The position numbers were made by a program, and so were the translations under genes. A stretch of 64,000 nucleotides of DNA. Source: Clostridium sp. MSJ-8. Lineage in GTDB: Bacteria; Bacillota; Clostridia; Clostridiales; Clostridiaceae. This document shows, piece by piece, positions 1-64,000 of this stretch. The notes below the pieces were generated by a model. The model did not search any database. It saw only the letters and a program-made list of their open reading frames with translations, and was not told where the DNA came from. The DNA lies in contig NZ_JAHLQH010000019.1 of assembly GCF_018918325.1 (NCBI RefSeq), forward strand, positions 1 through 64,000, written 5' to 3'. Position 1 is the first letter of the stretch. Every line of letters starts with the position of its first letter.

Positions 1-222
1 CTGACCTCTGGTGTACCAGTTGTTCCGCCAGGAGCACAGCTGGGTAGCTAAGTCGGGACGGGATAAACGCTGAAAGCATCTAAGCGTGAAGCCCACCTCA
101 AGATGAGATTTCCCATAGCATAAGCTAGTAAGACCCCTTGAAGAACACAAGGTTGATAGGTCAGAGGTGTAAGTGTGGTAACATATTTAGCTGACTGATA
201 CTAATAGGTCGAGGGCTTGACC
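1..222 (+). rRNA. rrl: 23S ribosomal RNA, 3' end (partial)
   Basis: The window opens inside the last domain of a 23S rRNA gene. The sequence has the highly conserved 3' region of bacterial 23S rRNA, including the segment with the GTACCAGTTGTTCCGCCAGG core and the terminal GGTCGAGGGCTTGACC. The 5' part lies outside the window. A 5S gene and two tRNA genes follow, as in a clostridial rrn operon. The 3' boundary is estimated to within a few bases. Confidence 0.96.
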
Positions 223-259
223 AATAAAAAAGGATATTAATTATATACTATGTGCAATT

Positions 260-307
260 TTGAAAGAACAAAATTCTTTCAAGAGAATATTATATTAGTA
301 TAATATT
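260..307 (+). other. two hairpins in the 23S-5S spacer
   Basis: The spacer between 23S and 5S rRNA holds two perfect 9-bp stem-loops. The first pairs TTGAAAGAA (260-268) with TTCTTTCAA (274-282). The second pairs AATATTATA (286-294) with TATAATATT (299-307). Such stems usually serve processing of the rRNA precursor, but here that is inference. No gene is visible in the spacer. Confidence 0.5.
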
Positions 308-321
308 TGAGTTTTGAAAAT

Positions 322-439
322 ATCTAGTGATGATGGCATAGAGGAAACACTCCTTCCCATTCCGAACAGGACAGTTAAGCTCTATAGCGCCGATGGTACT
401 GCATGGGAGACTGTGTGGGAGAGTAGGACGTTGCTAGGT
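322..439 (+). rRNA. rrf: 5S ribosomal RNA
   Basis: This is a 118-nt 5S rRNA. Its first ten bases (ATCTAGTGAT) pair completely, with G-U wobbles, with its last ten (GTTGCTAGGT). The interior has the conserved CCGAACAGGACAGTTAAGC segment and the GGGAGACTGTGTGGGAGAGTAGG region. It lies about 100 bases after the 23S end and five bases before tRNA-Phe. Confidence 0.96.
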
Positions 440-444
440 TAGAT

Positions 445-520
<76 letters not shown>

Positions 521-525
521 TATAT

Positions 526-599
526 GGCGCTATAGCCAAGTGGTAAGGCAGTGGTCTGCAAAACCTTGATCCCCAGTTCGAATCTGGGTGGCGCCTCCA
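526..599 (+). tRNA. tRNA-Cys (anticodon GCA)
   Basis: This is a 74-nt tRNA with acceptor stem GGCGCTA pairing with TGGCGCC, discriminator T and an encoded CCA. The anticodon loop CTGCAAA gives anticodon GCA for cysteine. It lies five bases after tRNA-Phe and just before a strong terminator, so it is the last gene of the rRNA transcript. Confidence 0.97.
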
Positions 600-601
600 T
601 T

Positions 602-638
602 AAAAAGCTAGTGATTTATTCACTAGCTTTTTCTTTTT
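602..638 (+). terminator. rho-independent terminator of the rRNA/tRNA operon
   Basis: A 12-bp stem (AAAAGCTAGTGA with TCACTAGCTTTT) and a 5-nt loop are followed by a T-rich run. The stop codon of the convergent LD-carboxypeptidase gene (623-625) lies inside the stem, and A-runs on the other side make it likely to act in both directions. Confidence 0.85.
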
Positions 639-1549
639 AATTCAAATATTAATTTTTGGGTTAGTGAGTCAAAAGTAGCATTACAGCCTATAGGTAGTGT
701 AAGATTAGGATAATTATGACCAGAAGGAAAACCTATTAGTAAAGGAATATTTAATGGTTCAAGTAATTCAATAATAATTGATTCAAGTAATTGTTTATCG
801 ATTGACAATGTATAAGGTTGAACATTAGATAAATAGCCTATTATTATTCCTTTGCAATTTTCATTTATAAAATTAGATAATATTAATTGTGATAATAATC
901 TATGAAGGCAATAGGGTGCTTCATTTACTTCTTCTAAAAATAGTATAAATTCAGAATCATTCTTAATTTCATATGGAGTGCCAATGATTGAACATATCAT
1001 AGTTAAATTGCCACCTATTAATTTACCTGAAAAAGATCTTATATTTATATAAGAGATGGTTTTATATTTATTTAAGGAGTATTCAATAGTTGAATTATTT
1101 GAGTAAATAATATTTTTAAAAGATGTTATAGTAGATTTGTCATTAAAGTTAGAAGTTAACATTGGACCATGAAATGAAATTAATCCTATAGAAGCAAAGT
1201 AGTTTAGTAAAACAGTTATATCACTATAGCCACAGAAAAATTTAGGATTATTGAGAATTATATTTTTGTCTAAGTAAGGTAATGTATGAACGGACCCATA
1301 ACCACCTCTTAAGCATAGTATTCCATCAATTGATTCATCTGTAAACATATCTAAGATATCTTTAGCTCGTTCTTTAGCTGTACCAGCAAAAATGCTTGAT
1401 TTTTTAAATAAATTCTTGCTGATTTTTATATTAAATCCTAATGATCTAATATTTTTTAACTTATTATATACTAATTTTGGCGATTCATAAGAAGCAGGAG
1501 CAACAATTCCTAAAGTATAAGAGTTAGTTGGTAAATTTTTTTGTGACAT
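623..1549 (-). CDS. LD-carboxypeptidase (peptidase S66 family)
   Basis: This is a 308-residue protein of the serine peptidase S66 (LdcA/MccF) family. LdcA enzymes cut the L,D bond in murein tetrapeptides during cell-wall recycling, while MccF relatives inactivate microcin C-type nucleotides; sequence alone does not decide which. The likely nucleophile Ser109 is in the GYSD motif, preceded by the family's RGGYGS loop (81-86). A Glu in the FLEEVNE segment and a His in FPSGHNYPN complete the usual Ser-Glu-His triad. The ATG at 1549 follows an AGGGGG ribosome binding site. There is no signal peptide, so a cytoplasmic protein is expected. It converges with the rRNA operon. Confidence 0.88.
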   Translation of the reverse strand: MSQKNLPTNSYTLGIVAPASYESPKLVYNKLKNIRSLGFNIKISKNLFKKSSIFAGTAKERAKDILDMFTDESIDGILCLRGGYGSVHTLPYLDKNIILNNPKFFCGYSDITVLLNYFASIGLISFHGPMLTSNFNDKSTITSFKNIIYSNNSTIEYSLNKYKTISYINIRSFSGKLIGGNLTMICSIIGTPYEIKNDSEFILFLEEVNEAPYCLHRLLSQLILSNFINENCKGIIIGYLSNVQPYTLSIDKQLLESIIIELLEPLNIPLLIGFPSGHNYPNLTLPIGCNATFDSLTQKLIFELKRKS

Positions 1550-1677
1550 CTAGATACCCCCTAAAAAAATAGTTAATAGGAAATTATTTTGCTTTTAGAA
1601 CCTTTGGCATGACTGACACAAAGTTACTTAATGCACTTAAAAGAGTGAAATCATTCACTTTGTTCCTCTCTATAGAA

Positions 1678-1705
1678 TAAAAAAGAAGGTATTAAAAATA
1701 CCTTC
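1678..1705 (-). terminator. terminator downstream of corA
   Basis: Read on the minus strand, an 8-bp stem (GAAGGTAT with ATACCTTC, 1685-1705) is followed by a run of T. It lies about 20 bases after the stop codon of the corA-type gene and separates it from the LD-carboxypeptidase gene. Confidence 0.75.
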
Positions 1706-1726
1706 AATAATTATTATATAAGATTT

Positions 1727-2683
1727 TTATTTAAACATACCTTTTTTGTATAAACATATTGCAACAATTCCACATATACCAAATGTTAAAATAATTACAA
1801 TAAAAAATGGCCAAGGATTATCTGCGAAATTTTCACCCATAGGTAGTGGAATATTCATACCATATATTCCTGAAATAATGGTTGGAATAGACATTAAAAC
1901 TGTTAATGAAGCTAGAATTTTCATTACAATATTAAGGTTATTTGAAATAACTGATGCAAAGAAATCCATTGTACTTGATAATATATTACTATATATTTCA
2001 GTCATTTCGATTGCTTGTTTATTTTCTATTATTACATCTTCAAGAACATCTTTATCATCTTCATATTTCTGCATTATGCTTAGTTTTAACATTTTTTCTA
2101 ATGTTGCTTCATTTGCTTTTAAGGAAGTAGAAAAGTATACTAATGACTTTTCAAGAGAGTGTAGTTGAATCAATTCTCTATTTTTCATTGATCTATGAAG
2201 TCTTTTTTCAATCATTAAACTCTTTTTGTCAATTTGACGAAGATACAATAAATAATAAGTAGATATTCTATTTAATATTTGTAAAATAAATCTAGATTTT
2301 TTAAATGTAAAGAATGATTTTATTTTACCAGAAACAAAGTCAGTTAATATTTTACTGTTCTTTAGACAGACTGTAACTATATGATCGTCAGTATGTATTA
2401 TTGCAAGAGGGTATGTATCATAAGTTAAAGAGTTATCTTCCATTTCTGTAAATGGGATATCCACAATTACAATAATATTATTATCTTCTATATCAATACG
2501 TGAAGTTTCTTCATCATCTAATGGAGCTCTTAAAAATTCAATTGGAATATTGGTTTTTTTAGATACTAGAAGAAGTTCTTCATCTGAAGGTGCAACTATA
2601 TTTATCCAACTATCTTTTTCCATATGATCAAGTAGCTCAAGAGTTCTATTGGGTTCATCAAAAGTTTTATATATTTGAATCAT
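1727..2683 (-). CDS. corA: CorA-family magnesium/divalent cation transporter
   Basis: This is a 318-residue CorA-type channel, close to the usual family length of about 310-320. CorA proteins are membrane pentamers that import Mg2+ and sometimes Co2+ or Ni2+. The N-terminal two thirds are soluble and helical. Two membrane helices lie at the C-terminus, and the signature GMN appears in YGMNIPLPMG between them. A basic KKGMFK tail ends the protein. The ATG at 2683 has only a weak nearby ribosome binding site; a strong AAGGAGGG lies 46 bases upstream with no usable in-frame start between. A terminator follows. Confidence 0.92.
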   Translation of the reverse strand: MIQIYKTFDEPNRTLELLDHMEKDSWINIVAPSDEELLLVSKKTNIPIEFLRAPLDDEETSRIDIEDNNIIVIVDIPFTEMEDNSLTYDTYPLAIIHTDDHIVTVCLKNSKILTDFVSGKIKSFFTFKKSRFILQILNRISTYYLLYLRQIDKKSLMIEKRLHRSMKNRELIQLHSLEKSLVYFSTSLKANEATLEKMLKLSIMQKYEDDKDVLEDVIIENKQAIEMTEIYSNILSSTMDFFASVISNNLNIVMKILASLTVLMSIPTIISGIYGMNIPLPMGENFADNPWPFFIVIILTFGICGIVAICLYKKGMFK

Positions 2684-2788
2684 AAGAATATATGTTACTA
2701 AAAACTTAAGTGTTTTGTTGTAACTTTAACCCTCCTTTATTATAAATATTTTTCTATAAAAGTTTCATAATGTGTTATTATGCGTTGG

Positions 2789-2878
2789 TAATAGAATTCA
2801 TTAAAATAGCCTATTGAATAAATATTTTTATAATATATATTCAACAAGGCTAGTAAGTAATGCTGTATAATTCTATTA
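2789..2878. repeat. 90-nt imperfect inverted repeat
   Basis: TAATAGAATT (2789-2798) matches AATTCTATTA (2869-2878), CATTA (2799-2803) matches TAATG (2858-2862), and AGCCTATTGAATA (2808-2820) matches TATTCAACAAGGCT (2838-2851) with two interruptions. The whole folds into one long stem with an AT-rich loop. It fills most of the gap between corA and the M20 gene, both on the minus strand. It could be a terminator or processing structure, or a small mobile-type element. No second copy is visible in the window. Confidence 0.6.
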
Positions 2879-2933
2879 AACAATTATTATTATACTATTT
2901 ATAGAAGAAATATAAAAGTCTAAAGGGCAATAG

Positions 2934-4088
2934 TTATTTGCAGTAAAATTCGGTACGTATTTCGTTAAGTAATGAATCTTTTTGAATTATATCATATCCT
3001 GTAAATGCTAAAGCTAATGCACTTTTTTCAATTTGTTTATATGCATAATCAGTTAATGTACATTTTGCAAAGTCTGTTGTTCCATATTCTGTTTCTGAAT
3101 TACTGGATATTTGAATATATGGGTGAATACAAGGTACAACCTTGCTAACAATTCCTATACTAAGTCCAGAATTAATATTTATTGGTGAATTGATATCAAT
3201 TATTCCAGTTTCTTTTAAGTTATGACAGAACAATCTATCTAATGTTTTGTTGGTTATTAGCTCTTCACTAGGTGGCTCATATAAATATATGTCACTATTA
3301 ACTCCTGTAAGGGATTGTACATATGAAGTTATATTTCTAACCTTATCTTCAATATAAGTTGTTATTATACTTGAGCTAGAACGTATATATACTTGTGCTT
3401 CGCATTCTTCGGGAATGATAGATGGAGAAGTTCCACCTTTAGTAATTACATAATTAATAGTAACATCGTGAGAAAAACTTTTAGAAATTGAATTTAAAAT
3501 GTTTAGTGTCAGCTGCAATGCATCTAATGAAGTAAAAGTATGTTCATTTAAAAATGCTAATCCATGATTGCTTTTGTATATAATTTTTAATGCAGATATA
3601 GATTGTGAAGTTCCACTTGAATGCGTTGATATATATGGATGACATTCCATAACTACATCTATATCTTCAAATGCATTTTGTTTAACTAATATGTTTTTAG
3701 TTCCACCAAGGTATTCACCTGGACAGCCAATAAGTATAACACTACCTTTTTGAAGTTTCTCTACTGTTAGCCCTAATGCTATAGAGGCAGATACAGATAT
3801 AGAAGTTAGGGCATTATGACCTGTTATATGACCATAGTTCTGTACACTATCATATTCACATAAATAACATATTTTGGGGTGGCCATTACCTTTTTGTGCT
3901 ATAAATGAATTAGGTATATTCATATAATCAGTATTAATGATGAAATTATGATTCTGTAATAAATTACAAATGTAGTTAGAACTATTTTTCTCTTTATAAC
4001 TTTCTTCAGGGTTATTATATAGATATTCACATAAAGAGCGTATTTCACTCTGAATTGTTGATAAATATGATGTCATCTCTTGTTTCAT
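2934..4088 (-). CDS. divergent M20-family metallopeptidase homologue
   Basis: This protein resembles the M20D group (aminobenzoyl-glutamate utilisation and amidohydrolase proteins), with CEYDSV, a GH-x-x-GHN segment, a GCPGE...GGTK segment, MECHPY, and a C-terminal ALAFTGYDI region. Family members are zinc or manganese amidases. Here the canonical GHxCGHN reads GHITGHN, replacing the metal-binding Cys with Thr, and the usual PAEE reads PGEY, losing one Glu, so activity is doubtful. I chose the ATG at 4088 (384 residues) because GGAGG lies eight bases upstream; an ATG at 4103 lacks a ribosome binding site. No signal peptide is seen. The substrate cannot be inferred. Confidence 0.75.
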   Translation of the reverse strand: MKQEMTSYLSTIQSEIRSLCEYLYNNPEESYKEKNSSNYICNLLQNHNFIINTDYMNIPNSFIAQKGNGHPKICYLCEYDSVQNYGHITGHNALTSISVSASIALGLTVEKLQKGSVILIGCPGEYLGGTKNILVKQNAFEDIDVVMECHPYISTHSSGTSQSISALKIIYKSNHGLAFLNEHTFTSLDALQLTLNILNSISKSFSHDVTINYVITKGGTSPSIIPEECEAQVYIRSSSSIITTYIEDKVRNITSYVQSLTGVNSDIYLYEPPSEELITNKTLDRLFCHNLKETGIIDINSPININSGLSIGIVSKVVPCIHPYIQISSNSETEYGTTDFAKCTLTDYAYKQIEKSALALAFTGYDIIQKDSLLNEIRTEFYCK

Positions 4089-4177
4089 TGCATAATCCTC
4101 CATATATAATTTACTATTAGTTTTTACATATTTATATAAAAATATTTATATAAAATAAATTAATATATAAAGAAACG

Positions 4178-4206
4178 TTGTTATAAATTAAATAATCCAT
4201 TACAAT
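4178..4206 (+). promoter_or_regulatory. predicted SigA promoter for the gmk-like/darA/holB cluster
   Basis: TTGTTA (4178-4183) and TACAAT (4201-4206) are separated by 17 bases. The start would be near 4213, 27 bases before the first start codon. Confidence 0.55.
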
Positions 4207-4239
4207 AAATTGAGATAGAGAAATATTAGGAGTGGTTTT

Positions 4240-4830
4240 TTGGGAAAAATATTTTGTTTAATGGGCAAAAGTAGCTCAGGTAAGGATACAATTTTTAAAG
4301 AGATTATTAAAGATTTAGATTTGCAATTAAAACCAATAGTTTTATATACAACAAGACCCAAAAGAGCGTATGAAACAGAAGGGATTGAATATCATTTTAT
4401 AGATGAAGATATTCTTAATAGATATAGAGAAGAAGGTAAGATAGTTGAAGAAAGGCAATATAATACTATAAATGGAATATGGTATTATTCTACAATTGAT
4501 GATGGAAATATAGATATAGATAATAATAATTATTTGATTATTGTAACTTTAGATGCATATCTAAATATCAAGAATTATTTTGGCGAAGATAAAGTTATAC
4601 CTATATATATAGAAGTAGAAGATGGTATTAGGTTAGAGAGAGCTTTAGATAGGGAAAGAAAACAGGATAAACCTAATTATGAGGAATTATGTAGAAGATT
4701 TCTTGCAGATAATAGAGATTTTAGTAAACACAATTTATTAGAAGCGAATATACAAAATATATTTTTTAATAATCAATTAAATTCGTGTATTAGAGAAGTA
4801 AAAGAAGAGATACTCAATAATTATAAATAA
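4240..4830 (+). CDS. guanylate kinase-like nucleotide kinase
   Basis: This is a 196-residue protein of the guanylate kinase fold, which phosphorylates GMP to GDP with ATP. The P-loop is GKSSSGKDT near residues 9-17. The GMP-binding segment TTRPKR...EGIEYHF matches the family pattern, and a lid-like basic segment (RALDRERKQ) follows. The TTG start at 4240 is supported by AGGAG seven bases upstream. Bacillus has tmk at this position before yaaQ and holB, so this gene takes that place. Because it differs from housekeeping Gmk, it may be a paralogue with a changed role. Being first in the operon, it probably shares the promoter at 4178-4206. Confidence 0.8.
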   Translation: MGKIFCLMGKSSSGKDTIFKEIIKDLDLQLKPIVLYTTRPKRAYETEGIEYHFIDEDILNRYREEGKIVEERQYNTINGIWYYSTIDDGNIDIDNNNYLIIVTLDAYLNIKNYFGEDKVIPIYIEVEDGIRLERALDRERKQDKPNYEELCRRFLADNRDFSKHNLLEANIQNIFFNNQLNSCIREVKEEILNNYK

Positions 4831-4899
4831 TATTATATATACTATTTTATGTTTGTGTTAAAATATAATTATATAATTTGGTATAGAGGTGATTTATTT

Positions 4900-5235
4900 A
4901 TGAAGATGATTATTGCAGTTGTGCAAGATGAAGATGCATATGATTTAATAGATGAATTAACAGAGAAGAAATACGGGGTTACAAAATTATCAACTACAGG
5001 TGGTTTCTTAAAAGCTGGAAATACGACCTTATTAATAGGTGTTGATGATGAGAAAGTTGAAGATGTTATTAATATAATCAAGAGTATATGTAAAAAACGT
5101 GATGAATTGGTTATGCCACCAACATCAGCAACATTCAATGGTGATACAGGAGTGTACGTGCAATATCCTACCAATATAAAAGTAGGTGGAGCAACTGTTT
5201 TTGTAATAGATGTTGATAAATTTATAAGAATATAG
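4900..5235 (+). CDS. darA: cyclic di-AMP receptor DarA (PII-like, YaaQ)
   Basis: This is a 111-residue PII-like protein of the YaaQ/DarA (PstA) family. These trimers bind cyclic di-AMP; their downstream target is not settled. It starts MKMIIAVVQDEDA and carries the family's GGFLKAGNTTLLIG segment and a C-terminal VGGATVFVIDV strand. I chose the ATG at 4900 because AGAGGTGAT precedes it; a longer frame from 4849 adds a non-conserved extension without a binding site. It sits in the conserved yaaQ-holB-ricT order. The cyclic di-AMP synthase DisA is encoded 12 kb away in this window. Confidence 0.93.
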   Translation: MKMIIAVVQDEDAYDLIDELTEKKYGVTKLSTTGGFLKAGNTTLLIGVDDEKVEDVINIIKSICKKRDELVMPPTSATFNGDTGVYVQYPTNIKVGGATVFVIDVDKFIRI

Positions 5236-5252
5236 ATATGGAGTGCAGAAGT

Positions 5253-6176
5253 GTGGAAGAATTTATTGGATTTCAAGATATAATAAACAATTTTATCAAA
5301 AGAGTAAGAGCAGATAATCTTTCACATGCTCATCTAGTTGTAGGACCTGATGGTATTGGTAAAAGCATATTAGCGAAGATCTTTGCACTTAATATTTTAG
5401 GAAAAAAAGATAATAGAGATTATATAGATATTGTAAATTATAGACCTAAAAAAGCTTCTTTTGGAGTAGATGAAGTAAGAGAAGTTATAGAAGAGATTAA
5501 TAAGAAACCAGTAGAAGGTAATAGAAAAGTTATTATAATACATAATGGTGACAAATTAACAGTGCAAGCACAAAATGCATTATTAAAAACTATTGAAGAA
5601 CCACCTAGAGGAGTTTTTATAATAATATTGACGGAAAGTTTAGAACTTATGTTAGATACCATAAAGTCTAGAAGTCAGATATACAAATTAACTTCATTAA
5701 AAAAAGAAGATATGATAAAATTTATAAAAAGATTTAAAGATATACAGGAAGATGATATGTTAGTTGCTTTGTCTTTTAGTGAAGGTGTTCCAGGAAGAGC
5801 AATAAGAATATTAAAAGATGAAAATTTAAGAAATCTTAGAAATATTATAGTTTCATTATTGAAGGATATAGGCAATGGAAATGAATTATTACAATATGAG
5901 TTAAAATTAGAAAAGTATAAGTCTGAAAAGCAGGAAGTAATAAACACAATAGCATTATTTATTAGAGATATTATGCTATGTAGAGAGTTGCAAGATAAAA
6001 ATAAAGTAATTAATGCAGATAAATATAATGATATATGTGAATTAGCAAATTTATATTCATACAATAAGTTAAATTCTATGTTAGAAACAATAAATAAAGC
6101 TAGAACAAATTTATTAAGTAATGTTAGTTATTCAATGGTTATTAGTACAATGCTTATAGGATTTTTGGAGGATTAA
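5253..6176 (+). CDS. holB: DNA polymerase III delta' subunit
   Basis: This is the delta' subunit of the clamp loader, which helps load the beta sliding clamp on DNA. It is an AAA+ protein with P-loop GPDGIGKS at residues 31-38, the conserved ALLKTIEEPP at about 109-118 and the SRx arginine-finger motif at 139-141. The four-cysteine zinc module common in delta' and gamma/tau proteins is absent. I prefer the GTG at 5253 (307 residues) because GGAG lies nine bases upstream and family members begin close to this MEEFIGF sequence; an ATG at 5238 is possible. Its stop is three bases from the ricT start. Confidence 0.9.
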   Translation: MEEFIGFQDIINNFIKRVRADNLSHAHLVVGPDGIGKSILAKIFALNILGKKDNRDYIDIVNYRPKKASFGVDEVREVIEEINKKPVEGNRKVIIIHNGDKLTVQAQNALLKTIEEPPRGVFIIILTESLELMLDTIKSRSQIYKLTSLKKEDMIKFIKRFKDIQEDDMLVALSFSEGVPGRAIRILKDENLRNLRNIIVSLLKDIGNGNELLQYELKLEKYKSEKQEVINTIALFIRDIMLCRELQDKNKVINADKYNDICELANLYSYNKLNSMLETINKARTNLLSNVSYSMVISTMLIGFLED

Positions 6177-6179
6177 ATA

Positions 6180-7085
6180 ATGATAAATATAGTAGGAATT
6201 AGGTTTAAGAGTGTAGGTAAAATTTATTACTTTAGTCCTAATGATTTGAAAATAGAAAAGGGAGACTTTGTTATAGTTGAGACAGCAAGAGGAATTGAAT
6301 TCGGTGAATGTGTAATAGGAATAAAAGAAGTTAAGGAAGAAGAAGTAATTGCACCACTTAAGAGCGTAATAAGAATAGCAACAAAAGAAGATATAAAAAG
6401 ACATAAAGAAAATAAAGAAAAAGAAGCAGATGCTTTGAATATATGCTTTAAAAAGATCCAAGATCATAAGTTAGAAATGAAATTAATAGATGTAGAATAT
6501 ACTTTTGATAATAATAAAGTTATATTTTATTTTACAGCAGATGGAAGAGTTGATTTTAGAGAATTAGTTAAGGATTTAGCAACTGTATTTAAAACAAGAA
6601 TAGAATTGAGACAAATAGGTGTAAGAGATGAAGCAAAGATGATAGGTGGATTAGGACCTTGTGGAAGAACTATGTGTTGTTCAGCATTTTTAGGAGACTT
6701 TATGTCAGTATCAATTAAAATGGCTAAGGAACAGAACCTTTCACTAAATCCTACTAAGATATCAGGTATATGCGGAAGATTGATGTGTTGCTTGAATTAT
6801 GAACAGAGTACTTATGAAGAAATACGTAGAAATCTACCTAAGATTGGATCAATAGTTAAAACAGAAGATGGAAAAGGTGAGGTTGTTTCTAATAATGTAG
6901 TAAAAGAATCAGTAAAAGTTAAAGTTAAAAGAGGAGATGAAGACGTAATAGAAGAATATAAGATAGAAAATATTGAATTGATAAAGGGCAGTTATGAAGA
7001 TTCTGTAGATGAGAAATCAATAAAATTAGAAATAGAATCTGAAGAAGATAAAAAACTTATAAAGAATCTTATTAATGAAAAATAG
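6180..7085 (+). CDS. ricT: RicT/YaaT, PSP1-domain iron-sulfur protein
   Basis: This is a 301-residue PSP1-domain protein homologous to Bacillus YaaT (RicT). In Bacillus it forms the RicTAF complex that binds two [4Fe-4S] clusters, stimulates RNase Y-dependent mRNA maturation and influences sporulation and competence. The cysteine pattern is clear: Cys161 with Cys166-Cys167 in GPCGRTMCC, and Cys198 with Cys203-Cys204 in ICGRLMCC. The ATG at 6180 follows GGAGG and lies three bases after holB, indicating translational coupling. The RicA and RicF partners are not encoded in this window. The C-terminus is charged. Confidence 0.92.
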   Translation: MINIVGIRFKSVGKIYYFSPNDLKIEKGDFVIVETARGIEFGECVIGIKEVKEEEVIAPLKSVIRIATKEDIKRHKENKEKEADALNICFKKIQDHKLEMKLIDVEYTFDNNKVIFYFTADGRVDFRELVKDLATVFKTRIELRQIGVRDEAKMIGGLGPCGRTMCCSAFLGDFMSVSIKMAKEQNLSLNPTKISGICGRLMCCLNYEQSTYEEIRRNLPKIGSIVKTEDGKGEVVSNNVVKESVKVKVKRGDEDVIEEYKIENIELIKGSYEDSVDEKSIKLEIESEEDKKLIKNLINEK

Positions 7086-7096
7086 AGGTAAATTTT

Positions 7097-7300
7097 ATGG
7101 AGAATACATTAAAAATACATCCGATAAAAACTAATAAAGATGTTGCTAATATACAAAAAATTATATCTATGATAGAAGGTGTAATTGCTTGTGAAATATC
7201 AATCGAAAAACAAGAAGCGTATATAATGTATAACGAGAATTTTTTGGATATAGATACAATTATAGATAAAATTGAGGGCGAAGGTTATATGGTAATATAA
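7097..7300 (+). CDS. small HMA-like (ferredoxin-fold) protein without CxxC
   Basis: This 67-residue protein has the length and alternating strand-helix pattern of heavy-metal-associated domains such as CopZ: a strand LKIHPIK, a helix near 14-26, strands CEISIE and EAYIMYN, and a C-terminal helix ending KIEGEGYMVI. The metal-binding CxxC loop is absent and only one Cys remains at about residue 32. Metal transfer is therefore unlikely. It starts 11 bases after ricT with a GAGGT binding site and looks like the last gene of the operon. Its function is unknown. Confidence 0.65.
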   Translation: MENTLKIHPIKTNKDVANIQKIISMIEGVIACEISIEKQEAYIMYNENFLDIDTIIDKIEGEGYMVI

Positions 7301-7311
7301 TTTATAAATAT

Positions 7312-7410
7312 AAAATCGCCAAGGCGACTTTATAGAGCCATTGATTTTTTTAAATCATTATGATAGGTTCCAAAACTTGTTTTTGGGTTCTATTATAGCA
7401 CTGTTTTTTT
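7312..7410 (+). terminator. terminator region after the darA-ricT operon
   Basis: Several short hairpins lie in succession. TCGCC pairs with GGCGA near 7315-7327. TGATTT pairs with AAATCA at 7342-7357. A third at 7359-7398, built on CCAAAAC-TT-GTTTTTGG, is followed by a run of seven T at 7404-7410. The third resembles the hairpin at 15076-15109. Confidence 0.6.
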
Positions 7411-7510
7411 ATCCTATAGGTAATACATAAATACTACGTTTAATATACTTATGCTCAAATTTTAATTTTATATAATTTCCTATAGAGTAAAAAATTCTAA
7501 TAAAATTCAT

Positions 7511-7538
7511 TTGCAATAAGGCATAAACGTGATAAAAT
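7511..7538 (+). promoter_or_regulatory. predicted promoter of the ferredoxin gene
   Basis: TTGCAA (7511-7516) and TAAAAT (7533-7538) are spaced by 16 bases, upstream of an AGGAGG site at 7565. The match is moderate. Confidence 0.4.
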
Positions 7539-7579
7539 AAAGATGATGTAAATATCATAATTTTAGGAGGTGTATATAC

Positions 7580-7750
7580 ATGGCATACGTTATAGGTGAT
7601 TCATGTGTAAGCTGTGGTGCTTGTGCTGCAGAATGTCCAGTAGGAGCAATTTCTCAAGGAGATACTCAATACGAAATTGCTGCTGATGCTTGTATAGACT
7701 GTGGAAGCTGTGCTAGTGCTTGTCCAGTAGGAGCTCCAACACAAGAATAG
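7580..7750 (+). CDS. 2[4Fe-4S] clostridial ferredoxin
   Basis: This 56-residue ferredoxin has two CxxCxxCxxxCP motifs, starting at residues 9 and 38, with the internal twofold repeat typical of clostridial ferredoxins. It closely resembles the C. pasteurianum protein: start AYVIGDSCVSCGACA and end CPVGAPTQE. It carries electrons at low potential for enzymes such as pyruvate:ferredoxin oxidoreductase and hydrogenase. The ATG at 7580 follows a strong AGGAGG nine bases upstream. The gene stands alone between a promoter and a terminator. It is too short for many gene callers, but the cysteine pattern is unmistakable. Confidence 0.97.
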   Translation: MAYVIGDSCVSCGACAAECPVGAISQGDTQYEIAADACIDCGSCASACPVGAPTQE

Positions 7751-7764
7751 TTATTTGAATTAAA

Positions 7765-7790
7765 GATCGCAGAAGCGGTCTTTTTTCTTT
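7765..7790 (+). terminator. terminator of the ferredoxin gene
   Basis: The stem GATCGC pairs with GCGGTC around an AGAA loop (7765-7780) and is followed by TTTTTTCTTT. Confidence 0.85.
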
Positions 7791-7919
7791 AACGTCTAGG
7801 AAAGTATAAAAACATATAGAAATGTTATAAGTATATATGCTGATTAGAAGAGATATAGTAATAAAATGAATAAGTTATATTATAAATATTAAAGTTTTGT
7901 TAGAATGATTAAATTATTG

Positions 7920-7949
7920 TTGATATTAGGTAGTGATAGATTGTATAAT
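7920..7949 (+). promoter_or_regulatory. predicted SigA promoter of the ctsR operon
   Basis: TTGATA (7920-7925) and TATAAT (7944-7949) are separated by 18 bases. Transcription would start near 7956, about 20 bases before the CtsR box. Confidence 0.6.
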
Positions 7950-7976
7950 ATAAAGAGGTAGTATTGATACAATCAA

Positions 7977-7993
7977 AGTCAAAGTAAGTCAAA
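7977..7993 (+). promoter_or_regulatory. CtsR operator (tandem heptad)
   Basis: AGTCAAA occurs twice in direct repeat with a three-base spacer, close to the established CtsR consensus of two RGTCAAA heptads. It lies between the predicted transcription start and the ctsR ribosome binding site, so CtsR binding would block its own operon until heat or protein stress. Confidence 0.85.
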
Positions 7994-8018
7994 AACAAAT
8001 GTATAAGAAGGTGAAATT

Positions 8019-8474
8019 ATGGCAAGACTTTCAGATATAATAGAAAGCTTTATAAAGGATATGATTAATGAGAATGGTGATTCACAAGCACTTATTCAAC
8101 GTAATGAATTAGCAGATCAGTTTAGATGTGCACCATCTCAGATTAATTATGTATTGACAACAAGATTTACACATGAAAGAGGATATATAATTGAAAGCAG
8201 AAGAGGTGGAGGTGGCCATATTTTAATTAAACAAATAACATACAATGACGATAATATTAGAAATAAAGTCATTTATGATGCTATAGGAGACTCTATAACA
8301 TATCATAATGCTATGGCCATGATAGAGAATCTATTAGATACAAAACTTATAACTAATAGAGAATCAGAGATTATGAAAGCTGCAATTAACGATAGAACTC
8401 TTGGCAATATTGAGAATAGAAATAGAGTTCGTGCAGAAGTTTTAAAAGCAATGGTTATGCAAGTATTGATTTAA
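8019..8474 (+). CDS. ctsR: CtsR, repressor of class III stress genes
   Basis: This is a 151-residue CtsR, the heat-sensing repressor of clp genes in Firmicutes. The N-terminal winged helix-turn-helix runs through QRNELADQFRCAPSQINYVL, and the glycine-rich ESRRGGGGHI wing, which carries the temperature-sensing glycines in Bacillus, is intact. The C-terminal half forms the dimer and McsB-contact domain. The ATG at 8019 follows AGAAGGTG. It is first in a four-gene operon with an operator at 7977-7993, so it should repress itself. Normal length. Confidence 0.96.
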   Translation: MARLSDIIESFIKDMINENGDSQALIQRNELADQFRCAPSQINYVLTTRFTHERGYIIESRRGGGGHILIKQITYNDDNIRNKVIYDAIGDSITYHNAMAMIENLLDTKLITNRESEIMKAAINDRTLGNIENRNRVRAEVLKAMVMQVLI

Positions 8475-8488
8475 AAGGGGGGATTACT

Positions 8489-9043
8489 ATGTTATGCCAA
8501 AGATGTCATAAAAATGAGGCAAGTATTCATGTTGTAAAAATGGTTAATGGTAATAAATCTGATTCATGGATATGTGAAGAATGTGCAAAGGAATTATCTA
8601 AAAATCCTTTAGAAGCAATTAACCTTGACAATAAAAAAGAACCATCAATAGAGAGCATAATAGGAAGCTTTATGGGAATGTTAGATGATAAAGCTAAACC
8701 TAATAATATAGATAAAATAGATGTAGTATGTAAAAAATGTGGCACAACTTTATCTAAATTTAAATCAACAGGTACAGTTGGTTGCTTAGAATGTTATGAT
8801 AGTTTTAGAGAAGAGATAAAAAAATATCTTCAAAAACAAAAACAATATAGTGTCCATATAGGTAAAATCCCTAGTGGAGTTAAAGATAAATTTACTGAAA
8901 AGAAGAAAATTATTGAGTTAAAGGCTAAGCTTAAGAGCTATATTGAACAAGAAGAATATGAAAAAGCAGCAATAATAAGAGATCAAATATTAGAGCTAGA
9001 AGAAGCAGAGATTAAGGAGGAGAATTATGGTAAGCTTGAATAG
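8489..9043 (+). CDS. mcsA: McsA, zinc-binding partner of McsB
   Basis: This 184-residue McsA has four CxxC pairs: CQRC and CEEC near the N-terminus, CKKC and CLEC in the middle. These bind zinc. A UvrB/UvrC-type helical motif (about residues 150-178, with EEYEKAAIIRDQI) lies at the C-terminus. In Bacillus McsA activates the arginine kinase McsB and links it to CtsR and ClpC. The ATG at 8489 follows AAAGGGGGG. It overlaps mcsB by 17 bases, so the two are translationally coupled. All zinc ligands are intact, which contrasts with the degenerate McsB. Confidence 0.95.
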   Translation: MLCQRCHKNEASIHVVKMVNGNKSDSWICEECAKELSKNPLEAINLDNKKEPSIESIIGSFMGMLDDKAKPNNIDKIDVVCKKCGTTLSKFKSTGTVGCLECYDSFREEIKKYLQKQKQYSVHIGKIPSGVKDKFTEKKKIIELKAKLKSYIEQEEYEKAAIIRDQILELEEAEIKEENYGKLE

Positions 9044-10013
9044 TAGCATTATTATAAATAGTAGTGTAGAACTAGATAGAAATATAAAAAATCTTTGCTT
9101 TACTGATAAAATGAAAGCTGATTTAGCACAAGTTAACGCTAAGAATTTATCAGCTGTTATTATATCAGAATTTGGAGAAGAGAAATTTTCTAAAATAAAT
9201 TCTTGGGAACATGAATATAATTATGTTAAAGAGTTTGTTGATAAAAATATCATATCTAAAGAACTATTAGCTAGAAGAGATAAGAGTGCTTTCTTTTATA
9301 ATGATTCTGCGGTAATTATGCTAAATGGTAAAAATCACATTGGTATAAAAAGCACAGTTAATGGGCTTAATCTTGAAGAGGAATATAAAATAGTTGATGG
9401 AATAGATGATGTTGTAGAAAAGGTAGTTCCATATGCGTTTGATGAAGATTTTGGATATTTAACAGCAACTTTTGATAATATAGGAACAGGATTGACAGTT
9501 AGAGTTATTTTACATTTACCATCATTAGTTTCTGAAAAAAAGATAGCTCTATGCAAGAAAAAACTTCAAGACTTTAATACATGTTTAGAACCAATTTCAC
9601 AAGATGAGAATATTGGAGATATGTATGTTTTGAAAAATAAGTTATCTATAGGTGTTACAGAAGAAGATATACTCGAGTATATGACAAAAGCAGTAGAATA
9701 TATAGTTAACGAAGAAACTAGATATAGAATGCAATTATATACTAATAACAAATATAAAATAGAAGATAGAGTGTTCAGAGCTATAGGAATATTAAAAAAT
9801 GCACGTATGATAGATAGAAATGAGTTATTAAAATTGACATCTGATATAAGACTAGGTATAGGACTAGGTATATTAAATATAGATGTTAATATATTAAACC
9901 AAGTTATTGAACAAACAACAGACATATCAATAGAAAATAAATTAGGAAGAAGTCTAAATGAAGAAGAAAAGGACATAGAGAGAGCTAATTTGACAAGAAT
10001 TTTGTTAGGGTAA
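9027..10013 (+). CDS. mcsB: McsB homologue, probable catalytically dead arginine kinase
   Basis: Position in the operon and the well-conserved C-terminal half (KIEDRVFR, ARMIDRNE, SDIRLGIGLGI, KDIERA) identify McsB. Functional McsB phosphorylates arginines to mark proteins for ClpCP. Here the phosphagen-kinase active site has decayed. The SSRIRLARN motif reads SSVELDRN (12-19). NEEDHIRIQ reads NGKNHIGIK (100-108), losing both acidic residues and the ATP-contacting Arg. The catalytic-loop Cys is Thr148, and the Arg of GTGLR is Thr157. The later YGEG segment is missing. At 328 residues it is shorter than Bacillus McsB (363). The frame is open, so this looks like a retained pseudokinase. AAGGAGGAG precedes the ATG at 9027. 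Confidence 0.88.
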   Translation: MVSLNSSIIINSSVELDRNIKNLCFTDKMKADLAQVNAKNLSAVIISEFGEEKFSKINSWEHEYNYVKEFVDKNIISKELLARRDKSAFFYNDSAVIMLNGKNHIGIKSTVNGLNLEEEYKIVDGIDDVVEKVVPYAFDEDFGYLTATFDNIGTGLTVRVILHLPSLVSEKKIALCKKKLQDFNTCLEPISQDENIGDMYVLKNKLSIGVTEEDILEYMTKAVEYIVNEETRYRMQLYTNNKYKIEDRVFRAIGILKNARMIDRNELLKLTSDIRLGIGLGILNIDVNILNQVIEQTTDISIENKLGRSLNEEEKDIERANLTRILLG

Positions 10014-10032
10014 AATAAGGAGGTGTTTTTAT

Positions 10033-12480
10033 ATGCCATATGGAAGATTTACTGAAAGAGCACAAGCGGTAATTCTAGCTGCACAAAAAGAGTCACAAGA
10101 ATTTAAGCATGGATATATAGGAACTGAACATATATTATTAGGTATAATTGATGAAAATGGTTATGCAAAAGAACTTTTAAGTAAGTATGGTATAGAATAT
10201 GATAATATACGTGAAATGATAGAAGAATGTCTTGGAAGAGGAGATGTAATAATGCCTAAAGGGGAATTGTTACTTACTCCAAGGACAAAAAGATTATTTG
10301 ATGAAAGTTTTATAGAAGCAAAGAAATTAAATCATAATTATGTAAGTCCAGAACATCTTTTATTAGCATTAGTAAAAGAAGATGATGGGGTTGCTTATAC
10401 TATATTAACAAGATTGGGATTAGACTTTAAGGAACTAAAAAAAGAATTATTTATGTTCTTATCTGGCAAAGAAGATGATCAATTGAAAGAAGAAGACCGT
10501 GTGAATGATGCTATTAAAGAAACTAATACTCCAGTGCTTAATAAGTTCAGTAGAGATTTAACTCAATTAGCATTAGAAGGTGGATTAGATCCTGTTATAG
10601 GTAGAAGAGAAGAAAATGAAAGAGTTCTCGAAATTTTATGTAGAAGAATAAAAAATAATCCGTGTCTTATTGGTGAACCTGGTGTAGGTAAGACAGCTGT
10701 AGTAGAAGGATTAGCTCAGAGAATAGCAGAAGGTAACGTCCCTGAAATGTTGCAGGATAAAAGACTTGTATGTCTAGATATAAGTTCTATGGTTGCAGGA
10801 GCAAAGTATAGAGGTGAATTTGAAGATAGATTGAAGAAGGTTATGGAAGAGATAAAAGGTAACCCTGATATAATTGTGTTCATAGATGAAATTCATACTA
10901 TAATTGGTGCAGGTGGTGCAGAAGGAGCAATAGATGCATCTAATATACTTAAACCAGCACTTGCAAGAGGAGAAATTCAATGTATAGGAGCAACTACAAT
11001 AGATGAATACAGGAAACATATAGAAAAGGATTCTGCATTAGAGAGAAGATTCCAACCTATAATGGTGGGAGAACCATCTAAAGAGGAAACTTATGAGATG
11101 TTAAAAGGTTTAAGAGATAAATATGAAGCACATCATAAGGTTAAGATTACTGATGAAGCACTTAGAGCAGCAGTTGATATGTCAGATAGGTATATAACAG
11201 ATAGATTTATGCCTGATAAAGCTATTGATTTAATAGATGAAGCAGCAGCCAAGATAAGAATTCAAAGTTCAGTTACTCCGCCTGATTTAAAAGAATTACA
11301 AAATGAAATGGAACATATGAATAAAGAAAAAGAAGAAGCAATAGGACTTCAAGATTTTGAGAAGGCAGCTAGACTTAGAGATAGAGAAAAGGAACTTAAA
11401 GATAAATTAGATAATATGAAACTTCAATGGAGTAATGCTAATTTAGGGCAATCATTAGAAGTTGGACCGGAGAATATAGCTCAAGTTGTCTCTATGTGGA
11501 CTAAGGTTCCAGTGGATAAATTAACAGAAAAAGAAAGTGATAAACTATTAAAATTAGAAGAAATTTTGCATAAGAGGGTAATAGGACAAGAAGATGCAAT
11601 AACAGCTGTTTCAAGAGCAGTTAGAAGAGCTAGAGTGGGTATTAGAGATCCTAGAAGACCTATAGGAAGTTTTATATTTTTAGGCCCAACAGGAGTTGGA
11701 AAAACAGAGCTATGTAAGGCATTAGCAGAAGCTATGTTTCTAGATGAAAATAGCATAATAAGAATAGATATGTCAGAGTATATGGAGAAATATAGTGTAT
11801 CTAAATTAATAGGTGCACCTCCAGGATATGTAGGGTACGAGGAAGGTGGACAGTTAACAGAAGCAGTTAGAAGAAAACCTTATTCAGTTGTTTTGTTAGA
11901 CGAAGTAGAAAAAGCACATCCAGATGTGTTTAATATTCTTCTTCAGATTATGGAAGATGGTAGATTGACAGATGGAAAAGGAAAATTAGTTAACTTTAAG
12001 AATACAATAATTATTATGACTTCTAATGTAGGAGCACATATGATAAAAAAACAAAAATCTATGGGCTTTAATGTTAATGAAGATAATGATGATAGCTATG
12101 AGAGAATGAGAGAAAATATAATGCAAGAATTAAAGGAAAGATTTAAACCTGAATTCTTAAATAGAATAGATGAAACAATTGTATTCCATGAATTAACTAA
12201 AGAAAATATGATTAAAATAGTTGATTTAATGTTAGATTCTCTTAGAGAAAGATTAAAAGAAAATCAAATAGATATTGAATTCAATGATAAGTGTAAAGAA
12301 TTCTTATTAGATAAAGGTATTGATCTTAAATATGGCGCACGTCCATTAAGGAGAACTATAACCAAAGAATTAGAAGATAAATTAAGTGAAGAGTTATTAT
12401 TAGGAAATGTAAAGATTGGAGATTCAGTAGTAGCATCTGCTAATAATGATGGAATTGAATTTGAAGAAATAAATAAATAA
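10033..12480 (+). CDS. clpC: ClpC AAA+ unfoldase
   Basis: This is an 815-residue ClpC, the ATP-driven unfoldase that feeds proteins to ClpP. The N-domain has two Clp repeats; Glu32 (GTEH) and Glu107 (SPEH) match the acidic residues that bind phospho-arginine in Bacillus ClpC. The first AAA+ domain has Walker A GEPGVGKT at 214-221 and Walker B VFIDEIH. A middle domain with a UvrB/C-like helix (FEKAARLRDREK) follows, where McsB or MecA would dock. The second AAA+ domain has GPTGVGKT and VVLLDEVEKAH. The ClpP-binding loop appears as KSMGFN. The ATG at 10033 follows AGGAGGT. It is last in the ctsR operon. Confidence 0.96.
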   Translation: MPYGRFTERAQAVILAAQKESQEFKHGYIGTEHILLGIIDENGYAKELLSKYGIEYDNIREMIEECLGRGDVIMPKGELLLTPRTKRLFDESFIEAKKLNHNYVSPEHLLLALVKEDDGVAYTILTRLGLDFKELKKELFMFLSGKEDDQLKEEDRVNDAIKETNTPVLNKFSRDLTQLALEGGLDPVIGRREENERVLEILCRRIKNNPCLIGEPGVGKTAVVEGLAQRIAEGNVPEMLQDKRLVCLDISSMVAGAKYRGEFEDRLKKVMEEIKGNPDIIVFIDEIHTIIGAGGAEGAIDASNILKPALARGEIQCIGATTIDEYRKHIEKDSALERRFQPIMVGEPSKEETYEMLKGLRDKYEAHHKVKITDEALRAAVDMSDRYITDRFMPDKAIDLIDEAAAKIRIQSSVTPPDLKELQNEMEHMNKEKEEAIGLQDFEKAARLRDREKELKDKLDNMKLQWSNANLGQSLEVGPENIAQVVSMWTKVPVDKLTEKESDKLLKLEEILHKRVIGQEDAITAVSRAVRRARVGIRDPRRPIGSFIFLGPTGVGKTELCKALAEAMFLDENSIIRIDMSEYMEKYSVSKLIGAPPGYVGYEEGGQLTEAVRRKPYSVVLLDEVEKAHPDVFNILLQIMEDGRLTDGKGKLVNFKNTIIIMTSNVGAHMIKKQKSMGFNVNEDNDDSYERMRENIMQELKERFKPEFLNRIDETIVFHELTKENMIKIVDLMLDSLRERLKENQIDIEFNDKCKEFLLDKGIDLKYGARPLRRTITKELEDKLSEELLLGNVKIGDSVVASANNDGIEFEEINK

Positions 12481-12483
12481 AGA

Positions 12484-12536
12484 AATATGCGTGGACAATT
12501 ATAGATATTATATAAGCGTCTGCGCATATTTTTTTG
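12484..12536 (+). terminator. probable terminator after clpC
   Basis: AATATGCG (12484-12491) pairs with CGCATATT (12523-12530), followed directly by a run of T. The 31-nt loop is long, so the structure is less certain than most here. Confidence 0.55.
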
Positions 12537-12611
12537 TGCTAAAGGTAATAATATTGAAGAAGCCACTTTTGTGCTTGAATAAATAAAATATTAGATAAGG
12601 TGGTATTTGGT

Positions 12612-13532
12612 ATGGCTATAGATAAAAACATAGATTTGGTTATAATTGGTGGAGGACCTGCAGGGTTAACAGCTGCTATTTATGCAGCAAGGGCCAACAT
12701 GGATTTTGTATTAATAGAAGATGGGTTATTAGGTGGGCAAGTACGAAACAGTTATACTATAGAGAATTATCCAGGATTTAAGAAGATAGAGGGCGATAAG
12801 TTATCAGCATTATTTCATGAACAAGCAATAGAATTAGGAGCTAATATAGATGAATTTGATGTTATTAAGGATATATCTATAGAAGAAGGTAATAATGTAA
12901 TACAAACTTATAACTATATATATCATGCTAGAGCTGTTATTATAGCCACAGGGGCAAGTCCTAAGAAACTACCTGTAGCAAGCAGTGATAAGTATGAAGG
13001 AAAAGGTATACATTATTGCGCAGTATGTGATGGCGCTTTGTATTCAGATAAAATAGTAGCAGTAGTTGGTGGGGGAAATTCTGCCTTAGAAGAAGCTTTA
13101 TTTTTAACTAGATTTGCAGAAAAAGTATATATGATTAGAAGACATGACTATTTTAATGGTGAAAAATCATTAATAGAAGAAGTGGAAAATGATTCTAAGA
13201 TAGAGGTGCTTTACAATTACGATCTTATAGATGTAGTAGGTGATAATTTCGTTGAGAAGGCTGTAATAAGGAATACTATTACAGAAGAAACTAGAGAAAT
13301 AGAGTTAAATGCTGTGTTTGGTTGTATAGGAACTGAACCTAAAACACAGTTTGTAAAAAAATATTTAGAGCTAAACAAAGAAGGATATATTATTACAGAT
13401 GATAATATGCAGACTAACATACCTGGTGTTTATGCAATAGGGGATGTTAGAGCTAAAGAATTTAGACAAATTACAACGGCGGTGGCAGATGGTGTAATAG
13501 CTGTTTTGTATCTAGAGAGATATTTCTTATAA
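12612..13532 (+). CDS. trxB: thioredoxin reductase
   Basis: This is a 306-residue flavoprotein that uses NADPH to reduce thioredoxin-like proteins. The FAD-binding GGGPAG is at 13-18, the redox-active CAVC at Cys136-Cys139, the NAD(P)-binding GGGNSA follows, and the second FAD motif is YAIGDVR near the C-terminus. I chose the ATG at 12612 because AAGGTGG lies eight bases upstream; a GTG at 12600 overlaps that site. No thioredoxin gene is adjacent; a glutaredoxin-like gene lies downstream on the other strand and could be a partner. Confidence 0.93.
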   Translation: MAIDKNIDLVIIGGGPAGLTAAIYAARANMDFVLIEDGLLGGQVRNSYTIENYPGFKKIEGDKLSALFHEQAIELGANIDEFDVIKDISIEEGNNVIQTYNYIYHARAVIIATGASPKKLPVASSDKYEGKGIHYCAVCDGALYSDKIVAVVGGGNSALEEALFLTRFAEKVYMIRRHDYFNGEKSLIEEVENDSKIEVLYNYDLIDVVGDNFVEKAVIRNTITEETREIELNAVFGCIGTEPKTQFVKKYLELNKEGYIITDDNMQTNIPGVYAIGDVRAKEFRQITTAVADGVIAVLYLERYFL

Positions 13533-13608
13533 TAAGAAAGGAGGGAGTTACTGGAATGATGGTAAATATATAAAACAATATTATTGTTATTTTCAGTAAT
13601 GATTCACT

Positions 13609-15063
13609 ATGCTTAAGGTATTTTTTGAAAACGGTATTTATAATAATTATGTAGGAGGAGAATGGATAGAATCACAGGATAATCAATATATAGATATAGT
13701 ATCTCCAATAGATAATTCTCTTATAGGCAGAGTAAGTGCTATGAAAACTGAAGATATAGATAGAGCTATTAGAGCTGCCTCTTTAGCACAGAAGAGTTGG
13801 AGATATACCACTATATCTGAAAGAAGAGACATAATGCTAAAAGCAGCTGATATACTTGCTAGGGAGAAAGACTTATTTGTAGATTTACTTATAAGGGAGG
13901 TATCTAAAGATAAAAAAAGTGCGGTATCAGAAGTACTTAGGACGGTTGATTTAATTAGGTATACTGCTAATGCTGCTGCTAATATATTAGGAGAGTACAT
14001 ACCTGGAGATTCATTTCCTGGATATAATAAAGGGAAAAAGGCTTTGGTAAATAGAGAGCCACTAGGAGTAATATTAGCAATATCGCCTTTTAATTATCCT
14101 ATTAATTTGGCAGCTTCGAAGATAGTACCTGCTATTATGGCAGGCAATACTGTAGTATTTAAACCAGCTACACAAGGAGCAATTTCAGGAATTAATCTTG
14201 TTAATATATTTGTAGAGGCAGGATTACCAGTAGGAGTTTTGAATTCTATAACTGGAAGGGGAAGCGAGATAGGAGACTATTCGGTAACTCATAAAGGTAT
14301 TGCTATGATTAATTTTACTGGAAGTACTGAAATTGGAACTAGAATATCTGAAATAACTAAAATGACACCATTACTTATGGAACTAGGAGGAAAAGATGCA
14401 GCTATAGTATTAGATGATTGCGATTTAGAAGAAGCATCAAACCAGATTGTTTCAGGTGCATTTTCTTATTCTGGGCAGAGATGCACTGCCATAAAGAGAG
14501 TGTTAGTTCAAGATAAAATTGCAGATGAATTAGTTAACAAGTTAAAATGCAAAATAGAAGAATTGAAATGTGGAAATCCACTACAAGAGCAGGTAGATAT
14601 TGTACCATTGATAGATGATAAATCTGCTGATTTTATAGAAGAGTTAATTAAGGATTCTCAGTCAAGAGGGGCGGTATTGATAACTGGAGGAAATAGAAAA
14701 GATAAATTAATATATCCTACATTATTTGATAAGGTAACATTGGATATGAGGTTAGCATGGGAAGAACCATTTGGACCGATATTACCTGTTATAAGAGTAA
14801 AAGATATAGATGAAGCTATAGATGTATCTAATGCATCTAAATATGGATTACAAGGTTCTATATTTACTTCAGATATAGATAAGGCTTTTTATATAGCAGA
14901 TAGATTAGAAGTTGGAACAGTACAGATTAATAATAAAACTGAAAGAGGACCTGATAATTTCCCATTCTTGGGGATAAAAGCATCTGGAATAGGTACTCAA
15001 GGAATAAGAGAATCTATGATATCTATGACTAGAAGTAAGGTTACTGTATTAAACTTAAAATAA
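13609..15063 (+). CDS. gapN: NADP-dependent glyceraldehyde-3-phosphate dehydrogenase (GapN-type)
   Basis: This 484-residue aldehyde dehydrogenase best fits GapN, which oxidises glyceraldehyde-3-phosphate to 3-phosphoglycerate while making NADPH. The catalytic residues are Glu258 in MELGGK and Cys292 in SGQRCT. The N-terminus (ENGIYNNYVGGEWI) and C-terminal TERGPDNFPFLG resemble clostridial GapN. Other aldehyde dehydrogenases cannot be fully excluded. The ATG at 13609 has no ribosome binding site nearby and stop codons bar an upstream in-frame start; a strong GGAGG at 13541 instead serves a five-codon mini-ORF (13556-13573). It follows trxB, suggesting linked NADPH supply and use. Confidence 0.85.
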   Translation: MLKVFFENGIYNNYVGGEWIESQDNQYIDIVSPIDNSLIGRVSAMKTEDIDRAIRAASLAQKSWRYTTISERRDIMLKAADILAREKDLFVDLLIREVSKDKKSAVSEVLRTVDLIRYTANAAANILGEYIPGDSFPGYNKGKKALVNREPLGVILAISPFNYPINLAASKIVPAIMAGNTVVFKPATQGAISGINLVNIFVEAGLPVGVLNSITGRGSEIGDYSVTHKGIAMINFTGSTEIGTRISEITKMTPLLMELGGKDAAIVLDDCDLEEASNQIVSGAFSYSGQRCTAIKRVLVQDKIADELVNKLKCKIEELKCGNPLQEQVDIVPLIDDKSADFIEELIKDSQSRGAVLITGGNRKDKLIYPTLFDKVTLDMRLAWEEPFGPILPVIRVKDIDEAIDVSNASKYGLQGSIFTSDIDKAFYIADRLEVGTVQINNKTERGPDNFPFLGIKASGIGTQGIRESMISMTRSKVTVLNLK

Positions 15064-15075
15064 TTATATTACAAA

Positions 15076-15109
15076 ATCAGAACTCCAAGACTTGTTTTGG
15101 GGTTCTGAT
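15076..15109. terminator. bidirectional terminator between gapN and glutaredoxin
   Basis: ATCAGAACTCCAAGAC pairs with GTTTTGGGGTTCTGAT, with wobbles, around a short loop. AT-rich tracts flank both sides. The genes on each side converge here. Its core resembles the hairpin at 7359-7398. Confidence 0.75.
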
Positions 15110-15127
15110 TTATAATTGACTTCTAGT

Positions 15128-15361
15128 TTAATTTTTTTCTTCTAATGCTTTATCAATGGCTTCTCGATCAAATCCTATAATGATAGTATCATTTATATCT
15201 AAAACAGGAACACCCATTTGTTTAGACTTTGATACCATTGCTTCTCTAGCTTCCATATCTTCAGCAACATTGAATTCTTGATATGTAATATTTTTTGATT
15301 TAAGATATTCTTTAGTTTTAACACACCAAGGACATGAATCTGTTGTGTAAATTGTTACCAT
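15128..15361 (-). CDS. glutaredoxin-like redox protein (NrdH type)
   Basis: This is a 77-residue thioredoxin-fold protein with CPWC at Cys10-Cys13 and the cis-proline in GVPVLDI. It is short, like NrdH and clostridial glutaredoxins that can take electrons from thioredoxin reductase instead of glutathione. AAGGAGTGAT precedes the ATG at 15361. A second small gene lies 16 bases upstream with a near-identical binding site, so the two are probably co-transcribed. The trxB gene about 2 kb away is a plausible reductase, which is inference from proximity. Confidence 0.9.
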   Translation of the reverse strand: MVTIYTTDSCPWCVKTKEYLKSKNITYQEFNVAEDMEAREAMVSKSKQMGVPVLDINDTIIIGFDREAIDKALEEKN

Positions 15362-15377
15362 AATAAATCACTCCTTA

Positions 15378-15533
15378 TTATTTAATGATATGTGTATCTG
15401 ATAAATTGGAATTAAGTATAAAATTATTAATATTATTAGGCGATGTGTAAGGTGGAAAAGAAATATAAACATCATTCTTAAGTATATTTTCACCTTTGAT
15501 ATTAGCAGATTGAATGTTATTATAATTTATCAT
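15378..15533 (-). CDS. small hypothetical protein upstream of glutaredoxin
   Basis: I do not recognise this 51-residue protein. It is rich in Asn and Ile, has no Cys and no membrane segment, and contains DVYISFPPYTSPNNINNF in its middle. Its ATG at 15533 follows AAGGAGTGATTTT, nearly the same binding site as the glutaredoxin gene 16 bases downstream; a longer frame from 15563 lacks such support. The good ribosome binding site and tight spacing argue that it is translated. It may be an accessory of the redox protein or a lineage-specific small protein. Confidence 0.55.
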   Translation of the reverse strand: MINYNNIQSANIKGENILKNDVYISFPPYTSPNNINNFILNSNLSDTHIIK

Positions 15534-15590
15534 AAAATCACTCCTTGTTATAATAGTTTTCACTAAAATTCATTTAAATATTCATGAAGA

Positions 15591-15620
15591 TTGAATAAAT
15601 AATCAAGTATGTGCGATAAT
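15591..15620 (+). promoter_or_regulatory. predicted promoter for radA-disA
   Basis: TTGAAT (15591-15596) and GATAAT (15615-15620) are spaced by 18 bases. This would start transcription about 30 bases before radA. Confidence 0.45.
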
Positions 15621-15655
15621 AAATAATAATAATAAATGTAAAGGATAGAATAGTA

Positions 15656-17038
15656 ATGGCGAAAGTTAAAAGAATATATATATGTAAGGAATGTGGTTAT
15701 GAATCTATAAAGTGGTTAGGCAAGTGTCCTGATTGTGGAAATTGGAATACGTTTGAAGAAGATATTGTTAATCCTACGCAAACTACATATAAAAAGTCAA
15801 CAGCAGTGGTATCAAAACCTATAAAAAAATTAGCAGATATAGTTAGTAATAAAAGTGATAGAATAGTTACTAACATAAAGGAATTTGATAGAGTTATGGG
15901 TGGAGGAATAGTTAAAGATTCAATATCTATAATTACAGCAAGACCTGGAGCGGGAAAATCTACATTGTTGCTTCAAATTGCAGAGAACATTGCTGAAAGT
16001 GGACATAAGGTAATATACGCTTCTGGAGAAGAAAGTGACAGTCAGATTAAAAATAGAGCGGACAGGATACTTCCTAGAATACATGAAAATATTTGGGTTA
16101 TGCAGGAAACTAGTTTAGACCAAGTACTAGCATCTGTAGACCAAGTAGATCCTGATTTGATAATAATAGATAGTATTCAGACCTTTACTATGGAGAAAGC
16201 TATGCCCTCTAGAGCAGGATCCCCAACACAAACTATGGAATGTGCAAATGAATTATTGGCAGTAGCTAAAAATGAAAAGAGGCCTAGAGCAGTTATTATT
16301 GTAGGACAAATGACTAAGGCAGATGAACTTGCGGGTCTTAGAGCATTAGAGCATTTAGTTGACACTGTTCTTATAATAGAGGATGATGCAGATGAGGAAT
16401 TGAGAGTGATAGTAAGTTCAAAAAATAGATTTGGTGGAATAGAAAATGGTTTTTTCATGATGACTGAGAAGGGAATGATATCTATAGATAATCCTTCGGA
16501 ATTTTTTATGACCAAGAGAGAAGAAGGAGAAATTGTATCAGGAAGTGCACTTACAGTAGTGAAAGAAGGAACTAGGGCTATTATTACAGAAATAGAGAGT
16601 TTAGTATCGAAAAGTTTTACACCATACCCGACTAGAATAGGTGAAACATTAGGTAAAGATAAGTTAAATACTCTAATATCTATATTAGAGCAAAGAGGCG
16701 GAATTAATTTATATGACAAAAATGTAATTATAAAAACAACAGGTGGAATTAAGATAAGAGAACAAGCTATAAATTTAGCAGTAATAATGTGTATAGTATC
16801 GTCTGTGAATCAAATAGGAATAGATCCAACTACTGCATTTATAGCAGATGTTGGACTTACAGGTGAGCTTAAAAAGGTACCATCTATGGAGAGTAGAATA
16901 AAAGAGTTAGCAAGAATGGGATTTAAAAAAGTATATGTTGCAAAGGATTCTATAAGTTCAAGTAATAATATTAGTAACATGATAGAAATATGTTCTTGTA
17001 AAACTTTAAATGAAGTAATAAGAAACGTGTACTCATAA
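15656..17038 (+). CDS. radA: RadA/Sms DNA repair protein
   Basis: This 460-residue RadA is a RecA-related helicase that drives branch migration in recombination repair. The N-terminal zinc finger has Cys10, Cys13, Cys24 and Cys27. The RecA-like ATPase has Walker A RPGAGKST at 96-103 and the RadA-specific KNRFGG motif. The C-terminal Lon-protease-like domain contains ADVGLTGELKKV. The ATG at 15656 follows AAAGGATAG. It precedes disA by 88 bases, the conserved Firmicute radA-disA pairing; in Bacillus RadA binds DisA and lowers its activity. Confidence 0.96.
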   Translation: MAKVKRIYICKECGYESIKWLGKCPDCGNWNTFEEDIVNPTQTTYKKSTAVVSKPIKKLADIVSNKSDRIVTNIKEFDRVMGGGIVKDSISIITARPGAGKSTLLLQIAENIAESGHKVIYASGEESDSQIKNRADRILPRIHENIWVMQETSLDQVLASVDQVDPDLIIIDSIQTFTMEKAMPSRAGSPTQTMECANELLAVAKNEKRPRAVIIVGQMTKADELAGLRALEHLVDTVLIIEDDADEELRVIVSSKNRFGGIENGFFMMTEKGMISIDNPSEFFMTKREEGEIVSGSALTVVKEGTRAIITEIESLVSKSFTPYPTRIGETLGKDKLNTLISILEQRGGINLYDKNVIIKTTGGIKIREQAINLAVIMCIVSSVNQIGIDPTTAFIADVGLTGELKKVPSMESRIKELARMGFKKVYVAKDSISSSNNISNMIEICSCKTLNEVIRNVYS

Positions 17039-17126
17039 AGAAAGTTTTTAATTTAATAATATTTTTATTATTAAAAAAGTAGTATAATATATTATAATAT
17101 GGAGATGTTGTGAGGTGGGTTGGAGT

Positions 17127-18194
17127 ATGAGATTAAAAAAAGATGTAGAAATCAAAAAAATTTTAAAGTTACTATGTCCAGGAACGGCTTTAAGAGAAGG
17201 GTTAGAGAATATTCTTAAAGCTAAAACTGGAGGGCTTATTGTTTTAGGCGATAGTGATGAGATAATGAATATAGCAGATGGTGGTTTTATGATAAATGCA
17301 GATTATACACCTTCTTATATATATGAGTTAGCCAAGATGGATGGGGCTATAATAATTAGTAGTGATTTAAAGAAAATAGTGTGTGCAAATACTCAATTAA
17401 TACCTAATTCATCCGTTACAACATTTGAAACAGGAACAAGACATAGAACTGCACATAGAGTTGCTAAGCAGACGGGGAACATAATAATTGCAATATCTCA
17501 ACGTAGAAATATGATTACTGTATATAAAGGTGATATAAAATATGTTTTAAGAGAGAGTAGTAAGATTCTAGCTAGAGCAAACCAAGCAGTTCAAACTCTA
17601 GAAAAATATGTAGCTGTTTTAGATAGAGTTATCAATGCTTTAGATTTGCTAGAATTTCAACAATCTGCAACTTTATTTGATGTTGCAACAGCTATACAAA
17701 GAACCGAGATGGCTATGAGAATTGTAGAAGAGATTAATATTTACATATTAGAACTTGGTAATGAAGGTAGACTTATTTCTATGCAATTAAATGAATTAGT
17801 AAGACATATAGAAAGAGACGGAATATTACTTATAAAGGATTATTTAAATAATCCTGAAGATTATGAAAAGGTATATCAATCAATTCAAAAATTATCATCA
17901 AATGAATTATTAGATCTAGAAACAATATCAAAAGAAATGGGATATGTTGGTGGAGAATCATTAGCTGATTCTTTTGTAGTACCTAGAGGTTATAGATTGT
18001 TAAGTAAAGTCCCTAGGATACCTGCAAGTGTAGTTGAGAATGTTATAAAACATTTTAAGAATTTTAATGAGATAGTAAAAGCTACTATTGAAGATTTAGA
18101 TAGAGTCGAAGGTATAGGAGAAGCAAGAGCTACAGCTATACAAAATGGAATAAGAAGAATAAAGGAACAAGTGTCTTTGAAAAAGGAATTATAA
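17127..18194 (+). CDS. disA: DisA, DNA-scanning diadenylate cyclase
   Basis: This DisA makes cyclic di-AMP from two ATP and monitors DNA integrity. The diadenylate cyclase domain has the DGA motif at 72-74 and RHR at 105-107, the known active-site signatures. A helical linker and a C-terminal helix-hairpin-helix domain ([15 protein letters not shown]) follow. Length is 355 residues from the ATG at 17127, which has GAGGTGGG eight bases upstream; a GTG at 17115 is the alternative. It follows radA. The window also encodes the cyclic di-AMP receptor DarA. Confidence 0.95.
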
Positions 18195-18210
18195 TTAAAA
18201 TGAATTATAA

Positions 18211-18456
18211 TTCAGTCCATCTGTTGAACTAATGTTAAAGAAGAAAGCAACAAATCCGAAACGAATACAGAGAGAAGCCAGAAAGCAGACTGTTTATTCA
18301 GGCGTTGGAACAAAATCGCAACAAGCATTGCAATTGCAACGAGAAGAAAATAAGCTTATAAGAAAATCAATTAGTAAGCAACAACGAGAATTAGAAAAGC
18401 AACGCCAATTCGAATTAAAACAACAGAAACGAAAAGAAAAGCATAGGGGCAGATAA
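18211..18456 (+). pseudogene. yjdF: yjdF remnant: C-terminal tail only
   Basis: The 74 codons from an ATG at 18232 match the basic, glutamine-rich C-terminal tail of YjdF (DUF2992) proteins: NPKRIQREARKQ, GVGTKSQQALQLQREENKL and a final KQQKRKEKHRGR. Full proteins are about twice as long, with an N-terminal domain that is absent here. In-frame codons upstream of the ATG (FSPSVEL, from 18211) still look like the family, but a TAA at 18208 and the end of disA cut off the rest. No ribosome binding site precedes the ATG and no yjdF riboswitch is visible. I call it a deletion remnant; expression of a short basic protein cannot be excluded. Confidence 0.75.
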
Positions 18457-18471
18457 TGCCCCTATAATATT
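18445..18471. terminator. terminator between the yjdF remnant and the DUF1573-like gene
   Basis: AGGGGCA pairs with TGCCCCT around GATAA (18445-18463). The stem overlaps the last codons of the yjdF remnant, and AT-rich tails on both sides suit two-way termination between convergent genes. Confidence 0.7.
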
Positions 18472-18858
18472 TTATCTAAAAGTGAATTTCCCAAGTGTAG
18501 AGATTTTATCTGTTTCTTTAAGTAATACATCATATAGATTAATATCTAAGTTATTACATAATGCTGTAAGATAAAATAGGTTGTTACCAATTTCACGTTC
18601 AATGATCTCACGACAATTCTCACAAAGACAGCCTTCTGTATGAGAACTTAAGTTAATAGATAGAGAATCGTCATTAGGAATAAGTTGTTTAGAAGCTTTT
18701 ATAGAAATACAACCGCAGTTAGTAACTGACTTTGCAATTGCACGATTAACTCTAGCACTAGATTCTGAATATTTGGTTATTAAATCAATAATACTTCTAT
18801 GCCTCAATAAGGAATCGTTTACAAAGTTCTGGAATTCATCAAAGATTATATCTTTCAT
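18472..18858 (-). CDS. DUF1573-like hypothetical protein
   Basis: This 128-residue protein resembles clostridial proteins commonly labelled DUF1573; that match is from memory. It begins MKDIIFDEFQNFVNDSL, has a helical N-terminal half, then SVTNCGCISI and later EGCLCENCREIIEREIG. The five cysteines, in CxC and CxCxxC-type groups, suggest metal or iron-sulfur binding. I chose the ATG at 18858 because AAAGGAG lies nine bases upstream. A near-perfect promoter lies at 18903-18932, so it is transcribed alone. There is no signal peptide. The function is unknown. Confidence 0.7.
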   Translation of the reverse strand: MKDIIFDEFQNFVNDSLLRHRSIIDLITKYSESSARVNRAIAKSVTNCGCISIKASKQLIPNDDSLSINLSSHTEGCLCENCREIIEREIGNNLFYLTALCNNLDINLYDVLLKETDKISTLGKFTFR

Positions 18859-18902
18859 GGATATCAACTCCTTTTAAAATTTTGAATAACAACTTTAATT
18901 TA

Positions 18903-18932
18903 ATTATAAGTTTTTAGTAAAAAGATTGTCAA
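18903..18932 (-). promoter_or_regulatory. strong SigA promoter of the DUF1573-like gene
   Basis: On the minus strand TTGACA (18932-18927) and TATAAT (18908-18903) are both perfect consensus hexamers with an 18-base spacer. Confidence 0.75.
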
Positions 18933-19068
18933 TGGGGAACTTATTAAATTAATGGGCAAAACTAAAAAATATTCCTATAATGAATTACATGAAGGAGAAA
19001 AGTGAATACTTAATGTGTTATAATATATAAAATTAACTAAGATATGTTTCCTATTAGGAGGGACAAAG

Positions 19069-20166
19069 TTGAAAAAGATATTAAAAAATTTATTTACTAT
19101 TGTAGGTATGTTACTAGGTTATAGTACAGCTGAATTTATATTAAAGATTGATAGATTAGAAAAGATATTTTTTTGGGAGCATACAATATATAGAGTTTTA
19201 TTTATAATAGCAGTAATAATTTTATTTGGTTTTATTTTTTATATATTAACACCAATAGTATATAAAAGAGTTAATAGATTTATAGAGTTTGTAGTTAGGC
19301 GTATTCAAAGAAAAAATATAAATGAAATTGTATATGGATCATTTGGAGCAATAATATTTTTGATGATAACAACATTAATTACAAGACCATTACTTGTGTT
19401 TCATAGTACAGTAGGAAAGTTACTACTTATAATTATTAATATAATTTCAGCTATAATTGGAGCTGAGTTAATGGCAAAGAAAAAGAATGACTTAACTAGT
19501 TTTATAGTAAATATAAGAAAAAATTCTCAGACAAAAGATAAAAAAAATAAGGGTATTGTTAAAGGAGTTCCTAAAGTATTAGATACATCTGTTATAGTTG
19601 ATGGCAGAATATTTGATATATGTAAAACAGGTTTTATAGAAGGACCATTAGTTATTCCTGAGTTTGTATTAGATGAATTAAGGCATATATCCGATTCATC
19701 AGATGATTTAAAGAGAGCAAGAGGTAGAAGAGGTCTTGATATATTAAATAAGATACAGAAAGAATTATCAATAGAAGTTGAAGTGTGGAATGGTGAAATT
19801 AAAGAAATAGATGAAGTAGATAGCAAATTATTAAAATTAGCTAAGATGCTTAAAGGAAAAGTTATAACAAATGATTATAATTTAAATAAGGTTGCAGAGG
19901 TTCAGGGAGTTCCTGTGCTAAATATAAATGATTTATCAAATGCTATAAAACCTATTCTTATACCAGGCGAATCTATGGTGGTGGAATTAGTTAGAGTAGG
20001 AAAAGGAAATAATCAAGGGATAGCTTATTTAGATGATGGAACAATGATAGTTGTTGAAGAAGGAAGAAAATATATTGGTAAGGCAATAGAAGTTGTGGTA
20101 ACTTCAGTGCTTCAAAAATCAGCTGGAAGAATGATTTTTGGTAAACCTATTAAAGTTAAGGAGTAG
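19069..20166 (+). CDS. yacL: PIN/TRAM-domain membrane protein YacL
   Basis: This 365-residue protein has about four N-terminal membrane helices (residues about 5-145), then a PIN nuclease-like domain starting [14 protein letters not shown] with acidic active-site residues, and a C-terminal TRAM RNA-binding domain. It matches Bacillus YacL, whose role is unproven; RNA cleavage at the membrane is inferred from the domains. The TTG start at 19069 is supported by GGAGGG six bases upstream. It lies five bases before ispD, in the conserved yacL-ispD order. Confidence 0.9.
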
Positions 20167-20171
20167 ATAAT

Positions 20172-20846
20172 ATGAGTAATTCGGCAATAATTCTTGCAGG
20201 TGGAAGAGGAAAAAGAATGCAAGCAAATATAAGCAAGCAGTATATATTATTAAAAGGAAAACCAATCTTATATTATACTTTAAAAACATTTATAGATTGT
20301 CCATATATAGATGAAATAGTATTGGTTGTTCCAGAAGATGAAATAGAGTATTGTGTTGAAAATATTATTAATAAATACAGTTTAAATGTAGATAAAATAG
20401 TAGCAGGTGGAAATGAACGTCAAGCTTCAGTTTATAATGGACTTAAAGGATTAAAAAAGAATGGAATAGTACTTATACATGATGGGGCTAGACCTTTTGT
20501 AAGTGAAAAAATTATAGAAGATGGTATAAAATATGCAACTACATATGGTGCAGCAGCACCAGGGGTAATGCCAAAGGATACAATAAAAATAAAGAAAAAA
20601 GATAATTTTTCAAAAGAAACACCAGATAGATCAAATCTTGTAGCAATACAGACACCTCAAGTATTCAAGTATGATATCATAATGAAGTGTCATGAAAATA
20701 TAAAAGTTAAAGGGACAAAAGTTACAGATGATACTATGGTTGTTGAAAGTAATAATTATCCTGTGTATTTATACGAAGGTGATTATAAGAATATAAAGAT
20801 TACTACACCAGAAGACCTAATATTAGCAGAATATTTATGTCAATGA
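20172..20846 (+). CDS. ispD: 2-C-methyl-D-erythritol 4-phosphate cytidylyltransferase
   Basis: IspD joins CTP to methylerythritol phosphate in the MEP pathway of isoprenoid synthesis. At 224 residues it has usual length. The nucleotide-binding loop [12 protein letters not shown] is at the N-terminus, followed by [13 protein letters not shown], the conserved HDGARPF motif and a C-terminal TDDTMVVE. The ATG at 20172 follows AAGGAG. In Bacillus ispF, gltX and cysE come next; here none does, and a T-box-controlled proS follows instead. Confidence 0.95.
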
Positions 20847-20848
20847 TA

Positions 20849-20878
20849 TTGACAGTATATTCATAAAAAAGTTATAAT
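20849..20878 (+). promoter_or_regulatory. consensus promoter of proS
   Basis: TTGACA (20849-20854) and TATAAT (20873-20878) match the SigA consensus exactly with an 18-base spacer. Transcription would start near 20885, just before the T-box leader. Confidence 0.8.
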
Positions 20879-20902
20879 AAATAATAAATTTTAAACAAAA
20901 TT

Positions 20903-21092
20903 TGCGATGAAGAAGAATAGTAGAAATCGACTTTTCAGAGAGAAGATCCTTTAGGCTGTGAGATTTTCAATAGATTTTGAACCAGCTTTGGAGCAAGAAT
21001 CGGTTTAATACCGTTATCATTGATAAGAGAACAAAATTTAGGTGGTACCGCGTTTAATATTCGCCCTAATGCATAATTAGGGCGATTTTTTA
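20903..21092 (+). promoter_or_regulatory. T-box riboswitch of proS
   Basis: The leader carries the T-box core AGGTGGTACCGCG (21040-21052). A terminator at 21061-21091 follows, with a 10-bp stem (TCGCCCTAAT with ATTAGGGCGA) and a T-run. Upstream lie the AGAGAGAAG and GTGAG elements of stem I and a likely specifier CCA in TTTGAACCAGC, a proline codon in keeping with the downstream gene. The TGGT of the T-box suits a tRNA-Pro with discriminator A. Uncharged tRNA-Pro should turn the gene on. Confidence 0.9.
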
Positions 21093-21184
21093 ACGTTTAA
21101 GTAAGATATAAAACTTTTTAAGTATCTATGGTTTTGTTGTTTAGATATATTTTAAAATTCAAGTTATTGGAGGAGTAATAAATT

Positions 21185-22900
21185 ATGAAAATGTCAAAAA
21201 TGCTAAACTTAACACTAAGAGAAGTTCCAGCGGAAGCAGAAATAAGTAGTCATAAGTTAATGCTAAGAGCTGGATTAATGAGAAAAATGGCTTCTGGGAT
21301 ATACAACTATATGCCTATGGGTTTAAAAGCTCTTAAGAATGTAGAAAATATAATAAGAGAAGAAATGAACAATGCAGGTGCTCAAGAATTTTTAGCTTCA
21401 GCATTATTACCAGCTGAATTGTGGCAAGAATCAGGTAGATGGGATGTATATGGAGCTGAGATGTTCAGACTTCATGATAGAAATAATAGAGATTTTTGTT
21501 TAGGACCTACTCATGAAGAAGTATTCACAGATATTGCTAGAAATGAAATAAAATCTTACAAGCAACTTCCAATTAACTTATATCAGATTCAAACAAAATA
21601 TAGAGATGAGAGAAGACCTAGATTCGGAGTAATGAGAAGTAGAGAATTCGTTATGAAGGATGCTTATAGTTTTGATAAGGATCAAGAAGGACTAGATTTA
21701 TCATATAATACTATGCATGATGCATATGTTAAGATATTTAATAGATGTGGATTAGATGCTAAATGTGTTGCAGCAGATTCTGGTGCTATAGGTGGTGCTA
21801 ACTCAGCAGAATTCATGGTTAAGTCTGAAGTAGGAGAAGATGATGTAGTATTTTGTACACATTGTGATTACGCAGCTAATATAGAGAAGGCACCAGCAGT
21901 TGCTGAAAAGGCAGAAAAGGAAGAATTAAAAGATTTAGAGAAGATAGAAACACCAAATGTAAAGACAATAGAAGATTTGGAAAAATTCTTTAATACAACT
22001 AAGAAAAAATTTGCTAAAACACTATTATTTAATGTTGATGGCAAGATTATAGCAGTAATGGTTAGAGGAGACAGAGAAGTTAATGAAGTAAAAGTAACTA
22101 ATGCTATAGGTGGTGCTATTAATTTTGATATGGCATCTGCTGAAGAAGTATTCAATGCGACTTCTGCCAAAATAGGATTTGCAGGACCTATAGGAATAAA
22201 GGTAGACGAATTATTAGTAGATGAAGAAGTTTGCAATATGTATAACTTTGTAGTTGGAGCAAATGAGACAGGATATCATTTAGTCAATGTTAATTATGGA
22301 AGAGACTTCGAAGGTAAAGTTGGAGATTTTAGAAATGTTACAGAAGGAGAAGCTTGTCCTAATTGTGGAGAGAAAATAACTATTTCAAGAGGAACTGAAG
22401 TAGGACATATATTTAAGCTAGGAACAAAGTACTCAGAACCAATGAAAGCAACATTTGCAGATGAAAATGGAAAAGAAAAACCTTTCTTAATGGGATGTTA
22501 TGGAATAGGTGTAACTAGAACATTAGCATCTATAATAGAACAACACAATGATGAAAATGGAATTATATGGCCATTATCAGTTGCGCCATATCATGTATCA
22601 GTAATTCCAGTTAACATAAAAGATGAAAATCAAATGAAGATAGCTGAAGATATTTATAATGAATTAAAATCTTTAGGTGTAGAAGTTATAATGGATGATA
22701 GAAATGAAAGAGCAGGAGTTAAGTTTAAAGATTCAGAGATTATGGGAATACCTATGAGAATTACTGTAGGTAAGAAGATAGTTGATAATCAAGTTGAATT
22801 TAAACTTAGAGATGGCGGAGAAAATGAAGTTATTTCGATAGAAGATGTAGTTTCAAGAGTTAAGGCAGAATTTGAAAAGAACAATATAAAAATAAAATAA
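21185..22900 (+). CDS. proS: prolyl-tRNA synthetase (bacterial type)
   Basis: This 571-residue class II synthetase attaches proline to tRNA-Pro. Motif 1 (GIYNYMPMG), motif 2 ([13 protein letters not shown]) and motif 3 ([10 protein letters not shown]) are in order. The insertion between motifs 2 and 3 (about residues 225-400) is the editing domain that clears Ala-tRNA-Pro. A C-terminal anticodon-binding domain follows. The ATG at 21185 is preceded by GGAGGAG; an ATG two codons later is equally possible. Expression is under the T-box at 20903-21092. Confidence 0.96.
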
Positions 22901-22919
22901 TTTTATGGAGGCTGAGTAT

Positions 22920-24329
22920 ATGAAAATATATAACACAATGACCAAACAAAAAGAAGAATTTAAGCCATTAGAAGATGGAAAAGTCAAGATGTATGTTTGT
23001 GGTCCAACTGTATATAATTTCTTTCATATAGGTAATGGTAGAACATTTATAGTATTTGATACTGTAAGAAGATACCTAGAATATAGAGGCTATGAAGTTA
23101 GATTTGTTCAGAACTTTACTGATATAGATGATAAGATGATAAAAAGAGCTAATGAAGAGAATATATCAGTAAAAGAAGTTGGAGATAAGTATATAGCAGA
23201 ATATTATAAAGATGCAGATGGATTAAATATAGAAAGAGCTACTGTTAATCCAAGAGCAACAGAATATATACAAGATATAATAGAATTTGTAAGCGAACTT
23301 ATAGATAAAGGATACGCTTATGAATCAGCGGGAGATGTGTACTTTAGTACAAAGAAATTTAAAGGATATGGTAAATTATCAGGACAGAATTTAGAAGAAC
23401 TTCAAGCCGGAGCTAGTAATAGGGTAAATCTAGATGAAAAGAAACAAGATCCTATGGATTTTGCTATATGGAAGGCTCAAAAACCTGGAGAACCAGCATG
23501 GGAAAGTCCTTGGGGAATGGGAAGACCAGGATGGCATATAGAATGTTCATGCATGGCAAAAAAACTTCTTGGAGAATCAATAGACATACATGCAGGTGGT
23601 ATGGATTTAGCATTTCCACATCATGAGAATGAAATTGCTCAGAGTGAAGCACTAACAGGAAAGCCTTTTGCTAAATATTGGATGCATTCAGCATATATAA
23701 ATGTTAATAATCAAAAGATGTCTAAGTCATTAAATAATTTTGCAACAGCAAGAGATGTATTAAAAGAATACAGTGCAGATGTAATTAGATTCTTTATGTT
23801 GTCAGCGCATTATAGAATTCAAATTAATTTTAGTAAAGAATTATTAGATTCAGCAAAGGCATCTGTTGATAGACTTTATAATTCTATAAATAATTTAGAA
23901 AATTTATTAGATGAAGTTAAGAATGAAAAGATGACAGAAGAAGAAAATAGATATTATGATTCATTAGATGAATATAGACAAAAATATATTCAAAAGATGG
24001 ATGATGATTTTAATACAGCAGATGCAATTACAGTATTATTTGAATTAACAAAGAGTGCTAATACTAATATTAATATAGATTCTTCAAAAGAATTAATTCA
24101 AAAAGTGTTAGATTTTATAAGAGAATTAGGTAAACCATTAGGAATGTTACAAGAATCTACAAAAGTTAGTCTAGAGGATGAGATAGAAGAACTTATTAAT
24201 AAACGTCAAGAAGCAAGAAAAAATAAAGATTTTGCTATGGCTGATAAGATAAGAGATGATTTAAAGGCTAGAGGAATAATATTAGAAGATACACCTCAAG
24301 GTGTTAGATGGCATTTGGAAAGAAAATAA
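22920..24329 (+). CDS. cysS: cysteinyl-tRNA synthetase
   Basis: This class I synthetase charges tRNA-Cys. From the ATG at 22920 it is 469 residues. Cys27 in CGPT is the first zinc ligand, the HIGH-type signature reads HIGN at 36-39, and KMSKS lies near residue 261. Further zinc-ligand regions are WHIECSCM and HHENEIAQ. The C-terminus has the anticodon-binding domain. I prefer 22920 over the ATG at 22905 because GGAGG lies just downstream of the latter and serves the former. It follows proS by 19 bases and shares its T-box transcript. Confidence 0.95.
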
Positions 24330-24344
24330 AATAATAAAACTAAG

Positions 24345-24374
24345 AGGCTGCAAGGTATTGTAGCCTTTCTTTTA
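24345..24374 (+). terminator. probable terminator after cysS
   Basis: AGGCTGCAA pairs with TTGTAGCCT around GGTA, followed by TTCTTTT. It would separate proS-cysS from mrnC, perhaps incompletely. Confidence 0.7.
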
Positions 24375-24485
24375 AATGAGAGTTGTTGTATATAATAAAA
24401 AAAAGAAGGGAGGCGTTGTTGCTAAAATTTTATTATAGATAATGCTAGAACAATATGTTATAAAATATTTAAGCAACAAAAAATA

Positions 24486-24899
24486 ATGTTAGAGGATTTT
24501 AGAATTAAAGAATATTCAAAAGAAGAGGCTAAACAATTAAATCCACTTCAATTGGCATTAATAGGAGATGCTGTATACGAAATAGCAATAAGAAATTATG
24601 TCTTATCCTTAGATAGTGGTCTTTCTGCAAATAAAATACATAAAAAAGCCATTAATTATGTTAAAGCAAAGGGACAATCAGATATAATGCATAGGATAGA
24701 AGATAAACTAACAGAAGAGGAAGCATATATATTTAAGAGAGGAAGAAATGCAAAATCTGCTACAGTACCTAAAAATGCCGATGTAAGGGATTATAGAATT
24801 GCAACAGGATTTGAGGCGTTAATTGGTTATCTATATCTTGCAGGAGAAAAAGATAGATTGTTATTTGTTTTAAATGAGAGTATAAAAAGTAGAGAATAG
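24486..24899 (+). CDS. mrnC: Mini-ribonuclease III
   Basis: MrnC is an RNase III catalytic domain without the RNA-binding domain; in Bacillus it trims both ends of the 23S rRNA precursor. At 137 residues it has normal length. The catalytic segment LALIGDAVYE has its acidic residue at Asp28, and a second acidic cluster lies in the TGFEALIGYLYL helix. The ATG at 24486 has no ribosome binding site; AGGGAGG at 24410 precedes only a short TTG-initiated frame that ends at 24441. It is followed closely by rlmB, as in Bacillus. Confidence 0.92.
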   Translation: MLEDFRIKEYSKEEAKQLNPLQLALIGDAVYEIAIRNYVLSLDSGLSANKIHKKAINYVKAKGQSDIMHRIEDKLTEEEAYIFKRGRNAKSATVPKNADVRDYRIATGFEALIGYLYLAGEKDRLLFVLNESIKSRE

Positions 24900-24910
24900 G
24901 AGAAAAGCTT

Positions 24911-25678
24911 ATGAAGCAACAGCATAAAAAAGAATTTGAAGAGAGAGAAGACATTGTAATTGGAAGAAATGCAGTTATGGAAACTTTAAAAAGTGACAGA
25001 ACCATTGAGTGTTTATATATTGCTAATGGTCATAAAGAAGGATCTATAAATGTGATAATAAAATTAGCTAAAGAAAAAAAGGTTGTTATAAAAGAAGTAG
25101 ATAAGAAGAAATTAGATTCATTATGTGGTGGAGTTGTTCATCAAGGAGTAATAGCAAAAGTGACACCATATAAATATTATGAAGTTGAAGATATATTACA
25201 AACAGCTAGAGATAAAGGTGAGAGTCCATTTATAGTTATATTAGATGAAATAGAGGATCCACATAATTTAGGCTCAATAATAAGAACTGCTGAATTATGT
25301 GGAGTTCATGGAATAATAATTCCAAAGAGAAGAAATGTATCTATTACGTCAACTGTTTTTAAATCTTCTGTTGGAGCTATAGAGTATGTTAAAGTAGCTA
25401 AAGTTACCAATATAAATCAAACAATAGAAGAATTGAAAAAAGAAGGAGTATGGATATATGCAGCAGATATAGATGGAACAGAATATAGCTACGAAGTTGA
25501 CTTTTCGGGTGGATGTGCTTTAGTAATAGGAAATGAAGGAAAGGGAATATCTAATTTAACATTAAAAAAATGCGATAAGATAGTTAAAATTCCTATGGTT
25601 GGAAAGATAAATTCCTTAAATGCATCTGTTGCAGGTGGTATAATGATGTATGAAGTACTTAAGAATAGATTAAAATAA
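24911..25678 (+). CDS. rlmB: 23S rRNA 2'-O-methyltransferase RlmB/TrmH family
   Basis: This 255-residue SPOUT methyltransferase transfers methyl from SAM to a ribose 2'-OH, probably in 23S rRNA. The N-terminal substrate-binding domain starts with GRNAVMETL. The SPOUT motifs are DEIEDPHNLGSIIRTAE (motif 1), IGNEGKGIS (motif 2) and SLNASVAGGIMMYE (motif 3, deep trefoil knot). The ATG at 24911 follows TAGGAG. It matches Bacillus YacO in the same neighbourhood. The exact target nucleotide is not certain. Confidence 0.92.
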   Translation: MKQQHKKEFEEREDIVIGRNAVMETLKSDRTIECLYIANGHKEGSINVIIKLAKEKKVVIKEVDKKKLDSLCGGVVHQGVIAKVTPYKYYEVEDILQTARDKGESPFIVILDEIEDPHNLGSIIRTAELCGVHGIIIPKRRNVSITSTVFKSSVGAIEYVKVAKVTNINQTIEELKKEGVWIYAADIDGTEYSYEVDFSGGCALVIGNEGKGISNLTLKKCDKIVKIPMVGKINSLNASVAGGIMMYEVLKNRLK

Positions 25679-25692
25679 AAGAGGCAGAACTT

Positions 25693-26208
25693 ATGAAGAT
25701 AATTTTTGTTGATGGGTATAATGTACTACATAGTTGGAAAGAACTAAAAATGGAGAAGGAATATAGTTTTCAAGGAGCAAGACAAAAGTTAGTTGATATG
25801 CTACATAATTATGCATCTTATATTGAATGTAGAATAATATTAGTTTTTGATGGCTATAAAGTTCCAGGAAATCTAGAAGCTAGAGAGGACGTAAATCAAG
25901 ATATAACTATAATTTATACTAAAGATGGAGAAACAGCTGATAGTTATATAGAGAAGGAAGTTAACAATTTAGGAAGAAGATATGAGATATATGTAGTTAC
26001 ATCAGATCTTTTAGAACAACAAACAGTGTTTCAGAGAGGGGCAGTAAGAATATCTTCTATAGAATTTCATAATGAAGTAAAAAAAGTTCAAAAAAATATT
26101 ATGAAGATGGAGAATAACCATGTTATACCGAAGAATCATTTACAAGATAATATTGATTTGGATATTTTGAAGAAATTAGAGGAAATTCGAAGAAGTGATT
26201 TAAAATAA
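25693..26208 (+). CDS. YacP-like NYN-domain RNase
   Basis: This 171-residue protein has the NYN/PIN-like fold of Bacillus YacP (Rae1). The first strand IIFVDGYNVLHSW carries the key Asp and Asn, and later acidic residues lie in VFDGYK and DGETADSYIE. Rae1 cuts mRNA in the ribosomal A site in Bacillus. The length matches the family. The ATG at 25693 follows AAGAGG. It ends before the sigH promoter. Order rlmB-yacP-sigH is conserved in Firmicutes. Confidence 0.9.
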   Translation: MKIIFVDGYNVLHSWKELKMEKEYSFQGARQKLVDMLHNYASYIECRIILVFDGYKVPGNLEAREDVNQDITIIYTKDGETADSYIEKEVNNLGRRYEIYVVTSDLLEQQTVFQRGAVRISSIEFHNEVKKVQKNIMKMENNHVIPKNHLQDNIDLDILKKLEEIRRSDLK

Positions 26209-26238
26209 TTGACTTAAATCCAGGCATTAGAGTATAAT
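26209..26238 (+). promoter_or_regulatory. predicted SigA promoter of sigH
   Basis: TTGACT (26209-26214) and TATAAT (26233-26238) with an 18-base spacer lie directly after the yacP stop codon. Confidence 0.65.
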
Positions 26239-26274
26239 TTTAGTGGTATTAAGGTATGGTTTGGAGGGGGAGAA

Positions 26275-26916
26275 GTGTGTAGCAAGGAATGTAAGGCAGA
26301 ACTTTATCCTGAGTTTCAAGAAAAATCAGATGAAGAAATTGTTGCTATGGCAAAAGACGGTAATGAAAAAGCTCAAGAGTGCATTATATCTAAATATGAG
26401 AATTTTGTGAAGTCGAAAGCTAAGTCATATTTTTTAATAGGTGCAGATAAAGAGGACATATATCAAGAAGGAATGATTGGGCTATATAAAGCGATTAGAG
26501 ATTTTAATCCTGAGAAGCTTACATCCTTTAGAGCATTTGCTGAGATATGTGTTACTAGACAGATAATAACTGCGATAAAAACAGCAACTAGGCAAAAGCA
26601 TATTCCGCTTAACACGTATGTTTCTTTAAACAAACCTATATACGAAGAGGAGTCGGAGAGAACGTTATTAGATGTTTTATCTGGGCTTAAGATAACAGAT
26701 CCAGAGGAGCTATTTATTAGTGCTGAGCAGATGGAACATATTCAACAAGAGATTGGAAAAGTTTTATCAGATTTAGAGTTAGAAGTCTTGACATCATATT
26801 TGGATGGAAAGTCTTATCAAGAGATAGCATGTGATTTAGATAGGCATGCTAAATCAATAGATAATGCATTGCAGAGAGTTAAAAGAAAACTAGAAAAATG
26901 CTTAAATTTAAAATGA
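26275..26916 (+). CDS. sigH: RNA polymerase sigma-H factor (Spo0H type)
   Basis: This 213-residue sigma-70 family factor matches SigH, which directs early sporulation and transition-phase genes. Region 2 spans about residues 35-100, with SYFLIGADKEDIYQEGMIGLYKAIRDF for core binding and FAEICVTRQIITAIK for promoter melting. Region 4, with LSDLELEVLTSYLDGKSYQEIA, is the -35-binding helix-turn-helix. The GTG at 26275 follows GGAGGGGG. It sits before the tuf-rpmG-secE-nusG block, as in other Firmicutes. Confidence 0.94.
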   Translation: MCSKECKAELYPEFQEKSDEEIVAMAKDGNEKAQECIISKYENFVKSKAKSYFLIGADKEDIYQEGMIGLYKAIRDFNPEKLTSFRAFAEICVTRQIITAIKTATRQKHIPLNTYVSLNKPIYEEESERTLLDVLSGLKITDPEELFISAEQMEHIQQEIGKVLSDLELEVLTSYLDGKSYQEIACDLDRHAKSIDNALQRVKRKLEKCLNLK

Positions 26917-26996
26917 TTATCTTATCTATTGACAAATAAATTAATTGATAGTAAACTTTATAATTGGTATATTGAAAATACGTTGAGTGCGTCAGT

Positions 26997-27072
26997 GCTC
27001 ATGTAGCTCAGCAGGCAGAGCGTCGCCTTGGTAAGGCGGAGGTCGTCGGTTCAAGCCCGATCATGAGCTCCA
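26997..27072 (+). tRNA. tRNA-Thr (anticodon GGT)
   Basis: This is a 76-nt tRNA with acceptor GCTCATG pairing with CATGAGC, discriminator T and an encoded CCA. The anticodon loop TTGGTAA gives GGT for threonine. It lies 63 bases before tuf with no terminator between, so the tRNA may be cut from a tuf precursor. TTGACA at 26929 may belong to its promoter, but no well-spaced -10 is clear. Confidence 0.96.
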
Positions 27073-27115
27073 ATATATAAAAAAAACATAAAACGCTAGG
27101 CTAAGTTTATTAAAG

Positions 27116-28316
27116 TTTAAGGAGGAATAAAAACAATGTCAAAGGCAAAATTCGAAAGAACTAAACCACACGTAAATATCGGAACAATCGGTCACGTTGA
27201 CCATGGTAAGACAACATTAACAGCAGCTATTACAACAGTATTAGCAAACAGAGGATATGCAGAAGCATTTGATTATGCATCAATCGATAAAGCACCAGAA
27301 GAAAAAGAAAGAGGAATCACAATCAACACAGCACACGTTGAATATGAAACAGACAAGAGACACTATGCGCACGTTGACTGTCCAGGACATGCTGACTACG
27401 TAAAGAACATGATAACAGGAGCAGCACAAATGGATGGAGCAATCTTAGTTGTATCAGCAGCAGATGGTCCAATGCCACAAACAAGAGAACACATCTTACT
27501 AGCATCAAGAGTTGGAGTTGACTATATCGTAGTATTCTTAAACAAAGCAGATATGGTAGACGATCCAGAATTATTAGAATTAGTTGAAATGGAAGTAAGA
27601 GAATTATTAAATGAATACAACTTCCCAGGAGATGACGTTCCAGTAATAACAGGATCAGCATTACAAGCATTAGAAAACCCAACAGATCCAGAAAAGACAA
27701 AATGTATATTAGACTTAATGGATGCAGTAGATAGCTACATTCCAACACCAGAAAGAGCAACAGACAAAGCATTCTTAATGCCAGTAGAAGATGTATTTAC
27801 AATCACTGGTAGAGGAACAGTTGCAACAGGAAGAGTTGAAAGCGGAGTATTACACGTTGGAGACGAAGTAGAAATCGTAGGATTAAAAGAAGAAAAAGGA
27901 AAGACAGTAGTAACAGGAATCGAAATGTTCAGAAAGTTACTAGATGAAGCACAAGCTGGAGATAATATAGGAGCATTATTAAGAGGTATCCAAAGAACAG
28001 ACATCGAAAGAGGTCAAGTATTATCACAACCAGGATCAGTACATCCACACAAGAAATTTGTAGGTCAAGTATACGTACTAAAGAAAGAAGAAGGTGGAAG
28101 ACATACACCATTCTTTGATGGATATAGACCACAATTCTATTTCAGAACAACAGATGTTACAGGATCAATCAAATTACCAGAAGGAATGGAAATGGTAATG
28201 CCAGGAGATCACATCGATATGACAGTTGAATTAATAACACAAGTAGCAATGGATGAAGGATTAAGATTCGCTATCAGAGAAGGTGGTAGAACAGTAGGTT
28301 CAGGAGTTGTTACTAG
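27116..28316 (+). repeat. direct repeat, tuf copy A (matches 42826-44026)
   Basis: By eye the 1,201 bases from just before the ribosome binding site to near the end of tuf are identical to 42826-44026 in the same orientation. The first difference is a silent T/C at 28317 versus 44027, and the stop codons differ (TAG versus TAA). Flanks on both sides are unrelated. Confidence 0.9.
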
Positions 28317-28329
28317 TATAATAGAATAG
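27136..28329 (+). CDS. tuf: elongation factor Tu, copy 1
   Basis: EF-Tu delivers aminoacyl-tRNA to the ribosome with GTP. At 397 residues it is complete. GTP-binding motifs are GHVDHGKTT (19-27), the DCPGH motif and NKAD; switch I includes [13 protein letters not shown]. Domains 2 and 3 follow. Codon use differs from neighbours, with many C-ending codons (ATC, AAC, CAC), as expected for a very highly expressed gene. The ATG follows AAGGAGG. The protein is identical to copy 2 at 42846. Confidence 0.98.
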
Positions 28330-28360
28330 TTTTAACTAAGAATATTCTGATTATTATGTG

Positions 28361-28391
28361 GGACTGGGTATGAATTACCTAGTCCTTTATA
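28361..28391 (+). terminator. probable terminator after tuf copy 1
   Basis: GGACTGGGTA pairs with TACCTAGTCC around a short loop (28361-28385). The following tract TTTATAG is only weakly T-rich, so termination may be partial. Confidence 0.55.
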
Positions 28392-28402
28392 GAGACTCAA
28401 TA

Positions 28403-28431
28403 TTGACAAAAGCTTACTTTTGTGATAGTGT
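28403..28431 (+). promoter_or_regulatory. predicted promoter of rpmG-secE-nusG
   Basis: TTGACA (28403-28408) is a perfect -35; the -10 is a weaker TAGTGT (28426-28431) with a 17-base spacer. Confidence 0.45.
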
Positions 28432-28511
28432 AGTTGAGTAACTCATAATAGGAACGGAGTATAAGAGAATTCTCTCTTAAAATAAATACTAATTAACTGG
28501 AGGTGCAGACC

Positions 28512-28661
28512 GTGAGAGTAAAGATAACTCTAGCATGTACTGAGTGCAAGCAAAGAAACTACAACACATTAAAGAACAAGAAAAACAACCCAGACAGAAT
28601 TGAAATGCAAAAGTATTGCAAGTTCTGTAAAAAGCATACTCTTCACAGAGAAACAAAATAA
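28512..28661 (+). CDS. rpmG: 50S ribosomal protein L33
   Basis: This 49-residue L33 belongs to the large subunit. It has the zinc-binding (C+) form: Cys9 and Cys12 in CTEC, Cys36 and Cys39 in CKFC. The rest is the typical basic [17 protein letters not shown] sequence and HTLHRETK end. The GTG start at 28512 follows GGAGGTGC. It precedes secE and nusG, the standard Firmicute order. Confidence 0.96.
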
Positions 28662-28718
28662 TAAAAATTGCATTTGAGAAATGACACATACTTGATATGG
28701 ATATAAGGATGTGAAATA

Positions 28719-28937
28719 ATGACAGGAAAAAAGAATAATAAGTCAAAGAAAAATGGCATATTAAAATTTTTTGGAGGGGTTAAGGCAGAAGTAAAAAAAA
28801 TAACTTGGCCTACTAAAATTGAAGCCAAAAAAGCATTAGTAGCACTAGCTGTAGTTGCGGGTATATACCTAATATTAGTTGGTGGCTTAGACTTTATCTT
28901 TCAAAACCTCTTTGAAGTAATCCTAAATCTTAAATAA
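28719..28937 (+). CDS. secE: preprotein translocase subunit SecE
   Basis: This 72-residue SecE clamps the SecY channel together. It has a basic N-terminus, the amphipathic helix with the conserved GGVKAEVKKITWPTK, and one C-terminal membrane helix (about residues 40-60). The length is typical of the short Firmicute form. The ATG at 28719 follows AAGGATGTG. It lies between rpmG and nusG. SecY is encoded at 53678 in this window. Confidence 0.95.
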   Translation: MTGKKNNKSKKNGILKFFGGVKAEVKKITWPTKIEAKKALVALAVVAGIYLILVGGLDFIFQNLFEVILNLK

Positions 28938-28972
28938 AAGGAGGTTTAAGTGATTAATTCACTAAAATAGTT

Positions 28973-29494
28973 ATGAGTGAAAGAGCGAGATGGTATGTAG
29001 TGCATACATATTCAGGTTATGAAAACAAGGTAAAAGCAACTATTGAAAAAAGCGTTGAAAATAGAAATTTACAAGACTTAGTACTTGATATACAAGTACC
29101 TATGGAAGAAGTAATTGAAGAAAAAGACGGGAAACAAAAAGTTGTTACTAAGAAGAAATTTCCTGGATACGTATTGGTAAAAATGTTTATGTCAGACGAA
29201 TCATGGTATATTATAAGAAATACCAGAGGAGTAACAGGCTTCGTAGGTCCTGGATCAAAGCCAGTTCCTCTATCTGATGAAGAAGCTGAATCTATGGGGA
29301 TTATTGAAATACCTGAAGATATCGATTTAGAAGTTGGAGAGAGCGTAAAAGTAATATCAGGACCATTAAGAGAATTTGTTGCTTTAATACAAGAAATTAA
29401 TCTTGAAAAACACAAAATTAAAGCATCAGTTGATATGTTCGGTAGAGAAACATTAGCCGAACTTGATTTTAATCAAATTGAGAAGTTAGTTTAG
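28973..29494 (+). CDS. nusG: transcription termination/antitermination factor NusG
   Basis: This 173-residue NusG binds RNA polymerase and couples it to the ribosome or to pausing signals. The N-terminal NGN domain starts RWYVVHTYSGYENKVK and includes FPGYVLVKM and RNTRGVTGFVG. The KOW domain has VKVISGPLREFVALI near residue 125. The ATG at 28973 has no adjacent ribosome binding site. Instead AAAGGAGGT serves a six-codon frame (GTG at 28950, TAG at 28968-28970) that ends two bases before nusG, so NusG translation is probably coupled to it. Confidence 0.95.
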   Translation: MSERARWYVVHTYSGYENKVKATIEKSVENRNLQDLVLDIQVPMEEVIEEKDGKQKVVTKKKFPGYVLVKMFMSDESWYIIRNTRGVTGFVGPGSKPVPLSDEEAESMGIIEIPEDIDLEVGESVKVISGPLREFVALIQEINLEKHKIKASVDMFGRETLAELDFNQIEKLV

Positions 29495-29519
29495 TTTATA
29501 TAAACTGATTTTTAATTAA

Positions 29520-29551
29520 GTGGGAGGACATAAAGTGTCCGTAAATACCAC
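29520..29551 (+). promoter_or_regulatory. L1-type binding site before rplK
   Basis: GTGG (29520-29523) pairs with CCAC (29548-29551). Inside are GA on the 5' side, an inner hairpin (GGACA with TGTCC) and a seven-base 3' strand GTAAATA. This layout fits the known L1 site that mimics its 23S rRNA site. A second element of the same layout lies at 30010-30036. Confidence 0.7.
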
Positions 29552-29571
29552 AGTATAGGAGGAATTTACAA

Positions 29572-29997
29572 ATGGCAAAGAAAGTAACTGGAATAATCAA
29601 ACTTCAACTTGCTGCAGGAAAGGCAACACCAGCACCACCAGTTGGACCAGCATTAGGACAACATGGAGTTAATATAATGGGATTCTGTAAGGAGTTTAAT
29701 GCTAAGACTGCAAATCAAGCTGGATTAATAATACCAGTAGTAATTACAGTATATCAAGACAGATCATTTAGCTTTATATTAAAGACTCCTCCAGCTGCTG
29801 TTCTAATCAAGAAAGAATTAGGATTAGAAAGTGGTTCAGGAGTACCAAACAGAACAAAGGTTGGTAAATTAACTAAAGATCAAGTTAGAAAGATTGCAGA
29901 AACAAAGATGCCAGACTTAAATGCTGCTACTATAGAAACAGCTATGAGCATGATTGAAGGTACAGCTAGAAGTATGGGAGTAACTATCGAAGAGTAA
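29572..29997 (+). CDS. rplK: 50S ribosomal protein L11
   Basis: This 141-residue L11 lies at the GTPase-associated centre and binds 23S rRNA around position 1070. The N-terminal domain has the proline-rich [15 protein letters not shown], and the C-terminal RNA-binding domain has [19 protein letters not shown]. Length and sequence are standard. The ATG at 29572 follows TAGGAGG. It is followed by rplA, and both are preceded by L1-type sites. Confidence 0.97.
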
Positions 29998-30009
29998 TCA
30001 TTAAATATT

Positions 30010-30036
30010 GTGGGAGGTATTAACCGCTAAAACCAC
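30010..30036 (+). promoter_or_regulatory. L1-type binding site between rplK and rplA
   Basis: GTGG (30010-30013) pairs with CCAC (30033-30036). A GA bulge, an inner hairpin (GGT with ACC) and a seven-base strand GCTAAAA repeat the layout seen at 29520-29551. It overlaps the region just before the rplA ribosome binding site, so L1 bound here would block its own translation. Confidence 0.7.
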
Positions 30037-30051
30037 GAAGGAGGCTTATTA

Positions 30052-30741
30052 ATGGGAAAGAAATATATTGAAAGCGCAAAGTTAATAGATAAAAACACTT
30101 TATACAATCCAGAAGAAGCTATAGATTTATCTATAAAGACTGCGAAAGCTAATTTCGATGAAACAATCGAATTACATGTAAGATTAGGTGTAGATCCAAG
30201 ACACGCTGACCAACAAGTTAGAGGTGCTGTTGTATTACCTAACGGTACAGGAAAAACAGTTAAAGTTTTAGTATTTGCAAAGGGAGATAAGGCAAAAGAA
30301 GCAGAAGCAGCAGGAGCTGATTTTGTAGGAGCTGAAGAATTAGTTCAAAAGATCCAAAGCGAAAACTGGTTTGACTATGATGTAGTAGTTGCTACTCCAG
30401 ATATGATGGGTGTAGTTGGTAGAATCGGTAGAGTTTTAGGACCTAAGGGATTAATGCCAAACCCAAAATCAGGAACAGTTACATTTGATGTAGCAAAAGC
30501 TATTTCTGAAATCAAAGCTGGTAAAGTTGAATATAGAGTTGATAAGACTGCTATAGTTCACTGCCAAATCGGAAAGAAATCATTTGGAGTTGAAAAATTA
30601 AAAGAAAACTTCCACACATTAATGGACGCATTAGTAAAAGCTAAACCAGCTGCTGCTAAGGGTCAATACATTAAGTCAGTAAGTATATCAAGTACAATGG
30701 GACCTGGAGCTAGAATCAACCCAACAAAAGTTTTAGATTAA
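30052..30741 (+). CDS. rplA: 50S ribosomal protein L1
   Basis: This 229-residue L1 forms the mobile stalk near the E site. It has [20 protein letters not shown] near the N-terminus, the [17 protein letters not shown] loop in the middle and a SISSTMGPG end. L1 proteins also bind their own mRNA in many bacteria; two matching RNA sites lie upstream. The ATG follows AAGGAGG. The gene ends just before a promoter for rplJL. Confidence 0.97.
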
Positions 30742-30743
30742 TA

Positions 30744-30772
30744 TTGACTTAAAGAGATATAAGTGATATAAT
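30744..30772 (+). promoter_or_regulatory. predicted SigA promoter of rplJ-rplL
   Basis: TTGACT (30744-30749) and a perfect TATAAT (30767-30772) have a 17-base spacer. The start would be near 30779, immediately before the L10 leader. Confidence 0.75.
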
Positions 30773-30780
30773 ATTTTGTG

Positions 30781-30893
30781 TTGTTAAAAAGAAAATAATC
30801 CGTAGACGATAGGTGCTTAGGCGTAACGTATACAACCTATTTAGGAACCAGATAGAATTATTGAGGTCTTCCTATGTCTACGGAGGACCTTTT
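30781..30893 (+). promoter_or_regulatory. ribosomal protein L10 leader
   Basis: The leader contains CCGTAGAC (30800-30807), exactly complementary to GTCTACGG (30876-30883), and a competing hairpin at 30864-30890 (AGGTCTTCC with GGAGGACCT) followed by TTTT. This is the known arrangement of Firmicute L10 leaders, in which the L10(L12)4 complex stabilises one fold and leads to early termination. Confidence 0.88.
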
Positions 30894-30936
30894 AAAATGC
30901 ATAAATAGCAAAATTATGAGGAGGTGAAACTCTGTA

Positions 30937-31440
30937 ATGAATAAGAACAGAACTATTAAAGAAGCTAAGGTAGCTGAGATAAAAGAAAAGTTACAAAAAG
31001 CACAATCAGTAATCCTTTCTAATTATCAAGGTCTTACAGTTGAAGAAGATACAACTTTAAGAAAGAACTTAAGAGAAGCTGGCGTTGAATACAAAGTATA
31101 CAAGAATACTTTAGTAACAATTGCTGCTAAAGAATTAGGAATGGAAGGAATAACTGAATTCCTAGAAGGACCAGTGTCAATTGCATTTGGATATGAAGAT
31201 GCAACTGCACCAGCTAGAATTTTAAATGATTTTGCAAAAGATCACAAGAAATTAGAATTAAAAGCAGGTATTGTTGAAGGAGAAGTTTACGATAAAGAAA
31301 AGATCGAACAACTTGCATCAATACCATCAAAAGAAGTACTTATTGCAAAACTTCTTGGAAGTATCAAGAGTCCATTATCAAATCTTGCATACTTATTAAA
31401 TGCAATAAAAGAAAAGAAAGAAGCTGAATTAGCTGAATAA
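30937..31440 (+). CDS. rplJ: 50S ribosomal protein L10
   Basis: This 167-residue L10 anchors the L7/L12 stalk to the ribosome. The N-terminal rRNA-binding domain includes [16 protein letters not shown] and YKVYKNTLV; the C-terminal helix ending [14 protein letters not shown] carries the L7/L12 dimers. The ATG at 30937 follows GAGGAGGTG by 13 bases. It is under the promoter and L10 leader just upstream. Confidence 0.97.
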
Positions 31441-31476
31441 TTAAATTATTGAAATATTTTTGGAGGTGCCAATAAA

Positions 31477-31845
31477 ATGACAAGAGAAGATATAATCAAT
31501 GCTATAAAAGAAATGAGCGTTTTAGAATTAAATGAATTAGTAAAAGCTTGCGAAGAAGAATTCGGAGTAAGTGCTGCTGCTCCTGTAGCAGTTGCTGGAG
31601 CTGGAGCAGTTGCTGGTGGAGCTGCTGCTGAAAAGAGCGAATTTGATGTTGTATTAGCTAGCGCTGGAGACAACAAGATCAAAGTAATAAAAGCTGTAAG
31701 AGAAATAACTGGATTAGGATTAAAAGAAGCTAAAGAAATAGTTGACGGAGCTCCTAAGACTGTTAAAGAAGCTGTAGCTAAAGAACAAGCTGAAGAAATG
31801 AAAGCTAAGTTAGAAGAAGCTGGAGCATCAGTTGAACTTAAATAA
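31477..31845 (+). CDS. rplL: 50S ribosomal protein L7/L12
   Basis: This 122-residue L7/L12 is the multi-copy stalk protein that recruits translation GTPases. The N-terminal dimerisation domain leads to an alanine- and glycine-rich hinge (about residues 36-50). The C-terminal domain has [19 protein letters not shown] and VDGAPK. The ATG follows TTTGGAGGTG. A strong terminator after it separates rplJL from rpoBC. Confidence 0.98.
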
Positions 31846-31868
31846 TTCGAATTTGAATTAATAAAATA

Positions 31869-31901
31869 AGAGGTATTTTCCTTTGAGGAAATACCTCTTT
31901 T
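31869..31901 (+). terminator. terminator after rplL
   Basis: AAGAGGTATTTTCC pairs with GGAAATACCTCTT around a short loop and is followed by TTTGTTTC. Confidence 0.85.
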
Positions 31902-31995
31902 GTTTCTATTGTATAGATTGTGTTTTTGATATAAGATGTTAGTGCTTAGTGAAAAAAATATGTTGCTATTTTTTTTATAATAAGGCATAAAAATG

Positions 31996-32024
31996 TTGAC
32001 ATTGAATATTTCTTGTGATAGTAT
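31996..32024 (+). promoter_or_regulatory. predicted promoter of rpoBC
   Basis: TTGACA (31996-32001) and TAGTAT (32019-32024) are spaced by 17 bases. The start would be near 32031, giving a 5' leader of about 170 nt. Confidence 0.6.
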
Positions 32025-32029
32025 TAGTA

Positions 32030-32201
32030 AATGTACTGTTCATTGTGGAATAGTATATGTATGTGAAAAAATATGTATAACTATTAAAAAAGTGGTTATA
32101 CTAAAAAGATGATGTTCTCCGAAAGCAACTGAGCCTAAGGTAAAAGTCCTTAGAGGAAGTACGTTTTTGGTTATTTTAGTTTATACAAGGGGTGAAAATT
32201 C
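32030..32201 (+). promoter_or_regulatory. long structured leader of rpoB
   Basis: A leader of about 170 nt lies between the promoter and the rpoB start. CTAAGG (32135-32140) pairs with CCTTAG (32148-32153) in a clear hairpin, and TTCTCC at 32115-32120 may pair with GAGGAA just after it. No T-run follows, so it is not a simple terminator. The GC content rises above that of the AT-rich surroundings. Its role is unknown. Confidence 0.45.
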
Positions 32202-35200
32202 ATGGTACATCCTATCCAAGTTGGAAAAAGAACAAGAATGAGTTTTGGTACAGTTCCGGATACTTCGGAGATACCTAACTTAATCGAGGTACAATTAGAT
32301 TCGTATAAGTGGTTTTTAAGAGAGGGTCTTCACGAAGTTTTCGATGATATTAACCCAATTACAAATTTCACTGGTAATCTAGTACTAGAGTTTGTAGACT
32401 ACAAGCTTGATATGGAAAATATTAAATACGAAGTTGAGGAATGCAAAGAAAGAGATGCTACATATGCAGCACCTTTAAAAGTTTCTGTAAGACTTCAAAA
32501 TAATGAAACAGGAGAAATAAAAGAACAAGAAGTGTTTATGGGCGATTTCCCATTAATGACAGAACAAGGTACATTTGTTATTAATGGTGCTGAAAGAGTT
32601 ATCGTAAGCCAGTTAGTTAGATCTCCAGGAGTATATTATAGCTATAATCGTGATAAGAGTGGAAAGAAATTATTCTCTTCTACTGTAATACCTAATAGAG
32701 GTGCATGGTTAGAGTATGAAACAGATTCAAATGACATAATTTATGTTAGAATCGACAAGACAAGAAAGCTTCCTATAACTATATTAGCTAGAGCTATGGG
32801 CTTTGGAACTGATCAAGAGTTACTAGACTATTTTGGTGATGATGAAAGATTTAGAGCGTCTATCGAAAAAGATAACACTAAGACAAGAGAAGAAGCACTT
32901 TTAGAAGTTTATAAGAGATTAAGACCAGGCGAACCACCTACAGTTGATAGTGCTATTTCATTAATTGATACATTATTCTTTGATGCAAAGAGATATGACT
33001 TATCAAGAGTAGGAAGATATAAATTCAATAAGAAATTAGCTATTAACTTAAGACTTATAAACCAAATAGCAGCAGAAGATGTTGTTAATCCATCTACTGG
33101 TGAAATTATGGTTGAACAAGGCAACAAGATTGACAGAGCAACTGCAGAAGCAATTCAAAATGCTGGTATCAACAAAGTTGACGTGTTAGTTGACGATAAA
33201 GTTGTAAGAGTAATAGGTAATCATTTTGTAGACTTATCTAAACAAGTTCCATTTGATATATCTGATTTAAATATCAAAGAAGCTGTTTATTATCCAGTAT
33301 TAAAAGAAATTTTAGACAATTATTCAGATGAAGATTCTATAAAAGCTGAAATTAAGAACAATATCACTAAATTAATTCCTAAGCACATAATTAAAGATGA
33401 TATTTTTGCAACTATTAGTTATGAACTTGGATTACCATATGATATTGGATATGTAGATGATATAGATCATTTAGGTAATAGAAGATTAAGATCAGTTGGT
33501 GAATTATTACAAAATCAATTTAGAATAGGACTTTCAAGAATGGAAAGAGTAGTTAAGGAAAGAATGACTATTCAAGACCAAGAAGCTATAACTCCTCAGA
33601 TGTTAATTAACATTAGACCAGTTGCAGCTGCTATAAAAGAATTCTTTGGAAGTTCACAATTATCACAATTTATGGACCAAATTAATCCATTATCAGAATT
33701 GACTCATAAGAGAAGATTATCTGCATTAGGACCTGGAGGTCTTTCAAGAGAAAGAGCAGGTTTCGAAGTTAGAGATGTTCACCATTCACATTATGGTAGA
33801 ATGTGTCCTATAGAAACTCCAGAAGGACCTAATATAGGATTAATTAACTCTTTAGCTACATTTGCAAGAGTTAATGAATATGGATTTATAGAAACTCCAT
33901 ATAGAATAGTGGATAAAGCTAATAAGAGAGTGACAGATGAAATAAGATATTTTACAGCAGATGAAGAAGATCAATATCTAGTTGCACAAGCTAAGGAACC
34001 TTTAGATGAAAATGGATATTTCTTAGATAAAAAAGCTACTGTAAGATATCAAGATGAAACTTTAGTTGTCCCTGTAGAAGATGTTGATTTGATGGACGTA
34101 TCAGCTAGACAAATAGTATCTGTTGCAACTGCAATGATACCTTTCCTAGAAAATGATGATGCTTCTAGAGCACTTATGGGATCTAACATGCAACGTCAAG
34201 CTGTTCCATTATTAAAAACTCAAGCTCCAATAGTTGGAACAGGAATTGAACATAAGGCTGCTGTTGATTCAGGAGTTTTACCTAAAGCTAGAAATTCAGG
34301 AGTGGTTACTTATGTAAGTGGTAATGAAATTAGAGTTAAGAGAGATTCTGATGGTGGAACTGATGTATATAAACTTCTTAAGTTTAAGAGAAGTAACGCA
34401 GGAACATGTATAAATCAAAGACCTATTGTTGATAAGGGTGAGATAGTATTTAAGAATCAAGTACTTGCTGATGGCCAATCAACAGATTTAGGAGAAGTTT
34501 CTTTAGGTAAAAACATAAGAATGGGCTTTATAACTTGGGAAGGTTATAATTACGAAGATGCGATGTTGATTTCTGAAGAGTTAGTAAGAGAAGATGTCTT
34601 TACATCTATTCATATAGAAGAATATGAATGTGAAGCAAGAGACACTAAGCTTGGACCAGAAGAAATAACTAGAGATATTCCAAATGTAGGTGAAGATACA
34701 TTAAAAGATATTGATGATAGAGGAATAATTAGAATAGGTGCTGAAGTAAGATCTGGAGATATATTAGTTGGTAAGGTTACTCCAAAGGGAGAAACTGAAT
34801 TAACAGCTGAAGAAAGATTATTAAGAGCAATCTTCGGAGAAAAAGCAAGAGAAGTAAGAGACACATCATTAAGAGTTCCTCATGGAGAAGCTGGAATTAT
34901 TGTAGATATAAAAGTATTTACAAGAGAAAACGGTGATGATTTAAATCCAGGAGTAAATGAACTAGTTAGATGTTACATTGCTCAAAAGAGAAAAATATCT
35001 GTAGGAGATAAGATGGCTGGACGTCATGGTAATAAAGGTGTTATTTCTAGAGTATTACCAGAAGAAGATATGCCATTTTTACCAGATGGAAGACCACTTC
35101 AAATATGTTTAAACCCTCTAGGCGTACCTTCTCGTATGAATATAGGGCAAGTACTTGAAGTACATTTGGGATGGGCAGCAAGTCAATTAGGATGGCATAT

Positions 35201-35912
35201 AGCTACTCCTGTATTTGATGGAGCTACTCAAAAAGATATAGAAGAATGCTTAGTTAAAGCTGGATATAATGCAAATGGTAAAACTGTTTTATATGATGGA
35301 AGAACAGGAGAACCTTTTGATAATGAAGTAACTGTAGGAATAATGTATATCTTAAAACTAGCTCACTTAGTTGATGATAAAATACATGCAAGATCTACAG
35401 GTCCATATTCATTAGTTACACAACAACCATTAGGTGGTAAAGCACAATTTGGTGGTCAAAGATTTGGAGAAATGGAAGTTTGGGCATTAGAAGCATATGG
35501 TGCTGCACATACATTACAAGAAATATTAACAGTAAAATCTGATGATGTTGTTGGTAGAGTAAAGACATATGAAGCTATAGTTAAGGGAGAAAATATCCCT
35601 GAACCAGGAGTTCCAGAATCATTTAAGGTTCTGATAAAAGAACTTCAAGCATTATGCTTAGATGTTAGAGTATTAAATGAAAATAATGAAGAAGTACAAC
35701 TAAAGGAATTTGTAGAAGATGATGCAGCAAGTCTAGATGTTAATATCGAAGGCTCAGAAGATTATGTGGTAGATAATACATCAAATCAAGAAGATGCTGA
35801 AGATAGCTACACAGATTCAGAAGAGGATTCAGATTTTGAAGCTGATGAAGAATTTGAAGTTCCTGCATTAGATAATGATATAGATTTAGATGATTTCAAT
35901 GACGAACATTAA
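32202..35912 (+). CDS. rpoB: RNA polymerase beta subunit
   Basis: This 1,236-residue beta subunit forms half of the active-site cleft. The rifampicin-binding region ([10 protein letters not shown], then [13 protein letters not shown]) has the wild-type residues. Other core motifs include [12 protein letters not shown], the [10 protein letters not shown] catalytic region and [24 protein letters not shown]. An acidic C-terminal tail of about 60 residues follows the conserved end. The ATG follows AAGGGGTG. It is 21 bases from rpoC. Confidence 0.98.
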
Positions 35913-35933
35913 TTTTGAAGGGAGGATACACCC

Positions 35934-38900
35934 TTGTTTGAGTTAAATAATTTTGATGCTATGCAAATTGGCCTTGCGTCTCCAGAACAAGTAAGACAAT
36001 GGTCAAGGGGTGAAGTTAAAAAGCCTGAAACAATTAACTATAGAACATTAAAACCTGAAAGAGACGGATTATTCTGTGAGAGAATATTCGGACCTATGAA
36101 AGATTGGGAATGTCACTGTGGTAAATATAAGAGAGTAAGATATAAAGGTATTGTCTGCGATCGATGTGGTGTAGAAGTAACAAAATCTAAAGTAAGAAGA
36201 GAGAGAATGGGGCATATAGAACTTGCTGCCCCTGTATCTCATATATGGTATTTTAAAGGAATTCCATCTAGAATGGGATTAATACTAGATATGTCTCCAA
36301 GAGCTTTAGAGAAGATATTATATTTTGCTTCATATGTAGTTATTGACCCTAAGGAAACAACACTATTAAAGAAACAACTGCTAAATGAAAAAGAATATAG
36401 AGAAGCTGTTGATAAATACGGTGAAGATAGTTTTGAAGCTGGAATGGGTGCTGAAGCTATTCAAAAACTTTTAAGTGAAATTGATTTAGATACACAATCT
36501 AAAGAGTTAAAAGAAGAATTAAAGCAAAGCACTGGACAAAAGAGAGTAAGAATAATTAGAAGATTAGAAGTTGTAGAATCATTCAAAAAATCAAATAATG
36601 ATCCGCAATGGATGATTATAAATGTTATTCCTGTTATTCCACCAGATTTAAGACCTATGGTTCAATTAGATGGTGGTAGATTCGCTACGTCTGATTTAAA
36701 TGACTTATATAGAAGAGTAATTAATAGAAATAACAGATTAAAGAAATTATTAGATTTAGGTGCACCAGATATCATTGTAAGAAATGAAAAGAGAATGCTT
36801 CAAGAAGCAGTAGATGCACTTATTGATAATGGTAGAAGAGGTAGAGCGGTAACTGGTCCTGGAAATAGACCACTAAAATCTCTATCAGATATGCTTAAAG
36901 GTAAGCAAGGAAGATTTAGACAAAACTTACTAGGTAAGAGAGTTGACTATTCAGGTAGATCGGTTATAGTTGTTGGACCTGAATTAAGAATGTATCAATG
37001 TGGCTTACCTAAGGAAATGGCTTTGGAATTATTTAAGCCATTTGTAATGAAAAAATTAGTAGAAGATGGTGTAGCACACAATATTAAGAGTGCTAAGAGA
37101 ATGGTAGAAAGAGTAATGCCTCAGGTATGGGATGTTTTAGAGCAAGTAATTCAAGATCATCCTGTATTATTAAACCGTGCTCCTACACTTCACAGATTAG
37201 GAATTCAAGCATTCCAACCTGTTTTAGTAGAAGGTAGAGCAATAAAATTACACCCTCTTGTATGTACTGCATACAATGCGGACTTCGATGGTGACCAAAT
37301 GGCGGTTCACGTTCCTTTATCTGTTGAAGCACAAGCTGAAGCAAGATTCTTAATGCTTGCTGCAACTAACATATTAAAACCATCAGATGGTAAACCAGTT
37401 TGTGTTCCTACTCAAGATATGATTTTAGGATCATATTATTTAACAATGGATAAAGAAGGAGATAAAGGCGAAGGTAAATATTTCTCATCAAAAGAAGAAG
37501 CTATAATGGCTTATGAAAATAAAGTCATTTCAATACATGCAGGCATAAATGTAAAAATGTTTAAAGAAGTAGATGGAGAAATTAAATCAGGTATTATCAA
37601 GACAACAATTGGTAAGATTATATTTAATGAATCTATTCCACAAGATTTAGGATTTGTAGATAGAACTAATCCTGAAAACACATTTAAGCTAGAAGTAGAT
37701 TTCCTAGTAACTAAAAAGACATTAGGAAAAATTGTTGATAAATGTTATGCGAAACATGGCCCAGCAGATACATCTATAATGCTAGATAAAATTAAAGCAA
37801 CTGGATATCATTATTCAACTATAGGAGCTATAACAGTTTCTTCATCAGATATGATAGTTCCTCAAGCAAAATATGATTTGTTAAAAGATGCTGATGATAC
37901 AGTTGAAAAGATAGAGAAGATGTATAAAAGAGGATTTATATCTGACGATGAAAGATATCAAAGAGTTATAGAAAAGTGGACTAAGACAACAGAAGATGTT
38001 GCGGATGCACTTATGGATAGTATGGATAAATTTAATCCGATATTCATGATGGCTGATTCAGGAGCCAGAGGTTCTAAGTCTCAAATTAAGCAATTAGCTG
38101 GTATGAGAGGACTTATGGCAAGTCCTTCAGGTAAGATACTTGAATTACCAATCAGAGCATCATTTAAAGAGGGTCTAGATGTATTAGAGTATTTCTTATC
38201 TACACATGGTGCTAGAAAAGGTAATGCCGATACAGCATTAAAGACAGCCGATTCAGGATACTTAACAAGAAGACTAGTTGATGTATCTCAAGATGTTATA
38301 GTTAGAGAAGAAGATTGTGGTGCAACAAAAGGTATGGTAGTTACTGAAATAAAAGAAGGTAATGAAGTAATTGAAGGATTAGAAGAAAGATTAACAGGTA
38401 GATATTTAGCTGAAGATGTTATAGATCCGAATACAAACGAAGTTGTTGTAGAAAATGATACTTATGTTGATGCTGCATTAGCTGAAAAAATTGCTAAGAC
38501 AGGAATAAAGGCTGTAAAGATTAGATCTGTATTTACATGTAGATGTAAAACAGGAGTTTGTGCTAAATGTTATGGTATGAATATGGCAACAGCTAAGAAA
38601 ATAAATATTGGTGAAGCTGTTGGAATAATAGCTGCACAATCTATCGGAGAACCTGGTACACAGCTTACAATGAGAACATTCCATACAGGTGGTGTTGCTG
38701 GAGCAGATATCACTCAAGGTCTTCCTAGAGTTGAAGAATTATTTGAAGCAAGAAAACCAAAGGGATTAGCTATAGTAAGTGAAATAGCAGGAACTGTAAA
38801 TGTAGAAGAAACTAAGAAAAAGAGAACAGTACATGTAATCTCACCAGATGGAGAAGAAAAGAGTTATGATATACCATTTGGTTCTAGATTAAAAGTTTCA

Positions 38901-39467
38901 AATGATGATGTTATAGAAGCTGGTGATGAAATAACAGAAGGATCTGTAAATCCACATGATATAGTTAATATCAAAGGAATTGAAGGCGCTAGAAAATATT
39001 TATTATCTGAAGTTCAAAAAGTTTATAGATTACAAGGTGTTGATATAAATGATAAACATCTAGAAGTAGTTGTAAGACAAATGACTAGAAAGATAAAAGT
39101 AACTGATTCTGGAGATACAGATTTATTACCAGGTACTACTATAGATATATTTGATTTTGAAGAAGCAAATGAAAAAGTAAGAGAATTTGGTGGAGAAGAA
39201 GCTCAAGGAGAGCAAGCGTTATTAGGAATTACTAAAGCAGCACTTGCGACAGATAGTTTCTTATCAGCAGCTTCATTCCAAGAAACAACAAGAGTACTTA
39301 CTGAAGCAGCAATAAAAGGTAAGGTTGATCCATTAATAGGATTAAAAGAAAATGTAATTATTGGTAAACTTATACCTGCTGGTACTGGTATGACAAGATA
39401 TAGAGGAATAACATTAAATGTAGATGAGAGTTCTATAGAAGATGATAATTTAGATATTATTGAATAA
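35934..39467 (+). CDS. rpoC: RNA polymerase beta' subunit
   Basis: This 1,177-residue beta' subunit holds the catalytic magnesium in NADFDGDQ. The N-terminal zinc site is CHCGKYK...CDRC, and the second is [11 protein letters not shown]. The trigger loop and bridge helix regions ([23 protein letters not shown]-like and [18 protein letters not shown]) are intact. The TTG start at 35934 is well supported by GGGAGG twelve bases upstream. The L7Ae-like gene often found after rpoC in Bacilli is absent. Confidence 0.98.
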
Positions 39468-39481
39468 TGAATGGAATTTTA

Positions 39482-39510
39482 TTGACATGAACATACTAAA
39501 ATGATACAAT
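39482..39510 (+). promoter_or_regulatory. predicted promoter of the rpsL operon
   Basis: TTGACA (39482-39487) and TACAAT (39505-39510) are spaced by 17 bases. The start would be near 39517. Confidence 0.65.
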
Positions 39511-39565
39511 ACGAATTGTGTGATTTTTAGTTGCAAGTATGTAAATTGTCTACATGAATTCATGA

Positions 39566-39599
39566 GGCAAAGTTAGATACTTTGCCTTTATGATTTTTA
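39566..39599 (+). terminator. hairpin with T-rich tail in the rpsL leader
   Basis: GGCAAAG (39566-39572) pairs with CTTTGCC (39580-39586), followed by TTTATGATTTTT. It lies between the promoter and rpsL, so it may act as an attenuator; it could also end rpoBC transcripts. Confidence 0.55.
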
Positions 39600-39661
39600 T
39601 ATAGATTACACATTAAACAGGTATCTTTAATAAAAGATAAATAATTTCAGGAGGTGAAAGA

Positions 39662-40036
39662 ATGCCAACTATAAGCCAATTAGTTAGAAAAGGAAGAAAA
39701 GTTACTGCTAATACTTCAACTGCACCAGCACTTAAAGAGTGTCCACAAAAGAGAGGTGTATGTACTGTAGTTAAAACTAGTACACCAAAGAAGCCTAACT
39801 CAGCTCTTAGAAAAGTTGCCAGAGTAAGACTTACTAATGGATTTGAAGTTACTGCCTATATTGGTGGTGTAGGTCACAACTTACAAGAACATAGCGTTGT
39901 TCTTATAAGAGGTGGAAGAGTTAAGGACCTTCCTGGTGTTAGATACCATATCGTAAGAGGTGCATTAGACTGCGCTGGAGTAGCTAACAGAATGCAAGGA
40001 AGATCAAAGTATGGTGCTAAGAGACCTAAGAAATAA
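39662..40036 (+). CDS. rpsL: 30S ribosomal protein S12
   Basis: This 124-residue S12 lies at the decoding site. It has the conserved [24 protein letters not shown] and DLPGVRYH segments. Lys43 and Lys88, the usual streptomycin-resistance positions, are wild type. The ATG follows AGGAGGTG. It starts the rpsL-rpsG-fusA-tuf (str) cluster. Confidence 0.98.
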
Positions 40037-40052
40037 TAGGTTTTGACCATGT

Positions 40053-40656
<604 letters not shown>

Positions 40657-40660
40657 TAAA

Positions 40661-40695
40661 AAAACTGTTTTGGTATTCATGCCAAAACAGTTTTG
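40661..40695 (+). terminator. terminator between rpsG and fusA
   Basis: CTGTTTTGG (40665-40673) pairs with CCAAAACAG (40682-40690), followed by TTTTGTC. No consensus promoter is obvious before fusA, so termination may be partial. Confidence 0.7.
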
Positions 40696-40734
40696 TCAAA
40701 TTCACTAATAACATAGTTGAGAGGAGGAAAAATA

Positions 40735-42801
40735 ATGGCAAGAAAGTACCCATTAGAAAAGTTCCGTAATTTCGGAATAATGGCGCACATTGATGCTGGT
40801 AAAACAACAACAACTGAACGTATATTATTTTATGCTGGTAAAACACATAAAATAGGAGAAACTCACACAGGTGAATCTCAAATGGACTGGATGGAACAAG
40901 AAAAAGAAAGAGGTATCACTATTACATCTGCTGCTACTGCATGTGAATGGAAAGGTCATGAATTAAATATCATTGACACTCCAGGACACGTAGACTTCAC
41001 AGTAGAAGTTGAAAGATCATTAAGAGTTCTAGATGGAGCTGTTACTGTTCTAGATGCTAAGAGTGGTGTTGAACCTCAAACTGAAACTGTATGGAGACAA
41101 GCGGACAAATACGGTGTTCCAAGAATGATATATGTAAATAAAATGGATGCTACAGGTGCTGATTTCTTCAGATGTGTAAACACTGTAAGAGATAGATTAG
41201 GATCTAATGCAGTAGCAATTCAAATTCCAATAGGTAATGAAGACACATTCAAAGGAATGGTTGATTTAATTACAATGAAAGCTAACGTTTTCTATGATGA
41301 TTTAGGAAAAGATATCAGAATAGAAGAAATACCTGCTGACTTAGCAGATCAAGCTGAAGAATATAGAGGTATAATGTTAGAAGCAATAGCTGAAACTGAT
41401 GAAGAATTAATGATGAAGTATCTAGAAGGTGAAGAAATCACTGAAGAAGAAATCAAGACTGCATTAAGAAAAGCAACTATTGCAAATGAAATATATCCTT
41501 GTATTTGTGGTTCATCATACAAAAACAAAGGTGTTCAAGAAATGATCGATGGAGTTGTTGATTATTTACCATCACCATTAGATATACCACCAGTTAAAGG
41601 GGTATCATTAGATGGAGAAGAAGAAGAAGAAAGAAAAGCTGATGATAAAGAACCATTAGCTGCATTAGCATTTAAGATCGCTACTGATCCATTCGTTGGA
41701 AGATTAGCATTTACTAGAATTTATTCAGGTGTAATGCAAAGTGGTTCTTATGTTCTTAACTCTACAAAGGGTAAGAAAGAAAGAATCGGAAGACTTGTTA
41801 AGATGCATGCTAATCACAGAGAAGAAGTTGAATCATTAGAAGCAGGTGAATTAGGAGCAATTATAGGATTAAAGAATACTATAACTGGTGATACTTTATG
41901 TTCAGAAGATGCTCCAATAATTCTTGAAAAAATGGAATTCCCAGAACCAGTTATTTCAGTTGCTATTGAACCAAAAACTAAAGCTGGTCAAGAAAAAATG
42001 GGAATTGCTTTAGCTAAGTTAGCTGAAGAAGATCCAACATTTAAGACATATACTAACCAAGAAACAGGTCAAACTATCATAGCTGGTATGGGTGAGTTAC
42101 ACTTAGATATCATCGTAGATAGATTACAAAGAGAATTCAAGGTTGAATGTAATGTTGGTGCACCACAAGTTGCATACAAAGAAACTATCAGAAAACCAGT
42201 TAAAGCTGAAGCTAAATATGCTAAGCAATCAGGTGGTAAAGGTCAATACGGTCATGCAGTTATTGAAATGGAACCAACTGACGGAGAATATACTTTTGAA
42301 AATGCAATCGTAGGAGGAGCTATTCCAAAAGAATACATTCCAGCTATCGATGCAGGTATTCAAGAAGCTGCCTTAACAGGTACAGTTGCTGGATATAATG
42401 TTATAAACTTCAAAGTTAAGTTAGTACATGGTTCATATCATGAAGTTGACTCATCAGAAATGGCATTTAAGATTGCAGGATCTATGGCATTCAAGAATGC
42501 AATGGCAAAAGCTGATCCAGTATTATTAGAACCAATGGAAAAAGTTGAAATAACAGTTCCAGAAGAATACATGGGAGATGTTATTGGTGATGTTAATGCA
42601 AGAAGAGGTAGAATGGAAGGAATGGAATCTGTAAATGGTGCTCAAATAATAAGAGCATTTGTACCATTAGCTGAAATGTTCGGATATGCTACAGCATTAA
42701 GATCTAAGACTCAAGGTAGAGGAACATACTCAATGGTATTTGACCACTATGAAGAAGTTCCTAAGAAAATTCAAGAAGAAATCGCTGGAAATAGAAAATA
42801 A
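40735..42801 (+). CDS. fusA: elongation factor G
   Basis: EF-G moves tRNA and mRNA through the ribosome after peptide transfer and helps recycle ribosomes. From the ATG at 40735 it is 688 residues. GTPase motifs are AHIDAGKTT (17-25), DTPGH and NKMD. Domain IV has the [12 protein letters not shown] region. GAGGAGG precedes the ATG; the in-frame TTG at 40717 overlaps that site and is unlikely. It is 44 bases from tuf copy 2. Confidence 0.98.
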
Positions 42802-42825
42802 TTTAAATAAATAAACATTTAGTGT

Positions 42826-44026
42826 TTTAAGGAGGAATAAAAACAATGTCAAAGGCAAAATTCGAAAGAACTAAACCACACGTAAATATCGGAACAATCG
42901 GTCACGTTGACCATGGTAAGACAACATTAACAGCAGCTATTACAACAGTATTAGCAAACAGAGGATATGCAGAAGCATTTGATTATGCATCAATCGATAA
43001 AGCACCAGAAGAAAAAGAAAGAGGAATCACAATCAACACAGCACACGTTGAATATGAAACAGACAAGAGACACTATGCGCACGTTGACTGTCCAGGACAT
43101 GCTGACTACGTAAAGAACATGATAACAGGAGCAGCACAAATGGATGGAGCAATCTTAGTTGTATCAGCAGCAGATGGTCCAATGCCACAAACAAGAGAAC
43201 ACATCTTACTAGCATCAAGAGTTGGAGTTGACTATATCGTAGTATTCTTAAACAAAGCAGATATGGTAGACGATCCAGAATTATTAGAATTAGTTGAAAT
43301 GGAAGTAAGAGAATTATTAAATGAATACAACTTCCCAGGAGATGACGTTCCAGTAATAACAGGATCAGCATTACAAGCATTAGAAAACCCAACAGATCCA
43401 GAAAAGACAAAATGTATATTAGACTTAATGGATGCAGTAGATAGCTACATTCCAACACCAGAAAGAGCAACAGACAAAGCATTCTTAATGCCAGTAGAAG
43501 ATGTATTTACAATCACTGGTAGAGGAACAGTTGCAACAGGAAGAGTTGAAAGCGGAGTATTACACGTTGGAGACGAAGTAGAAATCGTAGGATTAAAAGA
43601 AGAAAAAGGAAAGACAGTAGTAACAGGAATCGAAATGTTCAGAAAGTTACTAGATGAAGCACAAGCTGGAGATAATATAGGAGCATTATTAAGAGGTATC
43701 CAAAGAACAGACATCGAAAGAGGTCAAGTATTATCACAACCAGGATCAGTACATCCACACAAGAAATTTGTAGGTCAAGTATACGTACTAAAGAAAGAAG
43801 AAGGTGGAAGACATACACCATTCTTTGATGGATATAGACCACAATTCTATTTCAGAACAACAGATGTTACAGGATCAATCAAATTACCAGAAGGAATGGA
43901 AATGGTAATGCCAGGAGATCACATCGATATGACAGTTGAATTAATAACACAAGTAGCAATGGATGAAGGATTAAGATTCGCTATCAGAGAAGGTGGTAGA
44001 ACAGTAGGTTCAGGAGTTGTTACTAG
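42826..44026 (+). repeat. direct repeat, tuf copy B (matches 27116-28316)
   Basis: This is the second copy of the 1.2-kb direct repeat described at 27116-28316, offset by 15,710 bases. Recombination between the two would delete the essential block from rpmG to fusA, so only gene conversion should be tolerated. Confidence 0.9.
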
Positions 44027-44039
44027 CATAATAGAATAA
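42846..44039 (+). CDS. tuf: elongation factor Tu, copy 2
   Basis: This is the second complete EF-Tu gene, in the usual place after fusA. The 397-residue protein is identical to copy 1 at 27136. The genes differ only by one silent change near the 3' end (AGC here, AGT there) and by the stop codon. The GTPase motifs [14 protein letters not shown] and NKAD are present. A strong terminator follows, so the str cluster ends here before the S10 operon. Confidence 0.98.
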
Positions 44040-44060
44040 TTCGAAACTATTAAATAATAA

Positions 44061-44099
44061 TAAGAGTAAGGTAAGACGTCGCCTTGCTCTTATTTTTTT
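44061..44099 (+). terminator. terminator after tuf copy 2
   Basis: TAAGAGTAAGG pairs with CCTTGCTCTTA (44061-44092) with one wobble, followed by seven T. Confidence 0.9.
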
Positions 44100-44113
44100 G
44101 TTATAATAAACCA

Positions 44114-44142
44114 TTGCAAGATGAAAAAAAATATAGTATAGT
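44114..44142 (+). promoter_or_regulatory. predicted upstream promoter of the S10 operon
   Basis: TTGCAA (44114-44119) and TATAGT (44137-44142) are spaced by 17 bases. It lies about 75 bases upstream of the second promoter. Confidence 0.5.
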
Positions 44143-44189
44143 AGATATCGGCAGCTAAATATTATTAATTGTAGTTTTTGATAAAAAAC

Positions 44190-44218
44190 TTGAAAAAACT
44201 ATATAAAAATAGTATAAT
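44190..44218 (+). promoter_or_regulatory. predicted downstream promoter of the S10 operon
   Basis: TTGAAA (44190-44195) and a perfect TATAAT (44213-44218) are spaced by 17 bases. The start would be near 44225, giving a 190-nt leader. Confidence 0.7.
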
Positions 44219-44248
44219 GTAATAGTTGCAGGTCAAAACAACGATGAA

Positions 44249-44374
44249 TCAAGAGGTTGCCGGACTTCCGGGGAATTCTTGATGAGTATGTCTGGATCTA
44301 GAATCCGACGACAGTACTTCTTCTGGTGTAGAGTGAGTACGAAACACCAGGAACAGTTTATGAAGAATACTGTT
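44249..44374 (+). promoter_or_regulatory. four-hairpin structured leader of the S10 operon
   Basis: Four stems follow one another. TCAAGA/TCTTGA (44249-44282) encloses CCGG-ACTT-CCGG. AGTA-TGTC pairs with GACA-G-TACT (44285-44318) around GGAT/ATCC. CTGGTGT/ACACCAG spans 44323-44350. AACAGT/ACTGTT spans 44352-44374. No T-run follows, so control of translation rather than termination is more likely. It does not look like the gammaproteobacterial S10 leader that binds L4. I cannot assign it to a known family. Confidence 0.65.
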
Positions 44375-44416
44375 GTGCGTTCGAAGTAAAGCGTACATGA
44401 AAAGGAGGGAAATTAG

Positions 44417-44725
44417 ATGGCAAAACAAAAAATTAGAATCAGATTAAAAGCATTTGATCATTCAATATTAGATCAATCAGCTGAAAAAATCGTAGAAACT
44501 GCTAAATCAACAGGAGCTAAGGTAGCTGGTCCAGTACCATTACCAACTGAAAAAGACGTAGTTACAATATTAAGAGCAGTTCATAAGTACAAAGACTCTA
44601 GAGAACAATTCGAAATAAGAACTCATAAGAGACTTATCGATATCGTTAATCCATCACCTAAGACAGTTGATGCATTAATGAGATTAAATCTACCAGCTGG
44701 AGTAGATATCGAAATCAAACTATAA
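44417..44725 (+). CDS. rpsJ: 30S ribosomal protein S10
   Basis: This 102-residue S10 is a 30S head protein that also binds NusB in antitermination complexes. It has the conserved [10 protein letters not shown] start and GPVPLPTEK and RTHKRLIDI segments. The ATG follows AAAGGAGGG. It is the first gene of the S10 operon, after tandem promoters and a long structured leader. Confidence 0.98.
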
Positions 44726-44796
44726 TTTTAATTATTTAAGCATGAACTATTATGATTGTTTAACAATCCGCTATTAGTTTGGGAGGTGTAGTGAAA

Positions 44797-45426
44797 ATGA
44801 AAAAAGCTATAATAGGTAAGAAAATTGGAATGACTCAAATATTTGACCAAAACGGTAAAGTTATACCAGTAACAGTAGTAGAAGCAGGTCCATGTGTAGT
44901 AATTCAAAAATTAACTACAGAAAAGAATGGATATGACGCTATTCAAGTTGGTTTTGGAGAAGTAAGAGAAAAATTACTTAACAAGCCAGCAAAGGGTCAA
45001 TTTGTTAAAGCAGGAGTATCTTTAAGAAGAACTGTTAAAGAATTCAGATTAGAAGATACAACTGGATATGAAGTGGGTCAAGAAATAAAGGCTGATATAT
45101 TTGAAGTTGGAGACAAAGTTGATGTATCTGGAGTTTCTAAAGGTAAGGGATTCCAAGGTGTTATTAAGAGATGGAATGCTCAAAGAGGACCTATGACACA
45201 CGGTTCTAAGTTCAAGAGAGCACCTGGTTCAATGGGAGCTTCATCAGATCCATCAAGAACTTTTAAGAATAAACATATGCCAGGTCACATGGGAGCAGTT
45301 AATACAACAGTATTAAACTTAGAAGTAGTAAAAGTTATACCTGAAAAGAACTTAATACTTATAAAGGGTGGTATCCCAGGTCCAAATAAAGCTAAAGTAG
45401 TAATAAGAAATACAGTTAAAGCTTAA
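44797..45426 (+). CDS. rplC: 50S ribosomal protein L3
   Basis: This 209-residue L3 reaches towards the peptidyl transferase centre. It begins [15 protein letters not shown] and contains [12 protein letters not shown], the [10 protein letters not shown] loop and PGHMGA. The ATG at 44797 follows GGGAGGTG; an in-frame TTG at 44779 overlaps that binding site. The gap from rpsJ holds a small hairpin (GATTGT/ACAATC, near 44753-44768). Confidence 0.97.
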
Positions 45427-45452
45427 TTTCTTAGGGAAAGGAGGAATATAGA

Positions 45453-46073
45453 ATGCCTAAAGTAGGATTATTTAACAAAGAAGGAAAACAAGTTGGAGAT
45501 ATCCAATTAAATGATGAAGTATTTGCAGTAGAGGTTAATCAATATGCAATGCATCAAGTAGTTGTTGCGTTACTTGCAAATAAGAGACAAGGAACTCAAT
45601 CAGCTAAGACAAGATCTGAAGTAAGAGGAGGCGGAATCAAGCCTTGGAGACAAAAAGGTACAGGTAGAGCTAGACAAGGTTCTATAAGAGCACCTCAATG
45701 GATCAAAGGTGGAGTTGTATTCGCACCAAAGCCAAGAGACTACAGAATGTCAATTCCAAAGAGCATGAAAGTTGTTGCTATGAAATCAGCATTAACTAGC
45801 AAGGTTCAAGATGGAGAAATGTTAGTAGTTGATAATTTAGATTTTGAAACAATCAAGACTAAACAAGTAGTTGAAATGTTAAAAGCTTTTGAAGCTAAGA
45901 AAACATTAATTATAACTGCAGAGTCAGATGAAAAAGTATATAAATCAGCAAGAAACATCGAAGGTGTTGAAGTAATGCCAGTAAACAATATAAATGTATA
46001 TGATTTATTAAAGTTTGCTAAAGTTATCGTTACTAAGGATGCTGTATCAAAAATTGAGGAGGTGTACGCATAA
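45453..46073 (+). CDS. rplD: 50S ribosomal protein L4
   Basis: This 206-residue L4 lines the exit tunnel with a long loop. The tunnel loop appears as [25 protein letters not shown] near residues 55-80. The ATG follows AAAGGAGG. Its TAA overlaps the ATG of rplW by one base, so the two are coupled. L4 regulates its own operon in E. coli; the distinct leader at 44249 makes any such control here uncertain. Confidence 0.97.
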
Positions 46074-46372
46074 TGAATTTATGTAGCCATGATATAATTA
46101 GAAAACCTGTTATTACAGAAAAAACAATGGCAGCTATGGCTGAAAATAAGTACACTTTTATAGTTCATGTTAATTCAAACAAATCTCAAATAAAGAGAGC
46201 AGTTGAAGAAGTGTTTGGAGTTAAGGTACAAAGCGTTCAAACAATTAATTCAATTGGTAAAACAAAGAGAATGGGTGTTCACGTTGGAAAACGTGCTGAC
46301 TATAAAAAAGCTATAGTTACACTTACTGAAGACAGTAATAGTATTGAATTCTTTGAAGGATTACAAGGCTAA
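46073..46372 (+). CDS. rplW: 50S ribosomal protein L23
   Basis: This 99-residue L23 sits at the tunnel exit, where trigger factor and SRP dock. It has the [12 protein letters not shown] start and [14 protein letters not shown] and [10 protein letters not shown] strands. GAGGAGGTG in the end of rplD provides the ribosome binding site, and the start overlaps the rplD stop. Confidence 0.97.
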
Positions 46373-46426
46373 TTAAAGTGATTTATTGGTTATCAAACCA
46401 GATAAGCTAAAAAAGGAGGGAATACA

Positions 46427-47260
46427 ATGGCAGTTAAAAAGTTTAACCCTACTACTCCATCTAGAAGACAAATGACAGTTCAATCATTTGATGAAGTTAC
46501 TACAAGTACTCCAGAGAAGTCTCTTTTAGTATCTTTAAAGAAAACTGGTGGTAGAAATGCACAGGGTAAAATAACTGTAAGACACCATGGTGGTGGTGCT
46601 AAGAGAAAGTACAGATTAATTGATTTTAAGAGAAATAAGGATGGTATAGAAGGAAAAGTTGCTTCTATAGAATATGATCCAAATAGAACAGCATACATTG
46701 CTTTAATTTCATACAAAGATGGAGATAAGAGATATATATTAGCTCCTCAAGGATTAAAAGTTGGCGATGTAGTTGTATCTGGTGCAGATGCAGATATTAA
46801 ACCAGGTAACGCTTTACCACTTAAGAATATTCCAGTTGGTACATTAGTGCACAACATAGAATTACAAGTAGGTAAAGGTGGTCAATTAGTTAGAGCAGCA
46901 GGTGGCTCAGCTCAATTAATGGCTAAAGAAGGAAATTATGCTACTTTAAGATTACCATCAGGTGAAATGAGATATGTTAGAATAGAATGTAGAGCTACAG
47001 TAGGAACTTTATCTAATCCAACTAACGATATCATTAACTTAGGTAAAGCAGGTAGAAAGAGACATTTAGGATGGAGACCAACAGTAAGAGGTTCTGTTAT
47101 GAACCCTAACGATCACCCTCATGGTGGTGGTGAAGGTAAATCTCCAGTCGGTAGACCAAGTCCAGTTACTCCATGGGGTAAACCAGCTCTTGGATACAAG
47201 ACAAGAAAGAATAAGAAGTATTCAGACAGATTTATCGTTAAGTCAAGAAAATCTAAGTAG
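46427..47260 (+). CDS. rplB: 50S ribosomal protein L2
   Basis: This 277-residue L2 supports the peptidyl transferase centre. It has [23 protein letters not shown] near the N-terminus and the strictly conserved [13 protein letters not shown] loop with the key His near residue 228. The ATG follows AAAGGAGGG. A perfect 11-bp hairpin lies directly after the stop codon. Confidence 0.97.
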
Positions 47261-47261
47261 T

Positions 47262-47288
47262 ATGAAGAGAAAATATTTTTCTCTTCAT
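47262..47288 (+). other. perfect hairpin between rplB and rpsS
   Basis: ATGAAGAGAAA pairs with TTTCTCTTCAT in an 11-bp stem with a five-base loop, starting right after the rplB stop. No T-run follows, so it is not a typical terminator. It may be a processing or stability element within the S10 operon. Confidence 0.6.
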
Positions 47289-47328
47289 GTCTCAAATATT
47301 GCAAGTTGATGAAGGGAGGCATATATCA

Positions 47329-47607
47329 GTGAGTAGATCAACTAAAAAAGGACCTTTTGTCCATGCTGGATTATTTAAGAAAATAGAAGAAATGAATGCA
47401 AGTGGAGAAAAGAAAGTTGTTAAAACTTGGTCAAGAAGTTCAACAATTTTCCCACAAATGATAGGTCACACTATTGCTGTTCATGATGGTAGAAAGCACG
47501 TTCCTGTATACATATCTGAAGATATGGTTGGACACAAGCTTGGTGAGTTCGTATTAACTAGAACTTTCAAAGGCCATGTAGATACAGATAAGAAGGGTAA
47601 AAAATAG
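47329..47607 (+). CDS. rpsS: 30S ribosomal protein S19
   Basis: This 92-residue S19 binds 16S rRNA in the 30S head with S13. It has [33 protein letters not shown] and [21 protein letters not shown]. The GTG at 47329 follows GAAGGGAGGC and gives the standard length; the frame open from 47287 runs through the preceding hairpin and is not conserved. Confidence 0.97.
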
Positions 47608-47635
47608 AAAGTAGAGCCGGAAAGGAGGAACATAC

Positions 47636-47971
47636 ATGGAAGCTAGAGCTATAGCTAAATACGTTAGAATGTCTCCAATAAAAGTAGGAGCTGTTCTTGA
47701 TTTAATAAGAGGAAAGAGCGTAAATGAAGCTTTTGCTATATTAGAATATTCTCCAAGAGTAGCAGCAGATGAAATACTTAATGTATTAAAATCAGCAGTT
47801 GCTAATGCAGAAAATAATAATGCACTTGATTCTGACAGATTATATGTATCAGAAGCATATGTTGGTCAAGGTCCAACATTAAAGAGATACAGACCAATGG
47901 ATCATGGTAAAGCATTTAGAATAAACAAAAAGACTAGTCATATAACAGTAGTTGTTAAAGAAAGAGCTTAA
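47636..47971 (+). CDS. rplV: 50S ribosomal protein L22
   Basis: This 111-residue L22 has a loop that narrows the exit tunnel together with L4. It starts [25 protein letters not shown] and has the tunnel hairpin [18 protein letters not shown], with macrolide-sensitive wild-type layout. The ATG follows AAAGGAGG. Confidence 0.97.
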
Positions 47972-47990
47972 AAGAAGGAGGGAAAGAATA

Positions 47991-48656
47991 GTGGGTCAAA
48001 AAGTAAATCCTCATGGACTTAGAGTTGGCGTTATTAAGGATTGGAATGCAAAATGGTATGCTAACAAAGCAGATTTTGCTAACAATTTAGTAGAAGATAA
48101 CAAGATAAGAAAGTTTGTTAAAAAAGAACTATTTGCAGCTGGAATTTCTAAGATAGAAATTGAAAGAGCAGCTAAAAGAGTTAAATTAAATATATATACT
48201 GCAAAACCAGGAGTAGTTATAGGAAAAGGTGGAGCAGGAATTGAAGCTTTAAAAGCTAAGGTTTCAAAGATAGTTACAGAAAAGAATGTTTTAATAAACA
48301 TTGTTGAAGTAAAAAATGCAGAATCAGATGCACAATTAATGGCAGAAAACATTGCTGCACAATTAGAAAAGAGAGTTTCATTCAGAAGAGCTATGAAACA
48401 AACTATTCAAAGAGCTATGAAGCGTGGAGTTAAGGGAGTTAAAACTTCTTGCTCAGGTAGATTAGGTGGCGCTGAAATGGCTAGAACAGAACAATATCAT
48501 GAAGGAACTATACCACTTCAAACATTAAGAGCTGATATCGACTATGGATTTGCAGAAGCCGATACAACTTATGGAAAAATCGGAGTAAAAGTATGGGTAT
48601 ACAATGGCGAAGTTCTTCCAACTAAGAAAGTAGAAAAGGAAGAAGCTGAAGCATAA
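47991..48656 (+). CDS. rpsC: 30S ribosomal protein S3
   Basis: This 221-residue S3 forms part of the mRNA entry site. It starts [17 protein letters not shown], has the KH-domain motif [11 protein letters not shown] and the C-terminal [16 protein letters not shown]. The GTG at 47991 follows GAAGGAGGG; an upstream ATG at 47952 would overlap rplV and is not conserved. A charged tail ends the protein. Confidence 0.97.
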
Positions 48657-48673
48657 GAAAGGAGGAATAAATT

Positions 48674-49108
48674 ATGTTAATGCCTAAGAGAGTTAAGCAT
48701 CGTAAGACTCAACGTGGTAGAATGAAAGGTAAGGCACATAGAGGTAATTTTCTAGCATACGGTGATTATGGAATTCAAGCTACAACTTGTGGTTGGATTA
48801 CAAGCAACCAAATAGAAGCTTCCAGAATTGCAATAAATAGATATATTAAAAGAGGAGGAAAACTTTGGATAAAGATTTTCCCAGATAAGCCAGTTACTGC
48901 AACTCCTGCTGAAACTAGAATGGGTAAAGGTAAAGGAGCAGTTGAATACTGGGTAGCAGTAGTTAAACCAGGTAGAGTTTTATTTGAATTATCAGGTGTA
49001 GGTGAAGAAGTAGCTAGAGAAGCTATGAGACTTGCATCACATAAACTTCCAGTAAAGACTAAGTTCGTTACTAGAAAAGATTTTGAGGAAATGGGTGGTG
49101 AAGAATAA
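48674..49108 (+). CDS. rplP: 50S ribosomal protein L16
   Basis: This 144-residue L16 contacts tRNA at the A site. It has [17 protein letters not shown], the conserved [20 protein letters not shown] segment (here [10 protein letters not shown]) and [18 protein letters not shown]. The ATG at 48674 follows AAGGAGG; an ATG two codons later is an alternative. Its TAATG overlaps the rpmC start. Confidence 0.97.
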
Positions 49109-49317
49109 TGAAGGCTAGAGAACTAAAAGAAATAGATAGAAAAGATTCTCAAAACTTAAACGTACAGTTAACAGATCTTAAAGCTGAATTATTCAATTTA
49201 AGATTTCAATTAGCTACCGGACAATTAGATAATCCTATGAGAATAAGAGAAGTTAAGAAATCTATAGCCCAAATCAAAACCATCTTAAGAGAAGAAGAGA
49301 TAAGGGTTCAACAGTAA
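49108..49317 (+). CDS. rpmC: 50S ribosomal protein L29
   Basis: This 69-residue L29 is a two-helix protein near the exit tunnel. It has [12 protein letters not shown], the [26 protein letters not shown] core and a short C-terminal helix. Its ATG overlaps the rplP stop by one base, indicating coupled translation. Confidence 0.96.
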
Positions 49318-49340
49318 TTCGAAAAGGAGGTAGGCCTTAA

Positions 49341-49595
49341 ATGGAAAGAGGATTAAGAAAGAAGAGAATCGGAAGAGTTGTTTCTAATAAAATGGATAAG
49401 ACTATCGTAGTTGCTGTTGAAACTAAGGTAAGACATCCGCTTTACGGTAAAACTGTAAATAGAACAACTAAGTTTAAAGCTCATGACGAAAATAATGAAG
49501 CTCAAATAAACGATAGAGTATTAATAATGGAAACTAAGCCAATATCTAAAGATAAGAGATGGAGACTTGTTGAAATAGTTGAAAAAGCTAAATAA
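49341..49595 (+). CDS. rpsQ: 30S ribosomal protein S17
   Basis: This 84-residue S17 is an OB-fold protein that binds 16S rRNA early in assembly. It has [38 protein letters not shown] and the C-terminal [12 protein letters not shown]. The ATG follows AAAGGAGGT. Confidence 0.97.
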
Positions 49596-49624
49596 TACGC
49601 GTTAAACTGAAAGGAGGGTATTCA

Positions 49625-49993
49625 ATGATACAACAACAAACTGTTCTTAAGGTTGGAGATAACTCAGGAGCAAAAGAAATAATGTGTATAAGAGTTCTTG
49701 GTGGTTCTAAAAGAAAGTTTGGAAACATCGGAGACGTAATAGTAGCAAGCGTTAAAAGTGCAACACCAGGCGGAGTTGTTAAAAAAGGTGAAGTTGTTAA
49801 GGCTGTTATAGTAAGATCAAAGAGAGGATTAAGAAGAGCTGACGGTTCTTATATCAAATTTGATGAAAATGCAGCAGTTATAATAAAAGATGATAAGCAA
49901 CCAAGAGGAACTCGTATATTCGGACCTGTTGCTAGGGAGCTAAGAGATAAAGAGTTTAATAAAATATTATCATTAGCACCAGAAGTTCTATAA
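49625..49993 (+). CDS. rplN: 50S ribosomal protein L14
   Basis: This 122-residue L14 forms an intersubunit bridge and is the target of the silencing factor RsfS. It starts [18 protein letters not shown] and has [14 protein letters not shown] and [23 protein letters not shown]. Its length is exactly typical. The ATG follows AAAGGAGGG. Confidence 0.97.
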
Positions 49994-50010
49994 TAGAGGA
50001 GGTGTCTAAT

Positions 50011-50325
50011 TTGAAAGTGCACGTAAAAAAGAATGACAATGTTATAGTTGTTTCAGGTAAAGATAAAGGTAAAACTGGAGAAGTTTTAAAAGTATATCCT
50101 AAAACAGGCAAAGTAATTGTTTCAGGAGTTAATATAGTTAAAAAACATCAAAAGGCTAACAGAAACCAAGCTGAAAGTGCAATAATCGAAAAAGAAGGTG
50201 CAATATACAGCTCAAAGGTTATGTTATACTGCAAAAAATGTAAATCTGCTACAAGAGTTAGCAATAAGATATTAGAAGATGGTTCAAAAGTTAGAGTATG
50301 TAAAAAGTGCGGAGAAACATTCTAA
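50011..50325 (+). CDS. rplX: 50S ribosomal protein L24
   Basis: This 104-residue L24 starts 50S assembly. The KOW motif is VIVVSGKDKGKTGEVLKVYPKTGKV. The C-terminal half has CKKC and CKKC pairs that may bind zinc. I chose the TTG at 50011, which gives the family-like KVHVKKND start with GGAGG eight bases upstream; the GTG at 50002 overlaps that site. Confidence 0.95.
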   Translation: MKVHVKKNDNVIVVSGKDKGKTGEVLKVYPKTGKVIVSGVNIVKKHQKANRNQAESAIIEKEGAIYSSKVMLYCKKCKSATRVSNKILEDGSKVRVCKKCGETF

Positions 50326-50354
50326 TAGAATCTGAAAGGAGGTACTCGTAAACA

Positions 50355-50894
50355 ATGGCAAGACTAAAAGAAAAGTATGATAATGAAATAGTATCAGCTA
50401 TGATGGAAAAGTTCGGTTATAAAAACATAATGGAAGTTCCTAAATTAGAAAAAATAGTAATCAACATGGGTGTTGGTGAAGCTAGAGAAAATCAAAAAGT
50501 ATTAGAATCTGCAGTTGCTGATTTGACTTTAATAGCAGGTCAAAAACCTATATTAACAAGAGCAAAGAAGTCAGTTGCGAACTTTAAAATAAGAGAAAAC
50601 ATGGCTCTAGGATGTAAAGTAACATTAAGAAGCGAAAAAATGTATGAATTTGCTGATAAGTTAGTATCAATAGCATTACCAAGAGTTAGAGATTTCAGAG
50701 GAGTTTCTGATAAATCATTTGATGGTAGAGGAAACTATTCACTAGGTATTAAAGAACAATTAATATTCCCAGAAATTGAATACGATAAAGTTGATAAAGT
50801 AAGAGGAATGGATATCATCTTCGTTACAAGCGCTAAGACTGACGAAGAAGCAAGAGAATTATTAAGATTCCTTGGAATGCCATTCGCTCAATAA
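50355..50894 (+). CDS. rplE: 50S ribosomal protein L5
   Basis: This 179-residue L5 binds 5S rRNA and contacts tRNA at the P site. It has [15 protein letters not shown], the [23 protein letters not shown] segment and [21 protein letters not shown]. The ATG follows GAAAGGAGG by about 12 bases. Confidence 0.97.
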
Positions 50895-50909
50895 TAAGGA
50901 GGGAACACG

Positions 50910-51095
50910 ATGGCACGTAAGGCAATTATTGAAAAATGGAGTAAAACACCTAAGTATAGCACAAGAGCTTATACTAGATGTAGAATATGTGGTAGACCAC
51001 ATTCAGTATTAAAGAAATATGGTATCTGCCGTATTTGCTTTAGAGAACTTGCTTATAAGGGAGAAATTCCAGGATGCAAGAAGGCAAGCTGGTAA
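50910..51095 (+). CDS. rpsZ: 30S ribosomal protein S14, zinc form (type Z)
   Basis: This 61-residue S14 is the short zinc-binding form found in Firmicutes. The zinc ligands are CRIC (Cys24, Cys27) and CRIC (Cys40, Cys43). It begins [22 protein letters not shown]. The ATG follows AAGGAGGG. The longer zinc-free paralogue is not in this window. Confidence 0.97.
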
Positions 51096-51125
51096 TACAA
51101 GTTATCGAAAGGAGGCACATTAAAA

Positions 51126-51524
51126 ATGGTTATGACAGATCCAATAGCAGATTTGCTAACACGTATAAGAAACGCAAATGCTGTTAAACATGAAGTAGTT
51201 GAAGTACCTTCTTCAAATGTTAAGAAGGAAATTACAAATATATTATTACAAGAAGGATATATTAAAGAAATTGATGAATATAGTGATGGAATAGTTCCAA
51301 TGTTAAGAATATCTCTTAAATATGGTGCTAACAAGGAAAAGGTAATCACTGGAATCAAGAGAATATCTAAACCAGGATTAAGAGTTTATTGTAAGAAGGA
51401 AGAAATTCCTAAAGTTCTTAATGGTTTAGGAGTAGCTATAATATCAACTTCAAAAGGAATAATGGTTGATAGAGAAGCTAGAAAATTAGGACTAGGCGGA
51501 GAAGTTATCTGCTACGTTTGGTAG
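51126..51524 (+). CDS. rpsH: 30S ribosomal protein S8
   Basis: This 132-residue S8 binds helix 21 of 16S rRNA. It starts [17 protein letters not shown] and has [24 protein letters not shown] and the C-terminal [26 protein letters not shown]. The ATG follows AAAGGAGGC. In E. coli S8 represses the spc operon; no matching RNA site is recognised here. Confidence 0.97.
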
Positions 51525-51579
51525 AATAAAAAGTTTTAGTTAAAATATAATGTACGATAATTAATCAGGAGGTGCGACA

Positions 51580-52122
51580 ATGTCAAGAGTAGGTAGATTA
51601 CCAATAGCTATACCTGCTGGCGTAACTGTTAGTGTAACACCAGACAACGTTGTTACAGTAAAAGGCGCTAAGGGTCAATTAGTAAAAGCTATGCACAAAG
51701 ACATGAGAATTGCGGTTGAAGACAACCATGTAGTTGTTACAAGACCAAGCGACGTGAAAGAGCACAGAGCTCTTCATGGATTAACTAGAGCTCTTATAAA
51801 CAATATGATAATCGGAGTTTCAGAAGGTTACCAAAAAACTTTAGATTTAGTTGGTGTTGGTTATAGAGCACAATTACAAGGAAAGAAACTTGTAATGAAT
51901 CTTGGATTCTCACATCCAGTAGAAGTAGAACCAATGGAAGGAATTACTTTCGAAACTCCTGCAGCTACTAAGGTTGTTATCAAGGGAATCGATAAGCAAT
52001 TAGTTGGAGCTCAAGCAGCTGATATAAGACGTTGGAGAAAACCTGAACCATATAAGGGTAAAGGAATTAAATACGAAAATGAAGTTATCAGACGTAAAGA
52101 AGGTAAGACTGGTAAGAAATAA
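51580..52122 (+). CDS. rplF: 50S ribosomal protein L6
   Basis: This 180-residue L6 has two similar domains and contacts the sarcin-ricin loop region. It starts [14 protein letters not shown] and has [25 protein letters not shown] and the C-terminal [20 protein letters not shown]. The ATG follows CAGGAGGTG. Neighbours and length are standard. Confidence 0.97.
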
Positions 52123-52141
52123 TTAGGAAGGAGTGAGATCT

Positions 52142-52501
52142 ATGTTCAAGAAGGCAGACAAAAACGCTAAAAGAGTTAGACGTCACCTTAGAGTTCGTAA
52201 GAAAGTTTTCGGTACTCCTGAAAGACCAAGACTTTCAGTATATAGAAGTGAAAAGAATATCTATGCACAAGTAATAGATGATATAAATTCAAAAACATTA
52301 GTTTCTGCATCTAGTTTAGAAAAAGGTTTTTCAGCAAACGGTGGAAACAAAGAAGGTGCTAAAGCTGTTGGTGAATTAATAGCTAAAAAAGCTTTAGAAA
52401 ACGGAATTTCAGAAGTTGTATTTGATAGAGGTGGATATGTATATCACGGAAGAGTACAACAATTAGCTGAAGCAGCAAGAGAAGCAGGATTAAAATTCTA
52501 A
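52142..52501 (+). CDS. rplR: 50S ribosomal protein L18
   Basis: This 119-residue L18 carries 5S rRNA into the large subunit. It has [24 protein letters not shown] and the C-terminal [23 protein letters not shown]. The ATG at 52142 has AAGGAG ten bases upstream; a GTG at 52133 touches that site and is unlikely. Confidence 0.97.
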
Positions 52502-52519
52502 AAATAAGGAGGGAAATAC

Positions 52520-53020
52520 ATGAGAATCGATCCTAATACATTAGGTGACCTTAAGGAAAAAGTTGTTTTTATAAACAGAGTAACTAAGGTTGTTAAAGGT
52601 GGTAGAAACTTTAGATTCAGCGCACTAGTAGTTGTTGGAGATGAAAACGGACATGTAGGCGTTGGAATGGGAAAATCTATCGAAATTCCTGTTGCAATTA
52701 AAAAAGGAATTGAAGATGCTAAGAAGAACATGGTAGAAGTAGCTCAAGTAGGAACTACTATTCCTCATGAAATATATGGCGAATTTGGAACTGGAAAAGT
52801 TCTTATAATGCCAGCTAAAGAAGGTACAGGAGTTATCGCTGGAGGTCCAGCTAGATCTGTATTAGAATTAGCAGGAATTAAAGACGTAAGAGCTAAATCA
52901 TTAGGTTCAAACAATCCAAGAAACATGGTTAATGCAACTATTAATGGATTAGCTAACTTAAGAACAGCTGAACAAATAGCTAAATTAAGAGGAAAAACTG
53001 TTGAGGAAATATTAGGTTAG
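52520..53020 (+). CDS. rpsE: 30S ribosomal protein S5
   Basis: This 166-residue S5 helps keep decoding accurate. The N-terminal double-stranded RNA-binding domain has [22 protein letters not shown], followed by [19 protein letters not shown]. The C-terminal domain includes [23 protein letters not shown]. The ATG follows AAGGAGGG. It is 13 bases from rpmD. Confidence 0.97.
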
Positions 53021-53033
53021 GAGGTATATTGCG

Positions 53034-53213
53034 ATGGCTAAGTTAAGAATTACATTAGTAAAGAGCTTAATAGGTAGAAAGAAAGACCATATTGCTACTG
53101 CAAATGCCTTAGGACTTAAGAAGATAGGTAAAACAGTAGAACATGAGGGAACTCCTCAAATCAATGGTATGATAAAGAAAATAGACTACTTATTGAAGGT
53201 AGAAGAAATATAG
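53034..53213 (+). CDS. rpmD: 50S ribosomal protein L30
   Basis: This 59-residue L30 has the conserved [34 protein letters not shown] core. It lies between rpsE and rplO, as expected for the spc operon. The ATG at 53034 follows TAGGAGGT, which overlaps the rpsE stop codon. The C-terminus is DYLLKVEEI. Confidence 0.96.
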
Positions 53214-53234
53214 TTAAGAGGAGGTGTGCTTAGT

Positions 53235-53675
53235 ATGAAACTTCATGAATTAAAACCAGCAGCTGGTAGCAAGAAAGCTCCTAAGAGAGTTGGTAGAGGT
53301 ACTGGTTCAGGTTTAGGAAGAAACGCTGGTAAAGGTGAAAAAGGACAAAACGCTAGATCAGGTGGTGGAGTTAGACCAGGATTCGAAGGTGGTCAAATGC
53401 CATTATACAGAAGACTTCCTAAGAGAGGATTCACTAACATATTTGCAAAAGAAATCATCAGTATTAATGTTGATAGATTAAATAGATTTGAAAATGGAAC
53501 AGAAGTTACTCCAGAATTATTACTAGAAACAAGAGTAATAAGCAAAATAAAAGATGGAGTTAAGATATTAGGAAATGGAACATTAGAAAAGAGCCTAACA
53601 ATAAAAGGCTGTAAGCTATCTAAATCTGCAAAAGAAAAGATAGAAGCAGCTGGAGGAAAAGTTGAGGTGATTTAA
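53235..53675 (+). CDS. rplO: 50S ribosomal protein L15
   Basis: This 146-residue L15 has the glycine-rich, basic N-terminal tail ([18 protein letters not shown]...[24 protein letters not shown]) that threads through 23S rRNA, and a compact C-terminal domain. The ATG at 53235 has AGGAGG ten bases upstream; a GTG at 53226 abuts that site. It ends two bases before secY. Confidence 0.97.
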
Positions 53676-53677
53676 TA

Positions 53678-54955
53678 ATGCTATCAACCCTACGTAATGC
53701 CTGGAAAGTTCCAGAAATGAGAAAAAAGTTCATATGGACTATAGTATTAGTAGCAATATTCAGGATGGGAATTCATGTTCCTTGTCCTGGTGTTAGTTCT
53801 GACTTTCTTAAACAATTAACAGATCAAAGTTCTTTGATGGGATTTTATGATTTGATTTCAGGTGGAGCATTTAGTGATTTTAGTATATTAGCATTAGGTG
53901 TTATGCCTTATATTAATGCCTCAATCATAATGCAATTATTAACTATTGCAATTCCTGCTTTAGAACAATTGCAAAAAGAAGGTCAAGAAGGCAGAAATAA
54001 AATTCAAAATGCAACTCGTTATGTTGCAATTGGTATAGCAGTAATTCTTGCAATTGGAGTACTTACAACATTATCTAATTACGGTGGTACTTCAGGAATT
54101 ACAAAATTCGAATATGTTGTAATAGTGCTATCACTTATTGTTGGATCTACATTCTGTATATGGTTAGGAGATCAAATTACAACAAAAGGATTTGGAAATG
54201 GAACATCAATATTAATTTTTGTTAATATTATTTCTAGAATTCCTAAATCAGTATATGCTTTATATCAATCGGTAAAGGCTGGAACATTAAATGCAGTTGA
54301 ATTAGCATTATTTATAGTTGGAATAGTAGTATTAATCGCATTAGCTGTATATTTCAGTTTAGCTGAAAGAAGAATACCTGTACAATATGCTGGTAAAGCA
54401 GTTGGAAATAGAGTTTCAAAGGCTCAAACAACTCATATACCATTAAGTATAATTAGTGCAGCAGTAATAGCAATAATATTTGCTATGTCTGTAATGACAT
54501 TTTGTGAAGCGTTAGCTCAATTCTTCCCTAATAATGGGGTATTAGAATGGTTAACAACAAGTAAATACAGTGTATTAAATAAAGGAACTTGGATGTATCC
54601 AGTACTTTATGCAATACTTACAGTATTCTTTACTTGGTTCTATAATGAAGTTACATTAAAGCCAGAAGAAATGGCTGAAAATTTAAATAAATCATCAGGT
54701 ATAGTAGTAGGTGTAAGACCTGGTAAAGATACTGAAAAGTACTTTAGTACAGTAATTGCAAAAATATCTATTATAGGTGGTATATTTGCTGCAATATTAG
54801 CTGTAATACCTGTAATTTTACAACAAACTGAAAAATTTGGATCTACATCATTTGGTGCAACAGCTATTTTGATTGTAATTGGAGTTGCTCTTGATTTCTC
54901 AAGAAGACTTGATTCACAAATGGTTATGCGTCATTATGAAGGATTCCTTAAATAA
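53678..54955 (+). CDS. secY: preprotein translocase channel SecY
   Basis: This 425-residue SecY forms the protein-conducting channel of the plasma membrane with SecE. About ten membrane helices are visible. Conserved segments include the [15 protein letters not shown] plug-side helix, the cytoplasmic loop [12 protein letters not shown] and the C-terminal [15 protein letters not shown]. The ATG at 53678 has GAGGTGAT just upstream within rplO. Expression with ribosomal genes matches secretion capacity to growth. Confidence 0.97.
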
Positions 54956-54978
54956 GATTTTATATATTGGAGATGATG

Positions 54979-55626
54979 ATGCCCGTGAAGATTATATTAT
55001 TAGGACCCCCAGGAGCTGGAAAGGGTACACAGGCAAAATCAATTAGTAACAGATATGAAATACCTCATATTTCTACAGGGGATATTTTCAGAAAGAACAT
55101 TTCTGAAAATACACCTCTTGGAATAGAGGCTAAGAAATACATGGACAACGGACAATTAGTCCCAGACCAAGTTACAATAGACATGGTTAAAGATAGATTA
55201 TGTGAGGACGATTGTAAGAAGGGATATCTATTAGACGGTTTTCCAAGAACAGTAAGTCAAGCTGAAGCACTTCAAGCATTCTTAGAGGAAAGAAATGAAT
55301 CATTAGATTGTGCATTATTAATTGATGTACCTAAGGAATTTATTCTTGAAAGAATGACAGGAAGAAGAGTGTGCCCATCATGTGGCGCAAGCTATCATGT
55401 TAAATTCAATCCTCCTAAGGATGGAAAATGTGAATTATGTGGATCAGAAGTTGTTCAAAGAAAAGATGATACTGTAGAAACTGTTAAAGAAAGATTAGAC
55501 GTATATGAAAAACAAACTCAACCACTAATTGATTATTATAAAGAAAAGAAATTATTATCAACAGTAGATGGTACAAAAGCTATAAATGAAGTTTTTGAAG
55601 GTATCTGCGATGTTTTGAAAAAATAA
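54979..55626 (+). CDS. adk: adenylate kinase
   Basis: Adk interconverts AMP plus ATP and two ADP. The P-loop [10 protein letters not shown] is near the N-terminus, then STGDIFR and the DGFPRT motif. The lid (about residues 125-160) carries four cysteines, CPSC and CELC, which bind zinc as in Gram-positive enzymes. Several starts are possible after GGAG at 54969: ATG 54979 (215 residues), used here, or GTG 54985, which gives the family-like [10 protein letters not shown]. The map gene that usually follows is absent. Confidence 0.95.
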
Positions 55627-55717
55627 TATTTAGTCTAAGATACTAAGATTTAATAACAAGTTGCTTAGTAATAAATGTTTAGACATTTATACTAAGGTAA
55701 TCATCGAGGTGGAAAAT

Positions 55718-55999
55718 TTGCAGAGCAATGACTTGATAGGAAAAGTGGTACTTTCAAAAGCTGGTAGAGATAAGAATCATTTATATATTGTAATTGGGAT
55801 TATAAATTCTGAGTATATTTTATTAGCAAATGGAGATACTAAGACATTAGATAAGCCTAAGAAAAAGAAAGTAAAGCATTTGAGTTTTCTATCAGAAGTT
55901 AATGATGAAATAAAGTCAGCCATAGTTAATAAAGATAAAAGTACTGACCTAAAAATAAAGAGTTTTTTAAAGTTAAAAGGCATTGTTAAGGAGGGTTGA
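55718..55999 (+). CDS. KOW-domain RNA-binding protein (L14e-like)
   Basis: This 93-residue protein has a KOW-like motif near the N-terminus ([23 protein letters not shown]) and a basic middle ([12 protein letters not shown]). Similar proteins, often labelled L14e/L6e/L27e-like RNA-binding proteins, lie before infA in many Firmicutes. Their role in the ribosome is unproven. The TTG at 55718 follows GAGGTGG by five bases; a longer frame from 55661 lacks support. Its end overlaps the infA upstream region. Confidence 0.85.
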
Positions 56000-56006
56000 T
56001 TACCTT

Positions 56007-56225
56007 ATGTCAAAAGATGATGTAATAGAAATGCAAGGTACCGTGTTAGAAGCGTTACCAAATGCCAGGTTCCAAGTTGAACTAGAAAGTGGGCACACAA
56101 TTCTAGCGCATATATCAGGAAAGTTAAGAATGAACTTCATAAGAATTTTACCTGGAGATAAAGTTACAGTAGAGCTTTCTCCATACGATTTAACAAGAGG
56201 TAGAATTACATGGAGAGCTAAATAG
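56007..56225 (+). CDS. infA: translation initiation factor IF-1
   Basis: This 72-residue IF-1 is an OB-fold protein that occupies the 30S A site during initiation. It has [59 protein letters not shown]. The ATG at 56007 follows AAGGAGGG and gives the standard length; an in-frame TTG lies upstream within the binding site region. Confidence 0.97.
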
Positions 56226-56254
56226 TTTTTAGATTTTATCTAAAATCAATATAA

Positions 56255-56383
<129 letters not shown>

Positions 56384-56411
56384 AAAATCAAAAAAAATGT
56401 AGAAATCTTGA

Positions 56412-56449
56412 AATTTTATTTGACTTTTTTGCAAAAGTCAAATAAAATT
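56412..56449. repeat. 17-bp perfect inverted repeat upstream of the alpha operon
   Basis: AATTTTATTTGACTTTT (56412-56428) is the exact complement of AAAAGTCAAATAAAATT (56433-56449), with loop TTGC. A possible -35 TTGCAA (56429-56434) begins in the loop and TATAGT (56451-56456) follows after 16 bases, so the repeat overlaps a candidate promoter. It could be a terminator of the spc operon or an operator. Confidence 0.6.
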
Positions 56450-56456
56450 ATATAGT

Positions 56457-56573
56457 CAATGTTTTAATAATTAGGTTTTAGGTGCGGCTGAATGTTATAA
56501 TAACATGCCTAGAATTTTATTATAAATAATATTACTTTTAAGGCATTTTAATTACCAGGAGGTGTAAATTTTA
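56457..56573 (+). promoter_or_regulatory. leader of the alpha operon (rpsM)
   Basis: The region holds a nested hairpin: TAGG (about 56477) can pair with CCTA (about 56509) around the palindrome ATGTTATAATAACAT. The leader of about 110 nt before rpsM is where S4 would act in related alpha operons, and rpsD is in this operon. Similarity to a known S4 site is not established. Confidence 0.35.
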
Positions 56574-56939
56574 ATGGCAAGAATAGCAGGTGTTGACCTA
56601 CCAAGAGAAAAAAGAGTTGAAATAGGTCTAACATATATATATGGAATAGGGCTTCCAACTTCACAAAAAATATTAGCTGAATGCGGAATAAACCCTGATA
56701 CTAGAGTTAAAGACTTAACTGAAGAAGAAGTTAACGATATAAGAACTTACATCAAGAATATTAACGTTGAAGGTGACTTAAGAAGAGAAGTTGCTTTAAA
56801 CATTAAGAGACTTCAAGAAATTGGATGTTATAGAGGTATTAGACATAGAAGAGGTCTTCCAGTTAGAGGACAAAAAACTAAGACTAATGCTAGAACTAGA
56901 AAAGGTCCTAAGAAGACTATAGCTAATAAGAAGAAGTAA
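56574..56939 (+). CDS. rpsM: 30S ribosomal protein S13
   Basis: This 121-residue S13 lies in the 30S head and touches the P-site tRNA and the large subunit. It starts [25 protein letters not shown] and ends with the basic [23 protein letters not shown] tail. The ATG follows CCAGGAGGTG by about ten bases. It is first in rpsM-rpsK-rpsD-rpoA-rplQ. Confidence 0.97.
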
Positions 56940-56954
56940 TAAGGAGGTAAAGTA

Positions 56955-57350
56955 ATGGCAGCTCAAAAAGTTAAGAAGACTAGAAGAAAAAAAGAAAGAA
57001 AAAATGTTGAGCATGGTGCAGCACACATCAAATCAACTTTTAATAACTCAATAGTTACTTTAACAGATGCAGCAGGTAATGCTTTATCATGGTCTAGTGC
57101 TGGAGCTTTAGGATTCAGAGGATCAAGAAAGAGCACTCCTTATGCTGCACAAATGGCAGCAGAAACTGCAGCTAAAGCAGCTATGGAACATGGATTAAAG
57201 AGCATTGAAGTATATGTTAAAGGTCCAGGTTCAGGAAGAGAAGCAGCTATAAGATCATTACAAGCTGCTGGTTTAGAAGTAACTTTAATAAAAGATGTTA
57301 CTCCAATACCACACAATGGATGTAGACCACCAAAAAGAAGAAGAGTTTAG
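56955..57350 (+). CDS. rpsK: 30S ribosomal protein S11
   Basis: This 131-residue S11 is on the 30S platform near the mRNA exit. It has [47 protein letters not shown] and the C-terminal [18 protein letters not shown]. The ATG follows AAGGAGGT. Confidence 0.97.
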
Positions 57351-57377
57351 TACAGTCGTTTAGGAGGTGTAAATTTA

Positions 57378-57998
57378 ATGGCAAGATATACTGGAGCTAC
57401 ATGTAAGTTATGTAGAAGAGAAGGTATGAAATTATTCCTTAAAGGGGATAGATGTTATACAGATAAATGTGCTTTTGCTAGAAGAAGCTATGCACCGGGA
57501 CAACATGGCGCTAACAAGAAAAAGGTGTCAGGTTACGGATTACAACTTAGAGAAAAGCAAAAAGCTAAGAGAATATATGGCGTATTAGAAAGCCAATTTA
57601 GAAAATATTATGAAAAAGCTGAACATATGAAGGGCATCACAGGTGAAAACTTACTTAAGTTATTGGAATTAAGACTTGATAACGTAGTATACAAATTAGG
57701 ATTTGGTTCATCTAGAAATGAAGCTAGACAATTAGTTACTCATGGTCATTTCTTAGTAAATGGTAAGAAAGTAGATATTCCATCATTTAAAGTTTCTGTT
57801 GGTGATGTTATTTCTGTATGTGAAAAGAGCAGAGGTACTGAAAAGTTCAAGACTTTCGCTGAAAATCCAAAGGCTATGCCAAAATGGATAGAAGCAAATA
57901 TCGAAAATTTCGAAGGTAAAGTTGTAGCTGAACCTGAAAGAGATGATATAGAAGTACCAATTAATGAAACTCTTATCGTCGAATTATACAGCAAATAA
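57378..57998 (+). CDS. rpsD: 30S ribosomal protein S4
   Basis: This 206-residue S4 starts 30S assembly. The N-terminal zinc-binding region has CKLCRREG and CYTDKCAF. The S4 RNA-binding domain has [36 protein letters not shown]. The ATG follows TAGGAGGTG. S4 is in the alpha operon, as in clostridia, rather than separate as in Bacillus. Confidence 0.97.
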
Positions 57999-58055
57999 TA
58001 GGTATGCCCTCAGAAGCAAGTTGCCATTTTTTAAAAACAAGGAGGGTTTGTGTGT

Positions 58056-59003
58056 ATGTTAGAAATCGAAAAGCCAGTAATTGAATGCGTTGAATCTAAT
58101 GAAAATGGTACTTATGGTAAGTATGTTGTTGAACCATTAGAAAGAGGATATGGTATTACTTTAGGTAATGCACTTAGAAGAATATTATTATCATCTTTAC
58201 CTGGTGCAGCAGTAACTTCTGTTAAGATAGATGGAGTACTTCATGAGTTCTCAACTGTTCAAGGCGTTAAAGAAGATGTTACAGAATTGATTCTTAACAT
58301 TAAAGCTTTAGCATTAAAGATGGAAGGCGAAGGTCCAAAGACTATCTATATAGATGCTAAAGGTCCTGGAGAAGTTACAGGAGGAGATATAAAGACTGAT
58401 GGTGATGTGGAAGTTGTAAACAAAGACTTGCATATTGCAACATTAGATGAAGATGGAAGACTTTATATTGAGTTAACTGTTAATAGAGGAAGAGGTTATG
58501 TAACTCAAAATAGAAACAAAAGTGACGAATTACCAATATCAGCAATAGCTGTTGATTCGATTTACACACCAGTAAAGAGAGTTAATTTTGTTGTAGAAAA
58601 TACAAGAGTAGGTCAAATAACAGACTATGACAAACTGACTTTAGAAATATGGACAGATGGAACTATTGAGATAGATGAAGCGATAAGTTTATCAGCAAAG
58701 ATTCTTATAGAACATTTTAAATTATTTATGTCATTAACTGATAATACTAATGATGTAGAGATTATGATAGAAAAAGAAGAAGATAAAAAAGAGAAAGTCT
58801 TAGAAATGACAGTTGAAGAATTAGATTTATCTGTTAGATCATACAACTGTTTAAAGAGAGCTGGAATCAATACTGTTCAAGAACTTGCAACAAGATCTAT
58901 GGATGATATGATGAAAGTTAGAAATCTAGGAAAGAAATCTTTAGAAGAAGTTGAAAGAAAACTTAAAGAGTTAGGCTTAGGTCTAAAGCTAAACGATGAG
59001 TAA
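58056..59003 (+). CDS. rpoA: RNA polymerase alpha subunit
   Basis: This 315-residue alpha subunit nucleates polymerase assembly as a dimer. The N-terminal domain has [36 protein letters not shown]. The C-terminal domain, about residues 245-315, has [22 protein letters not shown] and helix-hairpin-helix residues for UP-element DNA. The ATG at 58056 has GGAGGG nine bases upstream; a GTG at 58050 is less well placed. Confidence 0.98.
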
Positions 59004-59015
59004 GGAGGTAAATCC

Positions 59016-59357
59016 ATGGCAGGTTATCGTAAGTTAGGTCTTCCTACTGACCAAAGAAAGGCTATGCTAAGAAATCTTGTAACAAGTTTCTTAAAGTATG
59101 GTAAAATTGAAACAACTGAAACTAGAGCTAAGGAAACAAGAAAGATTGCAGAAAAGATGATTACTCTTGCTAAAAGAGGAGACTTACATGCAAGAAGACA
59201 AGTTTTATCTTACGTTCAAGAAGAAGCAGTAGTTAAAAACCTATTTGATAATATAGCTTCACAATACACTGAGAGAAACGGTGGTTATACAAGAATGTAT
59301 AAAAAAGGCCCTAGAAGAGGGGATGGAGCTGAAGTAGTTATACTTGAATTAGTATAA
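59016..59357 (+). CDS. rplQ: 50S ribosomal protein L17
   Basis: This 113-residue L17 is of the short bacterial form. It starts [39 protein letters not shown] and ends [25 protein letters not shown]. The ATG follows TAAGGAGG overlapping the end of rpoA. A strong terminator after it closes the alpha operon. Confidence 0.97.
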
Positions 59358-59363
59358 TTGATT

Positions 59364-59396
59364 GGGGATTAAGTAATACTTAGTCCCTATTTTTTT
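59364..59396 (+). terminator. terminator of the alpha operon
   Basis: GGGATTAAGTA pairs with TACTTAGTCCC (59365-59387) with wobbles, followed by TATTTTTTT. Confidence 0.88.
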
Positions 59397-59471
59397 AATA
59401 TTTAATATTATGTATATTTTTTATTAATAGCTAGAAAAAGTAATTTTATATATTATAGAGAAGAATAGTAG

Positions 59472-59501
59472 TTGAGTTATAGTAGTATTCTTTTGTATAA
59501 T
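59472..59501 (+). promoter_or_regulatory. predicted promoter of the ECF module genes
   Basis: TTGAGT (59472-59477) and a perfect TATAAT (59496-59501) are spaced by 18 bases. Confidence 0.6.
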
Positions 59502-59538
59502 ATATAGAAATGAATTGAAAATTAGGAGGATTTATATC

Positions 59539-60387
59539 TTGGAAACTATTGTGAATTTTAATAAAGTTTCATATGAATATAAAGACAATATGGATAGCTC
59601 TAATACTGGAGTAAAAGTATTAAAAGATATTAATTTAAATATAGAAGAAGGCGAATTTTTAGTTGTTTTAGGACATAATGGTTCAGGAAAATCAACTTTA
59701 GCTAAACATATTAATGCATTAGCATTACCTACCAGTGGAACTGTGTATGTTAATGGATATAATACATCAGATGATGAACATATATGGGATATACGTAGTA
59801 GTGCGGGAATGGTATTTCAGAATCCAGATAATCAATTAGTTGCTACTATAGTTGAAGAAGATGTGGCTTTTGGACCTGAGAATTTAGGAGTACCACCTGA
59901 AGAAATTAGAAAGAGAGTGGATGATAGTCTTAAAAAGGTTGGAATGTATGAGTATAGGAGACATGCACCACATTTATTGTCTGGTGGACAAAAGCAGAGA
60001 GTTGCTATTGCAGGAATATTAGCAATGGAACCTAAATGCATAGTTTTTGATGAACCTACTGCTATGTTAGATCCACAAGGTAGAAAAAGTGTAATGGAGA
60101 TAATACACGACATTAATAAAAAACATGGTATTACGGTTGTTTTAATAACTCACTATATGGATGAAGCTGTTCAGGGAGATAGAGTAGTTGTTATTGATGA
60201 TGGTGAGGTAATTATGAATGGAACTCCTAAGGAAGTTTTTTCTGACGTAAATAAGATGAATAAAGTTGGCTTAGATGTTCCACAAGTAACTCAAATTGCT
60301 TATGAATTACAAAAAGAAGGAATAGATATTAGTACAAAAATATTAAATGTAGATGAGATGGTGGATGCATTATGTCAATTAAAGTAG
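59539..60387 (+). CDS. ecfA1: ECF transporter ATPase EcfA1
   Basis: This is one of two ATPases of the energy-coupling-factor module that powers vitamin and metal uptake by several S components. From the TTG at 59539 it is 282 residues. Walker A GHNGSGKS is at 45-52, the signature is LSGGQKQR and Walker B is [17 protein letters not shown] lies nine bases before the TTG; an ATG at 59515 has no binding site. Its end overlaps ecfA2 by 16 bases. Confidence 0.94.
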
Positions 60388-61226
60388 AAAATTTAACTCA
60401 TATATATATGCCAGGAGGTCCATTTGAAAAAGTGGCATTAGATAACATTAATATAGAAATAAATGATGGTGAATTTGTTGCAATAATAGGCCATACTGGA
60501 TCAGGTAAGTCAACATTAATTCAGCACTTAAATGGATTACTTAAACCTACTTCTGGAAGTATATACATTGATGAAATGGATATTACAGACAAGGATGTGA
60601 ACTTGATAGATATAAGAAAGAAAGTAGGGCTTGTGTTTCAATATTCTGAATATCAATTATTTGAAGAAACTATAGAAAAAGATATAGCATATGGACCCAA
60701 AAACTTAGGATTTTCAGAAGAAGAAGTGTTAGAACAAGTTAAGAAATCTATGAAGATGGTAGGGCTAGATTACAATACGTATAAGGACGTTTCTCCTTTT
60801 GATTTAAGTGGTGGACAAAAAAGGCGTGTTGCTATAGCTGGCGTTATCGCTATGAATCCGAAAGTGTTAATTTTAGATGAACCGACAGCAGGGTTAGATC
60901 CTAAAGGACGAGAGGAAATATTAGCTCAAATAAGAGAATTTAATAGTAAATATGGCATGACAGTTATATTAGTAAGCCATAGTATGGAAGATGTAGTAAG
61001 GGTAGCTCAAAAGGTAATTGTAATGAATAAAGGTAAAGTTGAGTTATCAGGAGAAATTAAAGATGTTTTTAAAGAAGTTGATAAACTAGAATCTATTGGC
61101 TTGGGTGTTCCTCAGGTTACTTATTTAATGAAGAGGCTTAGAGAAGCAGGATATAATATATCTGATGATATATATACAGTTGAACAGGCAAAAAAAGAAA
61201 TTTTAAGAGTATTTTATGATAAATAG
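60372..61226 (+). CDS. ecfA2: ECF transporter ATPase EcfA2
   Basis: This 284-residue partner ATPase forms a heterodimer with EcfA1. Walker A GHTGSGKS is at 40-47, the Q-loop has [21 protein letters not shown], the signature is LSGGQKRR and Walker B is [15 protein letters not shown]. The ATG at 60372 overlaps ecfA1. The order ecfA1-ecfA2-ecfT-truA after rplQ is conserved in Firmicutes. Confidence 0.95.
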
Positions 61227-61238
61227 AAAGGAGTTATT

Positions 61239-62054
61239 ATGATAAGTGATATAACAATAGGACAATATTTGCCAGGGTCTTCATTTACTCATAAATTAGA
61301 TCCAAGAACTAAAATTATTATTTCAATCTTATATGTAATTTCTCTCTTTTGCATAAACAAGTTTTATGGATACATATTTCCAATTATATTTTTATTTGTA
61401 GTTATAAAAAATGCTAAAATACCTTTTAAGTTTGTTGTTAGAGGCTTGAAACCAATAATCTTTTTGATAATTATAACAGCACTTTTCAACGTTTTTATGA
61501 CTAGAGGCACATCAGATACTCTTTTGCTTAAATTTGGAATAGTAAAGATATATTCTGAGGGTGTACGCTTAGCAGTGTTTATGGCTCTAAGATTAATTCT
61601 TTTGATTATAGGTACATCGCTTTTAACATATACAACATCTCCAATACAATTAACAGATGGGATAGAAAAACTTTTAAGATTTATTGGTAAGGAATTAGCA
61701 CATGAATTAGCTATGATGATGACTATTGCACTTAGATTTATTCCAACTTTGATTGAAGAAACAGATAAGATTATGAAAGCACAGAAAGCTAGAGGGGCAG
61801 ATTTTGAACAAGGAAATATAATTCAGAAGGCCAAGAGTCTTATACCTCTATTGATACCTTTGTTTGTTAGTGCATTTAGAAGAGCTGATGAATTAGCTTT
61901 AGCAATGGAATCTAGATGCTATAGAGGTGGAATAGGTAGAACACGAATGAATGAAATAAGATTTAAACAAAAGGATTTTGTTGCATTTATTATAGCAGGT
62001 GTATATTTAGCAATAGCTATTTCAGTTAGATTTGTAGATGTGGGATTGATGTAG
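61239..62054 (+). CDS. ecfT: ECF transporter membrane subunit EcfT
   Basis: This 271-residue membrane protein links the two ATPases to exchangeable substrate-binding S components. It has about five to six membrane helices and two Ala-Arg-Gly-type coupling motifs, KAQKARGADFEQG and MESRCYRGGIGRTR, which dock into the ATPases. It starts DITIGQYLPGSSFTHKLDPRTK. The ATG follows AAAGGAG. No S component gene is adjacent, as usual for the shared type of module. Confidence 0.95.
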   Translation: MISDITIGQYLPGSSFTHKLDPRTKIIISILYVISLFCINKFYGYIFPIIFLFVVIKNAKIPFKFVVRGLKPIIFLIIITALFNVFMTRGTSDTLLLKFGIVKIYSEGVRLAVFMALRLILLIIGTSLLTYTTSPIQLTDGIEKLLRFIGKELAHELAMMMTIALRFIPTLIEETDKIMKAQKARGADFEQGNIIQKAKSLIPLLIPLFVSAFRRADELALAMESRCYRGGIGRTRMNEIRFKQKDFVAFIIAGVYLAIAISVRFVDVGLM

Positions 62055-62056
62055 GT

Positions 62057-62791
62057 ATGAGAAATATAAAATTAACAATTGAATATGATGGCACTAATTA
62101 TAATGGTTGGCAGAAGCAAAAGAATGGTGTTACTATTCAAGAAGAATTAGAAAAGGCTATAAAAAAAATAACAAATGAAGATGTTGAAGTTATAGGAAGC
62201 TCTAGGACGGATTCTGGAGTTCATGCAAGAGGTATGGTATGTAACTTTAAAACTAGTAGTAGAATACCAGCAGAAAGGTTTAGAGAGGCAATAAATACAA
62301 AATTACCTGATGATATAGCAGTGCTATTGTCAGAAGAGGTAGATGAATTATTTCATGCTAGATATAATAGTAAAGGAAAAAGATATTCTTACACTATTAT
62401 TAATAGATTTGAGAAAGTAGCTATAGATAGAAATTTTTCTTATCATGTTAAAGATGAGCTAAATATTGAAAAAATGAAAAAAACATGTGAGTATTTTATT
62501 GGTACTCATGATTTCTCAGCATTCAAGTCTACAGGAAGCTCTGTTAAAACATCAATAAGAACAATATATGATATGCATATAGATGTTAGTGGACAAGAAA
62601 TAAAATTAATTGTTCATGGAAATGGTTTTTTGTATAATATGGTAAGGATTATTGTGGGAACACTTATAGAAGTAGGAAGAGGAAAAATTAGTTGTAAAGA
62701 GGTGGAATCAGCTATAGAAAGTGGAGATAGAAAGGTTACAGGACCTTGTGCTCCACCTAATGGACTAGTATTAGAAGAAGTATATTACTAG
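62057..62791 (+). CDS. truA: tRNA pseudouridine synthase A
   Basis: TruA converts uridines 38-40 of tRNA anticodon arms to pseudouridine. At 244 residues it is standard. The catalytic Asp52 lies in SSRTDSGVHARG. It begins RNIKLTIEYDGTNYNGWQKQ and has GNGFLYNMVRIIVGTLIEVGRG near the C-terminus. Its ATG is two bases after the ecfT stop. A promoter for rplM follows directly. Confidence 0.97.
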   Translation: MRNIKLTIEYDGTNYNGWQKQKNGVTIQEELEKAIKKITNEDVEVIGSSRTDSGVHARGMVCNFKTSSRIPAERFREAINTKLPDDIAVLLSEEVDELFHARYNSKGKRYSYTIINRFEKVAIDRNFSYHVKDELNIEKMKKTCEYFIGTHDFSAFKSTGSSVKTSIRTIYDMHIDVSGQEIKLIVHGNGFLYNMVRIIVGTLIEVGRGKISCKEVESAIESGDRKVTGPCAPPNGLVLEEVYY

Positions 62792-62811
62792 ACAAAAGTT
62801 CAAAAAAATAG

Positions 62812-62840
62812 TTGACACACCCGTAAGCGTGTATTATAAT
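62812..62840 (+). promoter_or_regulatory. consensus promoter of rplM-rpsI
   Basis: TTGACA (62812-62817) and TATAAT (62835-62840) match the SigA consensus exactly with a 17-base spacer. The spacer holds an imperfect inverted repeat (ACACCC with GCGTGT). Confidence 0.85.
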
Positions 62841-62856
62841 AATTTTGTTTGTTAGA

Positions 62857-62915
62857 ATAGTTTATGTGTATAAGATCCATTAGCCCCGGGTCTTGACATA
62901 AAAGCGGATACAAAA
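62857..62915 (+). promoter_or_regulatory. ribosomal protein L13 leader
   Basis: The leader has AAGATCC pairing with GGGTCTT around ATTAGCCCC, then AAAAGCGGATAC, whose GGATAC can pair back. This matches my memory of the L13 leader family found before rplM in Firmicutes. It would let L13 limit its own expression. Confidence 0.7.
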
Positions 62916-62954
62916 ATGTAAAGCAAAATAAAGTAAGTTCAGGGAGGGAAATAG

Positions 62955-63389
62955 ATGAAATCATATATTGCGAAAGCACAAGAAGTTGAAAGAAAATGGT
63001 ACATCGTAGACGCTGCTGGTAAGCCACTAGGAAGAGTTGCTAGCCAAGTTGCATCAATATTAAGAGGTAAGAATAAACCAACATTTACACCAAATGTTGA
63101 CTGCGGAGATTACGTAATAGTTATTAATGCAGAACAAGTTGTTTTAACTGGTAAGAAGTTAGATCAAAAATTATTAAGAAAGCACAGTCTTTATCCAGGC
63201 GGATTAAAAGAAACTCCATACAGAGAAGTATTAGCTAAGAAGCCTGAATTCGCTTTTGAAGAAGCAGTAAGAAGAATGCTTCCAAAGGGTGTTTTAGGAA
63301 GACAAATGTTAAAGAAATTAAAAGTATATAGAGGAGCTGAACATGATCATGCAGCTCAAAAACCAGAAGTACTTGAATTAAAGTACTAA
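62955..63389 (+). CDS. rplM: 50S ribosomal protein L13
   Basis: This 144-residue L13 is an early assembly protein. It has the [28 protein letters not shown] segment, the [18 protein letters not shown] strand and [25 protein letters not shown]. The ATG follows AGGGAGGG. It is paired with rpsI, as in nearly all bacteria. Confidence 0.97.
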
Positions 63390-63416
63390 TACAATCTCGG
63401 GAGGAGGAATTTAAAA

Positions 63417-63809
63417 ATGGCAAAAGTTCAATACATGGGAACTGGTAGAAGAAAAAAATCAATAGCAAGAGTAAGACTTGTACCTGGAAATGGTAATGTA
63501 ATAGTTAATAACAGAGAAATAGAAAACTATTTTGGTTTAGAAACTTTAAGAGTTATAGTTAACCAACCTTTAGTTTTAACTGGAACTAAAGACAAGTTTG
63601 ACGTATTAGTAAATGTTCACGGTGGTGGATTTACAGGTCAAGCTGGTGCAATAAGACATGGTGTAACTAGAGCTTTAGTTAAAGCTGATGAAGCATTAAA
63701 ACCAGAATTAAAGAAAGCTGGATTCTTAACAAGAGATCCAAGAATGAAAGAAAGAAAGAAATACGGTCTTAAGAAAGCGAGAAGAGCTCCACAATTCTCA
63801 AAGAGATAG
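63417..63809 (+). CDS. rpsI: 30S ribosomal protein S9
   Basis: This 130-residue S9 has a C-terminal tail that touches P-site tRNA. It starts [23 protein letters not shown] and has the [19 protein letters not shown] core and the basic tail [14 protein letters not shown] with the terminal Lys-Arg. The ATG follows GGAGGAGG. A terminator follows. Confidence 0.97.
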
Positions 63810-63837
63810 TTTTTCGAGTTTATTCAAGAAAGTATAT

Positions 63838-63873
63838 ATCCCACAATCAAGCATGGTTGTGGGATTTCTTTTT
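63838..63873. terminator. terminator after rpsI
   Basis: ATCCCACAA (63838-63846) pairs with TTGTGGGAT (63857-63865), followed by TTCTTTTT. The next gene converges, and A-rich sequence on the other side may allow use in both directions. Confidence 0.85.
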
Positions 63874-63933
63874 GTATGAAATTATATTAAATTCTATGTT
63901 TTTTTAGCGATAACATACAAGTAAAATACAAAA

Positions 63934-64000
63934 TTAATCTTGGTTATTACTAAGCACATCTGCTACTTCGCTTATAGTAATATATGCGTTAGAATCAAGT
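63934..64000 (-). CDS. C-terminal end of a YitT/DUF2179-like protein (partial)
   Basis: Only the last 21 codons lie in the window. They read LDSNAYITISEVADVLSNNQD, then stop. The pattern resembles the C-terminal DUF2179 domain of YitT-family membrane proteins, which commonly end near DPNAFITISDVxEVLG. The call rests on this short match and on the convergent layout with a terminator at 63838-63873. The rest of the gene lies beyond the window edge. Confidence 0.4.
   Translation of the reverse strand, partial: LDSNAYITISEVADVLSNNQD

What the first reader, a model, noticed from the sequence alone, without database searches (positions are those of the whole stretch)
9027..10013. McsB homologue with a wrecked kinase site kept inside an intact ctsR operon
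Seen: compared with Bacillus McsB as I know it, NEEDHIRI reads NGKNHIGI (100-107), the catalytic-loop Cys is Thr148, the Arg of GTGLR is Thr157, SSRIRLARN reads SSVELDRN and the YGEG loop is gone. These positions bind ATP or catalyse arginine phosphorylation. Yet the frame is open, the C-terminal domain is well conserved (EDRVFR, SDIRLGIGLGI, KDIERA), McsA keeps all its cysteines, and ClpC keeps Glu32 and Glu107 of the phospho-arginine pockets. Inference: McsB may now be a pseudokinase adaptor that delivers CtsR or other clients to ClpC without phosphorylation, or the kinase role has moved elsewhere.
Basis: partly seen in the sequence, partly recalled or inferred. Interest (0 to 1): 0.75.

Follow-up and report, generated by a model that had tools for sequence, protein, structure and literature searches.

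The report
Dead protein-arginine kinase kept by clostridia
This bacterium keeps a protein-tagging enzyme, McsB, whose working parts have all been replaced; its clostridial relatives show the same pattern, mostly without the matching tag remover, which suggests they gave up this kind of protein tagging yet kept the protein and its partner for another job.

Summary

All 41 McsBs read in its genus are broken: 40 keep at most 3 of 8, one keeps 6. In 146 family genomes, 105 of 105 with an intact site have a YwlE-type arginine phosphatase; 16 of 17 with a broken site lack it, and 21 of 22 without McsB lack it. Two broken McsBs found in other families also lack it. On a ClpC tree the broken state arose at least three times.

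Broken genes are under purifying selection (median dN/dS 0.12). In 59 genus genomes McsA and McsB occur in the same 37; where both are missing, clpC follows ctsR directly in 16 of 16 loci read.

Best reading: arginine phosphorylation was lost, while McsA-McsB was kept for a kinase-independent role (thiol-gated handling of CtsR and/or a ClpC adaptor). Loss of catalysis is strongly supported; the retained role is inferred.

The parts
7978..7993 (+). CtsR operator-like repeat GTCAAAGTAAGTCAAA, 25 bases before ctsR
   Evidence: only exact match in the window; 0.03 expected by shuffling; at up to 2 mismatches the count is not above chance; consensus recalled
8019..8474 (+). ctsR, class III heat-shock repressor
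   Evidence: PF05848 and PF17727
8489..9043 (+). mcsA, zinc-finger partner of McsB; eight zinc-finger cysteines and UVR motif kept
   Evidence: NF053706 at 135.9 bits, below its cut-off of 210; PF02151; alignment
9027..10013 (+). mcsB, predicted pseudokinase, overlaps mcsA by 17 bases
   Evidence: PF00217 at 118 bits; 0 of 8 catalytic residues; McsB fold
9060..9071 (+). residues 12-15 SSVE, in place of SRIR (R29 and R31 lost)
   Evidence: alignment
9324..9344 (+). residues 100-106 NGKNHIG, in place of NEEDHIR (E121 and R125 lost)
   Evidence: alignment
9432..9458 (+). residues 136-144 YAFDEDFGY, counterpart of the McsA-contacting loop Y147-Y153 of S. aureus McsB, kept
   Evidence: loop named in PMC12467219 (passages); G143 and Y144 kept in 98-100% of 49 broken McsBs, A137 in 78%
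9468..9497 (+). residues 148-157 TFDNIGTGLT, in place of CPTNVGTGLR (C167 and R176 lost)
   Evidence: alignment
9588..9605 (+). residues 188-193 EPISQD, in place of RGxYGE (R207 and E212 lost, lid altered)
   Evidence: alignment; pLDDT below 50 at 192-195
9723..10010 (+). dimerisation and pArg-receptor domain, conserved; receptor Arg337 is Lys (K315), Asp338 kept (D316)
   Evidence: conservation counts
10033..12480 (+). clpC; Glu32 and Glu107 present

Best explanation
The gene encodes an McsB pseudokinase. In this genus (by named matches, Clostridium in the narrow sense) and in several other lineages, protein-arginine phosphorylation was given up: the writer's active site eroded and in most genomes the eraser YwlE is gone. 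McsB is still made from the ctsR operon beside McsA and is kept by selection for a job without phosphate transfer. The most likely job is McsA-gated partner switching: McsA holds McsB through its zinc finger; when its thiols are oxidised, or stress diverts the complex, McsB docks through its conserved dimerisation domain onto CtsR and/or ClpC and removes or hands over the client. Shown here: loss of the site, its extent, the link to YwlE, co-inheritance with McsA, purifying selection in relatives, predicted fold. Inferred: absence of activity, the partner switching, the clients.
For: 0 of 8 catalytic residues in the window; 41 of 41 genus McsBs broken. In B. subtilis each of R29K, R31K, R34K, R125K, R176K, R207K, R337K abolished the kinase signal (PMC7235348 section 7); of these arginines the window keeps only R34. 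YwlE tracks the McsB site in 146 family genomes: 105/105, 16/17, 21/22, and 2 of 2 broken McsBs in other families lack it. McsA and McsB present in the same 37 of 59 genus genomes and deleted together (16 of 16 loci). dN/dS 0.117 in broken mcsB. Dimerisation-part columns conserved at 90% or more: 14 against 15 in intact McsBs; kinase part 29 against 65. Published kinase-independent roles: C167S McsB leaves MgsR half-life at 12.3 min against 17.7 min in the deletion (passages); oxidised McsA frees McsB to take CtsR off DNA while kinase action stops (review passages).
Against: No biochemistry. The same review says kinase activity is needed for the ClpC adaptor role in B. subtilis. 22 of 59 genus genomes have deleted mcsA and mcsB, so the role is dispensable. 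Five of 37 McsB-bearing genus genomes keep a YwlE-type gene, four of them with altered P-loops but the catalytic Asp present. The McsB-YwlE link rests on 3 independent pairs on well-supported branches (3 of 3, p 0.25). Selection could not be measured for the window gene itself.
Confidence: 0.7

Rival explanations
1. The protein is still an arginine kinase that uses other residues.
For: The fold is kept; five genus genomes with a broken site retain a YwlE-type phosphatase; ClpC keeps its pArg-pocket glutamates.
Against: The phosphate-binding arginines, the catalytic Glu pair and the Cys are gone together; different species fill the same columns with different residues, with 3 to 11 separate losses per residue on the best tree; single changes at these arginines abolish the signal in B. 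subtilis; no phosphatase match in this genome.
Confidence: 0.04
2. The arginine-kinase role has moved to another protein of the genome.
For: CtsR, its operator and ClpC are intact.
Against: One PF00217 match in the genome and no PF01451 match. A kinase of unknown family cannot be excluded.
Confidence: 0.04
3. mcsB is a slowly decaying relic, kept for a time because its frame couples translation of mcsA and clpC; the protein itself does nothing.
For: mcsA and mcsB overlap; 22 of 59 genus genomes lack both; one family genome (G298) holds only a fragment with a stop; conserved kinase-part columns fall from 65 to 29.
Against: dN/dS 0.071-0.205 in 17 broken pairs, in both domains; McsA is kept whenever McsB is and lost with it; full-length frames in 39 of the 41 genus genomes as reported by the search (G042 is split over contigs and the window gene is 328 aa); the dimerisation part is as conserved as in intact McsBs.
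Confidence: 0.12
4. McsB survives only as a structural mount for McsA, and McsA (zinc or thiol sensing, UVR contact with ClpC) is the acting partner.
For: Exact co-inheritance, 96-100% kept zinc cysteines beside broken McsBs, conserved McsA-facing loop.
Against: The dimerisation domain, not only the McsA-facing loop, is conserved. Overlaps with the best explanation.
Confidence: 0.1

Closest known systems
McsB protein-arginine kinase of Bacillus, Geobacillus and Staphylococcus (PDB 6tv6, 6fh1-6fh3, 8gqd)
   Different: 0 of 8 catalytic residues; pArg-receptor Arg replaced by Lys; lid changed; no YwlE match in the genome
B. subtilis McsB C167S, a laboratory kinase-dead mutant
   Same: Works like it in the proposed sense: kinase lost while part of the MgsR-degradation effect remains (PMC7235348 passages)
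   Different: Here the state is natural, involves all eight residues, is genus-wide, and mostly goes with loss of the phosphatase
McsA-McsB thiol partner switch on CtsR in B. subtilis
   Same: The parts it needs (McsA cysteines, McsB, CtsR) are present; kinase action is not used in it (PMC5506225 passages)
   Different: Untested here; some lineages with broken McsB have no CtsR
Bacterial Ser/Thr pseudokinases (PMC12599244, abstract in search listing only)
   Same: Kinase fold kept without a catalytic site
   Different: Those have a different fold; this is a phosphagen-kinase fold

Membership tests
McsB protein-arginine kinase (as an enzyme) | Phosphagen-kinase domain plus dimerisation domain | tested here: met
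McsB protein-arginine kinase (as an enzyme) | Catalytic residues R29, R31, E121, R125, C167, R176, R207, E212 | tested here: not met
   0 of 8
McsB protein-arginine kinase (as an enzyme) | pArg-receptor R337 and D338 | tested here: not met
   reads KD; R337K abolishes the signal in B. subtilis. Also changed in 50 of 105 intact family McsBs, so not specific to broken ones
McsB protein-arginine kinase (as an enzyme) | Score above a curated NCBIfam McsB cut-off | tested here: not met
   NF002194 266.7 of 385; NF053707 204.8 of 500
McsB protein-arginine kinase (as an enzyme) | ctsR-mcsA-mcsB-clpC operon | tested here: met
McsB protein-arginine kinase (as an enzyme) | Cognate phosphatase YwlE in the genome | tested here: not met
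   0 PF01451 matches; 11 of 14 control genomes match
McsB protein-arginine kinase (as an enzyme) | Arginine kinase activity | not testable with these tools
   needs purified protein
Pseudokinase | Kinase fold without catalytic residues | tested here: met
Pseudokinase | Frame kept under purifying selection | tested here: met
   met for 17 pairs of broken relatives; not measurable for the window gene itself
Pseudokinase | A non-catalytic function | not testable with these tools
   inferred from selection and co-inheritance with McsA

The most novel reading that the evidence does not exclude
Protein-arginine phosphorylation as a system has been abandoned several times among these Gram-positive bacteria while its kinase-activator pair was kept. 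The conserved core function of McsA-McsB would then be a phosphorylation-free, thiol-gated switch or adaptor of ClpC (and of CtsR where present), with the kinase chemistry an optional layer that can be dropped together with its eraser.
Probability: 0.42. Interest if true: 0.85.

Novelty: new variant of a known kind. Interest (0 to 1): 0.72.

Why it matters
McsB is known for marking proteins with phosphoarginine for ClpCP, and databases name clostridial relatives 'protein arginine kinase' (source names, among them C. beijerinckii and C. saccharobutylicum). Here a genus keeps the protein without the chemistry and mostly without the eraser. If true, annotations across an industrially used genus need correcting, phosphoarginine should be absent there, and nature provides a separation of the kinase role from the long-debated adaptor and redox roles of McsA-McsB. 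It also gives a simple genomic rule to test elsewhere: YwlE follows the McsB active site, not the mcsB gene.

Tried and rejected
Second McsB or moved kinase: only the window gene matches PF00217. Intact residues elsewhere in the fold: sequence and structure alignments run straight through the site. dN/dS contrast between domains: not found. ClpC Glu32/Glu107 as proof of a live pArg pathway: neutral. CtsR as the only client: set aside because of genomes with mcsA-mcsB-clpC and no CtsR. CtsR changes linked to the broken state: 0 of 46 strongly conserved columns. McsA stimulation residue R96 as a second marker of lost kinase: not usable, its column is not conserved at 70% among intact McsAs. The single-protein scan of genome contigs found no relative; the alignment scan did. 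Columns for R176 and E212 were off by one and corrected; only corrected counts are used.

Literature: eight searches listed no paper on a catalytically dead McsB in clostridia. Only open-licence papers are held, and the two main structure papers (10.1038/s41589-019-0265-y, 10.1038/s41589-024-01720-3) are not, so novelty is not proven.

Rows set apart: G298 (fragment with a stop) and G220 (contig end, four of eight positions readable) are outside the intact/broken counts and the conservation counts. G042 is split over two contigs; only the piece with six of the eight positions was read. dN/dS medians use pairs at 78-98.5% protein identity with dS 0.05-1.5 (17 broken, 46 intact pairs for the whole gene); pairs share species. 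A first run with YN00 failed for several pairs; its usable values agree (0.099 broken, 0.053 intact).

Bias found on re-check: my first phylum controls were the 30 best-scoring matches plus one (31 of 31 intact). I then read the 20 lowest-scoring of the rest: 15 are 8 of 8, 3 are 7 of 8 (Cys to Trp only), 2 are broken. So 51 of 112 were read; 61 were not.

Control oddity: the 14-genome control gave no PF00217 match and a CtsR match only in Lactococcus lactis, although B. subtilis is among the controls and has both genes (recalled; 6tv6 is its McsB). Absence calls by family search therefore need care; for 16 of the 22 McsB-less genomes of the 59-genome sample I read the operon DNA.

Full report
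The gene and its surroundings. The window holds an ordinary-looking class III heat-shock operon: ctsR 8019-8474, mcsA 8489-9043, mcsB 9027-10013, clpC 10033-12480 (families). An exact CtsR operator-like repeat lies at 7978-7993; 0.03 such matches are expected by shuffling. mcsB overlaps mcsA by 17 bases. The genome (2.82 Mb, 54 contigs, 99% complete) has one PF00217 match, this gene, and no PF01451 match, the family that includes the arginine phosphatase YwlE.

A genus-wide state. The genus sample holds 68 genomes; 41 have McsB. I read the site in all 41: 12 keep 0 of 8, 10 keep 1, 10 keep 2, 8 keep 3, and one (G038) keeps 6, having lost R29 and R31. Named records with identical McsB are Clostridium vincentii, C. 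paraputrificum, C. sardiniense, C. chromiireducens and C. beijerinckii HUN142. C. luticellarii, C. magnum, C. ljungdahlii, C. tetanomorphum, Hathewaya massiliensis and Haloimpatiens lingqiaonensis have 8 of 8 and match genomes outside the genus. Of 112 other phylum genomes with a PF00217 match I read 51: the 30 best-scoring, one of the same class, and the 20 lowest-scoring of the rest. 46 are 8 of 8, three are 7 of 8 (Cys to Trp only), and two are broken, G129 with 3 and G087 with 4 of 8.

Writer and eraser go together. In 146 genomes of the family: intact McsB with YwlE 105, without 0; broken without YwlE 16, with 1; McsB absent without YwlE 21, with 1; one fragment without; one contig-end piece with. 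Two of the 22 McsB-less genomes (G315, G317) are known by elimination, as one search did not list them. YwlE was called from PF01451 matches of at least 75 bits spanning 384 bases or more. The signature (CTGNTCRS, then DPF or DPY) was read in 12 of the 30 best loci and in 20 of 20 further loci of intact genomes; the other 18 of the 30 best are CxGNICRS phosphatases, and each of those 18 genomes lists a second match of 76 to 101 bits, of which I read one. So 32 of the 105 were read directly; the rest go by score and span. The broken-site exception is G003 (C. paraputrificum), whose YwlE has APYG where others have DPYG or DPFG. The three 7-of-8 McsBs outside the family sit with a CTGNTCRS phosphatase, whereas the only PF01451 match of G129 and of G087 is of the CHGNICRS type: the rule held in two lineages that I had not used to form it.

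Results that weaken it. In the denser genus sample 5 of 37 McsB-bearing genomes keep a YwlE-type gene (G003, G023, G028, G035, G039); in the last four the P-loop reads CTANTCRS or CTVNTCRS but the catalytic Asp is present, and G017 keeps such a gene with no McsB. G031, G042 and G026 have CHGNICRS phosphatases, which I did not count as YwlE.

More than one origin. On a ClpC tree of 56 sequences the broken state needs 4 changes, at least 3 forced by well-supported branches: the window's genus and g123 lie in one unresolved part of the tree, G227 of g148 pairs with intact G254, and g134 lies far from both. The tool warns of long branches in g123. G227 (6 of 8; C167 to N, R207 to K) lacks YwlE while G254 has 8 of 8 and YwlE. 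The three independent pairs on starred branches agree with YwlE (3 of 3; p 0.25, too few to be significant). G129 and G087 belong to two other families and were not on this tree. Residue by residue, Dollo losses number 3 to 11 on the best tree, 2 to 11 with weak forks collapsed.

The protein is kept. Over 17 pairs of broken mcsB the median dN/dS is 0.117 (kinase part 0.113, dimerisation part 0.120), against 0.079 over 46 intact pairs. Columns conserved at 90% or more number 29 of 228 in the kinase part of the 41 broken genus proteins against 65 in 105 intact family proteins, and 14 against 15 of 96 in the dimerisation part. Among columns conserved in 136 intact proteins, the 49 broken ones keep C167 in 2%, R29 and R31 in 4%, R207 in 8%, R176 in 14%, R125 in 31%, E212 in 43% and E121 in 49%, but the 12 such columns from residue 230 to the end in 88 to 100%. 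The 136 include the best-scoring phylum controls, not the low-scoring ones read later. The window gene itself could not be tested, as no DNA of its 80% relative P0002 was in reach.

McsA follows McsB. In 59 genus genomes McsA and McsB occur in the same 37; CtsR is in 55. In 16 of 16 loci read, of 22 McsB-less genomes, clpC follows ctsR directly, so the pair was lost as a unit. The 49 different McsAs found beside broken McsBs keep the eight zinc cysteines at 96 to 100%. No CtsR match was found in G213, G248, G202 and G240, which keep mcsA, broken mcsB and clpC, nor in four g151 genomes with intact McsB.

Mechanism. Published B. subtilis work offers two kinase-independent roles: an adaptor effect of McsB C167S on MgsR (passages), and, under thiol stress, oxidation of McsA that frees McsB to take CtsR off DNA while preventing kinase action (review passages). 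The parts kept here (McsA cysteines, the McsA-facing loop described in PMC12467219 (passages), the dimerisation domain) are those such roles would need; the parts lost are those of phosphate transfer. I therefore favour a phosphorylation-free, McsA-gated switch or adaptor. Against it, the same review says kinase activity is needed for the ClpC adaptor role in B. subtilis, and the species that deleted the pair show that the role can be lost.

Novelty. Eight literature searches (listed under Tried and rejected) showed no report of a catalytically dead McsB clade; subscription papers could not be read. Filed as a new variant of a known kind: McsB by descent and fold, not by its catalytic definition.

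Noticed in passing
G213, G248 (L394, L395); G202, G240 (L396, L399); G242 (L411): mcsA-mcsB-clpC kept with no CtsR match in the genome, so the pair outlives its repressor; in G242 McsB is intact and the McsA frame is only 133 aa.
   Followed up: partly
L443 (G065), L445 (G151), L447 (G112): Three McsBs of one family (f10) differ from the canonical site only by Cys167 to Trp and keep a YwlE-type phosphatase.
   Followed up: partly
L432 (G129) and L433 (G087): Broken McsBs in two further families whose only low-molecular-weight phosphatase match is of the CHGNICRS type.
   Followed up: partly
L065-L069 (G017, G035, G028, G023, G039): YwlE-like phosphatases with CTANTCRS or CTVNTCRS P-loops in genomes with broken or absent McsB: perhaps a new substrate.
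   Followed up: no
family sample, McsB C-terminus: The pArg-receptor pair R337-D338 is RD in only 55 of 105 catalytically intact family McsBs, so receptor loss is commoner than kinase loss.
   Followed up: no
The genome search control set: PF00217 matched none of the 14 control genomes and CtsR only Lactococcus lactis, although B. subtilis is among the controls and has both genes.
   Followed up: no
window 44236-44311: S10-Clostridia ribosomal protein leader just above its gathering score (36.1 against 35.1 bits).
   Followed up: no
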